The translations under genes and the position numbers were made by a program. The notes beneath the pieces were generated by a model. It had not been told where the DNA came from. It saw only the letters and a list, made by a program, of their open reading frames with translations, and searched no databases. Shown here in pieces: positions 1 to 64,000 of a stretch of DNA of 64,000 nucleotides. The stretch's first letter is position 1; every line of letters begins with the position of its first letter. Origin of the DNA: Dipetalonema caudispina (Eukaryota > Nematoda > Chromadorea > Rhabditida > Onchocercidae). The DNA lies in contig JABVXV010000219.1 of assembly GCA_013365325.1 (NCBI GenBank), forward strand, positions 44,804 through 108,803, in the 5' to 3' direction.

Positions 1-116
1 ATCATATTATGACATAGAGGTATCAAATCGATTTGGAAAATATAAAGCTAAGAATAAGCACTGAGAAAATTGGGATTTCTGACAAATGAAGATAATTGTT
101 ACTTATCCAAGAATGA

Positions 117-467
117 TCAAGATATTACATCGCTAATTGTCGGTGGAAGCTTGTGATCCATATATGCTACCGTCCTCAGTTCTCGACTATCAACTTTCCC
201 ATCTCTCGTCAAATCATAATGAGTCATAAGTTGATTTACTTGAAACGAAATTTAGATTTTAATTTCAACGGATAATGAATAGATGCTAGAAAGTAGATCT
301 GGCATATTTTTACAATGAATTATTCAGTAAAGAGTAAGGAGAAATTTAATTTCTGCTATAACTGTAAAGTTTCACATAACTTTCAAATTTCATTGCTTAC
401 CTGTACTAAGGGCAGTAACACTGAATAAAATACTGGTTGCTGCAAATAATATCCATGGTCGAGACAT
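117..467 (-). CDS. Secreted EF-hand protein, short or continuing past the left edge
   Basis: Two exons are visible, 467-401 and 238-117. Exon 1 encodes a 22-residue signal peptide (MSRPW, then a hydrophobic run ending SVTALST). Exon 2 joins in phase and encodes one canonical EF-hand loop of 12 residues, DLTRDGKVDSRE, with acidic or oxygen ligands at positions 1, 3, 5, 9 and 12, so a secreted or ER-lumen calcium-binding role is inferred. The start lies 9 bases after a TTTTTTTTTAG acceptor, consistent with SL trans-splicing. The frame ends at TGA 119-117, giving about 62 residues; alternatively GTAATA at 128 is a donor and the gene runs off the window. The exon 2 acceptor (TTTCAAG) is non-ideal. 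The family cannot be named from one EF hand. Confidence 0.55.
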
Positions 468-967
468 TTGTATATCTAAAAAAAAATAAAAGTGAATTGG
501 TCGCATTTATATTCCAAATAAATCTGGGTCTTTCAACTTACCGCTATCAATGAGCATTAGCTGTTTTACCTTAACCTCATTTTTGAAACGACATCGAGAT
601 GGTGCATATTAAATTCACTATTGATTTACAACAGGTTTATAGTTTTTGTTTTTTAAGCATTCATTTAAAAAGAACTTTGGAAAAGATGCTTGATAGCTTA
701 ATTTTACTCATAGCTGGACCCTTCTGAATAATATACCTCCTCCTCCTCCTAAAAATAATGTGAAGTATCACTCATAGCAAAGTAGTTACAGCAATGTTAG
801 CAAAGTTCAAGAAAAATTTGAAGCGGCTAACATTTTAGTGAAACAAAAACAAAAAATGATCTGAACGATTTCAAAAAAAAAGAAAAAAAGGAAAAAAATT
901 ATAGAACAACTATGTGTTTCGATAGGGAATCAGGTGAAACACTGTCAACAAATCTGACATACTCAGA

Positions 968-1625
968 TCAGTTCAATTTCGCTCCATTTACCCACATCAT
1001 GTGTCCCACATTAGTTTCATAAATTTTTGAAAAGAATTGTAAGAGAAAAATTAGTGCAAGAGTTTTTTTTTTTTTTAGGTCAAGATCGTATTGATACGGT
1101 ATATTTTCTTTAATGAACAACTCTGAACAAGACATAACTGTACCGTTTATCGATGCATGACCCAAATCTTTCCATAACATGAAAGATGTTTCGTCTAAGA
1201 GTGGCACTTCAGCTAGAAAGAATTACTTTCAATGAATGAAACGTCATTTATTTTACACCGAATATATGATTAAAAAAAAAACAACAACAAATAAATGTTT
1301 AGTTCACACCTAAAAAATGAGTTGTAGTAGGATAATACATTCTTCCATGTATATCTTACTTATATCCCACGTAACGTACAATACGGCGATTAAAGTGTCA
1401 AACACGTAAATCTGCAAGCAGTATTCCATTTGTGGATGGTAGGTCGATATTGTCCATAAGACATAATCTATAATGTGACTCGTGAAGTACCTTAGGATTT
1501 AACTTACCAGTAACAATGCATAAATGGGATGAATAATCATATATCAAATAGTCTGTCCAGCGATTCAATAAATTTGGTCTGATTAGCAGATAAAAATAAA
1601 GATTTGTTCTGAAGCTTGAACCCAT
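968..1625 (-). CDS. Unrecognised small protein, two or more exons
   Basis: Two open stretches look coding. Exon 1625-1508 starts with ATG (MGSSFRTNLYFYLLIRP) and ends at a good GTAAGTT donor. A stretch from 1212 follows a TTTCTAG acceptor, joins in phase and runs to a stop at 968-970 (EVPLLDETSFMLWKDLGH near its start, VNGAKLN at its end). Ignoring the donor, the first exon reads on to a stop at 1398 and also looks protein-like (LNPKVLHESHYRLCLMDNID), so retained-intron or alternative ends are possible. The second stretch crosses a run of A residues coding for lysines, which could instead mark an untranslated end. I do not recognise the family, and upstream exons between 1626 and 2000 may have been missed. 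Confidence 0.3.
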
Positions 1626-2021
1626 CTTTCAAAAAATGTGTTTTTATTTGCATAACATTTGAAATAGAAATGATGCTTATAAACAATGAAATGAAAGCAT
1701 TCAATAAAATAGTAAATCTATAACATTAAATAAATGACCTTTCTAGATTGAATAATACAACATAGAGATATGGTAGCAATTATAAAGAATTAGTCATTGT
1801 TTGCGTAAAAATGGAATATTCTCTTTAATAATGCATGACCTTTTCTTGATTTTTTAATATCGAGTTTTACCATAGCTAAATTTTAGAAATCAAGGTTAAG
1901 AGGTTAACTTCTTAGTTCAGAAAGAAACTTATAAGTTAAAGGAGAAATGCTATGCTGTATATGGTTAAAAAATCTTAAAAAAATCAAAGTGAGGTGTAAT
2001 TGGAGGATTCATGGCTGCAGT

Positions 2022-3703
2022 CTACAATTTCGATTCCAACAATTCCTTTGTTAGTTCATCTGGTTCTCGAATTTCCAGGTTCTGAAAAAAAAATTATGAC
2101 ATTCTGGCATAAAAACGAAACGTTTTTTACCAGAAATTCTCAAAATTTAGTGGAGCAGACTTGAAAAACTGAACTCTGTAAATTTAGTTCATGTTTACTT
2201 TTTTAACGGAAAAATATAAGTGTATTGAGAGTAATAAAAACACAAATGCGGGCACGAGTTCTGAAAAGAAACTGACAACTAGTTTTATGTGATCCAGCAT
2301 GTTTTGTATTCACACTCATTGTGCTTTGCAGTAACACGAAAAAAAATAAATTCTCAGACTCTAATTCTAGTATAAAATTTAAATGCATTCATAATAATGC
2401 AAAAGTTAAGATGCAGTTATTCAAATACATTGTTATTTCTTGTCCCATAAATCCTAAAGATTTCTTGTGCGCGAAGTAAATCATGCACATAATTACTGAT
2501 AGACTGATACAGTATCTATCCATTAAAATATAGTAACACTTGAAGAATTTCTAAGAAAGATTAATTTGAGGATATGAAATACCCTATTAAGCTCACATTC
2601 CTTCGCCAAATTGTTTCTACTACCAGCATACATCATTCGTAATTGTGGGTTGCATCCTTAAAAGATTTAATAATAATTATTTAAGATCTATAAATTGTTC
2701 AGCTAAAATATATTTCAAAATAGATTAAACATACATGTTTGACAAAAAAGAAACCAGAAGTAAGCAGCTGTTGTTACCTTTCATCGTCTCTAGGAAGTCA
2801 TAATTTTTTTTATCTGCAATAAACAGACCTGATGGACTGTAGAAGACAAGACAGAGTGGATACGAAAGACGTCCATCATCATGTACACGCTCATAGCTTA
2901 TTACAATATATCGTGGTTGTTGCACTGGTAATTCATCACAGATCATATTCGGATCGCAATCCTAGAAAACAGTTTCATTCTGCAGCACTAATTATTCAAA
3001 AATTCTGGAGCTATTTTGAAGCACACTATTTTTTGAAGGGCCATTCAATGGAAAAAAGAAATACCTCAAGTTTTTGATCCAACATAATGAGCTGTTTCTC
3101 TGGATCAATCTTCACTGCAAATTAACTGCATGGTTAAAGTAAAGACATGAAGACAGTGCGGAAAAAGAGCGTATTAAATCTAAATTATCGTCAACTTTCG
3201 TTATGAACAGATCTAAGAAAAAATTTGCTAATTTTAAATCTTTTAAATGAAACAAAAATGCACATATTAAAGCATTTGTTGAGCGCTTTTTACTGAATCG
3301 AAATCGTTCCAGTTCGTCTTTTACGTCCGTCGGAATCGCACATATTTTTAATGTACCCGTCTGAAATACAGTTAGTTTGAAGAATATAGAATGTGTAAGA
3401 AGACGATAGAAAGAGATCGATCAATGAAGGCCATGTTTTGAAGTTTCCGTCTCATTCAAAAAAGGTTAACTTTTATAGACTATGTTACATTCACCTTCAC
3501 CTTTAAGCCCAATGCTGTGTATTACAACAATAAAATTTAAGATTATATCACTGAATCATCAAAAGGTCATCCGAATAGAATAGACAAAACAATTCGACAG
3601 TTACTTTTTAGTTAAATAATTGATTAATTTACATTGAATCTTCCTGATGAAAGCTTTCTGAAGAGAAACTTAAAAAATTGAAGAAAAAAGAAACACAAAC
3701 CAT
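2022..3703 (-). CDS. gmf: Glia maturation factor (ADF-homology domain protein)
   Basis: GMF is an ADF/cofilin-fold protein that binds Arp2/3 and promotes debranching of actin networks in the cytosol. Five exons close in phase: 3360-3264, 3114-3065, 2961-2829, 2656-2583 and 2081-2022, giving about 139 residues, the usual family length. Diagnostic stretches are [11 protein letters not shown] near the N-terminus, [51 protein letters not shown], then [12 protein letters not shown], and a C-terminus ending [18 protein letters not shown]. The first of these exons has no ATG; an ATG-only initiator exon at 3703-3701, followed directly by GTTTGT, fits the phase and is my preferred start, but it is uncertain. 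The identification is very secure from the ADF-H core. Confidence 0.9.
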
Positions 3704-5130
3704 TTTTAACGATGAAACAGCAGCACAGTTTTAATCAATCCCTCGATATCTACAAATATTTACAAGTTGATTTACAGATACTTTTCAAAAGAAATTAAAA
3801 TATTCAATTTGAGAAACCATTTATTGTCATTGTTGTGCAAATAACTATAAAAGTTTAAGACTCAGTAATGTATTCATATTTCCTTGCATGCTTCTTTAAG
3901 TTAATCTCTCAATTTACAACAAGATCTACTACCATTTACTCTTTTTTCTTCATTCATTTTGGATTCCAATTTCCCCAGTTGTTTCAGTTCTATTAAATGG
4001 TGAAAAGACTATTTCATCTCACATTACAACTCGACCTATCTTTATCCAACTATATGATTTTCGAACATCCAATTTAAAAGTCAAAAACTTCGTTTTCCAC
4101 TAATCCAGTAATTTCATGGAAATTTTTCCCCGTTAGAAAACTCAAATTGAGTTATAAAATTCCTTCAAAAGAAATATGAAGATTAGCTAAATCAAGATTC
4201 ATTAACACAAGACGACAGAGGACCATCTTGTCAGTTTTTTACAATATAATCGCCCATGTTGACCACTGGCCGGACTTCATTCTTCCTTCAAAGCCACTAA
4301 AATGCAAAGATAAGTCCCTCCAAGAAATGCAAGAGATGTTTTAGAGTAGCGGGAACGATAAATTAGTTTTATTAACATTTGTACATCACAAGAAGATGAA
4401 TCCTAAAATTTAAACTATGAGGACCTGATTTTAAGGTAACATAAAAAATCAACTGAAAAGTAAAAGCATCCTAAAACTATAAAACAATAAGATGCAGAAG
4501 ATAAAATTGCACTGAACCACTGCTTCGTCTAAAACTATTTCAGAGTACCTTTAATAGCTATTTCTCATCCTCGATATCTTCATTATTATTATCATTACTA
4601 TTCAAACTTATATTCTATAACTCATAGATTCTTTTCTTTTCCTTTTGGGAAAGAATATAGAACTTCGAAGTTCAGCTAGAACCAATCCCAATGAAAAAAG
4701 GGCTTGGGAGTAGGTAATATATTCGATTCATTCAAAATAGGATAAACAGTCAGGTTCAGAAAGTTATGGAAATCATATAATTTAAGAATGAATACCGGTA
4801 ATAGCAAATAGTATCTCTAAAGCATTCTAAAGAATATGACCCTTCATATTACATGAATTAAATTTATCTCAGGTTGAGCTACATAACGAATCAATTATAA
4901 GTAAAACATAGGGATAAAAATTATTGCTAACTCGACTGTGGAGGAGAGAAACACAAAATGGAACAGAACGCATATAAATTAGAAGCTACTGACAAGCAAC
5001 GTATACAATACGGTAAGTGAGATGGAAGTAAGTTAATAATCCTTAACATGAAAGACTGTTAATGATAGAATAGCTCAGTTAATTATATGAAAGAAAAAAA
5101 AAAAAAAAAAAAAAACAAAATAACGTCGCA
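3704..5130. other. Gene-free stretch between GMF and FBXO42
   Basis: No coding exon was recognised in about 1.4 kb. It holds the GMF upstream region and the FBXO42 3' flank (both genes read leftwards), with an A-rich run near 5093-5115. No promoter motif is clear enough to call. Confidence 0.5.
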
Positions 5131-8100
5131 TTATATTAAACGAGCAGGACTCAGTATATAAATATCATTACTAATTGTATGGATAAACGGAAGGCGATTA
5201 TCACCTTGCATATCACTACGCATCCCACCAAACATTATCAACTCTCCTCGACCAGCACATAGCGAATACAGCATCGTATCATCCGGTGCGTTCAAATCGT
5301 TCTCTTGCTGACGCCATCTGAAAAATTCAAAATTTCATCTTTGAATAAACAACACATAAAAGATACAATTATACAAATCCTAACCTTCTCTGATTAGCTG
5401 CATAACGGTATGAATTCACTAAAATTATACAACACGCGAATGAATTTTGTAGTTTTCACCGAAATTTTCTCCAGCTATTCAATATGTAACTACATATTTC
5501 CACAAAGTGCATCATAATGACTTTCAATAACTCACGTTACTGTAAAGTCCTCCAAAACTCGTGCGGTGTCGAGTATATAAACACAAGCATTCCCTAGACG
5601 CCTTTTATGATACCAATTTTCTGAAAAGACATAAAATACTGAGAAACTAATTACTGCATATGCATTACCTTTTAACGTACTTAATAACGAATACACATGG
5701 TGAATTGAACGAAGAAATCGATACGACCAGAAGTACTGCTTGGCTAGCAGTCATTTTATTAAATGATGAAAAAATTTCAAAAAGTTCGCGAAAAAAAAGA
5801 ACTTACTTCCGGAGCCTCTCGATGCTGCACCAGAAGCATCATTATCACGCTTTAAATTGCTGAAAAACAGAAAGCATGCATTCTAAACTGGCAGAAGCTA
5901 AAGCCCATAATATTTATACTGTAAAGTTAACCAAACTTTGAAAGCAAGTGCTCCATAGAGGACTGAACTTTAGAAATGAAGTATTAGGAACTATAATCGA
6001 CTCATGAAATACCAAGACTCTTTCTCATACGTCCTTCACAAAAAACTAACGCCAAGCAAAGAATCTCTCAAAAGAAAAATGTATATAGATAGGATAGTTC
6101 CTAAAAAGAGTTTCCCATATGAAGCCAAAAAAGACTTCAAAGACTTTCATAAAATCTACAGAAAAAGAGAGTCTTTAAAACAATAGCACATATAAAGAAC
6201 TTACTTTTTCGCATGCGATGAAGAGGTAGATGGTTGACAACCCGAAGAATTCAATTTTCCGTTCAATGCAAGGTCCATGTTATTCCTATACCTAATGTAT
6301 TAATCTTACATCTGAACTGTCGCAAAATTTACCGTTTATCAGTGATACTTTTCGAAATATAATTTAAGTTCCAAAGAATTAAATTTAAATTTAACAGGAA
6401 TTGTACCTTGTATTAGAGGGCTGCAGCGTGACATTATTCACTGGACGCGATGGCTAAAAAATTATAGAATAATTCAACAGTTTCATGAAATTCTATAACC
6501 AAACAATTTGATTTTTTTAAAAATCACATACCAATTGAATCGGATTTTTTGAAGTAACCTGGAGTGGTGCTGGGCACGAATTCAAACTGATCGTGTTATA
6601 CCTAAAAGATCTTAAGTAATTCCTGATCTTTCCAGATCTTTGACAAGTTATTTCTATTGTATGAAACAAAGTATAGTGAATGTTAAATACATACTTTCTG
6701 GAATCAGAAATAGTAAAATTTTAAAATCCTGTTCATTCAAAAGATATACAATTTTAAATTATCGTACCCATTACTCTTCCTTGCATAACTTATATACGCA
6801 AGATTCCGTCCAATTGGACATGCTGGGTGACACCAAAGCTGAGACGGACCTGATCCTGGATTCGTGATCTGAAATAACAACAAAATTATGCTGCTGGGAA
6901 AATTTGTTAGGTAAACGCCAAAATTTTTAATCCCACTATATTTCCACAACAATTCTTTCGCCTCTGAGATACGAAGTTAGACGTAGGTATAAACTGGAAT
7001 AATTCTGACATACATATCTACCAAATATATAAATGCCCACGATACAAATCCTAAGCATTTGAATTCTATTCTGAGAACTGGGCATAACTAGTTTCAATTT
7101 AAATTTGATTGGGAAAAACGCAGTGCAGTTCAAAAGCGTTTTATTCAGCATCAATGCCACACATATCATCAATCTACCAGACTTATCAGAAAACAGGGAT
7201 CAAAACTGACATTAATTTGTTTCCATTCCCACGCAGTTTGCAATGTCAAGTCGAACGTAAGAAGCCAAGCATCGTTGTAGATACAGTTCGGACCACCACA
7301 TCCACCGACCACGAGCAGGTGCGATTTGTCAATTACGACACATGAGCTACCATAACGGGGGTTCGGTTGTGGATTTTTCAACAAGATCTGTTGACCTGAC
7401 GATGCATCCGACTTTTCACAACTTCGGTTTTTATGATTCCTGCCGAAATTGATGTTTCATATATCCAGTTTTTAATCACAGCAAATACTGAACCCAAATA
7501 ATGAAAAACGCAACAATCTTTAAAATATCTCCTCGAATTCAATGAAATATATACTACAGAAAATGAGCTTACTAAAGCAGTCGAAATGTGACAATAAATA
7601 GTCGAGAATCGACATTATCGATAGTTTACTAATCACTAACGAATCTAAAACTTGTACAAAACCGCTTAGGAAAACTTACTCAGCGAATGATGGCATGTGC
7701 CAGATTTTACTGATAATATTCAGAACATAAACAGTATTTGTAGCACGGCTGTTCTGAGAACCACCAAAAATAATCAGCGAATCATCTACCACACATGCAC
7801 AATGACTTGCAATTACAGGGGGTGGAGGTTTCGTCTCGATCTGAAGAAAATACTGGGATAATATCAAGAATAATGTGTCTGGGGAAAATTCGGGAGGCTT
7901 TAAATGTCCAAATCTTGCTGATATGATTTAAAAGATATGGAACAGCTTCATGGAATATGAAGAAAGACAAAATTTTAAGCAATAAACCGATGAATGTACC
8001 ACAATGGAAGCAACATTTTACTGACTGATATTTCCCATATGAATAGATTCTGATTACCTCAATCCACTCATTCGTTTTAGTGTCATACATATGTATTTCA

Positions 8101-8971
8101 TTAAAAAAATTTGCTGCTTGGTGGATTGGGTTTGGCGAGGATTTTGCGAATCCACCATGGAGGATCAAATATTCCTTGTAAGGCACAAAAATGGACATTG
8201 CCTTCGGTCGCGGGAATGGAGCACACTTAATAAATTCTCGACACCAATTGCGGGACCTCTGAAATTACAATTTTGAACTTCCCAGAAAATGTAGGACTAT
8301 TTTTCGAATTTTCATGGAAGTGTACCGACCTTAAATGAACAGTAAATTAAACTGCACACAACTTTCCCCAAAAAATTCAACAAACAAATCCATGAAGATA
8401 GTAGAAGTATACCAGGTCAAAACTCCAAAGGTCGTTGAAGGTAGTATAATTATCCGTGCATCCACCAAATATATATACCTTTTTTGTACCATCATGATAA
8501 CAACCTGAATGTGAGCAACGTTTTGCAATTGCACGATCTCCTTCCTTTTCTGCTGCATGCAGACTCCTATAAATAAGATACACAATCATTTCGAATCTTT
8601 TCAAATAAAATTCAATAGCGAAAGATTTCTTCAAAACATCATGACTACTAAGGCAGTCGGATATAACCATTAGTGAACATTGGAAAAGACGAAAAACACG
8701 ACACAGCTTTATGAGATTATATTCCGCAGGCTTCATTTCCCGAATATTTTCATTTTTTCAGCACAACAACCTGCCCAGAAACAATTTACACTTCAACTAA
8801 CCAAATCAACTGATTGCATCGAAAGAAAGATTTTTTTAAAATACTAATGATAGTGCATGTAACGCGATGCCATCGACGACTAACTAATCGGACATTCTCC
8901 AAATCGCCGTATTGATTCAAATATGAGAAGACTATTTCCAAAACAAGATCCGGCAATTCATCGATATCCAT
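5131..8971 (-). CDS. fbxo42: F-box/Kelch protein, FBXO42 type
   Basis: Substrate-recognition subunit of an SCF (Skp1-Cul1-F-box) ubiquitin ligase; mammalian FBXO42 (JFK) targets p53. Twelve exons close in phase: 8971-8802, 8566-8413, 8258-8058, 7840-7680, 7439-7211, 6868-6798, 6601-6532, 6453-6407, 6285-6205, 5859-5807, 5620-5536, 5317-5131; about 502 residues against 717 in human. The F-box is residues 4-45 (DELPDLVLEIVFSYL, then RLVSRRWHRV). Kelch blades follow: VYIFGGCTDN with FNDLWSFDL; YLILHGGFAKSSPNPIHQ; LIIFGGSQNSR; HLLVVGGCGGPN with YNDAWLL. The FBXO42 signature LWCHPAC comes next, then a Ser/Asn-rich linker shorter than in human, and a last blade with GRGELIMFGG. An out-of-frame ATG 8 bases upstream opens a two-codon uORF. 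The Kelch core makes the assignment strong; some linker exons are short and less certain. Confidence 0.9.
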
Positions 8972-10273
8972 TATTCCATCCAAATTACAAGTCTAAAATA
9001 ATCCAAAAATTAAAATACAGAAGTCTAAGAGATGTATAATACATGCATAGTGATTACACTTGTGTTATATTCAGATCATAATTCTTAGTATTGTGATTCA
9101 ACTCCGCTGTTTGATTTTCTCTTCATACAAAATTCCCGCGCGGTTGTATCTAAGTGCATGCCTTACAGAAGGTACATGCGACATACGCGTACTGTGAGAG
9201 GCACAAGAGTACTGTAAATCACTCCAAAACGGAAAACGACACTATGAATAGAATTAATTTATTACCTTTAATGGAACTAATTCAATTAATTCATTGATTT
9301 TGTTTCTACCTACCTCTCTTTCACAGAAAATGGTGATTAACTTACTTTATCAGTAGCAATTATGAAAAGTTGCAGAATAACAGAAATTCAAATACTTAAG
9401 GAGGAAATACCAAAGGACTGAAATACTGAAAAAAGTTCAGCATGACGACGTTATCATTTGAATAAACCCGCTTTAATTCCTAAAGTTCCCACTGAGATAT
9501 CTTAGTAATAACTCAATAAAGCATAAAATGTTTGTTCTTCCCGCGGTAAGCAAGCAGGTAATGAATGTTCCAAAGGTTGAAATAGCAAGAGAATGCTTAT
9601 ATCTACTGAGAGAGAGACAGAGAGAGAGATCCTCACGGTATTTCCTTCCTCTCTTCTCCCTCTTCCTCTCCATCTCATCCTCTCTCTCCGTTTTTTTCTT
9701 CGCTACAAATTATTTTCTCTCTCTTTATCTTTTACCATACTATCTTGTTGAAATGTTTAATTCTACAAAAAAAAAAAAAAAATGAATTATTTACAATTTA
9801 TCTGATTGATTTGCTATTCTCATTCAACCATGTCATATTTAAAACTTATTAATTAAATTTTAATTTCACATCTAATATTTCTCTTACAATTTTATTATTG
9901 TCGTAAACTATCTGATCGTCTAAACCTCATTACTGTCACATTCTCTTAATAGTAATGTATTGGGTGTGGAAATGTTACGGCAAATTTAAGCAAGTTTACA
10001 TTTCTAATTATTCGTTAACAATTTATTAAAAGGATATGGATAAGATCGATAATTTAAAGTTTAACGTATTAGTGTGATTGATTGAAAATTTAGTAAGTGA
10101 GAGAGGCCTCTCTTCCTCCTCTTTCTCTTTGATTGTTGGAAAAGATGTTTATCCATTGTAAATTTCATTTAACTCTTCAAAAGTTTCATTTCGAATGTAT
10201 GCAGTAAGATGTATAATTTTTGGAAGTGTTTAAAACGAAGCAGTTTCTTCAGCAGTAGCTTTGAAGGATAGTG
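8972..10273. promoter_or_regulatory. Shared divergent promoter region, FBXO42 / PPM1D
   Basis: About 1.3 kb separates the FBXO42 start (leftwards) from the PPM1D start (rightwards), so both genes must draw on it for 5' control. It contains a purine/pyrimidine-rich tract near 9607-9725 (GAGA repeats running into CT-rich sequence) and a short A run at 9767-9781. Open frames on both strands over 9473-9785 arise from that simple sequence and are not genes. No specific factor site was identified. Confidence 0.45.
9607..9725 (+). repeat. GA/CT-rich simple sequence
   Basis: A block of GAGAGACAGAGAG repeats followed within 20 bases by CT-rich sequence (TCTCTTCTCCCTCTTCCTCTC type). The two halves are roughly complementary, so a cruciform or hairpin is possible. 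It lies in the shared FBXO42/PPM1D promoter region. Confidence 0.7.
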
Positions 10274-13200
10274 ATGCCAATGACTGCATCATCATTCTCG
10301 GATACGATGCTCTATGGACAACATGTGCGGATCAGCGTCGCTGCTAGCCAGGTCTGTTCAATTGTTTCTGTTACCGCTGTTGCTATTACTATTTCCTATA
10401 TTGTTATGATGAAATGAAGATAGAATGAGTGCTAAGTGAACATAGCAGATGAATTGTGATTCCTTTAATTATGATTGCTAACAATATATTAACTATGATT
10501 AACCGATTAGGGTCAAACCAAAACCATCGATAGCTATACCAGAAAGTGGAATAGAATTATCTATTAGTCAGAATAACCTTAAATTTTCTTCAAGAAAGTC
10601 ACATGATATCAATTTTTGTAGATGTTGCAAGAACAGTAAAGGACCTTTTTATCTCTTCTTTTTTTGCTTTACTATTATTTTACGGTTTTTCAGAATAAGC
10701 TACAGTTCAGTGACAAAAAACTGTTATACCTTATGATTGCCTTCGTTAATTTTAACCTTTTCACTGCTCATTGTTGCTATGATGGTACTTTATCATTGTT
10801 ATTACTTTGATACATTATAGCAAAAAGTTTTCAGGGTGGCAGAAGATATATGGAGGATCGAGTACACATCGAATGTGTTCGGCTTCCTAATGGCACTGTT
10901 GATTACCTTTACTTTGCTGTTTATGATGGACATGGTGGTTCAGAAGCCAGTGACTATGTCCGAAAACATCTCCTGAAGAACATTCAGTCACAGTTTGGCT
11001 TCGACGGCAGTGATGAACAAATGTTGGATGCTATAAAAAAAGGTTTCGTCGAAACGCATCTTGCGATGTGGAAAGTTGTCGGTTGGTATATGAATCTATA
11101 TGCGACTTTCTTTCCACATAAATTTTCCTAACATTTGTAAATTTGGTATTACAGTTTCCTGAAATTTAAAAATTTTTCACTGGTATCAAGAACATTAACA
11201 GTGACACTTTACAGACGATTGGCCCCTCACTTCCTCTGGTTATACTAGTACAGCAGGTACCACTGCCAGTTGTACTTTTATTCGACGTGGGAAGATATTC
11301 ACTGGGCATGTTGGCGATTCCGCTGTAATCCTGGGAGAAATGAATAGTTTGTTTTTCTTGCTCTTTTAATGACGAATTACTGCAATTTTCGGAAATTTCC
11401 AATGTGTTTAAAACCCAGCAGTATTCTTTTCCCGAACTTAAGTAAGTAACTCAAAAATATTTCTTAAGTAAATGGCATCTTTAGATGGTGAAATAAGAGC
11501 TAGTAGTTTGACAGTTGACCATAAGCCCGACAATTCTATCGAAGTGCAACGAATAAACAGTGCTGGTGGAATGGTAATGAAGAAGTCAGGCGTCACACGC
11601 GTTGTTTGGACAAGACCTATTCGGGGTCATGTTGGGCCCGTACGCAGGTCTACACCGACCGAAAGTATTGCTTTTCTTGCTGTTGCCCGTGCTTTAGGTT
11701 GGTGAAAGTTAAAAATATTCGGGTTTTTTTTTTGTTTGAAAACTTATTTCAAGTATGAGAAATTGTGGATGTTGTTTTAAATTTTTAGGTTTAAAAGAAC
11801 AGCTTCCAGGTAAGTGCGATTCCGAAATCCTTAACCTCACAGTTGTTTCGAATTTTACAGGTGATTTATGGTCATATAATCGAGAAACGAAACAATTTAT
11901 TGTAAGCCCTGAACCAGATGTCGCTGCATATGATCTTAACGATAACAATTTATGTTTGGTGCTTGGCTCAGACGGGCTAACCAATGTTTTAAAACCACAA
12001 CAAATTGTCGATATTGTGATGCATTATGAAAAATTATCACGTGATAAAGTAAATTTTTACTGTTCTGAAAAGGCTTTGTAAATAGAGAACACAGCGAGAC
12101 CGATATTATCTCAAAGCGGTTTTCTTGGGAAGTTTTGTACACGTGGACATTTTCAAAAAATTCTAGATATTTTATTACATTGTTATGCAGTGAAGTACTT
12201 TATTCCATTTATCATTTTAGCACGGCAGGTTACCAAATCATTCTCGTTGGATACTTCGTCATGCATTGGAAGGTTGGGGAGCGTCACGTGCTGATAATAT
12301 ATCAGTTATATCAGTTAGTTCATATTGTAATTTTCTTAGAAACTTTGCTTGAACTAGCCACATTAAGATGTTCTCTTTCTGTAATGTAGGTTGTACATTT
12401 TCAGGTATTTTTCGACAAAAAGAATATAGAAGTTAACGAAACATCAGTTCTGGCTGATGATATTAATTTGTGTCTGGATAAAGCACTTACAGACTTCGGA
12501 AATTCGACAGTCATGTTAGGACCGAAATATTGTAAACAGCTGAAAACGTTGGATGTCGATTTATATTATTCGGGCATCGTAGATCCCAATTTTACTACTG
12601 GTTAGCAACAGTTTTTATCACTTCCATAAAAAAATCCTCTGAGTTCTTATAATAATGGAGGTGTTAAAATCTTCGCTACATTATGTATCATTTCATGGTG
12701 AATTTATTATTCTTCTCAAGAGGTGTTAGAGCTGATTTAAATAGATTGTGATAAGAGTGTAAACTTTCAAAGTCTTTTTTTTTTGGTGATTTACACCAAC
12801 GACTACGCGGTGATAAATTAGAAACTTTGTAAATTTCAAATTTCATCCTTTTATTCTTAAAGAAGCGAAGGAAGGCAATAAGTTTTTGAGATAAATCGAA
12901 ACTATTCTAGAAATCACTTACAATGGACCTGGATATACACGTGATATTAGACGTCCGCTTACCCTCGTACAGTTCTCAGATATGCCAGTAATGCCGCTGT
13001 CTTCATTAGATCGTGTCTCAGCTATCCGTCGTTTAAGTGAATTATTCGGCACCAATAGTAAAGTTAAAGTGTTATCAGCTGGATGTGTTACTGGAGTAAT
13101 ATTGGAAGGAATGGATGAATTATACGAGAACCTTATAGAGTAAGTGAATTTACGCCCGTGATTCAGCGAGCTTTTTACAACTTTTTGAGAAATATAGTGC

Positions 13201-15696
13201 TGAAGTTTAAATGATGCTAGTAAGATAAAGACATGGGGCAGTAGTCTTGTCGTCGAAGCAAATTTTTAGCAGAAACGAACCTCGCATCTGAATATGAAAA
13301 CTTGGTAACGACGAAGTGGGAGATAGGGAATGTCTGTATGCATCAACAGCTTCTTTGCCATTGCGTTTATGGTGATAGAAATAATTTTTTCGAGGGGTCA
13401 TTTACATGGAGTAAAAAGTCATAGCTCAGAGCACATATCCCACGGTTTTGGTGTATAGACTAAATTCTCAAATGCATTATCTTCAACCAACACCTTTGTA
13501 GCGAAGGTGTTCTATATCCCTGTGATGAAGATGTAGCGCGGGAGGAGACAGTTGACAATGGTAGCGATAATGTTTGTAGTAATGGAGAAGATGAGAGTGT
13601 AGAAGCAGAAGGAATGTGTGGAGCAAATTCGAAAGTGAACACTGACGCGGTGCACTTAAAGGTAATGATTTCTTAAAGTATTCTAAATGTGGATAGGACA
13701 AAGAACAACGGATTGAAGCTCACTACCTGAAAAAGTTACTGATATGAAGAGAGCAAACTTTTTTCTGCTGGAGTTAATGAATTGTATTTTCCTATTATAT
13801 TTGGCAAAAGGTAGGGAAAAAAGAAATAGGGGAAGAGAAGTAGATTAGCTCTCAACTTTTCCTTGATATTTAGTATACATTATTACCTATGATTCCAAAC
13901 CGATTCCGAGAGTTTTTGACTGATAGCAGCAATTCTTTTTTCGTAATTTGTCAAAGTAGGGGGAGGACATCGAAGTCTTAATATCACCTCAGTGTTAAAA
14001 AGTGTTTTCAGTATGATGTTGTGACTGCTTTGAGTGCATCAAACCCAAAATGCCCGTCTAGTTCAAATATGAACAGCGTGGTAAGTCAATTTTCGAGACA
14101 TTTTTATTCGGATTCGGCTTATTTTTCATCTGTGAACGGATTTTTCACTCTGTTGCTCAGACAGTTGAATAAATAATCTAATGAAGAAATAAAATAAAAT
14201 AAAGTTTTAACTTTCTGTTGATGTAATTTTAAGAAAAGGATGGATGTGAAACTAACCTCTCTAATTTCTGAATGTTATTTATGAACTTACTCTTGTTAAA
14301 AGGAAGTGATTTTTTCAGGAACATTGCAATATGCCTTCATCTTTCTCAAACAGGAAACCCCTGTTTACTTCTCTCGCATCAAGTCCTTATTTAAAAACAA
14401 TAAGTAATTTTTCAAATGGATTTCTTAAAACTTGAAATTGCAAAAAATAACGAAAACGCAGGAAGATTCATTGCAAATTGAATCTCAAATTGCCAACTGA
14501 TTCTGCTTTTTTTGAAATCTTTGTATTGGTTTTTTGCTAGCATTATCAGATTATTTTGAATTCATTTAGCAATGTAAATCAATTCAAAAAGTGTCAGTTA
14601 TTTTTCTACCTGTATGAGAGTATGAGAGCACTTTTTTCAGGACAAAGAACTGTGCTTAGAGCCTGCCGAAGGAAACAAGCAATATATTTAAAATCTATGA
14701 AGGAAAATGGTATGTTAAGTGTTGACAGTGACAACAACATTCGTGAAGACTGTTTCAACAATAACCAGCTTTCTTCGACCAACCATTGCCATAGTTTTCA
14801 AAAGCTTGCTTCTTCACAACGTTTCAGCGGTGAACTTTTGAAAAAATTGAAAATTCATGAATTGATTTGCATTGTTTTATGATAGTTTAGTTTGTTGATA
14901 AAGCATTAAAATATTTATTTAAAATAATAATGTAAGGATAATACTAGGTTAGTTCGTAATTTTTGAGTGTTAGAATACTTTTCATTTCTTTATATATGGT
15001 AGTACCCTGACTATAATCAGTGACTTATAGATTTATAGATTTCTGCTTTAATTGAAAATTTTCAATCTTGTCGGCAAAACATTCTTTTTGTTTTACGAGC
15101 AGCTTATGAAGATTTTTTGTGGGTTTCAGACTTTTATAAATGAAAATTAATTGTTGAAGGTAGCGCTTCTGCCTTGTCTCCTTCATTGATGTTAGAGGCC
15201 CTACGAATTACGAATCAATTATTCGAGCATGATCCTTTTGCACGAGATCTCATTCTTGCTGGACGGCGGCCTCTTACTCGACGTCGTTTATCCTCTTCAT
15301 CTCTAGAACCATTACAAAAGAAATTTAAAGTTTCTATGGAAAGTCGAACAAGTACAGGTTTGTGAATGGAATTTATTTGTCAGTTCTTATGTTTTATATA
15401 CAAAAATTAAGGACTTTACGACCTTTTTATCAACGGGAAAAACAACAGTAATTCGAAAATAATCTTCTGTAAGTGGGACTTGGTGTAAGGATCATTTACT
15501 AAAGACACCTTTATTGAGCATAAATGAAACTTTTTCAGATCGTGTATGTGACGTTTCTACCAGAAATGTTGAAGAATCGGAACAAGATGTTGCAAACGCT
15601 AGTAAAGCTGAAGAATGCGCAGCACGAACCACTAGTAGATCTCGAGTGTGGGATTTCCTTTCCAATTTATTGGGGAATCGTTCAAACAAAAAATAA
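10274..15696 (+). CDS. ppm1d: Protein phosphatase PP2C family, PPM1D (WIP1) type
   Basis: Metal-dependent Ser/Thr phosphatase; mammalian WIP1 dephosphorylates p53, p38, ATM and Chk targets in the nucleus. Fourteen exons close in phase: 10274-10351, 10835-11081, 11215-11346, 11485-11697, 11861-12048, 12221-12313, 12390-12600, 12911-13139, 13502-13661, 14012-14080, 14319-14403, 14641-14829, 15160-15357, 15539-15696; about 749 residues. PP2C motifs in order: GGRRYMEDR, YDGHGGSEA, SSGYTSTAGTTAS, HVGDSAVILG, LTVDHKPDN, VTRVVWTRP, GPVRRST, FLAVARALG-DLWSY, FIVSPEPDV, GSDGLTNVL and SRADNISVIS; the metal-binding aspartates are present. The VVWTRP/GPVRRST segment is the PPM1D-specific loop. In the SDGLW motif Trp is Thr. 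The long acidic, Ser-rich tail is poorly conserved. An in-frame microexon sits between exons 4 and 5. Exons 3/4 and 10-12 are the least certain joins. Confidence 0.9.
11789..11809 (+). other. Candidate 21-nt microexon of the PPM1D-type gene
   Basis: Twenty-one bases are flanked by ATTTTTAG and GTAAGTG, both good splice sites. The phase matches the neighbouring exons, so inclusion adds LKEQLPG (seven residues) between ALG and DLW without breaking the frame. It is either an alternative microexon or a chance pair of sites. Confidence 0.4.
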
Positions 15697-15809
15697 TGTT
15701 GGGATATAACTCCATCCTCTAAGTTTCGAAGTACTGATTCGTGAATTTGCTTTATGTTTTTGACCTTGATATATCATTTTTCCGGTTTACCTTCCGCGAT
15801 AAGTTAGGA

Positions 15810-15815
15810 AATAAA
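15810..15815 (+). terminator. AATAAA polyadenylation signal after the PPM1D-type gene
   Basis: A canonical AATAAA lies 114 bases after the stop codon on the coding strand. Position and sequence fit a 3' end signal; no transcript evidence is available. Confidence 0.45.
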
Positions 15816-18800
15816 GCTTATGCACAAATAAATTTTGTTGAAAGTGCTTTTCCTCGAGGATTTTTCAATTTCATATTTTTCCATTATAATGTTTATTTGA
15901 AAAATATTTTGTGTTTTTGTCTTGGTGTTGATATTGTGGGAAACTGCCAATGTTACTGCTCATTCCAGTAGTATGAAACTTTATTGTATATTCCATTGTT
16001 GTGATTCTTTTGTTGTGGGTGCAATTATCATTTTATAGAAGCTATACTCTCATTTAATAAGACTGCTTCTTTTTGTCGTTTGTTAGGGTCTAATCTTGAA
16101 CAAAAGAAATGAAAGGAGCTGCTTACGGATCTGAAACTTTGTATTTCTGCAGGTTGTTAAAATAGTGGTCAATTTTTTATGAATTCGAATTTTCAATTCA
16201 TGGTGCATTATTTAAGTAATTAACTGGTTGGGCAAGCTACAGTTAGTTTAAAATAACATCGATGAAGTCGAAGGATTTTTACTCTGCATTCTTTAAACTT
16301 TTAAATTTCTTAGCAACATCGTAAAAGAATGATAACTTCTGTAACTGAATGTTATTTCTTGTAATCGTAGTACTTTCAACTGCAATGTAATTTCTTTTCA
16401 ATACTTTGCTTCAATTCCGGTTTTACTAGCTACGATTATTTAGAACGGCATTTACTGATGTTACCAGGGAATTCCCTGAAAGTAGAGTCTAGGTTTACCA
16501 ATCTTGATTTTACTTTCAAAGGGAAAGAAAGAGATCCCGTTCTAGAACTCTATATCCAAGGCAGCATCATTTCGTAAATCGCGTCTACTTTATGCTTTTC
16601 TATCTGGCAGTGTTTTGATTTTCGTATGTAAGGCTTTTAATTTCACAACAAATTTGCAGTCATTTTCAGCTTATCATAATTACGAATACTTCGGATTTCC
16701 ATGCTGCATTTTTTTTTTGCTAGGGACCATGTATTGGTCCTTCAGAAGTGCATGTTGTAAATTATTGCAGTTAATTGTGTCCTCCGAATATTCGTCCATT
16801 AATCTCCAGCACTCACTTATTTTTGGTTCGAGCAATCATGGCCACTTAAGTCCAAGTTGATAAGAGTTTTTCACCCATTCATTCCAAGTTTTTGCATCAT
16901 CATAAATGACGTGAATTAAACTGGATTAAAAGAAAGTGAAGATTACAATGAAGTGTTAGTAAATTTTTATTTTAAAATCTATGATTAAACGGATGGCGCC
17001 TTGACATAGTTTCATCGAAATGGGAGATCATTTTAATTTAATTCTTCGGTATTGTTCTCGATGAAACTTATTCTCCCTTTAACTCTCATTTTCAATCAGT
17101 AGCAATCATTTCTCGACAGATGTGTCAGATATCTTGTGCAATTAATCTAATTGGTAGTTACTACCATTAAACTTTAAAGGAAGTGATGTGTCCTCGTTTA
17201 GCAAACTTCTTTATCTTTATCTTTCATAATTTAAATTTCGCTGACATATGCTTCATATTATTGCTGCTTCAATGAAAACAACATATTATTAATTCTTTTT
17301 AGGTGTATAGTTTCTTTTTTTAAAATCGATTGAATACAAATAAGTCTGAATTAACCAGTTTATTTTCTGATGGTACAATCTCTTCTGGAAAAATAAATTT
17401 CCCAAAATTTTGCTCCATCTAACTTAATACTCACTCAGTTGGCCACTGTAGTTATTTAATCCATGGGAAGAATGGTAGAGTTAGGGTCTCTACTAATTCA
17501 TATGATAATAGGTCACGTAGTAAAATGAGACTTGAATATCCTTTTTTTTTAAAAGATGAAATATGTATTTAGAAATAATTTGAAACTATGGAATATACCA
17601 TTGGATGCGACAGAGGTCATTTCCTCTATTGCTCATCAATGTGAATATTTCGAATACTGAACGATCATATGAAGTTATATGAGTGGTCAACTAGAATTTC
17701 GGGAGAGATAACATTGCTAGGATACAATGGCGAGAACCAGTAGTGAGAAGAACGGTCAAATGTCCATATATGCAGTATAAAAGTGGGTAGTGGAGTGACT
17801 GATAATCGATTAACTGCACAATGAGTTACTATCAAAATTTTCTTCTACAAATAATTAATATTACTATTTTGATAATATATAAAAGTGCTCTAAGAAATGC
17901 TTTTGTTACCACTAAATTGAAAATGAAAGGTCAATAAGGATGGATAAGGTTAAATAAATAAGTGAAATTATTCAATGAGAAGTGCTGCATCAGAAGAAAT
18001 CAATCTTAGGATGGTTACCTACAATCGGTTGTACTAATTGATATCTAAAATGATGATAATTAATTAAAAGATTATGGAAGAAGAGAGGAGAAATTGATTG
18101 GGCTTGGCTATTCTTTAATTCTATATCCTTTATTTTCGAATTAATTTCTGATTCATCTGTCTTTCATTGAATTCGTACAAAATATGTTAATTCCCACATC
18201 TTTTCTCAGCATTACATATTGTTGTTGCATTTGTTGAAAATAAATTCCCTTTTTATTAGAAATAAAAACATTTCATTTATTTTGCATGCCTCCCAGAGGG
18301 TATTGTTTTGTAAACTTTAACGTTGAAGTGCTTTGTCATTTGATGTGACACTTAGCTGTTTATGTGTTGAAGCATGTGACTGTCAAAGGATCCCTAATGG
18401 AAGAAGGCTTAGGATGAGTAGATAATTCCTTAGCTTCCTGAAAGACAGCTACCCTAAGAGATTTGCATTATTCTTTAGAATGAAGGCTTATTACTCACTG
18501 TTTTTTACTCATTTCATCATGGTGAAGAATTAGATACCCTTCAGGTTTTTATATGGGAAAAGTGTCGAATAGTTTTGTTATCAACAAATTTGTTCCTTAT
18601 TTTGCAGTCTTTGATTTAGGCTAAAGTAATCTGAGCAAAATTTTGATGTAGCATGACATTTTGACCCTTGATCTTGATTATATTCCCAGATGCCACCGAT
18701 AATACGACATATATATCATACCATGCAGTTTCTTCTGGCTTTGTATATTTGTTCATAATTTAATCTGTACTTATTAGCATCAATATAAATCTTTAAAGGT

Positions 18801-20686
18801 TAAAAGTTAGTATTTTTGTCTTTGTTGATTACATGCGTCATATAAAAGTAGTCAGGTTGGATTTCTACCAGTAACTGTCATTCGTCCATTGTCTTGCTCT
18901 CAACAGTTTTGAGATATTGTAGTATAGTATTAAGGGTTTCTCCGAGGTTAGGTTTTTGATGTAGTGGTACTTGTTTACATGATAAAATAATTCAGACATC
19001 AATCTTGTGGGATCAAATATTTATTTAGGTTCTTAAGAAGTCTTTGACAAGGTAATGAATTCAGAAAAGGGAAATTTGGATATTGCAGAGTGTGACATTA
19101 CTCGATTTTTGGACTGAAACTCAGTAGGATTTTCGCTTTCTATTTAAAATTCCAAGCTACATTTAGTAAAAATTACAGCTCTCTTGAGAACATTAATTTC
19201 ACCAAAGATCTTCCTCTAGTTACTAATGTCATATTTTCATCGGCAAACAAGAGAAAAAAGAAATACTGTCATTGGAATGAGTTGAAATTGGAATGATTGA
19301 GATAGACGAGTGGAAAGTTAACGTAATATTCGATCTGATGCTTGCAAAGCTTCTAAAAATAAAATATTCTTGTTGCAGTACTAACCTCCTTTACCTCCGT
19401 TTACCAAATCGAATCTTCAACTGAATACTGATTTTTTTTCAGAAGCACTACATTTTAATCAGCACAGCATATAACATACTTTGTCTTATTAATTGTATCA
19501 ATTTCCTGATTGGAAAAAAGCGTTATGTTATTCATTCTGACCTTATAATTGCTCCATTTTAGATCATACCCACAATTTCAATTCTTATTTGATGGATAAG
19601 GTTAATCGTTTGTGTTGAGATAGTTATTTGTAATTTGTAGGAGGTATCATTCAAGTAAGGGAGATGGTTTAAAGTTGCGTGAAAGTAGAAACGATGGATG
19701 CCATTTTTGTAGATTAAATTTTATCTTAGAAGTGCTCAAATATCAATTTTTCGTTGATGGAAATTTCTAAATAAAATGTATCAGTAAGAAAAGCATTTCT
19801 ATCCTCGTCTTAAAGAATTGTGGATTGTATTACTTCAAGTTTGTTGCGGGTCACTGTCAGCAGTGGGAGAAGTATCAGAAGGTACCATCTGCTTTAGTGG
19901 ATATGCGGCGAACTGTTCTGAATACATCTCGAATTCTTCACTTTTGACCATGAATCCATCCATTAGAGATTATGTCTGATCACTCTCTTTCTTCCATCTT
20001 CTTCATCAAGTTGATTCCTAGAAAAGTACGTATATTCTGTCGAAAACATTGTTGCTACACAGTTGTACTGCGATTTGATAGGGGGCCTATGTGCGGAAAA
20101 TAGGGAAGAAAGGTGCTTATTTAATAAGGCGATAATGGATGATTATTCAATCTACCAGGCGGTGTTTTTACTAAGTTATGCTTTGTTTAATATTTCGCAT
20201 GTTTCAGATTACAAGACAAAGTGTTCTATAACAAAAAAGAGTTCGTGAAACAATCTGTTGGTTAGGAGAGGTATTAGCTTAATCGGTGAATAGAAAAATC
20301 ATCAACAAATATCAGTGGATCGGTTACTGTTTAGTAAAGGAAGGATTTTATTGTGGTATATTTTTTCTATTTTCCAGTAATATTCTTTACATTTGCAATA
20401 AGATGTTGAAATGTGAAATAAAGTTTAGTATCTCAGATTATGCTACTTTTTGCCAAATGACAACTGACAGTGTTATATCAATATAAAAAAAGAATGAGCT
20501 TTCAATAAACCGTGAATTCTTATGTCACTTGTTGAATGTATTAGATATTCAAATGTTTGAAATTTTCATGTGGGAGTACTTTTTTCGGGCAGCTTCGATG
20601 CAGCGAAAGACTTCCACGCTTGAAGTGAATTAACAAAAATATTTTCGTTCTCTTAACTGAAATTGATATAATGTGCATTTTATAGA
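15816..20686. other. Long gene-free region between PPM1D and AKAP1
   Basis: About 4.9 kb with no coding exon I can support on either strand. Short open frames at 16615-16860, 20063-20248 and 20286-20486 lack splice context and family similarity. The sequence is T-rich and of mixed composition, with no obvious repeats or RNA genes. It must hold the upstream region of the AKAP1-type gene. Confidence 0.45.
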
Positions 20687-23600
20687 ATGCCCAACGGGCC
20701 GATGGATCGTTTCCTAACACGGCGTTCGGTAGCCGTTCTTACGGGCAGTTTGGCATTCGCTGTTATTTACTGGTACATAAGACGACAGCAAAGTTTGAAG
20801 TGGTCAGTGAGGTTATCACTTACTTAGTTTCATTTGTAAGATGTAACTATGTGAGACTATAGTGGTATTGTTTCTGCAAAATCTTGCGTGTAACTTGCTT
20901 CATTAAGCTGACATTGATTCATATACTTACACTCAAAAAATTGTAAACTAATTGACCTATGTGATTACAGCCTGTCTTGCTTATAAACTAGTTTTTTTTT
21001 TTTTCTTTTTTTTTTCATTTTAGTGGAAGTAGAAACAGAAAAGCGAATGCGAAATTATACGGTCAGAAGAGTTTTGACGTTCTGAAAGAGAGCAAATCGA
21101 ATTCAAAGGAAAATATCGCATCAGTGGTGAAGTCGAATGACGATGTTGAGGATCTAAAGCTGAGTGATAACGTTGGAAATGCGGGGCTGGATTGTAACCA
21201 GTTTGGTAGAAAATTCAGTGATGATGTGTTAGTTGCCGAGTTGGATAATAATATGATAGATGCGAATGATATATCTGTTTTAGAAGTTCCAAATAATAGT
21301 TTACCAGAATCAAAAGGAGGTCCAATTGACAACTTTCCTCGCTCATATAAGATTTTGGTAAGTTTTGATTTTATTTGTATGAAACAAATTGCTCTTTTAT
21401 TAACCTGAGAAGTGTTGCTTATATCGTAAAACTGATCTGAAACAGTTTTATTTGGTGCGCATCCGAACAGCGCTACTGCTGATTCATGAACAATATCGTT
21501 AATATCTTTCAATATCTTTGCTGTCTAGTTTTATTTTAAGTACGGATTTGTTTTCTGTGGGTGATATGTAACTAGTGCTTGGCAGCATTTCGCTTTGCTT
21601 TATTAATATTAATGCTTAGGCACACTGTTATTCACTGAGGTCATTATACTGTGTCATCACTCTGAAGTGGTAAAGGCTCTAGAGTTTATTTTAGGTTATC
21701 GCTGTATAAAAGGTCTAGATTGCATTAATGTTACAATTTTTTACTCAAAACGTTTACTAGAAGGCATTATGCTAATCCATTATTCTGTCTTTCTTGCTTT
21801 CATTGCAGTTAAAAATTAGGAAAATTTCGAGCTGAAATCTTTTTTTTTTTTGTTTAAGGAGTCTTCCATTTTCAGGTGGCCAATGAAGAAGAGACTTTGA
21901 ATTCCTCGTCGATTTGGATAGAATCGGAAGCTGAAGTAGGAAATATTTGTATTACGAGAAAGTGCGAAAATGCTATTGGCAAACAAAGTTCTGATCCGAA
22001 CATTATTGAATATAGGTCTCTGAACACGCCGAGTAGTGAGGTCTAGTTTTTTAATTAATGGGACTTAAAATCGTTCTGCTTGTTTTGGATTTTTTGGTAG
22101 TGTGATGATTACTGGCTGCTACAATTATATAACCACTTCAGTGATAGTTCTAATAGAATTTTAATCCTAATTTATCAACTGAATATTTCTTAATTAAATG
22201 TTTAAAATTTATTATATCGAAAATTTTTTGTTAATGTCATAGTACCTCTCAAGTATCTTTGACACGTCATTCTTAAAAATAGAAGATATAAACTTCCCCC
22301 TTCACAGAGACACTTTTTGTGAGAAAGACTTGGAAATACGGGAATCCAAAATTATTTAATTCTTGATCTCACGTCAATGTTATGTACTTAAGGATGGATT
22401 ACGAGGGAGTTTTGTCCCTTTTTCCTTTCTTCAATGAATTTCCACTTCATACACACCTCAACACATCTTTTTTCATGTTACTCTTGTGATTGTGTCAAGA
22501 CTTTGAATATTTATCGCAGTTTGCAATTTCTAGGGTGGAAGCTTCTATCGTTCTTTTAAATTTTGAACTAATGGTGTCTATTCCTTAGTTCTTTTATTTG
22601 AATCCTTCTAAGTCAATTTCTGATAAATAGAATTGCAATTTCTCGTTCTGTTACCTTATTTTCTGCAAAGAGTCATTGTTTTTCGGAGTGCTCGAATCAT
22701 CATTTTTCTGCAGATATTTTGCGGATCTAGTGTTTTTTATGTGGAATATCTGTACGTCAACTTATGGCTATCTTTTTACCTCCATACCTTTTAAATTAAC
22801 TGGAAAGCTTTTTTTTCTGGTATTGTTTTATAGAGTATCGTAACTTTTTTGAATTCATGTTTTTGCCTGGATATAGACTCTTTCTTCTATCTCAAAATCC
22901 AATTTTACTATTTGTGTGAGTTTTGCTAGTGGGGATGACTGAGCAGCATTGATATGGTAGAAATAATGTAGGATTCCAAGCAATTGGGAGACTGTGTCAT
23001 CCACATATCAGTGGTCGAAAGTTCGGCGATCCGAACGGGCAACACTCTAATCAGCTCGTTAATGCGAGTAAATGATGAAAGATGTGATCTGATTGGGAAA
23101 CTGGCAAAAAAATTTCTATTATTTGGGATGTATATTTACCCCTTAAACAACACGAGATTAACCCAGATATTTTCTACACTGCTGACTTTGTCATCAGTAT
23201 TATCGAGAGGAAAGACTTACTGTAGTTCGTCTCTACTTTTGCATTCATCAAATTTAGCTGGCTAATTTACTCAACCATGAAATTACCTTAATTTTAGTGA
23301 GCGTTAAATTTTACCCCATTTCTTCATACTATTACTTAGTACACATGACTGCTTCCCAATTGCATTAAAATGACGCTTGCTTTTGTGTTTACGCCTTTCA
23401 CATGTATTTTTGCAAAAAGTTCGTAGATAACGGCTATGAAGAATACTAATATATTTAATTTGGAGTTGGCATGCTTCAAACAGCTTGCCAGGAAAGATAA
23501 AGCTTTGTAAGTGATATAAGCCGTACTGCCTGATTTAAATGATAGTAAAGAAGAGGGGGAGGAGTTAGCAGTGGAAGAAAAGTGAAATTGAAGAGGTTTA

Positions 23601-26600
23601 TGTGGGATGGATATTTTGATACATAAGGGGAACTAGTTTTAAGAATTCCTGAAAGGTTAGCTTCACTTCTTTGTATCATTTTGTGAGTGATCAAAGTTGA
23701 AATATGTTTTTTTTTTCAGTCAACTGCCCAGTCTTTTTATAGAATTCTGTGCATAAGTTGTTTAGAGACGCCGTTTCTTCATTTGAAAGCTCATTGACAT
23801 AATTTTGACGAGCTGCTGAAAGTTGTTGATATTATTCGCTTGTTCGTTTTTTTACTTTCTCACCTTCGTTCTACTTCCAGTCAGCAAAAAGATTGGTAGT
23901 TTTTGCAGTAAAAAAAGTGATCATAGTAGGAAGTTTTTATGGCAATTTTTCACGACTAAATGTTGGCGTCGTGAAACCATAAATACGTGTGGCCGTCACA
24001 CTACTCTCATTATGTTTCATCAAGTGAGTTGAAAGTTTCCCTTCCAATAGCCCTGTTTTACGGCTTACCGGATCAGTTTCATGAACGTAGGGATCAGTTT
24101 CGTGAGAGTAATCCTTAGTCGCTCGGATGGTTACACTTTTCGTCCTGTGTATGTGCTGATGGTGAGTATGTCGGAAGAAACACATTTATGTACCGTTGGT
24201 AAACTTTACCTATTGAAAACGAATCATAGCTGCCTGTAGGCAAACATTTATGATTAACTTTTCATTTCAGGAAATATTCCGATAGGTTTTCCTAACATTT
24301 TCTGAAATGAAAAACTGATTCTAAATGTGTGCCTGCAGATGGTTCATGTTTTTTTTGTGTTTTTTCGAAGAATTTCATCAATGTTGTCTTTTAGTTTCAG
24401 GAAGTCTTAGTGTCTAGTTTTTTCTCAATATTTTTTTTTCAGTGTAAATTCGCAAGACAGAGCTATGTTCATGCATTTATCATCTCCTTTCCTTTCGGTA
24501 TTGCTTTTTGGTACTGCATATACTGGGGCACACCGATGATACTTTCTGAAAATCATAGATGCTGACTAATAACGAGGGTGTAGCTAATTAGAACGTGAAA
24601 ACTCAAATTCTGTTAAGTTCTGATAAGAAATTCTTGACCCAAATTTCAGTGATAGAATCACTTGCAGTGTTTCTTGATGTTCCCAATATTTATTTCTGTA
24701 GCGGTCACTTATGCTCACACTTCTTCCACTCATTTCTATACAAATAGCAGTGGACAGATATTAATGACATCTTAGCGTTAGACGAGTTTCATCTCTGCAA
24801 AAGGATCTTTTTGAGGAAAATTTTACAAGAGTTAATTTCTAGACTTTCATGAACTCCATTTACTCCCTAATTAATCAATATCTGCTGATGAGGTAATTTA
24901 AAGTAGCGCGATGAAATGGTCCGTATTGTAATGCTTGCATAATTGCAGGTGCAGAAAAGTTGTGTGTCTCTCATCGTTTTGTTTCATGTGGATGGTCATT
25001 ATCCATGACAGTAACAAAACGTTAAAGAGAAGTAATATCAATTTGGCGAATTTTGAAGGGCAAACACTCCTACTTAGAGCGGTATTGTCCTCACGAGAAC
25101 TATCTGGTGTTTTATTTGATTATGAGATAGAGCCAGCAAGTTTGGCAGTGTGCCACACTGGCATGCCTATCGTCTGCCAAATGCTATGAAGAGATAGAGA
25201 GTATGCATTTTGAATAGAGGATGGAAGAAAGACGATACACGTGGATATGTGCTAAATGAAGAAAGAGTGTCATCAAATGCAAATATTGTCAACCCTCTAC
25301 CAGTCGATCTTTGCTCTTTCTCTGACATTTCCTCACCACTCTCTCTCTCTCTCTCCTCTGTGTAATGTCTGTCTCTACTTACCCAACATTCCATTTATTC
25401 AGTGAGCTAGCGTTAGTTACATTGCGTAATGGCGTGTGATTGATAACTGTCGTATTGTTACGTTCTATGTATATCATTGTCGGATTTTTTATAAAAGGTG
25501 TGCGGAGGAGGAAGGGGTGATCAGGCTATCGATACGGTAATTGAACAGTTTAAGAAGTTTCATTTTATGCTCTGTTTGCAGGTTTTTGTGTCACTGTTAT
25601 TTTTGCCCCAAGAGGGCTTATGCTCATCGCTTCCGGATTCCATTACTCCTTCCTGTTTCCGGTTTCATTTCCGGAAATTTTGCTGAAATTCCTTATTCTT
25701 TTGCTTTTGAATTGTTGATTTCTTCACAGAAGAAAGAGAGCTACCGAAATCGTTGCGTGCCTGTGCTGTTGCATCGCTAATTTAAAGGATGGATCAGGTG
25801 GTTATCACAGCCTCATCAGCTACCTCGCTTAGTACAAGCTCTCAAAGTGATAGCAGTTACCACTTTTCTAATACTATTCATCCATCACTTAGATCTTCTT
25901 ATTTGGATTCCGAGAAGTTATGGTTACCGAACCATCATATGAACTTCCCTTTATCGCCAGATGCTGCTAACTCGGCGGCATCTGCAATTCCGTCACAGAT
26001 TCCACCGTCAGCGCTTATTCAAACAACATTATTCTACCCTCTTCAAAATATCTCGTTGAGTCCATCCATGATGGTACAGCGCCCACCTACCACAGTATCC
26101 AGTGTTAGCAACTGTACATCCAAAACCTTATCTGGTTCCGGACGGTCCAGTGCATCGTTAAATGCGGACATTGTCCCACCTTCTACCTGGGTCAGTTCGT
26201 TTACTTGCCTTGTTTTACGCAGTATCTTATTCATCGATTTATTTATAACTATGCTTAGTTCAAATTTTTTTTTTGTGTCCCTCACATTTATATTTTCAAA
26301 TTTGTTCGTCGTGCCTTTGGGTTTGCTCTTAAAATTTCGTCCTATTCTGCACTCTCTCCTTTAAGTAGTCTCATCCATGAGTACTCACTTTGCCCTATGT
26401 TGTAACGAGCAACATTTAAATGTAAGGCTGAACGATGACTTTTCAATTACATATATTTCGACTACACTTGATATTATTACCCAACTTCAGCAGTCCTTCT
26501 AACAGGCGAGGTTGACTAATGTAGACAGTCATTTATCTTTTATAAGTTTTCAACTGCACTTTTTTCTCTCCCATTCATTCGTTTCTCTGTCCGCTCGCAT

Positions 26601-29600
26601 GGCGCGGGAAATTTCAAATCTAATTATAACTAGTCAATCGAAATTTTGGTAATATCGGCGCGAGTCAACATTGATTACACATATGGCATATTATCAATTT
26701 AAGTTAAGAAGTCATGGGTGGATGTAAGTTGGCATTTTGGTTTTCTGACTTTGGTATCTGCTGCTTTTCCAAACAGGTACTTAGTTTATTTTCCAAGCTT
26801 TCAAAGCAGGCATGATAAAACTGTAGATTAACAAGTTTTTTTTCCTGATTTGCTTTAACATTTTATTCTTCGAAGTCCAAAATTTTGTTCATAGGATTTA
26901 TTATTTTTAGGGATCACAAGATAGTGGACGAGCAACGGGAGGTTTGGCTTCATCACTAAGTCCGGCTGATGATATAGCACCTCAAGGGAGTCCAGAAGTG
27001 CGATCTATTTATGAGTTTGAGATACCTAATACATTAGTTGGATTAATCATTGGTATCAAAGGCAAAACTATAAAGGTTTTTATTCATTCATTCAAATGTT
27101 GTTTGCTAAGGCTTTAAATACGAAAAGAAGATTGCTGTTAATTGTTTTCAATTAATTATATTTGCTTGCGTGATGCACTGGATGTATCCAAGGGTTTTAC
27201 TCTCTGGATTCATAGTACTTTTTTCTTTCTGTGGATGATCTAAATTAAGTTAAAGAATATTCCTTTAAAATGACACCGTCAAGTAAACGCTATTTTACTT
27301 ACGAATGAAACGCATAAGCAAAGGTATGATAACGAGAAAGGGAATAACATTCAAACTTGGTTCAGTTTATATGAGTGTTTCTAAATAACCGAGCAAAACG
27401 CTTCTGTTTTTTTTACTTTTGATTGGACTGGATTTGGACGTAATTTTCGGAAGAAGCTTGCTTACACTGTTTTTGGTTTTCTCACTTTGTTGATGTGTGC
27501 TGTCTTGCTTTTTTGTAGGATTGTTCGTTTTCAGGAACTATGTCTCCGTACAGAAGTAAAAATGATTATCAGGCCCCACCATACACCTGGAAAGGTAAAC
27601 TTTTCTTTTTCTTTAAATTTGAAATTCTAGAAAATTTTGCTGGTCAGATATTTGTTATAGGATTTCGACTTTTGAATCAACTATATCATAATTTCATTGA
27701 ATGTTGCTATAACCACTTTTTTGTTGAAAGTCTGCTTGCCACTTTACATCTTTTAATTTCTCCTCTTCTTTCTTTTCCTCTTTGCAACTTTCCCTATTAA
27801 CAGGAGAAATTGAATTTTCTTGTTTTTCTTTCCTCTTAATCATTTTATCCCTTCCATATTTTTCTTTGTGTTTCCCTCCGTTCTTAGGTTTTGTCTTTAT
27901 TATGACTTAGAATAATGCTAATAATTATGTCATTGTGACTTTTCATTATTAGTTTTAAAGGTGTACTGAGTTCAATAATATGTGACATTATTTTTGGAAA
28001 TTTTTATAAATTCGAAAAAAAATCTTTAAAAAATGAGATTATTTACTTATTTTCTCCAGAACCGGTGTCCATCGATGATAGTTGATTATAAAGTTGTTTT
28101 AAACGTAGTTCTATGCATCGTTTTGATATCGCTAGTTACAGTTAGAAACGCACCAAATTTGTGCTGTGGAAGGATCACGTGAAAATATCAATAGATGTTT
28201 ACGAATGATGCGACGCCGTTTTCCCGCTGCTCGTTTTCCGGAATTGAATTTAAGGCCTGTGCTGCCACCACCATTTCCAGATCCGCCAGCAACACTTTAT
28301 GGTGCAAGGCCAGTACAGGTATTTTTCTTTTCTTTTTGAGCAACTTTCATCTGTTTGAGCCTGTTATTAATTGATGTTTTCTATAGCTCAACTGCGATTC
28401 AGGTTCTGAAACGTCCTGTGTCAGTTAGAAATCAGTAGGCTTGAAATTCGTAGGGATAAAAAGCTCATATAAAATACTAAAATTCATCACATTTACTTAG
28501 GACACATTTTAAATTGCTGTGACATTACCTTTGGTCGTATTCTCGTTAATCAATGTTTAAACATAATGTCACATTTCACTAAATGAAATAGTATTTTGGA
28601 TAACGGACTTTGCATTTTCCAGAAAGTTAGAAGGAAAGAAGGGTTTAAACTTTAGGGAATGAAATCGCAAATCAAAAAGAGTCATTCGTCGATTTATTAG
28701 GAAATGAGCGGGTCACTTATTTCATATGACTTTTGGTAGTGTATGATTTGAAATACACTGAACAACTTGAAATATTTCATAGTGTTTCCCTCCAGTCTTG
28801 GAAAAGAAAGGGTAATTGATCATAGGTGATAAGATCGGAAAGTGTTAGAAGGCGGAGTTACTGAGCGCCAGTAGAAGAATAGCTGAGTGAATTACTACTC
28901 TATGACATCTGTATAAAAAATATTTCAACAGGCAGAATGCATTTTTAGTAAACGATAAGAATGAAGTAACAATGGTGTAATGTGAAAGATGTCTAACAAC
29001 TGCCGCTGCACACGTTGTATAACTGAACTGCATAGAGAACTCCCAGGCATTTTCCGCTAATTAATATCTCTGCATAACACTCACTATATGTAGAAGTTAC
29101 AAAGAAATTAAAATTTATGATCTAATTTTCGTGGGAAAAACATTTTTATGTGAGTTGTCATTATTAGCATTTCAAATCAAAATTAGGATTCAATTCTAAT
29201 TGAAGTATTTCTCAGGCATATGACTATTCTAGCTAGTGGTTATTAGTTTTATTAATTTTCTATGCATATTCCTTCATGTAATATGCTGTTCTATTTAAAT
29301 TTTTTTCATAATGTGTTACTGTTTCGAAACTTAAAACAAATAAAACAACTACGAATCACATGGCAAAAAAAATAATTAGATGTAGTCACATGCTATTTTT
29401 GTTATTATTCATAAAGCTGTTTCAAATGCCTTTTTTCCCTGTTCTTTTTCATTTGTAGGACGTTAGTGAGGAGAGAGGCAAATAATGTGTTATGGATTTT
29501 TTTTAAACATCAAGCATGGAAAAAATATGGTTGTCTAACAAAGAGTGATGTTTGCATGTTTGGCAGGCATCATTGAAGGGCAACCGTCGTGCTATTGGAT

Positions 29601-31368
29601 TGTAGAATTTTCTAAAGTTTTCAAAAAAGGAACTGTATAATAGAATTCCATGGAAATGGATAGCTGTAGCTGTTTTAGCGCTGAGGAGGGTGTAGGGGAT
29701 TTGGTAGTAGTGCAATTTGAAAATGATGATTGGCATTTTATAGTTGACATTGCCGGAAGGTGAACGCTGTCGAGTAATTTGTTCAGCCACCATTGATGTT
29801 GGCCATTTCTTTCTTCAACAACCGCAACATCCAACATTTAATGCATTACAACGACTGGATTATTATATGCTTGGTGTATATATGCAGCCAGCAGGTGTAC
29901 CAGATTTGCCGAGACCAGTGGACGGTTGGTATTGTTTTCCATATTTTTGGCATTATGAAATAGATACCCTACGAGAAAAAGGAGCAGATCAAACTGTGAT
30001 ATATGGAACCTATTATATTTCTCGCTTTGAAGTTTTTAATCCTTTGGAAATTTTCAGTCGATAAGTTATGTGTTGCACCTGCTTTCGATGGTTGGTATCG
30101 TGCTGTAACACTTGATTACTATCAGGAAGAGGATGAAGTTTTGGTAAGATATGTAGATTATGGTGGATATGGTCGTCTTCCAAGAAGTGATTTGAGACAA
30201 ATAAGGTTAGCCAATCAAGAAGTATGCAGGATATAAGTTTTCTTCCATTAAAGTTAGACGAGATGCTAAAGATCATCCTCCACCTGAAATTCGAGAGTGT
30301 GGTGGACAGCGGTTTTTGCTTTGAAGCACTGAAATGTACAGTATAAACTTCATTTTCAATGGCGCAGTTTTAAAGTTGAATGTTTATCGGTAAAATTTTG
30401 AGTTTGAATTCTTTTGATGGGAATTCAGGAATCTTTTGGAATGTTCTACAAGATTTTAATTTTGATGGTCTGCAAATGATTCTGGCATGAATAGTAAATA
30501 TGACAGTGGTAATGATAGTAATGAAAGGGAGCTGGTGTAGTGTTAATGGAAATGAAGCTGAAAATCGCAGTTTTTCCAAGTGCAATTTTTATTTTCTTAC
30601 AGAACTGATTTCATGACGCTGCCGTTTCAAGCTATTGAGTGTTATTTGGGACATGTTATGCCCGTGGATGGTATTATTTTCATTTTTTAATAAGAAGATG
30701 GGGAGGAAGAAGCTAGGAACTTATTAAACCGTAAAGGATGTGAATAGGACGCAGGAGGACCAAGCAGATCACCTTTTTTTCCCCGTTTTGATCTGCTGGT
30801 ATTCATGAAATTGGAAAATGCCCTAGGTCATTTTCCAAAAAGCTTAGGATATGAATTGTGAGGACTCCTACTTAACGATTACAATTTTTTTACTTTTAAT
30901 TTCGTGTGTTTTATTCTCTCATCAATTTCTGTCAGCATATTATTACTTTTAAGGAACAACAAAGTGGTCCGATGAAGCACTAGAGTTGTTTCAAATGTTG
31001 ACGCAGGGTCGTACGTTGGAGTGTTATGTTGTCGGCTATCATATTGATGATTCAAGACCATTTGTCGAAATATTCTCAACTGACGAGAATAATAAGGTTT
31101 ACTTACCTAGTTTCAGAGATCAGTTACCGCCGAAATTAGTTGTTGGATTGTTTGAAGCTTGGAAAAAATTACGATGATTTAGAAATCGCAACTGAAATTT
31201 TGTATTTTTCTTCAGGTGGATCGAATTGATAGTGCTTTGTTAGATGCAAATCTTGCGAAGGCGTGGGATCCGTCGAAAGTTAGACCGGTGCTTCCAAGGC
31301 CAATGCCACCATTAACAACCACACTTTTGGTTGGTCGTATTGGAAATGAAATATATGTCGCAGAATGA
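20687..31368 (+). CDS. akap-1: AKAP1-type mitochondrial anchor with KH and Tudor domains
   Basis: Outer-mitochondrial-membrane scaffold; AKAP1 relatives bind mRNA and, in mammals, protein kinase A. Exons: 20687-20802, 21024-21357, 21876-22015, 25788-26190, 26911-27075, 27535-27594, 28142-28318, 29744-29924, 30058-30205, 30603-30670, 30954-31096, 31216-31368; about 695 residues. The start lies 1 base after TTTTATAG (likely SL site). Residues 13-30 form a membrane anchor (SVAVLTGSLAFAVIYWYI) followed by RRQQ, as in tail-out mitochondrial anchors. The KH domain covers about 361-435 with IYEFEIPNTLVGLIIGIKGK (GxxG present), then VKMIIRPHHTPGK and ICAVEGSRENI. The Tudor core is about 520-575 with DGWYRAVTLDYY and VRYVDYGGYG. 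No PKA-binding helix is identified. The third-to-fourth exon join spans a 3.8 kb intron and is the weakest; the KH-Tudor part is very secure. Confidence 0.88.
22016..25787 (+). promoter_or_regulatory. Large intron and possible internal promoter of the AKAP1-type gene
   Basis: A 3.8 kb intron separates the membrane-anchor exons from the KH/Tudor exons. The exon after it opens with an in-frame ATG at 25789 preceded in frame by TAA, so a shorter anchor-less protein could start there. A CT repeat lies at about 25336-25356 and an imperfect 20-base duplication at 24070-24110. Open frames inside the intron (for example 22984-23265 and 24935-25189) show no family similarity. Confidence 0.35.
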
Positions 31369-33332
31369 AGATCAGAAAGAGTGTAAATCAGTTTATTTAT
31401 CAAGGTGATGAAAGAAATTGTACATGTAGAGCATCCCACCAACTTCGTTATCATCAATTCTCATGAATGGAAATTTTCCAATTTTTTTTCAAATTCTGAA
31501 AATCACGATAGTATTTCACACCACTGGAAGTCTTGAGGTTTTATTTCATTTTTTCAGATTTTCTTTTCGGATGCTGTTTTTGTTAATTTTTTCCTTTTTT
31601 TATTTTTTAGTAATCTCAAAATACGGAAAAAGAGAAAATGTCCTCTTATTTTTTCTGAATTTTTGTTCAGATGTACCTCTCGTTTTTCTGTTCTGTGCAT
31701 GTTATACACATTTTCTGCAGTGTGTGTCTTAGTCTGTGTGGTGTCCCTCTCCTTTCCACATTTCTTCCCCTCTTCCTTATTTTTATTTCTTTCAATTCTT
31801 CGAAATTTGGAAGAAGTTTTCAACTTTGTAATAGTTCTTTCGAATTTTCTTCCCATTGGTTATTTCGCTTTCTGGCTTTGTTTCGTTTCTTATTTCTAGT
31901 GGTTATTTATTTTTAAAGTATGTGCTTTTGTGCAAGAAATTGTGTATTGCTTTCGTCGCAGATTTATTCTTTCTTTCTTGTATATTTCTGTTTTGTTTGT
32001 CGCCATTGGTATTTTGTTTCAGGTTTTAACAAATTGTTTCGCCAGTTTCAAGTTGAGTGTCAGAACGATCTTTTGTTATATGTAAACTGGCTTTTTATGG
32101 TGGTAATTTTATTCTCTTTTGATGGAGAAGTGATGTTAGTTGCGCTATGAGTCGTTGCCAAATTGTATAGAAGATTTGGCCGTTTTGGTGGGTCTTAGTA
32201 AGGTTGATGCTTGGAAATCTTTTTATATTTGTTTTGGAAAATGCAACTGTGCGGATGCATAGAACTTAGATCATCCTTTTTCTCATGACAATCGATGTTT
32301 GAGTCAAAGACTGAAACCAATGGCGGTGATTGATTGGTGTATGGAAACACGGCTTCTTTACCACAGGTTGCTCAGATTTAGGATTCCGAATGTCAGTTTT
32401 CAATTTCAGTATTTTGGCTTCTACTTCTCCTTGACCGTGTGTGCAAGACACCGGGTACTGCTTGTTTGCATGCTGTTTCATTTTTGAATATTGTTTTAAA
32501 TCAGTCCAATTCCGGGTTTCAAATCAGTTTAATATCGGTATTACTATATATTTTCTTTGTGTTCTTATTGTTTTTTGGGAGATTTTTTGCTGTTTACTTC
32601 CTCAATTTTTATCTTTGTTTCATTTATTTTGAATAGTAAGTTTACCGATTTTAACCATTATTTCTTGGGATTTTCTGTATGGTTTTTTTCTGTGCTCTTG
32701 AATTAAATAAGTATCCTCAACACATTCAGTTTTGTCACGTCTATTAGTGATGAGAAAATCAGCTTATATCAGAAGGTGAGCTGGAAGGAAGAATTGTGTG
32801 CTGTCAAGGGGACCCTGGTAACCACAGCAGTTGAAGTAGTTTTTTGAGGTCAAACTGAACATTTTGGGAAAAGCGTGGACATTAACTGGTCCAAAGTATG
32901 GCCACAACAAATTGAGTGGTACATGTACACAGTTATAGTACATTTTAAAGGGTTCCTTCGAGTGATTTTATAAATAATGTGAATCTGGATTTTCATATAC
33001 AGAAGCCTTGTATTGTCCCTTCGAACTCTTGAAGAGAAAAGTTAGCAACACATAAATGCAGAACTTAAGAGACGAACCAGGGTTCCTGAATCTTTTTGTA
33101 GCTAAAATTAATGAAGCATTGCTTTACTGAATTGCATAAAGAGAAATAAAAACAGGTAGTGTTACATCTACAGTAAACGATGTAAGACATCGCACGAAAT
33201 ACATCTGTACAAAAATCATATATGTATACATGGAAGATTACGATAAACAGCGGTACTTCTCTGCAAGGAACAAGCAGCTCATTTTTTGACATGACTTTAA
33301 CACTTCTTAATGTACAACGCATCCATAGAATT
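31369..33332. other. Convergent 3' intergenic region
   Basis: This 2 kb separates the 3' ends of two converging genes. Very T-rich plus-strand sequence at 31460-32640 creates several long open frames rich in Phe, Leu and Cys; their composition follows the base bias and none has a plausible protein signature. No gene is called. Confidence 0.5.
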
Positions 33333-36300
33333 TCAAAAATGGTTCATCGGATAAACTGGATTTTGTGCAGCTGTCATTGGATCACTACCATTACCGTGAT
33401 AGTGATGATGGTGGTATGTCGGTTGGAACAGCGGGACTTGAACTAAAATGAAATAATTAAGACAAATAGAAAGATAAAAACTGAGAAGGAAAAAGAAGTA
33501 GACACAAAATTGCAGAGCACTTGGAACATACAAACGTGGCTCGTATCGGCTACATGTTCGATCGGAATATAGGGAAGTGAAGTTTATATTTCGCTGTAGT
33601 TTGACATCTAAGATAGTGGGTACTTCAGGATATGACAGGAGTAATATAATCTACCCTATATCTAGTATTATATGTAAATATCGTTTAGAAAAAATCATAC
33701 ATTGATATGCTTGTTGCTGCATATTCACTTCTGGTTGCTGCGCATAATAAGACATTCCGTTGTTCGGATATTTCATCGAATGAACATCATACTGTTGTGG
33801 TGCAGAACACTCTACGAATGTTTGAGATGGAAACCGTGGAAAAATGGATGACTTGTTTGGATTGCTATATTGATTGTAGCAATGACCGAATCTTGGATAT
33901 TCAATCCCATTGTACATCCTTGCACTATCCTACAAAAGATAGACAACGAATGACTTCTAGGCTTTCCTAAATTTAACAACTTTGTTTTGAGTAATTATAA
34001 TATTGAGCATATTCCAAATACTATTGCCTTTTGATTAATCCCATCATTTAAGCATATGAAATGGATGATTAGCTGAAGTTGAAAGTAAGAAAACACAAAG
34101 ACTTTTACTAAAACAAAGTACCATATGTGAAAATGCCGCATTATTTGTGGACATATGGCATCCATTGTTAAACAAATTTAATAGTTGCTGTTGTTGATGA
34201 CGAGAATGATGGTATTGTTGAAAATGCGCAAATTGATAATGCTGCTGCTGCTGCTGCTGTTGCTGTTGCTGTTGTTGTTGCTGTGGCTGATGTAGCTGAT
34301 TGGATACTGTTGCAGATGCTGGAATTGAAGATGCATTGCTATACATACTACCGTTAACATTGCTGCTGCCACCATTGACATTGTTATTACCGACTAATGA
34401 TGTTAATGGCATAGCATTCGTGCTACCAATACTACTCGTACTGCTACTGCTGCTAGCATTCCTCGTACATAATAAGGAATTGTCTTGTAATATTGTTGGA
34501 GGTGCTGGTACAGCTAATGCTGATGTTACTGGAATTCGTTGTGGCTGATCGCCTGAAACGATTGAATCATTTATTGATCACAAAAGTTATGCTTCTAGAA
34601 AAAATTAAAGCTGGAATTTTCATGTCATGCCTCCAATGATTTACCTATTCCACATATTTAGAAAACTAATCTGTATTTGGACTTATAATAAGTACTGCAA
34701 ATCTGAATTACAACTGCTTTTTTTTGTAGTTAAAAACGTTAAAACTGCTCATCTGATTGCTTGAGAAAGCAAATCTTTAAAGTCATGAACACCACTATCA
34801 TACGAGAAGCACATTCCTTTCCGAGACAATTGTATTAAGCAAAATTTAATTAATGAAATATCACTGGTTAACAGCAAGCATACCATACTTACATAATGAA
34901 TATCACTTACAAGGTGGTGTGAGAGCATTTTGTTGAGGTGTTACAGCAGCACTATGTGAATCATAAAACGAATTTGTGGAGCATCTAGCGGATGCAGAAA
35001 GATGTGCTGGAGACAGGGCACTATTGGGCGTACCACAGGTAGCTGACATCGGTGAAACTATCTGAAAATAATTGCCGTTCCATGTTAATCCTTCCTTAAA
35101 AAATTCAGGATTTTTACGAATTTTGACATCTGGTTCAATTTGTCAGGTTTTTAGTCGAATTTATTCATTAACTTTAGTTTTAATCATAACACTCATCACA
35201 AAGATACTTCATTGTTCCAATGTTATAAAAAAAAAAAAAACCTTGAAATCTGACTAATAATTTGGCTTCATTGCTTACTTATGATTTGCTGTTAACCAGA
35301 AGAAAAACATACCGAACTGCTTGCGGACTGCACTTTAAGCTTTTCGGTTTCCGCACCTAACGTGGATGGCTGTTCATCACAACGATTAACCAATACTCCA
35401 TCCAAGCAGTTTCCTCCAAGATCATCCAGTGAATTGTTCTGCAAAAATTTACAGTGATCTATAAATTCCCATAATTTAAAGCGAAAGAGAACAACATCAT
35501 AAACAATGTAACCAAAGAAGTATTTCGTGTTATCTTAAGAATAATTCTAAAACTTTCTATCCTCTACGAAGGTTGTTTCTTATGAATGACGGGCTCAATT
35601 TGGATTAGAAAATTGTTCCGCTAAAATACAATTCAAATGTATCAACTCAGAGCCCTTATTCCACTATTTCACGTTATAAGAAATTTGACTGCATTTGTAA
35701 CTTTCGATTCCCAAAAATCTCAAATTAAGATTCAAATCTAGTGCAAAATTATTTGCTGTCAACGTTTATCAGTTATGGAAGTGTTGCTCCAACTCAAACT
35801 AATGCCTAATATTATCTGAAACTAAATATATGGAATAAGAATAAGAATACCGGTCCAATTTGATCCATCAAATCTTTCACGTGTGATTCAGCTAACTCCG
35901 GCATTGCTGACAAATTGCTCATTTCTTCGGGAATGGTGGAAGCTCCAGTTTCGTGCGCTTGTGATGTTGTTGGTAATATTGAACTACCCAATCTTGCTTG
36001 ATCGTACTGTTCAGCTCTTTCTAATTCGGGAACAATACAGTTCATTTGGTGTATTTCCTTAGCCATCGATTTGTTAGACTATATAGAAAATATTATTCCT
36101 ATTTAACAAAATTATGTCCAATATTTAATGTTGAAATTTCAAAACTAACATGCAAAATAATGAAAATGAAAGAAAAGCAAAATTAATTCGTAGCTAATTT
36201 AATGGAAATTATTTTAAACAACAAATTTAAATCCTTTACATCCATTCCGTCATTATAACTGCTTGTTGGACAGTACGGTGCTTGCTTCGACATCATAGTT

Positions 36301-37754
36301 GAATACTTAAATGAATTAGTAATCTGCATCGGAGATGTACCATTCTGAAATATATCCGGCTCTTTTCCATGATATATATTACGTGGATCGTTCATGATTG
36401 CCATATGCGCGTACTGCGTCCAGCCACCATTGCCTTCAAATGGTCGTTTTCGAATCTGAAAATGATGTGCATCTGAAAGATAATCTCAGACTTTTTTTGA
36501 ATTTTATCTTATTTCATACTGAAAGTGTCTTCACTTGAAATTCAGGAACTTACATTTGGCTTACAAACTGATCTGGATGGATAACTTGGCGCAAAAGGAG
36601 CTGTAGTCCGTAATACTTGCATACATCCAGGATAACTTTGCGATGAAGAAAGAAGTTGTGGATGATGATGACCATGAGAGTGAGTTATCGATGACGGTGC
36701 TTCCCGAGGTTTCGCCTGCTGTTCCATGTATTGTTTCATCGCTGCTTCCAAATATCTAAAATTCTCAATATTTAAAATCTTTGAAAATTAACTGAGGATA
36801 GTTTTATTAATAAAACAATATTATTTCAATGTATGATCTAAGAATCGAAATTACAGCCTCCTCATTAGATATCAGTATATTTGTGTCTTTGCAAACCAAA
36901 ATATTAACAACAAATCTACTAAAAGCAAAAAATCAATTTATAAAGTGTTACTATCAAAAAGCGGAGGAGACAAGTGTAACATTGAAAATATGTTCATAAA
37001 GATAATATAAGTTATGAAATTTGGAATTTTGAAGACATTCGAAATTTTCCCATTAAGAATAACATATAGTTTAAATTACAAGCAGGTCAATCAACTTTAT
37101 ACCAACTATCCATGATACGATATCGAATCTCTGGCTAGCTAAATACTGACATGAAATGAAAAGGTCCAGTAAAAAGCTCATGTTGGCAAACTGTACAACT
37201 TATCTTTTTGTTTGAAGGAAAAAGTAAGTAGTGAGAAGACGATCAAAAAATCAAACAACCTTCGACGATACTTTTCCATTTCAGCTCTTTCTTTCTTCAA
37301 TCGTTCTATCCGAGCATTCTCCTGTCTTTGCTTTGTACGTTCTGCTATTAATTTGGTATTTTCAATACAACCCAAAAATCGAGCACGTCGCTCTTTCCAT
37401 CGTGCACTAAACCTCTCATCAGCGTATGTCATACCGTTTGGTCTGAAATGAAACAATTAAGTGAAATTAGAAATAGCAAGAAATTTTAAAAATTAGAAAT
37501 ATCACGAAATTTTAAGTTGTCTTTAATTGATAATATTCTCACCGACTCACTTATCGACTTTTACAGCATTAATTAAAGCTTGACTTGAATTTAAATTCAG
37601 ATGTATCCCAAATAGGAAAAGGATCTAATTTCTTAATCTACATGATATTTTGGCATTTTGTTTAGCTAATAAAACGTAATGCTTACAAAACTGCTGATTC
37701 CTCTTCAACAACAGATGTTGAAGGCAAAACCGCTGCTAAACCACCACTATTCAT
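33333..37754 (-). CDS. Q-rich nuclear protein, candidate SEL-8/LAG-3 (Mastermind-type) co-activator
   Basis: Ten exons close in phase: 37754-37687, 37442-37260, 36755-36554, 36455-36240, 36078-35851, 35438-35313, 35061-34911, 34552-34122, 33929-33701, 33442-33333; about 647 residues. The start ATG has an in-frame TAA upstream. Residues 24-110 predict one long, basic, charged helix (ADERFSARWKERRARFLGCI, then AERTKQRQENARIERLKKER and MEKYRRR). The rest is low complexity: HGHHHP, an acidic Ser/Thr/Pro middle, Q14 at residues 482-495, NQ/M-rich segments and a C-terminal HHHHYH. A short N-terminal helix followed by a long Gln-rich activation region is the layout of C. elegans SEL-8/LAG-3, which completes the CSL-Notch complex. 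That identity rests on architecture and helix character only; another Q-rich transcription cofactor is possible. That it is a real gene is secure. Confidence 0.8.
34242..34283 (-). repeat. CAG/CAA repeat coding for polyglutamine
   Basis: Fourteen consecutive glutamine codons, a mix of CAG and CAA with six CAG in a row at the 3' end of the coding run, inside exon 8 of the Q-rich gene. The CAA interruptions should dampen slippage; the length may still vary between strains. Confidence 0.9.
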
Positions 37755-40700
37755 TAATTCAAGAATTCGTTAATAGAAATTGCAGCTAATCAACTGTGAA
37801 CATTCCTGAAATTCGGATAAGCTCATTATCAAATCCATCAGTAAACAATGACGCGAAATGCGTGAAACAATGGAAACCAAAAAGCGTGTAAACGAAAACA
37901 AATGAATTATTGCATGAGTAAACATAAGATATAGGTAAACGTAAAACGTAAAACCACGAAAGTCGGGGATGAAAATACCACAGGATTTGAATATCTGAAG
38001 ATAAGGGATAAAATCTGAAATAGATATCGTATGCACATATCTGACTAGTTCAATAAGTACTTTTTTTTTTTTTCATATACATTTTTTAAGCCTGGTAATA
38101 TATCAGTAGAGGGAATTCCAACCAAGAAACAACTACTTTTCTAGTCAACCCGAATTAGTGATGAAATTCTCACTTCACCAATAATTTACAATTTAACCAA
38201 AAAATAACTGTCAAAAGATGGGTACATTTGTAGTTTTGCAAATTCTTCCTAAACTAATCTTCTTCAAACTGAACACTTTTGCAGTGACATTCAGTGAAAG
38301 TATTATAAAACTTTCATTTTTTTTTTTTTTTTTACGATGAAAAAAAGGACACCTATAATTGAAAGAGATAAAAATAACAAACAAAGTATGTATGCCTCAT
38401 TTGCAGTAACGAAGTTGATATATAGGGAAAGTACTATACTATACTATACTCTTCTATACCATACTATCATTTCATTTCAACACTGTAAGAATTGATTCTT
38501 GATCCATTTAGTAAATTGAATTAAAAACTACTAGCTCATTTGTATTTATTAAACAGCTGCTCAATTATATGTATGGCTATATAATGGCTACTTTACCTGA
38601 TCAGCAAAATGGAATGTCTGATACCGAAAGTTAAACACGTTCTCGTTACGTCGAAACACGTGGTCTCACATCGATATTGCAATGTGATCATTTAGATGTA
38701 CTTCCAAACATAAAACTCATATTATCGATATTTTTTCAACTTAAATATCTAATGAAAAATGAGATAGAAAACAAAGGTGAACGAATAGGTAATTAATAGT
38801 ACTGGAGGCAAGTAATTATGACTATTATTTTGTGTGATGTAATAAGCTGAATCAGAGAATGAGCTATTCAGGGAGTTAAAAAAAACCGGATTAAATCTGA
38901 ATAATGCATGAGTCATTTAAAAAGCAAAAAAGAAAATCAACAGTAAGGTATAGGAGATCATTTTGTCGAAGAAAAAAAAATGTTGGCAAAAAATAAAATC
39001 GAAAATTCGAAACTATACAAGAGACAACAGGACGACAACCAAATCCACCAACATACATATGTTAAAAAAAAAAAATGTTCATCCTCCGGTGATCAGTACC
39101 AATCAATTCAAATACCAAGTAAAGCAAAAAAAAAAAAAAAGAAGAAAAAATCGGAAAAACTGATAATCCTAGTGATTATGAGTAACTAATGCACTCGTTG
39201 CAACTATAATTGGACTAATGATAATGATGATGATGAAGATAATGATAATGAATATAGTGATCATTGATTACAATAAATGGTGACATAGGGGTTGACGATA
39301 TATGAATGACTAAATCGTTTCCTTATTTCAAAAACCTCTGTAAGAAGGTCACTTCATCTGCCTAAAACGATTAGCAAATCATGGCGAATGTTGTCATTTA
39401 TTTGTGATTGGCGATTCATACAGCTGCCTCATCTACTCAATACAATCTACAAATATCAAACATTATTGAAATTCATAGAAAATACAAGGAAGCATCTGCC
39501 ATGAGAAAAATGGAAAAGTATCGCAAACAATCATATCTATTTAATACAACATTTGTATCAGCAAATATCCTAGCAATTTTATTTTTTCTACCAATTCTCT
39601 GTAATGAACCAAAGTATTCAGTTATCATTTTTTAATTTTTCAAAAAATTACCTTAAGGGTCATAAATGATAGATGAGAAAATGATGAAAATTAGTGAAGA
39701 GATTTGTTTCCAATTAATGCTATATCATCCGTTCTGTATGAGTAATGTAAAATACAAATTGAGTACCAATTATCTTCATAAATAAATCAACCCAGTGGAC
39801 TCACAATGACCATTTCATTTCATTTTACATTTCAATTTAATGGTAGCTGAAGCGAGCACAGTCATTAAATATTCGTTAACGATGAACTAAGAAATTTCTC
39901 CCGATCAAAAAGTTATCAGAACTTTCTACTCTTCTCTTTTTGGATTCACCAAGCCATTTTAAGGAAAGAAGTGAAGAATTGCAAAAATTTAACCTGTATT
40001 AACAATTTGAAATTAAAACAGAAACTTAGAATTTGGGTGAATCCTAAAAAGATAAAATTTAATAATTTTTTCTGTAGTTTTAACGAGGATATGAAAACAA
40101 AAAAAAAAAAAAAAATCATCAACTGTCAAAATAATACCTTGTACTGCATGGTACTATTGAGATCTTAACAGTATGACAAAAATCCGAATTTCACGAAAAG
40201 TAATTTTGAAAACTTACCTAATCCTTGATGGCATCTAGTAAAGAATAATATTAAAACATAACAATGAGTCTGGATTTTGCATTTCAAAATCCTGGGAAGT
40301 CTAGCTTATAGAGAGTTTGTAGAAGCAAATAAATCGATAGAAAATTCAAGTCAAATTTTAAATTTAAAACTCTTTGAAAATACAAAAGTAGAGGAAATGA
40401 AGATATAGAGGAATGGATGGATATTTAAACACCACATAAAGATATAAATAAAAATTGCTGCTATATTGCAGAAAAGTAGCCAAGATTTACATTTAACAGA
40501 CTGTTCAAACTACTAAAAGTAATCCGTAAATTTTAATGAAACTAAAGGTAGAGGATTTTTGGAAAAGGTACGCATTTTTATGATCTTTTCCAACAACATC
40601 AATTTTTATCCTCTCTATCATTAAACCATTTCTTCAATTGAGAGAGGATTTTTTTTTAGTTTAGGCATAATAATAAAACAAAAAAGAAGAAAAGAAAACA

Positions 40701-41067
40701 TTTATAGATCGTAAGCTTAAATTAGATAAAACTAATTATTTCCCTTTCTTTTATGAATTTATATAATTTAAAAGTATTTCATACATGCAGTAGAAATGTT
40801 ACAACGATAAAAATTTAATAGTAAAAATTATTATAACATTTGAAAAAAAAAAAAAAAAAAAAGGAATCATTGTAGCAGCTACTGTGTTGTTGGTTGATGA
40901 TAGTAATGAAAAATAAAAAGGGAAAAGGGAAAAGAAAATAAAAACTGGCCTGATCGCGAATCGCAATCACTATTGCTATTGCTGTGCTACTGGGATCCTC
41001 TATCACACCATTCTTGCATAAAACATTGAAAAAATGCATTAAGAATTGCTTCTGCACTCTAAAATAA

Positions 41068-41095
41068 CTCTCTCTCTCTCTCTCTCTCTCTCTCC
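41068..41095 (+). repeat. CT dinucleotide microsatellite
   Basis: About 13 CT units followed directly by a T run. It is the reverse-complement type of the AG array 0.7 kb downstream, so the two could pair in single-stranded form. Confidence 0.9.
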
Positions 41096-41804
41096 TTTTT
41101 TTTTTCTTCTTTGGAATAGCCTGATGAATGAAAGGAAGTGATGAACAGCTAAGTTTTTTTTTTTTTTTTTTTTCTTTTATTGTAAAAAGTGAAAATAGAG
41201 AGAAAGAAGGACAAAAGATGACTGACTAACTAACTAACTGATTACTAATTTAGATGTATACCAAAGAAATGATTAAAGTATTACCATAATATGATAATAT
41301 ATAAATATACTATGATTAATAATCACAAGAAAAAATAAACGTTCAACGTTCACAAAGCAACAAAATTCTCGCATACCTTGCTGATTCAAGCAACCATTTT
41401 ATGCTCATTGATCAACAATTTTTACAAAACTGCAATGTTTTATTCACTGAATCACACATTCATGCAACGTTATCCGTTGAATCATACTTAATAACGAACT
41501 AACTCTACAAAATTAATTGTAACATTAACCGTTTGATTCATTACTTATGCAATATTACCTATTTCATTCATGTTCATATAATAACATTACTCGAATATAT
41601 ATATATGTATATCATTATAATAATAAAATATAAATATATTATTTAACAATGATTTATTTCAAACTTCTGAATGAATATTGAAAAAGTAAAATAAGAAAGA
41701 GAAATTTCCCGCATGTACTGTGCAACATATACTGTTCAAAAAAATATAACGCACTTATTCAATCAATCGCTCAAAAAAAACAACCACTTATCGAATTTTG
41801 TTCA

Positions 41805-41806
<2 letters not shown>

Positions 41807-41868
<62 letters not shown>
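41807..41868 (+). repeat. (AG)31 dinucleotide microsatellite
   Basis: Sixty-two bases of uninterrupted AG, the longest perfect repeat in the window. Purine-only tracts of this length can form triplex-type structures; the length is likely polymorphic. Confidence 0.95.
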
Positions 41869-41869
<1 letters not shown>

Positions 41870-41881
41870 AAAGAAAGGATA

Positions 41882-41940
41882 AATGAATGAATGAATGAAT
41901 AAATGGATAGATGAATGGATATATGGATGGATGAATAGAT
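41882..41940 (+). repeat. GAAT/GGAT tetranucleotide array
   Basis: Imperfect tetranucleotide repeats (GAAT passing into GGAT and GATA variants) start 13 bases after the AG microsatellite, making a compound satellite. Confidence 0.75.
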
Positions 41941-43924
41941 ACTAACTACCATATGGTTGGTTTATGATATGTATATATCAGATATATACAAATCGAAAAG
42001 ATATCTTTAATTAAAAGTAATTTTAAGAAATTTGATTGACTAAAAGATAAATTTTGACAACACAATTTGAACATTTTTATGGTGTTAGCATTAGAAAAAG
42101 AAATTATAATTTCAACGAAATAGAAAAATGGATGGATATATATATATGTGTGTGTGTGTGTGTTTTTTATATGTTTTTATGAAGTAAATTAATAGGATGT
42201 GTTACAATTAATTACACTTATTCATTTCCTCTATGCTAATTAATTAAGAATTCAATTATTATTATTCAAAAATTACATTCTTCTTTTATAATTTTGAGTG
42301 AGAAATAACAAAAAGTTTACAGCAAGTAGTGACCAATATAAAAGAGAATAGGGTAATAAATCACTATTGTGCTTCAGTAACTTACTTTCGAATGGACATG
42401 GAGAAGTGTAATGACCGAATGGAAGCAGTTCAGATGAGATCAATACGACGAGAGTGTGGGTGTATATGTGTGTGTCTGTGTCTGTCTCTGTGTGTGTTGT
42501 CTCTTCGGCCGACTGTTATCCATAAGTTGTGAGAGTTAAATTGTCATCATATATGTATGGATGAAGAGTGATGTAGTGAAGAGGCAGGTCAGGTCACTGG
42601 TCAACACGAGATGGCCTCAGCCCATCATCATCACCACCATCTTGCTCTCTTTGAAAAACAACATCGACGAAGAAATTGGATCACTTTCAATTCTTTCAAA
42701 TAGCAAAGGAGAGAAATGAGAATGAGGGATAGTACAGTACGATGAGTACTGCCACTAGTATCAATCACTACTGCTACACTTCGTTTGAGTTAAATGGGAA
42801 GAAAGAATGGATAGATATGATGGTGGTTGAGATGAATGAAGGAAGAGAAGAGGTAAAGGACGCGTGCCTCAACCGCCACCTCATGCATCTCTCTTCTTGC
42901 ATTTACTTTGACAAGAAAGGACACTCACAACACACTTACCAAATCTACGGGACAGGGCAGAAAAATGACCCTGATCGGGTACCATCCCTCTCATCATCAT
43001 CATCATCATCAACAACCACCATCACTACCACCACCGCCATCACTACTACTATTAATACTAATACTTATTGCCCTGACATGACATCCTCTTCATGTCATGT
43101 TCGTAACTATTTGTAAGCGTTTACAACTGTTCAATTATTCCTTTTTAAATTCGGCTAAATTTAGGGAACTAACTTTTGCGGTTCAAAATGTCCATCCATT
43201 TTAAAGATTCTATCAGAACGAGTCTCATTTAGCCAGAATGATATTGCCGTTTGGAATATTTGAATTTTCAAGATTTATCGACATTTCCATATTTATGCAA
43301 TTGGATCACTGAATTATTATTCTACATAAAATTTACATTTTTTTCTCGTGAGTTTTTTTGAAAGTAATGATAAGAGCTTACTTTCAATAGAGAAATTGCG
43401 GTCCTCAGAAAGACTTTGCAATTTTTGTCTCCATAAATTGGCAAAATTCCACAATGTTTCAAATTTAGAACTTGGTAATTTGACATGAACATTTAATTAG
43501 TAATCATCGCATTCATTGACGAAAATAAAAAACCACCATACAATGATACATGAGCTGATAGTAAGAGCAGTTCATTGTTGATGGAACAAATTTCAAAAAC
43601 ATCCCATGGGTTAGGGAAAATAGCATCAAGATTATACGTACAAAGGAGTGTAACAAAAATTTATCAGATCTCCAAAATCACAAAAAAGCATACCAAACAA
43701 AACAGAATCACGCACCAACAAAACAAAAAATTTTTAAAAATTAAAGGACTATACCGACAACGTCACACATCTCCAGGATTTCAAAACAAAGAGTAGGTGT
43801 TTGACTGAATCCTTTAGAGCGAAAATCTATATTGAAACTGCCATCTAAAATTGAAAAAACAACTCCAGGTTACTTGAAATTTTGGATAATTGGAATCGAA
43901 ATTCAAGAAGAGCAGCACAAAAGT

Positions 43925-46900
43925 TCAGATTGAACCTTCCACCAACACACCAGCACTTTCCTGGATCCGCTTAATTTCTTCTGCCTTTTCTTTGAAATAG
44001 TTGGCAAACCTATAATATTAAAAACAGAAATATCCATTTACAATAAATAACGGATATTGGAACAAAAAAAAAAAAAAAAAACAAAAAGAAAAATCTATTG
44101 GATAAGTCGTGTTAATTTGTCCATACAATTACTTATTAGAGTCCGACAAAAAGTATCGTATATTTAAATCGAAGAAATAACTTCTGATAAGAACTCACAA
44201 TGAACTTTGCAACTGTTGTAAAAGAGTAAAAAATTTCACATTCAGTTTCAATTAAAATATGGGAAGTTACCAGTCAAGGTGTGCATGCTTTTTCTTGATA
44301 GACATGTACGGATTTTTGGATAATCCTATACAAACCAGTTCCATAAATTGTGCGACGGGTCCTTCTTCCGGTAGATTGTACTGAGCAAGATATTTATCCA
44401 GAAATATGTGCTCATAAAAACCAACCTAAAATCTCATAAAATTCGCTTTTTAGAACATGGTTGTTTTAAAAAGATCACTCAGAAAATAACAATAAAACAA
44501 TTACTGTACTTTAAAAAGCAAAAAAAATTATTACGTCTTCCTCTTCGCCAATTTGATATTCATTATCGATTGGATAAGGCCACATTTTTCCTTGTTCCGT
44601 TAGCTCAATCATTTCTTCAAAAGCATTAGCTGGACCGAATGAGGAGTTCCAGATCCTGAACATAAAGTGCAAAAAATGTCTGAAGGCAAGACCCGATATT
44701 CCTATACTGTTTATATGAGAAAAAAGGGAAACGGGAACGCCTTTCCAAAATTTTAAACAAAATTAAAAGCGAAACATATACGTTGCAGCATTTTTATCCC
44801 ATTCACACCACTTCTTTATTGAATGATCTTTCAGTTTTGGTATATCCGCCGTTTTGAAAATGTTCAACTTGTTCGCGGTATTCTTGAATATGTTCTCCAT
44901 GCGATAGTCAGGATGGATAACATTGGAAGGGGCTATTTGAGGTTCATCCAACGATGGATCATCCGGATAAAGCATTTTACTAAAAATTTAAGTATGGATC
45001 TGAATAGAGGCTCTTTGTATCCTACGAAAATTCTTTGAAAAGGAATCACAACAGCATTTTGGAAAAAAAATCAGTTTTTCAAAACTGATAAAAGAGGACT
45101 ACAGATATCTTTCAATCAATCTATAATATTACTAATCAATCGAAGTCACCGTATCAGAAGGACATATATAAACAATAGTGAATCTGGTCTTTCAAGAAGG
45201 GAGGAGAAATTTTGGCTTACATGAAACCCAAATTTCGTTGTTCTGTAATTGCTTTTTTCCTGATATGAAGGGTGAAATTTTTCTAATGCTCTGACCGTCT
45301 ATAAAATTTAATGTCCCAAACTACATGAATTTTCATCAAAGGAAAGTAAAAAACGTCGAATGAAAAATGCTACCGTAAAGATAAAAAAATGTATAAGCTA
45401 CCTTGCTAACTGTAGTGCGATATTATAAAAAGTACTCTCTTTTTCAGTCTGTTCGATTTCTTTCAACATATTCTTCTTTTGCTCTTCTGTATAATTTCGC
45501 ATTAGAGTTTCGTGTTTTCCAATTATCCTTTGTTCAGCTATTTCTACCGCACGTTCCGCAATTCTACGAGCATCTTCTGCTTTATGACCTGACTGAAAGT
45601 CCGTAATTTCGTAATTTTCCCAATTCATAATTTCCAAAGCCAGTAATTTCCTTAATTTCCAGAACTGTCTATTGAGATAAATTAAAATTTATTTAGTTAC
45701 CATTAAATTTTTCTGAAATCGAGTGAATAATGAAGCTTTAAATCTGGATCTTTGGAAAAACTCAGAAGATCTAAAAATTGATGACTATCAAAACTGACAG
45801 AATGAAGCAAATAAAATGTGTAGCGTCACCTGAAGAGCTTGATAAAATATTTCACGCTTTAACAGTAATAGCCCTTGTCGCATTTGTCGCTTTTCTATAG
45901 CTCTAAATCGCAAGCTTTGTTTATGACGTTTTTTAAAAAGCTTAAACTTACTAAAACTGGGGGAACTTTATCAATAGAGGCGAAAAAATGAATGGAATAG
46001 CTACGATTACTGAAGAGTTCTGGAAGATTAAAACTATTTGAAGAGAAATATACCTTGGAGGTCTACTTGTTTCATCTTTGAGGCTTTCTAGAAAAGTGGC
46101 AAAAGTTCTATCTGATAACAATTCACTGTATTGCGCACTGGTTGCCGCTTCAAATTTTTCTTTTTCATATTCCATCAACTTTCCAATCAGTTCATTTCTC
46201 GTTCTGAACAAAAACATTTTCGTGTGTTACAAAATTTAATTTTTCTAAGATCAACGATGACATATTTTCTTCGAGAAAAGCTCATTTTTCCTCGCAGTGC
46301 AGCAATTCGTGAACAAAAAAGCTGCTTAAAAAAGATGCAAACATTGGATACTGTCATAACTTCTAAGTTATGGCCATATCCCAATATAAATCTAAGGACC
46401 ACATAATCTCGATCTCCTAAGAATCCAATAAATACTTTCACTAATTCTTATTGATAGTAAGCACGCAGCACTTGCTTACTTTCGTTCATCAGAGATACCA
46501 TTGTCGTGAAGGTTCTTAACTACGGAATCAACGGCTGTCAAAATTTCTTTCGTGACAACATCATTTGGTTTCGGTTTTATCTGTTGCTTTTTCCCTTTAA
46601 ACTCCAATAATTTCTCTGCAAAATGAATTTGATAAGCAGCTTGCATTCGACTCGAAATAAAGAACAAAAATAGTGGGATAAAGAACAAAAATTTAATAAA
46701 AGCAAAAAAATTACTTCGTATATTTTCTGGTTTCAAATTCTCATTTGTTGTTGCATTGGGAGTTCTACTTCTCGATTCTTTCCTAATTTCAGACCTAATT
46801 TTACCGGATGCTTCAGATTTTTGCAGGCTTTCAGTTTGAGAACTACCACTATCATCATTTGAAGTACCGAAGGATCGCCGAATACAAGGAAAAGTTATGC

Positions 46901-46949
46901 GCTGTCTGCTGATTCCTAATCGCACCGAACAACAACAGCGATTAAACAT
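43925..46949 (-). CDS. mrps-31: Mitochondrial small-subunit ribosomal protein S31 (mS31)
   Basis: Metazoan-specific protein of the mitochondrial ribosome small subunit. Nine exons close in phase: 46949-46715, 46615-46480, 46203-46054, 45902-45830, 45592-45402, 44979-44782, 44655-44535, 44425-44271, 44009-43925; about 447 residues against 395 in human. The start lies 5 bases after an AACAG acceptor. The N-terminus is Cys/Arg-rich without early acids (RCCCSVRLGISRQRITF), fitting a mitochondrial presequence. The conserved C-terminal third is diagnostic: NAFEEMIELTEQGKMWPYPI, then VGFYEHIFLDKYL, GPVAQFMELVCIGLSKNPY and HAHLDWFANYFKEKAEEIK. The middle is charged and predicted helical, with no family signature. 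Exon 4 uses a TTTAG acceptor chosen by phase and is the least certain. I first considered TIM44 because of the charged N-terminal half, but the C-terminus excludes it. Confidence 0.88.
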
Positions 46950-48115
46950 AGTTTCTGTTATATATCTAAATTATTGACATTGGAAAGTATTTACACCTAC
47001 TGCTAACTTGTATCCAAAAAATATAGAAAGTTTTTAATAAACAAGAGCAAAATCTGTAAAAAATCCAACCAGGAGTTTATAGCTTCATATTCTACCGAAA
47101 AAATTCACGCAACTTAATCCGTATAATTTATCTATCCATCGTTCTAAAGACTCTTTCAAATCATTTACTGTTTATCATTTTCTCTTAAAACTGAATTGCT
47201 TACCACTTAAATCCCCGTAATGAAGTAGAAGCAACTGCTACAACATCATGTTTGACTGACTCTGAAAAACATAATTATTGAATCTCTTTGTCGAAACAGC
47301 AACTTAACCTGATCCAGATTTTTCCCCGTGAAAACACAGATTGGAAACGTGAACAGCTTGAGCGATCCTGAAAAAACTGCCAGAGTGAGCTGCATTTCGA
47401 CACTCATCAAAAGAGAATTGACCATGAACAGTGATCGGACCGTAACTTCGAGGTGTTTAGGAGCCCAAATGGAACAGCGAAAAGTTTGGAGATTCTACTA
47501 TATAACTTAATGGTGCTTTGCAAAAATAGACAAGCAGGGTAAAGAACATATAACTCTAATTATTCTTACTTGGCGTCATTCGATATTTGCTGAACTTCAT
47601 AACTTCATGAAGGACAAAAAACTTGTTCAGTAGCTGTTTATTAAATAATGAGCATCACAATGACAATATATTCATCGGACAATGAAAATATATTCATCGT
47701 CTTGTGATAAACAAAACAACTTGAAAAGGAGGTAGTTAATTACATCAATATATATTAATATTTGCAAAAGTTATCCAGAAATTGCCAAAAAACCCATCAG
47801 TGAGAGCCATAAAAATTTATAAAAACAGCATGAATGAACTAGTACAAGAGATGATGAGGGAACACAAAAAGAATGACTACTTTTACAGGTAAGTGGAGTT
47901 TCGAAAGGTAAAAAAAACAAGGAAGAAGTTATTACTCCAAAATCTAACACTGCAGAATAATCAGATACAATTCCTTACTCAAAATTGAAATCTAAATAAA
48001 AATTCTAACTAAATTTGAGCTATCCCTTAGAAAAAAAATGACTTGCTTCGTGCTGAGTAAACGTAACTTAATGGGAAAGTCCATAACAATCAGATCATAG
48101 TTATCCAGTAATGAC
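46950..48115. other. Intergenic, MRPS31 to MDH2, with an exon-like patch
   Basis: Both neighbours read leftwards. The patch at about 47290-47515 has noticeably higher GC than its surroundings and is open on both strands: a 60-codon fr plus frame from 47328, and a minus frame ending in a GTTAAG donor-like site. No protein family is recognised, so no CDS is called. Confidence 0.4.
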
Positions 48116-50035
48116 TCAGCCGCTAACAAATTTTATACCCTTGGAAATATTTTTTTTCAATTCTGGAATGGCAGCGTCGACAAGGCTCTGTTCGTATGCA
48201 TTAAGCTTTCCCATTCCAAGAATCTTCTCAACTCCATTTTTCTAAAGAAATTAAATTAATTAAAATTCTACAGTTTCAGGAAACATCAGTTATCCTGAAA
48301 TTACGCAACATGAAAAACTTACACCTAACTCCAATGATGTTGCAAAGTAATCCACGCCATTGCAAGCATTAGAAGCTACATATGCACACTGGACGGATTT
48401 TTCACCTCTGAGACCTTTCAGTAAACTTTCCACAAATTTTGAAGCTGCCACAGCCATTGAAAGCGTAGCCGAGCCCTAAGTTTTTCTGATAAATAATCAT
48501 AATTCCATGATGCGACATATCAAAGAACATAAATTAAACATAAAAAAAGTTAGGATTAAAGCATTAAAAGTCTAATTAATGATGATTTAGACCAAATGAA
48601 TTTACTTTTCAAAATGTGACTTTTTTTCGTGAGTCAGTCCTTATTCAATTTGATCTTATATCAGCAACACAAAGCATTTACATGGGAGTAAATAAAGAAA
48701 GGTCGAATAGATAGGAAAATGAAAATGAATGATTACTCTATTTTTAATGAAAACAACATCGGAAATTCATTCCCTAAATTAATTCCAAACAAGAATCTAC
48801 AACTTACAGCTCCAGCTTTTGCTTTCACAACTTCCGTTCCAGCATTTTGGATCCGTTCTGTTAACTTTTTCACTTCATCATCCGAGAACTTACAGGACGG
48901 TTTCGCTTGAGAAAGAACCGGAATGATAGTAATCCCAGAATGACCACCAATCACAGGTATGTTTGTTTGCTCAGCGTCTAGACTCTGAAAAAAATAAAAT
49001 ACAGAACTGACAGCAATGTTATTTGACGGTGATGTTAAAAAATCACTCCTCCGCACATTACATATACATTTTTAAGAACTATGCAAAGAACTTGAAGCAT
49101 GAAAATACTTTGGCTCCTGCAACAAATGCTGCTGATCGTACAACATCGAGTGTTGTAACACCAAATATACGTCGTGGGTCAAAGACGCCGTGTTTTTTGA
49201 AAATTTCACAAGCTATTGGAACTGTTGAGTTAATAGGATTCGTGATGATTGCAACGAAAGCTTTCGGACAATTTTTTGCGGCTGCTTCACTTAAGTCTCG
49301 TACAATGCTAGCGTTGGTATTGAACAGGTCATCACGAGTCATACCTGGAAGTAGCAGACTTCCGTTACCAATCTAAAAATGTTGTATTTTCTAACAGTGA
49401 AGTACGGCATAAATTGAAGTTCTACATAGTTCTGTACCAGGAAATTCCCGTGTCAAAAAAAAAAAAATAGAAAAAGTCAAAATCGAAAAACCTGGTTTCC
49501 GTGGTAAACCAGCAGGTATCACTACAATATCAGCACCTTGTAAAGCTTCATCCAGTTCATTTGGACCAGTGTGTCCCGTGACCTGAAATTTAAACTTCGA
49601 CTAGGAAAAAGCATACAAGCTACGACGAATAATGCAACCGATGACGAAAACTTCTAAAAATCGTGGAATTATTTAATAACTAATAAAAAATAGTTAGTAT
49701 TAAAGTACGTTAGCTCTAGTATTGATATGTGACAGATCGGCGGCTACACCTGGCGTATCTTTGACATCGTATAATGCTAACTTTGCCACATGATTATTCA
49801 TTTTTAGAAGCAGTCCAAGCGGTTGTCCAATACCACCAGCAGCACCCAATAAAGCAATCTGTAAATTAAGTTTCCGTGAAATTTCTAATTTCCCAAAAAC
49901 TTTTTAAGCTTTTCACTGTAACTCGCTTTTTAGAAACCTTACTTTAGGTGCAGAACTAGCTGAACGATGACTGCGCATCTGCAAATTTCTCGTTAATGGC
50001 TCCAAGACTGCTGACATTCTTCCAATAATTGTCAT
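48116..50035 (-). CDS. mdh-2: Mitochondrial malate dehydrogenase
   Basis: NAD-dependent oxidation of malate to oxaloacetate in the matrix (TCA cycle, malate-aspartate shuttle). Seven exons close in phase: 50035-49943, 49858-49709, 49582-49492, 49344-49109, 48984-48808, 48475-48323, 48241-48116; 341 residues, the normal length. The start lies 10 bases after a TTTTAG acceptor (likely SL site). Residues 1-30 form an Arg/Ser-rich targeting peptide. The NAD loop is [11 protein letters not shown] at about 35-45; the mobile-loop arginines are in PRKPGMTRDD; INPIN-type segment is [10 protein letters not shown]; the second substrate arginine is in [11 protein letters not shown]; the catalytic histidine is in VIGGHSG; later blocks are [20 protein letters not shown] and the C-terminal [13 protein letters not shown]. 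All catalytic residues are present, so it should be active. Confidence 0.95.
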
Positions 50036-51359
50036 TGTTACAGCTAAAACAGGAATATGATTGGTCTGTAAATATATTCTTGATCGCAGGTAGAAAAGAT
50101 ATCGAAGTAATCAATATAATATGCTGTGAAACTTCAAATGCAAGTTCAATAAATACAACGGATCTTCTAATTTAGTGAACATTAAGATATATGATTCACA
50201 GATAAATCAATATTCAATATGATCTAAGCTACTAACTTGACAACAAAACAATGTGCTTAGATACACATGTACAGTTAACATCCAGTATTACAGATCAAAC
50301 AGTTTTCAAATAATACTTGGAAAGAAATAATCGATATAATCGTTGATATTTGTTACTCTCCACATTTATCTTTCTAAGAATGTTGTAACAACCTTATCAA
50401 GTACGAAAACGATGGAAGAAGAAATCAATTATGATAATTGCGTTATCGTTGGTTATTTGCATGATAAAGAGAGGGTCAAAGTCTTCGGTTATTGACAGCA
50501 ACAGCAATATCCCCCTCCCCCTCCTCATAAATATAACGGACATTCAGGTGTGACCATCATCAAATCAATTCCTCATTATTATCAACAAATGAAGCACACT
50601 GAGACGATAATGTAAACAACAAACAAACATCGATAAAAACCACGCTATCATCCGTTGTATGTTACTTTGATGAAATGGATATCTGCTAATTAGTTGTTAA
50701 TTGATTACTGTGCTAATTAGACAATTGATTGCCCTGCAAATTCTGCTTTTACACACGATCTTACCTCCTTACTTATTACACATAGTGAAATCAATAACAA
50801 TCGATAGTTTTAATCGAGACGAAAAAGAGTGAAAGTATTTGAAGAGATGAATGCGTTGCGAAAGCTAATACAGTCCTTCTGATTCTCATTAATAGTTCTA
50901 ATGATTCCACTTCAGATACCAAACAAGTAACGTACGATTTATTACTCTTTAATTCATTCAATAATTTGTTGACCTTATGAGCAACATTTCCTGATAAATT
51001 CGCATAGTCAGTGGTAAGCATTAGTTATTTACAGCGCTAATTACACTGTTCTTGACCAACAACAATACATGACATTTGACCTTCATTCCACTCCTCAACG
51101 GAGTTGATATTAGTGTATATAAGTTGTCATCCCACAAAATGTGCTATTTATGAGTGAGTCTGTGTTTCGAGGTAGACTGTACACGGGATCTCGGTGCATT
51201 GCAGATGTACTGGTTGGTGGTTACTTATTTGTTGGAAGTTTCAACTGAAGAGGTCACTACTCATTTGATTTTTCTTAACCCTTTATGAACCGTTCATGAA
51301 GTGAATGATTGGTCACCATCCATATATTATTCATTCTATTCACGATTGAATGGAATTAA

Positions 51360-51390
<31 letters not shown>

Positions 51391-51465
51391 CAATAATTTT
51401 TATTTTTTTCTCCAAAATTTGACTTGAACAATCAATCAAGTAACATTTGAAAATTTGAATCAAAA
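50036..51465. other. Intergenic, MDH2 to Rpt2-like, with one small open frame
   Basis: Holds the MDH2 upstream region. A 76-codon minus frame at 50791-51021 (with NKLLNELKSNKSYVTCLVSE) has plausible residue composition but no recognised family, no clear splice context and no upstream signal; it is noted rather than called. A long A run lies at 51366-51390. Confidence 0.35.
51399..51404 (-). terminator. AATAAA signal after the Rpt2-like gene
   Basis: AATAAA on the minus strand begins 62 bases past the stop codon and is followed by a long T run on that strand (A on plus). It fits a polyadenylation signal. Confidence 0.45.
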
Positions 51466-54152
51466 TCACATGAAAAATTCCTCCGGTGCTTCATTTTTCT
51501 TCTGCATAATAACTCGTTCCATAGCTCTATCGAAATCTTCCAGACATACAAACTTTCTTTGCGCACGAAGTGCAAGCATTCCGGCTTCTGTACAGATTGC
51601 CTAAAAACGATGAATAAAAATAACCGGATAAAAAAATATAACCGAACGATTGAAATTAGCTACTGGATACCTTACAATCAGCTCCGGAAAGTGATAATTC
51701 TGAGGCGTATTTTTCGAATTTAACATTAGCTGCAATTTTCATTCCTGCTGTGTGTATTTGAAAAATTTTGAGTTTTGTTTTTTCATCTGGTTTTGGTAAT
51801 TCTATTTTACGATCAATACGGCCTGGCCGGATGAGTGCCGGATCTAATACATCAATCCGATTTGTTGCCATTATTACCTGCATGAAAAAAGAAGGTTATC
51901 ATTTCTTCTAACAAATAATGAGCATTATTTTTTCTATATTTTGCATCCAACATTAAATCTAGTGATTACTCAAACTATTCTGATTTATTTGGAAACGGGA
52001 ACGTCCGAAAGGTCAACTCTTATGGGATTAATTCTGTGAAAGTATTGGAAAAATATACAACTAGATCTCCGATCTTTTGAATTATACTAATGATTCACTT
52101 GATTTTTTTCATCGATTCCTTGATGAAATTTTCAGAAAACTCAACCTCTGTTAACCTCTCTCCTATTGCTCCAAATAGATTACCTTGACATCACCACGGC
52201 TTTCAAATCCATCAAGTTGATTCAACAATTCTAACATCGTTCGTTGAACTTCTCGTTCACCACCACAGGTTGTATCATATCGTTTCGTACCAACTGCATC
52301 AATTTCATCGATAAATATGATGCATGGAGCTGATTCTCTGGCCATCCGGAATAATTCTCTCAAAGAATATAAGATATTATTCGTGCATTGATTTTTTTGT
52401 GAAAAAAAAAAAAAAAAAAACCAACTTACCGTACTAATTTAGAGCCATCACCACTATTTTTCTGGATCAAATCAGCACCGGTAACTCGGATAAATGTTGC
52501 CGATGTACTATGTGCTACCGCTTTAGCTAGTAAAGTTTTTCCTGCAAAAATAACGGTCACTCTTCAAGATCATTAAAGCTTAAAATGTTTTGGTATACAA
52601 TCATCAGATCCTTTCCCAAATCATTTTAGTATAATAGATGTTTATTCTGGAAATGGCGGAAAAGTCCGTTTTCAAAATTTTCATGAATCAATGATGCCAT
52701 TATCTATTAGCATTTATAATGTTATTAAGTAACATTATAAAGAGTCTTTCTTATTATATGTCTTCTTAAAGCTCTTAATGGATTGCCATTATATTGTAAA
52801 TTTCAATTTGCCAGTAGTATTTCATTTCATTTTTTTCCAAAATATATTAACGCTAAAAGCAACCTGTTCCCGGTTCGCCAAACAAAATGACACCTTTTGG
52901 AGGTGTAATGCCCATTTCTTCATAATATTCCGGATGAACAAGCGGTAATTCAACAGTTTCTTTGATTTCCTGAATTTGTTCCTCCAATCCTCCAATATCC
53001 TGTATTTGTTTAAATCATTAAGATAATGTTAATGGAAGTTTTCCAGAATGTCAAAGAATAGTGGTCAAAACGTTGAGCTATCCTCTCCAGAAAATAACGA
53101 TAGACTATGTTTATATTTTTCAATCAATATATATCTTTCAGAGTAATTTAAAAAGGTCACTTCAAAATCTGAAGACAAATCAGTAAATAAATTTTGGAAG
53201 TTTTCCCATTATAGATTTTGAATTTAAATTTAAAACTGACATCGAAAGATTCTTTAGGTGCTTTTTCAAGTTTATTAATGATCGAATTAGAAGCATCAAT
53301 GCTATCGTGCAATACTCCAACCACTGCAACTGGAACATTCTTCAATGATCCTTGAGCTTTTACCATAACCAAAGCACCGATCCGGATTAGATCCTTATCA
53401 ACAATTGATAATATCGGAATGTACCATTCCCGTTTGTTACCTTCGATAACCACTACAGCATGCTGTAATAATGAGAAAACTGTTTGAATATAACAACGTA
53501 TAGTTTTAGCTGAATTTAAAAAGAACGTGAAAAATTAAGCCTACACTTTTTATGATTACAGATATTAATTAAACAAAATTTGTTTATCTCTGTAGAAATG
53601 TTCAAATTCCTATCTCCTTCCGCAATTTTTTCAATCCTTTTGTATCATTTCAATACATAATTAATTCTACCTTTTCATCGAGGAAAAGTTCATGAATTCG
53701 AGCAAGTGCAATAGGTGAGCCACGTAATGCATTTACAGTTTTACGTTCCTTCCTTTGTTGTTCACTGATTGATCCATGTTTTCCTTGACGTTGAATAAAT
53801 TCTTTTTCCAACAACAAATAGTCTTTTATACGACTCATTCGTAAGAGTTTCAGATAACAATGTCTTCGTGGCATCGCTGAAATGACACTTTCAAATACTA
53901 AATACTACACCAATAATATATCAAATAAGGATGAATTACTAATTGATTCATTTTCCGCTTATTAGCAAGCGATCAAACTGTTGGCATAATTTATTGAAGA
54001 ATTTTTTTTTTAGATATAGATTATGATTCTCCACCTTGTGGTAATTTATTGGCTGTATCTTGAGGTCGTTGTGGTTTACGAGCAGTTTTCATTAAGGCAT
54101 GTTGTGGCATTGCCACTCCTTTTTTATCTGGCCTAGATACCTGATTGCCCAT
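51466..54152 (-). CDS. Divergent 26S proteasome ATPase, Rpt2 (PSMC1) type
   Basis: Member of the hexameric AAA+ ring that unfolds ubiquitinated substrates. Eight exons close in phase: 54152-54035, 53876-53671, 53462-53241, 52999-52864, 52541-52430, 52358-52184, 51877-51671, 51600-51466; 436 residues, near the canonical 440. The N-terminal MGNQVSR keeps the Rpt2 myristoylation glycine. [19 protein letters not shown] is Rpt2-specific. Walker A is GEPGTGKT (223-230), Walker B IIFIDEID (278-285), then [20 protein letters not shown], and the arginine-finger block [18 protein letters not shown]. Divergent features: pore loop 1 reads LIQKNSGDG where Rpt2 has LIQKYLGDG, and the C-terminus is EEFFM where Rpt2 ends in a Leu-Tyr-Leu HbYX tail; the OB-domain region is also diverged. 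It is probably a paralogue with a specialised role, unless it is this worm's only Rpt2. A symbol is withheld for that reason. Confidence 0.9.
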
Positions 54153-54788
54153 TTTATCTCCAAATATGGGTAACCTATTCGTACGATGCTGTTCAATACG
54201 ATAGTTGACAACAAATGAGTAACAATATTCTTCCTTAAAAAGCTTAATTATTCAACTGATTCTACCGCACAGAACGTAGGTACAACTAAAGAAATAACGC
54301 TAACTTTATCAAACCGCTCATTTTATATACCATACAACCGATATTAATCATTTCAGTTTAGCAAAATATTGATTCTGTCGAGAGATTAACAATCATTTCT
54401 GTGACTGATAATTGCAGAACGAAACGATGATAGGTTCATAAGAACATCTTTTTGTGAGTTTTACGATAGATTCATGAAGACGTTACATGTCATGAGTTAG
54501 TTTGACCCGTGATCTATACCAATAAATGGAATTTCGACGCAACTGCTTCACCTGACTTTTCGAATGTGTTAAACGGGAAAAACCATTTTGTTCCCTGTAT
54601 CCCTCCTTATCAAACCCTTATTGTTATGCATTTCAAACTTGTATTACAAAATTTTGTATTTGAATGATCATTTCGTAAAATGGATAAGATATTTGGTAGC
54701 TTCATGAAAGATGCATATCCATGATTCTTTGGCTGGAAGCATTAAATGGCTATGAAATCAGTACAGTACTCCTTGTATCCTCTTTTTA

Positions 54789-56087
54789 TCATTTCTTCGT
54801 TTCACTTTCACCTTCACCAACCTCTTCTTTCTTCTCCTGAAAATTTCCTCTTTTTTTCAATTATTCAATCAAAAAAGCTTAGAAAATTCAAAGTACTGAA
54901 TTCAATCCTTTAAACGTTTAAGAGAAATATGTTAAGCCTTTGAAAGATAAGAAGATGTTGTAATTCCCCGGGAGATTCTAATCAAAGTATCTGTCATCTT
55001 CGGAGCTATCCTCCCATATTTCTTCCATTCTTGAACACCTCTCGAGAAAATTACAATTTAATGAACTTGAAGTGTACACACACACACACAAGTGCACATA
55101 TATCCGTACAGACATTAAACACGTACCGTCTCACTCTCCTTCTTATCCGATTTATCTTCCTTTTTATCCGTCTCTCCCTCCTTCTTATTTTCTTCTGCCT
55201 TCTTTTCTTCCTTTTCCTCTTTCTTTTCCTCCTTCTTATCGTCCTCCTTCTTTTCCTCCTTTTTTTCATCATCTTCTTTTTTTTCTTCCTTCTTTTCCTC
55301 CTTTTCAGCCTCCTTCTTTCCTTCCTCTTTTTCTTCATTCAGTGGCGCTTCTTGTGTTGCCATCACGTTCATCTCATTTGGAGCCTTTTGATCACTTTGA
55401 GTCTAAAACGACAATTTATCAATGTTAATTTCAATAATACGTCACAATGACGTCACACGTGATTCTACGTATCTCACCCACTATCAGATAAACCAATTCA
55501 AATCCAAAATATGTACAATCGAAGTTATCATAAATGTGGTGATGATATTAACCATTGCTGTATTTCTTGCTTCTTTTTTAGATTCTTCCTTCTTTATATC
55601 CTCTTTCTTTGAGCCTTCTTTCTTTGAACTCTCTTTCTTTGATTTTCCCTTTTCTTCAGCCTGAAATTTCAAACTTTCACTAATTTAATACTTCTTCATC
55701 CTTGTTCAAATTTCACACACATAGATAATTTCAACCATACTTTAAATAAAGAGTTAAACTTGGAGTATTCAGTAGTGCTAGACTTCTTGGAAAAGATGGA
55801 ATAAGGAAATTTATGATATTTATATATGACTTACTACTGTATATTTGGTCACAAATTACCGCTCTAAATACTACCACTAAATGTATTTGTATTGAATTAC
55901 TGAAATGACTTACTTCTTTTGCAGATTCTTTCTTCTCTTCTCCTTCTTTCTTCTTTTCTCCTTCACCTTCTTCCAACATAGATTGTGTCTTTTGTTCATC
56001 CATTGGAGGCAGAATTGTTGGTGCTACTAATGGTTGTCCAGCAGCAATTGCTGTATTGTTGACTCTAAATTTACTCAGTTTTTTGAC
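54789..56087 (-). CDS. Lysine/glutamate-rich (KEKE) low-complexity protein, N-terminus unresolved
   Basis: Four exons close in phase 0: 56087-55914, 55660-55553, 55402-55127, 54836-54789, giving 201 residues plus a missing start exon further right. The first visible exon, after a CTTATAG acceptor, begins VKKLSKFRVNNTAIAAGQPL and passes APTILPPMDEQ before turning charged. The remainder is almost only Lys and Glu with some Ser, Asp and Ala (KSKKESSKKEGSKKE, then repeated EEKKEEKKEDD-type units), ending GEGESETKK. Such KEKE runs form extended or coiled-coil structure and occur in proteasome-associated proteins, chaperones and cytoskeletal proteins. No catalytic domain is seen and I do not recognise the family. 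It ends about 0.64 kb upstream of the Rpt2-like start on the same strand. Clean splice sites and constant phase support a real gene. Confidence 0.65.
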
Positions 56088-56164
56088 CTATAAGAGGTCA
56101 CTTATGGTCAAAGTGGAAAATTCTAGACGGTGAGTAGAACTTCTGACTGTCCTGGATTGAATTA

Positions 56165-56581
56165 TTGCAGAAGTATTTAATTTCTGATAATGAACGATTC
56201 TTTTCATTTTCATCTAAAATTATTTATAAATGTATCGCTAAAACATTGCTGATCATAGTTCAATTGCCTTCATATCAGATAATTAACTCTTCCTATGAAT
56301 CACTCCAAATGAAAACTTCCATTTCTAATTTAACTTTATCATCGAATATGAAGAAAAGGAAACTTTTTCTTGCTACATTGTATGATAGCGATCAGAATAA
56401 AGACTGTTATGACGGCCATGCTGAAGGTTTGATGAGCGATCATTGTAATAAGCATTGTTTCATCGATCATCTTTCTGATATATATATTTTTTTTTTTTTC
56501 ACCCTTTTAAATATGTCTTCTGTATCAATAAATGGCCTTAGAAATAGGTATACCAAAAGTTACGTTCGGATGATGTGTTAA
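56165..56581 (+). CDS. Hypothetical ORF, 138 codons, low support
   Basis: An uninterrupted plus-strand frame longer than most in this AT-rich window. It follows an ATTATTGCAG acceptor-like sequence and contains a charged stretch (MKKRKLFLATLYDSDQNKD, then HAEGLMSDHCNKHC). The last third turns hydrophobic through a T run. No domain is recognised. It lies opposite the region where the start exon of the KEKE gene must be, so it may be a chance frame. Confidence 0.2.
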   Translation: MQKYLISDNERFFSFSSKIIYKCIAKTLLIIVQLPSYQIINSSYESLQMKTSISNLTLSSNMKKRKLFLATLYDSDQNKDCYDGHAEGLMSDHCNKHCFIDHLSDIYIFFFFTLLNMSSVSINGLRNRYTKSYVRMMC

Positions 56582-57009
56582 GTTTCGAAAGCTGAAGTTT
56601 GTTGTCAGCTTTTGAATAGCAAGGATACTTCAATGGGACGAATCTGTTCGTTGAACAATCTTCTAACTTTGGTTAGTAACCAGGGATTTCCCTCAAAGCA
56701 AGAGACACAAAGTTTAAACCTCCAGCCGTCTTATGTATTTAATGAAAACTTACAATAAAATTTCATTCATCCTACTACATCTTTTAAAACTTCCAATATC
56801 TTTGCATAATTTTAACATCCTCTTTTCAATAATACTACATTAATAGAAACGTAATACATTCAATATCACGCATCCATTTGTTGAACAAAACATCAGAGGG
56901 CATACGACGCGTTGAATTGCGCTTTTAAACATTATCATCGTTATCAGCACGTTTCGATAAGAGAATTACGTCATATTTTGCATTACACTTTTTGACTTTT
57001 CGACGGTCC

Positions 57010-57189
57010 TCAAAAAAAGAAAAAAAAATTATAAGTGAAGTAATATGTTTGTATTGCTCGTTCATTGCTTTTTGAGGCTTCTTCATTTTTCAGCGCAAAT
57101 TTATTGCCTTTCATATATTCGCCATAGATATCATCCTCAATCATCAGACCCTTAAATTTTGATGCTGAAATTCTGTTCATTCGACACAT
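57010..57189 (-). CDS. Small hypothetical ORF, 59 residues
   Basis: A minus-strand ATG frame with exon-like residue composition over its first 45 codons (MCRMNRISASKFKGLMIEDD, then GEYMKGNKFALKNEE) before it runs into a phenylalanine run at a T tract. It could be an isolated small gene or a 5' exon belonging to the KEKE gene, but no donor gives the required phase. No family is recognised. Confidence 0.2.
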   Translation of the reverse strand: MCRMNRISASKFKGLMIEDDIYGEYMKGNKFALKNEEASKSNERAIQTYYFTYNFFFFF

Positions 57190-57737
57190 CCTAATTAAGA
57201 TTTGTAGTATTTACTTTATTTATTTCACTTCAAATATAAAAATTAAATATAAGTTATTTATTTAATCTAAAACTATCTGACCAATGTCGCCTTACAATCA
57301 TTCAAGAAGCGTTTGAGATTATGTGATCTTATCAACATAAGTATACTTTTAGATGAAGCACTGAGCAGAATAACGTGGGCACAAACAATTAACAAATTAC
57401 ACTGTAAATAAGTATAATCTTTGATAATTTTCAAGCTTTCTCGGATAACGTAAGTTCACGTGTCTCAATATATGCTTCAAAGAATGCTCACGTTCGATTT
57501 CCTCTTTCGTTACTTTTTTTCTTTATACTAGAAATTTTTTAAATACAAATTTATCTCCTTTCAAGGATCCTTCTAGTCATATAATCACATAACTTTTGCT
57601 ATAGAATTTTTCTCAATAAAATATTTACTGTTTGAAGTTTTAATTTACAACTGAACAATCAGCAATTTATTTGCTTCCAAATATTTTCTCTGAAAATTTG
57701 AGTTCCAATCAACAAAAGTTTAAAATCATAATTTAAT

Positions 57738-58081
57738 TTAAATTAAAACAGAGATGTCGAATGCATTTCTCCCTCTGTTTAATCGACTAATAAGTGCAAT
57801 GTCTTGCAACCATTGTTGCAAGAAATATTCTCCCATATTAATAGTTCGATATTCAAAACCATTCTGTAATGAATTTATTGAATTTGAAACATTGCATTCT
57901 TCCTGATACTGAGTAAATGAAATAATAATAAGTGAATTCGCCACGATCATTCCTTTTCTTTGATATTGCGACGATTGGCATTTCAAAAACGAAATAATTT
58001 TGCATGGACTAAAAATTTGCATAACTATGAAATTCAAATTATGGAATTTAAATTCTTCCAAAGGATTTGCAATCCTGCAAA
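57738..58081 (-). CDS. Hypothetical terminal exon or small gene
   Basis: A minus-strand open frame begins after a strong TATTTTTGCAG acceptor and runs about 113 codons to TAA. It reads IANPLEEFKFHNLNF near its start, CQSSQYQRKGMIVANSL in the middle and EYFLQQWLQDIALISRLNR near its end. The mixed, non-repetitive composition looks like protein. An internal ATG near 58022 could be a start if there is no upstream exon. It lies divergent to the BTB gene. No family is recognised. Confidence 0.35.
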
Positions 58082-58319
58082 AATACAAACATTGATATAA
58101 ACAACTTTCTAGCAGTTTAAACGTATATAAATATCCAAAATTTTACATATATTAGTTTCAGATAAGCATTGTTTCTTGACGTGTGGTAAATCAACAAAAA
58201 ACTATAATGACAAAAGCAACAAAGGTATTTTTTGTGGAGATTTTAAATTAAAATAACATTTAAATTAATCCAAGTGTTGAAGAGTTTCGATTTGAACTCA
58301 AATAAAGTTGAACAGTGAA

Positions 58320-61300
58320 ATGAATCCCGAAGTAAGAAGACATGATAAAAATGACTTCTAATGACTTTGTTTTCAGAGTAGTATCTTACATAAATGAAAG
58401 ATTTTTGTCCGCTTTAATAACAATTTTCTAATTTGTACCTTTTCTAGAGTTTAATCTAAATATATTCGTTACTTCGCTTTTCATCAGATTATGATAGACT
58501 CATTAAATTTCCTTAAAGTGATCTAAGGATACGAGTTTTTTTGGTTGATTTGTTAGAAACAATCGAGTCTTATCTTGTAGTAAACTTATCACATAGTATG
58601 TTCGAAACAGGAAAGTTCAGAATTTGAGCATTCAATACGATTACTTGATAGTATTCATCTTTCTCACAATACACGAAACTCAAATATTGCATTCAAATAT
58701 CTTGAAAAGTTATACTGAAATTAAGGAATACGTAGTTTTGCTTGGCTAAAAGTTAAAACTATAACGCAACTCTTAGCAATGTTTTTTGCTATTTCAAACA
58801 ACGGAACCTTTGTTTCCTTCTTATATAGAATGACAAATCTGTTGCCGCATACTACAATGAAGAAAAATTATGGTTACATATTCATCATGATGAAGGTAAA
58901 TTTGTAAGTTTGTTTCCGAATCTATATGTATTAGTAATCTTCCATTTCTTTCCTATCTAATGATGCTACGGTATTCGCAGAAAATTTCAAAACATTACTG
59001 AATGAAAAAAGATAAAAATTATGCAAATTCATATGAAACTACCATTTGTCTTTCACTTTTAACATTTCCAGATGTTCTTCCAAATTATTTCGAAAATAGC
59101 ACTGGTCTAGATGAATTTGGTGATGTGGAATTTAATGATATTCAATTTCAACATAATTTCCGACTTCATCGAAAAAGCATACAGGTAAAAAGCAAATAGC
59201 ATATAAGCCAATCAATTTACAAAAAATTAAGTAAGAGTTTGAATAATTTTAATTCGTTTTGTAGGCTGTAACTCAAGTAGGTAGCTCGCTGCAATCTTTC
59301 ATGCCGATGATTGTCTACCATCGGCATGTTTGGTGGAATTATGGCTACAAATTAACACTTGAAGAAGGTATGGCTTGCCTATTTAATGGAATATACGTCT
59401 AATTGTCCTTGAAACAATTAAATTATAAATTAATTAGATCCCTTAGCCCAGTATTTTACGTATCAGAATGGATTTTGAAGTACAGTCATCCAAATTAAAC
59501 TCATCAAAAGTGTTCAATTGTGAAATCAATTAAGCTCGAAGTGACCGGAAACAAATACTACAGCACATTTTTCGATTGATTATTAATTTCTAACAAAAAA
59601 CAGGTGAGTGTTTCTCGTTGCTATTGAGAAACCTTGGACCTACAGCAAATCCGGAAAAAAAGGTACCACGAGGAGCGATCGGCAATAATTCACCAAGTAA
59701 TCAAAAGCCACCGCCTGCATCTAATGTTCGTGTGACTCTTAGTGTGAAAAAAAATGAAATTTTAGAAGCAATTACTGAAGGTAAGTATTTTATTGCAATG
59801 AAGAAAATAAACAAAAGAAATTCAGGGATGCAAAAAATTTGTACTTCAGAAGAACTGGTCGAAAGTCCTCATAATAATGGTTACATCTGCTGTGATCTGA
59901 TCAATCAATCAATTTTACACGAACTGATTGAGAATCATGAATTCATTATTTTGAATATTTCGATGAATATAAATAAGAATTACTTCAATATCGAAGAACT
60001 TATTGAGTCTTCCGTTGCATCACCGATGTAGTATATTTTTTTTATTGTTGGAATTTATCATTTTACTACATTTTTATTGAAGCAAGTGAAAATTTGTTGC
60101 AAATTTAATTTGTTTGGATCGTTTACGTCAAGACAAGCCTCAAGAGATTAAAATCTTCTGGAGAAAATTTGTAAGTCGAGGGGAAAAGTGGGAAAATAGA
60201 GGGAGAAAGGAAGCAAAAGAAGATGGTTCTGTGTTTAAATACGATTGAAATTCTTTTAATTGTTAGAGAATCGATGAATCCAGAAAATTCTGACTTGCTA
60301 GAAGCGGTATTGGTACATAAGCCAAGTTGCGATTCAGATTTCGTTTTTACAAGAGGTAAAAATAAGCATTACTGAATTCTGATCGAAGAAGTGCAGATTA
60401 TGATACTATAATTTGGAGAAGATACCAGTATCATTAGGATCATATATCAGAATATTTCCAGAATTCATAGAATAGAAGTTAAGATAGAAGATGATTGGTA
60501 AATGAAGTGCTATAATTGGTTCATAATGAGTTAATTATGCATTTTGGATTCACTTATTAGCAAACATTAATAAGCTATAATATTTGTAGGAAGTGGAGCG
60601 AATAATGATGCGACGTCTTACCACGTCCATCAAAGTATCCTTAAACAACGATCATTTATGCTGGAAGGCATTTTAAGACAGAAATGTTCACTTCCAACTG
60701 ATCAACTACTTGTGATCGATGGTGAAGATCGTATCATTTTTCCATATCTAACGGATGATGATATGAAATTTGTTAGTTTCTTTTGAAATCATAGCTTATT
60801 ACTTTTCATAAACTTTAAAATACTAAATTCAATTACTTCAGTTGCTCACTTATTTATATACGGGTGAAATAATATTGCCGAAATTTGATGGCTTTGCCCG
60901 AGTAGGTCGTGTTTTGTCGTTGTTGATTGATCGTGAACAATTAACCAATATTTTTATGCAATGGCAGAAATTAATTGTTGAAAATTTTCTCCAAATCGAA
61001 AAGGTTCTGTTTTTTTCTTTTGTTTTTCTTTTTGATTGTGCTAATTTTTTAATATAAGGAAATCAATGAGTACAAGTTTGTTTAGAAGGTCGATTCATCT
61101 GTGCAGTTCTTCTTTTGTGCTTTGCAAGAGTTATGGAATTTCAATTTAAATAACCAACAATACATTTAAATCTATTAGCAATTTTAATGTTCATTGTCAT
61201 ACGTCTAATTGATATCAAAATACTTCCATTGTTAAGTTTGTGGATTACTTCATTAATCACCCATATAACCTTTTGGATTTTAAATATTTCAAAAAATTTT

Positions 61301-61678
61301 ATTTTTTTCAGTTGAAATAAAAGCATATTTCCAGAAGAATGACATCGATCTGATTGTTGAAGAGAGTTTCAAAGCATTGATATCAGTGTTCAGTGCGCCG
61401 TATGGAGCGTTGCCGTACGTCAAGAGAATGGCACTTTCTTTACTTGCTGATCAAGTCCTTCATTTATTCATAATTTTTATAATTCTTTCTTCCTGATTGA
61501 AAATTTACATAGAACTACTACTGATAATTTGCAGATAACGAAAAGCAATGAAGCTTTGGCAGAAAAATATATTAAGCAATCGCAGTACGGTCGATATCAA
61601 GTTGGACATTTCATCGAACTTGCATTGAAATTGAAACGTTCCATAACTTCGGTTAAGAAAATACCTCGTCCTGTTTAA
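58320..61678 (+). CDS. BTB/POZ-domain protein
   Basis: Likely adaptor protein, possibly for a cullin-3 ligase, as many BTB proteins are. Exons: 58320-58331, 58829-58895, 59072-59184, 59265-59367, 59604-59780, 60269-60355, 60590-60771, 60842-61003, 61335-61454, 61535-61678; about 388 residues. The BTB fold spans about residues 175-300: DSDFVFTRGS, HVHQSILKQRSFMLEGIL, then DDDMKFLLTYLYTGEIILP. A helical C-terminal part follows (NDIDLIVEESFKALISVFSA, then YQVGHFIELALKLKR). The N-terminal half (MIVYHRHVWWNYGYKLTLEE, then GECFSLLLRNLGP) is beta-like and unrecognised; a divergent MATH-type or PH-like fold is possible. The four-codon first exon was chosen by phase. The join 59780 to 60269 uses an unusual TTAGAG acceptor. 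Identification as BTB is good; the subfamily is unknown. Confidence 0.75.
59300..59328 (+). repeat. Perfect 10-bp inverted repeat inside a BTB exon
   Basis: CATGCCGATG, nine bases, then CATCGGCATG. The arms are fully complementary and GC-rich for this genome, so the mRNA can form a stable stem-loop. The bases also code for MPMIVYHRH. Confidence 0.85.
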
Positions 61679-61718
61679 ATGAATATACTTGCGAAATTAT
61701 GTGACCACATTTCATTTC

Positions 61719-61724
61719 AATAAA
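61719..61724 (+). terminator. AATAAA polyadenylation signal after the BTB gene
   Basis: A canonical AATAAA starts 41 bases after the stop codon on the coding strand, a typical distance for a worm 3' UTR. Confidence 0.55.
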
Positions 61725-62329
61725 TAATCTTAATGCGATTGCTGCCATTGGTAAATTGTGGGAAAGGAAGGGATCAGAGTTCACGACCTATAACATTGGA
61801 AGATGTATGTTTTCCGGAGTATCAAAATATATGAATTATTTGAAATGTAACTGGCTGGAAAAGGAAATTCGGGCATTGAGTTTTTCATTTTTCTTTTTTC
61901 ATTAGAGGTGGTTGAACTTTGAATTTTTGTTGCGGTTATTAGACAATTAGATGGAAATATTTATTCTAGCTATATATCCCAAATTTCAAAATTTCGTGAA
62001 AGTTTCATGAATGATTAACAGAATTATCCTATGAATTAAGGTAACGTCAGCCGAAAGTCGCAAATTTTTGAAAAACAATTTCAAAAAAACAGCTAAAAGA
62101 GTGATTATTAAAAAGTGAATTTTTTTTCATGCATTAAAATCGGGAATTATTTGAATAGTCTATCTGCACATGTTGCGGAAAATTGGATAAGTGATACTAA
62201 TTTCCACTTGTCGTGTTGACGAAATTTGCATATTACGTGGAGTTAATATTAGATAAACGAGGCAGAAAGAGGAGTAGCAATTAGTTTATTTTTATTAGCT
62301 CGGCAGAGTGCTACTGTTCAGTAGCGACA
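61725..62329. other. Intergenic, BTB gene to kinase
   Basis: About 0.6 kb of AT-rich sequence on the way to the kinase start; no exon seen. The kinase ATG lies 11 bases after a TACTGTTCAG acceptor-like site (possible SL addition). The genes share a strand at a distance that would allow, but does not show, co-transcription. Confidence 0.45.
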
Positions 62330-63786
62330 ATGAAATCTTTTAATGAGGAAAATGAATCGAAACTTGTACAGTTTCCAAATGGCAAAGTAAATAATTACTT
62401 TAGTGAAATCGATTTAATTTAATGTAAAACACTCGAAAGCATAGGACGAAATGGAATCATGAAATCTGGATTTTGTAGATAGTTGGAGCACGATGGCTGG
62501 TAAGAAGAATTTTAGGAACTGGTGCTTATGGGGCAGTTTATGAGGTACAGAGCATAACAAATCCCCTAATCAGTGGAGCACTCAAAGTAAGTAAAATGGA
62601 TTTTCATTTAAATTTTTGTTCGAAGTCTAATTCTGATGAATCAATTACATCATAAATTGATGACTATTACTTTTGCTTTTATAAATTAACTAAAGGAAGT
62701 CCTACAAAAGTATACGTCTTCGTCGATGTACTTTTGAATTTCAACTCTGTAACCATTGGTGGCTGCTAATGGTAGTTTTTTTCTTGTAGGCTGAATCAAA
62801 TTCTGCAACAGATAGTATTTTAAAATTGGAAGTTGAAGTATTAAAGCAACTACAAAGTCGTAAATATACTGTGCGTCTATTGTATTCCGGTAAAAGAGAA
62901 ACGTATAGGTCAGGAAACTAATTTCGGAATTTTTTACAACAGAAATCTTCACTGTATGTTTAACAATGAAACAGAACGAAATCCCAGGTATACTATGACC
63001 TATAAAATAATAAATATTAAGAGGTTTCTTGTAACTTAGGTTTCTCGAATAAGTAACACATTGAGAGGTTCCAGTTTTTTCGATGGAGTAATTTAATTTT
63101 ACAGTTATATGGTGATGACATTGTGCGGTCCTGATTTGCTTACGCTGAAAAGCATGAAGAATTTGACAACATTCAGTGAAAGTACCATACTTCGTATTGC
63201 TGTTCTAAGCTTATATGCTATTAAGCAGGTATAAAATTTTAGCAAAAAAATATTTTTTGCTGAAGAGAAAAAGGCTGAAGCATTTTGGAACTCTCTTGGA
63301 AGAAGTTAAATTTGATTTCTCCGTATTTCCGTATTTGTATCTTCGAAAATTTAACATCTCCATTAGTTTTATGACGGTGATTTCCGGGAAGAACTTGTAA
63401 GTTTAATTGTTACAGTTACATGAAATTGGCTTTGTACACCGTGATATAAAGCCCAGTAATATAGCAATATCACCATCTACTAGTGTTCGCCACATTATGT
63501 ATTTACTGGACTATGGAATGGTTCGAAAATATGCGATCTACACTAATAAGCGATGGTTTATCAGACAACCGAGAAAACGGGTTCAAAAAATCTTCAACAA
63601 CTTGAAATTTCTTGAATAAGCATGATTTCTAAAAAAAATCCTCTAATATCCATTCTTTTATGTTGATGTGAAGAAAACACCTGATTTATCCATGAATAAG
63701 TCTGAGGATTGTGAACTATTTTACAGGTTTTACTTCGTGGAACACTACGATATTGTTCAGTGAATACTCATAAACGGAATGAACAG
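62330..63786 (+). CDS. Casein kinase 1 family, tau-tubulin-kinase-like protein kinase (3' part outside window)
   Basis: Ser/Thr kinase of the CK1/TTBK group, which is greatly expanded in nematodes and often sperm-expressed. Visible exons: 62330-62386, 62479-62586, 62790-62908, 63105-63228, 63416-63580, 63727-63786; 209 residues so far. The glycine loop is ILGTGAYGAVYEV, the ATP lysine is in GALKAES, the hinge region reads YMVMTLCGPDLLTL, the catalytic loop is HEIGFVHRDIKPSNIAI, and the magnesium motif is LLDYGMVR, that is DYG instead of DFG. The last exon, VLLRGTLRYCSVNTHKRNEQ, matches the CK1/TTBK activation segment. The frame also stays open past the donor at 63581 to a stop near 63619, which would truncate the protein if that intron is retained. 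The substrate-binding lobe should lie beyond 64000. Confidence 0.85.
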
Positions 63787-64000
63787 GTTTGACAAAACTA
63801 AATTGAAATGAAAAAGAACCTTCAAGCTTTCAATTTCGGAGCGTCAAGAACAGATCAATTCACTAAATGTTATAAACTTTTCAAAACATGTAAACTTGGA
63901 ATGTTGATACAAATTATAAGATTGAAAACAAAGGATGTATTTTGCTCCATACTGACATTATAACTTCAGAACTACGTGTCTACAACTGAATAAAATGATA

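What the first reader, a model, noticed from the sequence alone, without database searches (positions are those of the whole stretch)
52453..52461. Rpt2-type proteasome ATPase without its pore-loop tyrosine
In the reconstructed exon 52541-52430 the substrate-gripping loop reads LIQKNSGDG. In Rpt2 from worms to human the corresponding loop is LIQKYLGDG, the aromatic-hydrophobic pair that pulls on substrate. Walker A, Walker B and the arginine fingers are kept, so the subunit should still bind and probably hydrolyse ATP and join a ring. An ATPase that turns but does not grip would be a new kind of specialised proteasome subunit, or part of a tissue-specific (for example germline) 19S particle.
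Basis: partly seen in the sequence, partly recalled or inferred. Interest (0 to 1): 0.75.

Follow-up and report, generated by a model that had tools for sequence, protein, structure and literature searches.

The report
Nematode Rpt2 copy lacking pore tyrosine
Roundworms carry a second, long-conserved version of one motor subunit of the protein-shredding machine (the proteasome) that has lost the amino acid used to grip proteins, and in one model worm its likely counterpart changes expression together with sperm genes, which points to a special germline form of the machine.

Summary
On the minus strand, eight exons (54152-51466) join at GT-AG borders into an intact 436-residue Rpt2-like ATPase whose pore-1 loop reads LIQKNSGDG. 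It is no error or decaying copy. The same genome has a normal Rpt2 (QKYLGDG, tail LYL) and Rpt1, Rpt3-6 with Tyr or Phe, so this is at least a seventh Rpt. Of 171 homologues listed by two capped searches, 51 lack Tyr/Phe there, 41 of them named and all nematode, 10 unnamed; 120 keep it. In an 88-tip tree the 39 non-aromatic tips form one clade with no aromatic tip inside (UFBoot 100). Filariae, Ascaris, strongylids, Caenorhabditis, Pristionchus, Steinernema and Strongyloides are in it. Key ATPase residues are unchanged in 39 of 39. The C. elegans member is almost certainly C10G11.8, which varies with sperm genes. Best reading: an alternative, probably male-germline, Rpt2 in an otherwise ordinary ring. 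"Turns but does not grip" goes too far: removing only Rpt2's tyrosine in yeast had minor effects (PMC13186983). Incorporation, expression in filariae and codon-level selection are untested.

The parts
54035..54152 (-). Exon 1: start codon, N-terminal tail (MGN...), ends KLPQ
   Evidence: donor CACAAG|gtggag
53671..53876 (-). Exon 2: N-terminal helical (coiled-coil) region [20 protein letters not shown]... and LRGSP
53241..53462 (-). Exon 3: OB-like region with the family-specific insertion, [11 protein letters not shown] at 53363-53331
52864..52999 (-). Exon 4: start of the AAA domain, ends inside Walker A (GEPGTG|KT)
52430..52541 (-). Exon 5: rest of Walker A and pore-1 loop
52444..52470 (-). 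Pore-1 loop LIQKNSGDG (canonical LIQKYLGDG); Asn-Ser codons at 52458-52453
52184..52358 (-). Exon 6: Walker B (IIFIDEID, 52321-52298), pore-2 region (52291-52250), LLNQLDGF
   Evidence: acceptor tttgag|A
51671..51877 (-). Exon 7: sensor 1 (MATN) and arginine fingers RPGRIDRK (51829-51806)
51466..51600 (-). Exon 8: lid domain and C-terminus EEFFM-stop (canonical LYL, the HbYX-type tail)

Best explanation
The gene encodes an alternative Rpt2 (26S proteasome ATPase subunit 4) that arose by an old duplication and is kept across many chromadorean nematodes beside the ordinary Rpt2. It most likely takes the Rpt2 place, next to Rpt1, in the six-membered ATPase ring of a specialised proteasome, probably made in the male germline. 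It should bind and hydrolyse ATP like its partners, but its pore-1 loop (mostly K-N/S/T-S-G-D/E-G) has no tyrosine to contact substrate. The five other pore loops would still pull, so such a proteasome should degrade proteins, with altered behaviour: no aromatic Rpt2 contact on the substrate, no Rpt2-Tyr bond to the Rpt3 pore-2 loop in the resting state, and a changed N-ring because of the OB insertion. Shown: intact gene, orthology, loss of the aromatic residue throughout the clade as sampled, intact ATPase motifs, separate canonical Rpt2. Inferred: incorporation into the ring, male-germline role (from C. elegans), biochemical effect (from yeast mutants).
For: Intact 8-exon gene with GT-AG borders. 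Canonical Rpt2 and five other Rpt genes of the genome keep Tyr or Phe. Three of seven introns fall at the same alignment column as an intron of canonical Rpt2, two with the same phase as computed and the third after correcting a one-base border slip, so the copy arose by DNA duplication. 51 of 171 listed homologues lack the aromatic residue. 39 of 39 such tips are one clade, UFBoot 100, sharing an OB insertion (G146 in 37, K149 in 36 of 39). ATPase residues invariant in 39 of 39. Tail hydrophobic-Tyr/Phe-X in 23 of 23 rows of A1. Best solved relative by sequence is human Rpt2. C. elegans C10G11.8: 238 identities over 438 and 443 residues with WBGene00004502 (rpt-2 by recall); P0029 of C. nigoni is also 438 aa, with 240 identities to the filarial canonical Rpt2. 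It rises within a table of 171 genes (the paper's number) in which 16 rows carry 'sperm' in their description, and is listed in a KEGG Proteasome set. Rpt2 Tyr-to-Ala in yeast: ATPase, capture and release like wild type, degradation minimally affected. rpt-2 RNAi gives only a modest rise of a germline proteolysis reporter in C. elegans, which would fit partial cover by a second Rpt2 (PMC9428126).
Against: No evidence here that the protein is in a 26S particle. The sperm link is co-variation in one C. elegans study whose gene set also holds collagens, so it may partly reflect staging; the C10G11.8 sequence itself was not read. No sex or stage data for filariae. rpt-2 RNAi still nearly abolishes brood and hatching, so the paralogue cannot replace RPT-2 generally. 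The window protein misses Pfam PF16450, the filarial tail is FFM instead of HbYX proper, and P0001 runs 16 residues past it, which could weaken docking on the 20S. Earlier studies quoted in PMC13186983 reported differential defects for pore-loop mutants, Rpt1's being the mildest in one.
Confidence: 0.55

Rival explanations
1. Tissue-specific duplicate with a neutral loop: the copy is kept for its expression or for other surfaces, and the pore tyrosine was lost because Rpt2's tyrosine hardly matters.
For: Yeast Rpt2 Tyr-to-Ala is close to wild type in the 2026 study. The first loop position varies among N 23, S 7, T 6, H 1, E 1, Q 1 of 39. The clade evolves faster than canonical Rpt2 (mean root-to-tip 0.61 in 39 tips, 0.067 in 4 nematode canonical tips).
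Against: No aromatic-loop tip lies inside the clade, so no reversion was seen in 39 tips, and the second position is Ser in 37 of 39, which suggests selection for a specific loop.
Confidence: 0.25
2. Off-ring or inhibitory role: the protein competes with Rpt2 during base assembly, or works outside the proteasome, for example in sperm chromatin or meiosis.
For: The OB region is diverged with an insertion, and the tail is variable: FFM in the window, extended in P0001.
Against: ATPase and arginine-finger residues are kept in 39 of 39, and the tail keeps a hydrophobic-aromatic-X pattern in 23 of 23 rows of A1, which a free inhibitor would not need.
Confidence: 0.15
3. Assembly error, pseudogene or mis-spliced artefact.
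For: The exon 6 acceptor (tttgag) is weaker than the others and a poly-T run lies in intron 5. Some database gene models of the orthologues are broken.
Against: The same loop type occurs in 51 of 171 listed proteins from many genera, and an uninterrupted relative at 96% identity comes from an 1806-base contig, shorter than the intron-bearing gene.
Confidence: 0.02

Closest known systems
Canonical Rpt2 / PSMC1 (26S proteasome regulatory subunit 4)
   Same: Domain order, ATPase motifs, lid, N-terminal MG, tail of hydrophobic-aromatic-X type; 60% identical over 406 residues to the canonical Rpt2 of the same genome
   Different: No pore-1 aromatic residue, OB-region insertion, Glu to Lys/Arg at position 272 in 39 of 39, N-terminal tail about 15 residues shorter
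C. elegans C10G11.8 (P91025)
   Same: Almost certainly the orthologue: 438 aa with 238 identities to WBGene00004502, which I recall as rpt-2
   Different: In the two passages seen it appears only as an AAA-domain gene in a table and as a KEGG Proteasome entry; its pore loop was not read here
Drosophila testis-specific 19S and 20S subunit duplicates
   Same: Lineage-specific duplicates expressed in testis (passage in PMC12650242)
   Different: I recall Rpt3R, Rpt4R and Rpt6R as the ATPase copies; their loops were not checked
Mammalian spermatoproteasome (PSMA8)
   Same: Germline replacement of a single subunit (passage in PMC12650242)
   Different: An alpha-ring subunit of the 20S core, not a 19S ATPase

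Membership tests
Rpt2 / PSMC1 | Closest to Rpt2 among the six Rpt types | tested here: met
   PDB sequence search: best hit human subunit 4 (Rpt2), chain 12bm_B, E 3.4e-150, best of 293. Structure search with a moderate model of relative P0004: the first 32 rows are chain B or I of 26S entries, chains that names subunit 4 for 7qxw_B, 5vfp_B and 6fvu_I
Rpt2 / PSMC1 | Walker A, Walker B, sensor 1, arginine fingers | tested here: met
   GxPGTGKT, DExD, ATN and RPGRIDRK unchanged in 39 of 39
Rpt2 / PSMC1 | Aromatic residue in pore-1 loop | tested here: not met
   0 of 39 in the clade have Tyr, Phe or Trp; 47 of 47 canonical rows have Tyr
Rpt2 / PSMC1 | C-terminal HbYX tail | tested here: inconclusive
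   Window FFM; in A1 Tyr in 15 and Phe in 8 of 23 at the middle position
Rpt2 / PSMC1 | OB domain of the PF16450 type | tested here: inconclusive
   PF16450 not among the 8 Pfam hits at E 0.001; strands in this region are predicted in the model
Rpt2 / PSMC1 | Member of the 26S particle between Rpt1 and Rpt6 | not testable with these tools
   Needs biochemistry
Testis-specific proteasome subunits | Expression limited to male germline | tested here: inconclusive
   Only co-variation of C. elegans C10G11.8 with sperm genes in one published table

The most novel reading that the evidence does not exclude
Chromadorean nematodes build a dedicated germline 26S proteasome in which the Rpt2 position has by design no aromatic grip on the substrate: a five-pawl motor tuned for other substrates or for clearance during spermatogenesis, a natural proteasome motor with one permanently silent pore loop.
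Probability: 0.3. Interest if true: 0.82.

Novelty: new variant of a known kind. Interest (0 to 1): 0.62.

Why it matters
How the six unequal ATPases share the work of gripping substrate is an open question studied with artificial pore-loop mutants. Here evolution has done the Rpt2 experiment and kept the result in many nematode lineages, with a candidate in C. elegans (C10G11.8) where it can be tagged, deleted or given back its tyrosine. It also suggests a nematode germline proteasome distinct from the testis forms described in flies and mammals.

Tried and rejected
Sequencing or assembly error and pseudogene: rejected. Several independent losses: not favoured, because the clade is single with UFBoot 100 and shares an OB-region insertion. 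Placing the duplication exactly: not resolved; nodes joining the clade to canonical Rpt2 have support 58, 60 and 65, and its sister in the tree is two unnamed canonical-type proteins. Clade I nematodes: one canonical Trichuris protein (P0008) was seen among the 171 listed, which is no full search. dN/dS: not possible, no coding DNA of relatives was at hand. Structure model of P0004: moderate (mean pLDDT 70.9, pTM 0.52); TM-scores near 0.5 with large rmsd point to poor domain placement, so nothing is concluded on loop geometry. NCBIfam: 21 hits, each below its curated cut-off. tRNA scan of the window: none.

Papers. The ten searches that ran (two searches returned nothing) cover open-licence PMC papers only. 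In the listings and passages seen I found no paper that discusses a nematode Rpt2 paralogue or its pore loop; two papers hold C10G11.8 as a table or list entry. Seen: PMC13186983, PMC9428126, PMC4453063, PMC12650242 and PMC6762213 as found passages; PMC10576830 as found passages and one whole section in three parts; all others as search listings with abstract beginnings.

Full report
Observation. The minus-strand gene was rebuilt from the raw sequence: eight exons, 54152-54035, 53876-53671, 53462-53241, 52999-52864, 52541-52430, 52358-52184, 51877-51671 and 51600-51466, with GT-AG introns, giving 436 codons and a stop with no internal stop. The pore-1 loop is LIQKNSGDG at 52470-52444, with Asn-Ser coded by AAT AGT at 52458-52453. 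The finding's coordinates and reading are right.

Is there a canonical Rpt2 in the same genome? Yes. The assembly (78 Mb, 764 contigs) has on contig C665 an Rpt2 with QKYLGDG and tail LYL, 443 aa, open throughout. Contigs C55, C521, C108, C364 and C385 carry proteins that I assign, from loop and motif knowledge, to Rpt1 (QKYVGEG), Rpt3 (QKYLGEG), Rpt4 (DKYIGES), Rpt5 (QMFIGDG) and Rpt6 (QKFIGEG), judged from tblastn pieces. All six keep Tyr or Phe, so the window gene is at least a seventh Rpt (the genome search scores only the best candidates). Its protein is 60% identical to the canonical Rpt2 over 406 residues. Three of its seven introns fall at the same alignment column as an intron of the canonical gene (columns 53, 337, 407); at 337 and 407 the phases agree, at 53 they agree once a one-base border slip in my canonical model is allowed for. 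A DNA-level, not a retro-, duplication follows.

Relatives. A protein search listed the best 120 of 7995 scored hits and a profile search from 23 family members the best 120 of 7996, together 171 different proteins. In 51 of 171 the pore tyrosine is replaced (N 32, S 9, T 7, H 1, E 1, Q 1); 118 have Tyr and 2 Phe. The 41 named members among the 51 are nematodes: Onchocerca, Wuchereria, Dirofilaria, Ascaris, Toxocara, Panagrolaimus, Bursaphelenchus, Aphelenchoides, Steinernema, Strongyloides, Parastrongyloides, Rhabditophanes, Caenorhabditis, Necator, Ancylostoma, Haemonchus, Angiostrongylus, Pristionchus, Mesorhabditis and others; 10 are unnamed. Nine of the 10 unnamed ones are uninterrupted reading frames whose longest contig is 1.3-1.8 kb, for example P0001 (96% identical, 1806 bases). 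As the window gene has seven introns, these are most simply read as spliced transcripts.

Tree. With 88 proteins (39 without an aromatic loop residue including the window, 47 canonical Rpt2, and Rpt3 and Rpt6 pieces as outside group; LG+G4, 1000 ultrafast bootstraps) the 39 form one clade with support 100 and a stem of 0.57 substitutions per site; no aromatic-loop tip falls inside. The four nematode canonical Rpt2 proteins in the tree form their own clade with support 100. Nodes linking the paralogue clade to canonical Rpt2 are weak (58, 60, 65), so the tree does not show at which node the duplication happened; the spread of members implies an age at least that of the common ancestor of the chromadorean groups listed. 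The paralogue clade evolves faster (mean root-to-tip 0.61 in 39 tips against 0.067 in those 4).

What is kept and what changed (39 family rows against 47 canonical). Unchanged in 39 of 39: Walker A GxPGTGKT, Walker B DExD, sensor 1 A-T-N and RPGRIDRK; around the loop Lys255, Gly258 and Gly260. Position 256 is N 23, S 7, T 6, H 1, E 1, Q 1; position 257 is Ser in 37, Gly in 1, Ala in 1. The two groups were split by this loop, so these loop counts describe the groups and do not prove them; the tree and the other traits do that. Other clade-wide shifts: Glu to Lys/Arg at 272 (39 of 39), an insertion in the OB-like region (window [11 protein letters not shown], residues 142-152; G146 in 37, K149 in 36 of 39), and Gly to Arg/Lys at 297 near pore loop 2 in 32 of 39 (Gly is kept in 7, among them the window and the filarial and ascarid-like members). 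The tail is hydrophobic-Tyr-X in 15 and hydrophobic-Phe-X in 8 of the 23 rows of alignment A1. Protein-level conservation with one functional element removed is not the pattern of a decaying gene. Codon-based dN/dS could not be computed for lack of relatives' DNA.

C. elegans and expression. I recalled C10G11.8 as a possible C. elegans member and used the name as a search word. PMC10576830 Table 3 gives C10G11.8 as an AAA-domain protein (P91025) with paralogue WBGene00004502 (rpt-2, recalled) at 54.3379% and 53.7246% identity. The only whole-number solution in the range tried is 238 identities over 438 and 443 residues; P0029, the Caenorhabditis nigoni representative of a 15-member cluster, is 438 aa with 240 identities to the filarial canonical Rpt2. 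C10G11.8 is therefore almost certainly the orthologue, though its sequence was not read. In that table it rises (logFC 2.12 and 1.72) within a set that the paper counts as 171 genes, of which 16 rows, counted by eye, carry the word sperm in their description (major sperm proteins, sperm-specific classes P, Q and S, sperm meiosis PDZ, sperm chromatin); others such as gsp-3, alg-3 and spe-46 are germline genes by recall. The set also holds cuticle collagens, so part of the signal may be staging. PMC6762213 lists C10G11.8 under KEGG Proteasome. In PMC9428126, rpt-2 RNAi nearly abolishes brood and hatching but raises a germline proteolysis reporter only modestly (passages): the ordinary RPT-2 is essential, and partial cover in the germline by a second Rpt2 is one possible reason for the modest reporter effect (my inference). 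The evidence for a male-germline role is real but indirect.

Mechanism. In the 2026 yeast study, replacing the Rpt2 pore-1 tyrosine by alanine left ATPase, substrate stimulation, capture and release close to wild type and degradation minimally affected, whereas the same change in Rpt4 or Rpt6 was harmful and in Rpt1 sped up ATPase and degradation (PMC13186983, passages). The same text says that earlier studies gave variable defects. It also describes the Rpt2 tyrosine bonding to the Rpt3 pore-2 loop in the resting state. A ring with the nematode paralogue should therefore still degrade proteins, with one silent loop and a missing resting-state contact. Whether the loss is an adaptation or a tolerated change is the main open point; the near-constant Ser and the lack of any aromatic tip inside the clade argue mildly for adaptation.

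Structure. An AlphaFold model of the ascarid-like relative P0004 from a 49-row alignment is of moderate quality; its first 32 PDB matches are chain B or I of 26S proteasome entries, chains that the sequence search names subunit 4 where both list them. It confirms the family, no more.

Verdict. A real, old, nematode Rpt2 paralogue without a pore tyrosine in any clade member sampled: a new variant of a known kind. The ten paper searches cover open-licence PMC papers only, and in what I saw of their results nobody discusses this loop.

Noticed in passing
window 48733-49903 (-): A lactate/malate dehydrogenase-type gene in several exons lies just downstream; two of its open frames hit PF02866 and PF00056.
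   Followed up: partly
window 55115-55402 (-): Lys/Glu-rich low-complexity open frame just upstream of the gene.
   Followed up: no
window 11740-12081 (+); 7782-8264 (-): A PP2C phosphatase piece (PF00481) and a weak kelch-like piece below Pfam's cut-offs.
   Followed up: no
window 34044-34577 (-): Gln-rich open frame without a Pfam hit.
   Followed up: no
P0003, P0012, P0002 (relatives): Deposited gene models of filarial orthologues look mis-spliced at or beside the pore loop (Wuchereria, Dirofilaria) or with intron read-through (Onchocerca flexuosa) when aligned with the window protein.
   Followed up: partly
P0001 (relative): The closest relative runs 16 residues past the FFM tail, so its C-terminus may not be free to dock on the 20S.
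   Followed up: partly
P0101, P0140, P0142 (relatives): Unnamed canonical-type Rpt2 proteins with loop KYSGDG: Tyr kept, Leu to Ser, half of the change seen here.
   Followed up: no
PMC6762213, KEGG Proteasome list: C. elegans F56F11.4 is listed beside C10G11.8; I recall it as an Rpt6-like duplicate, so a second worm ATPase paralogue may exist.
   Followed up: no
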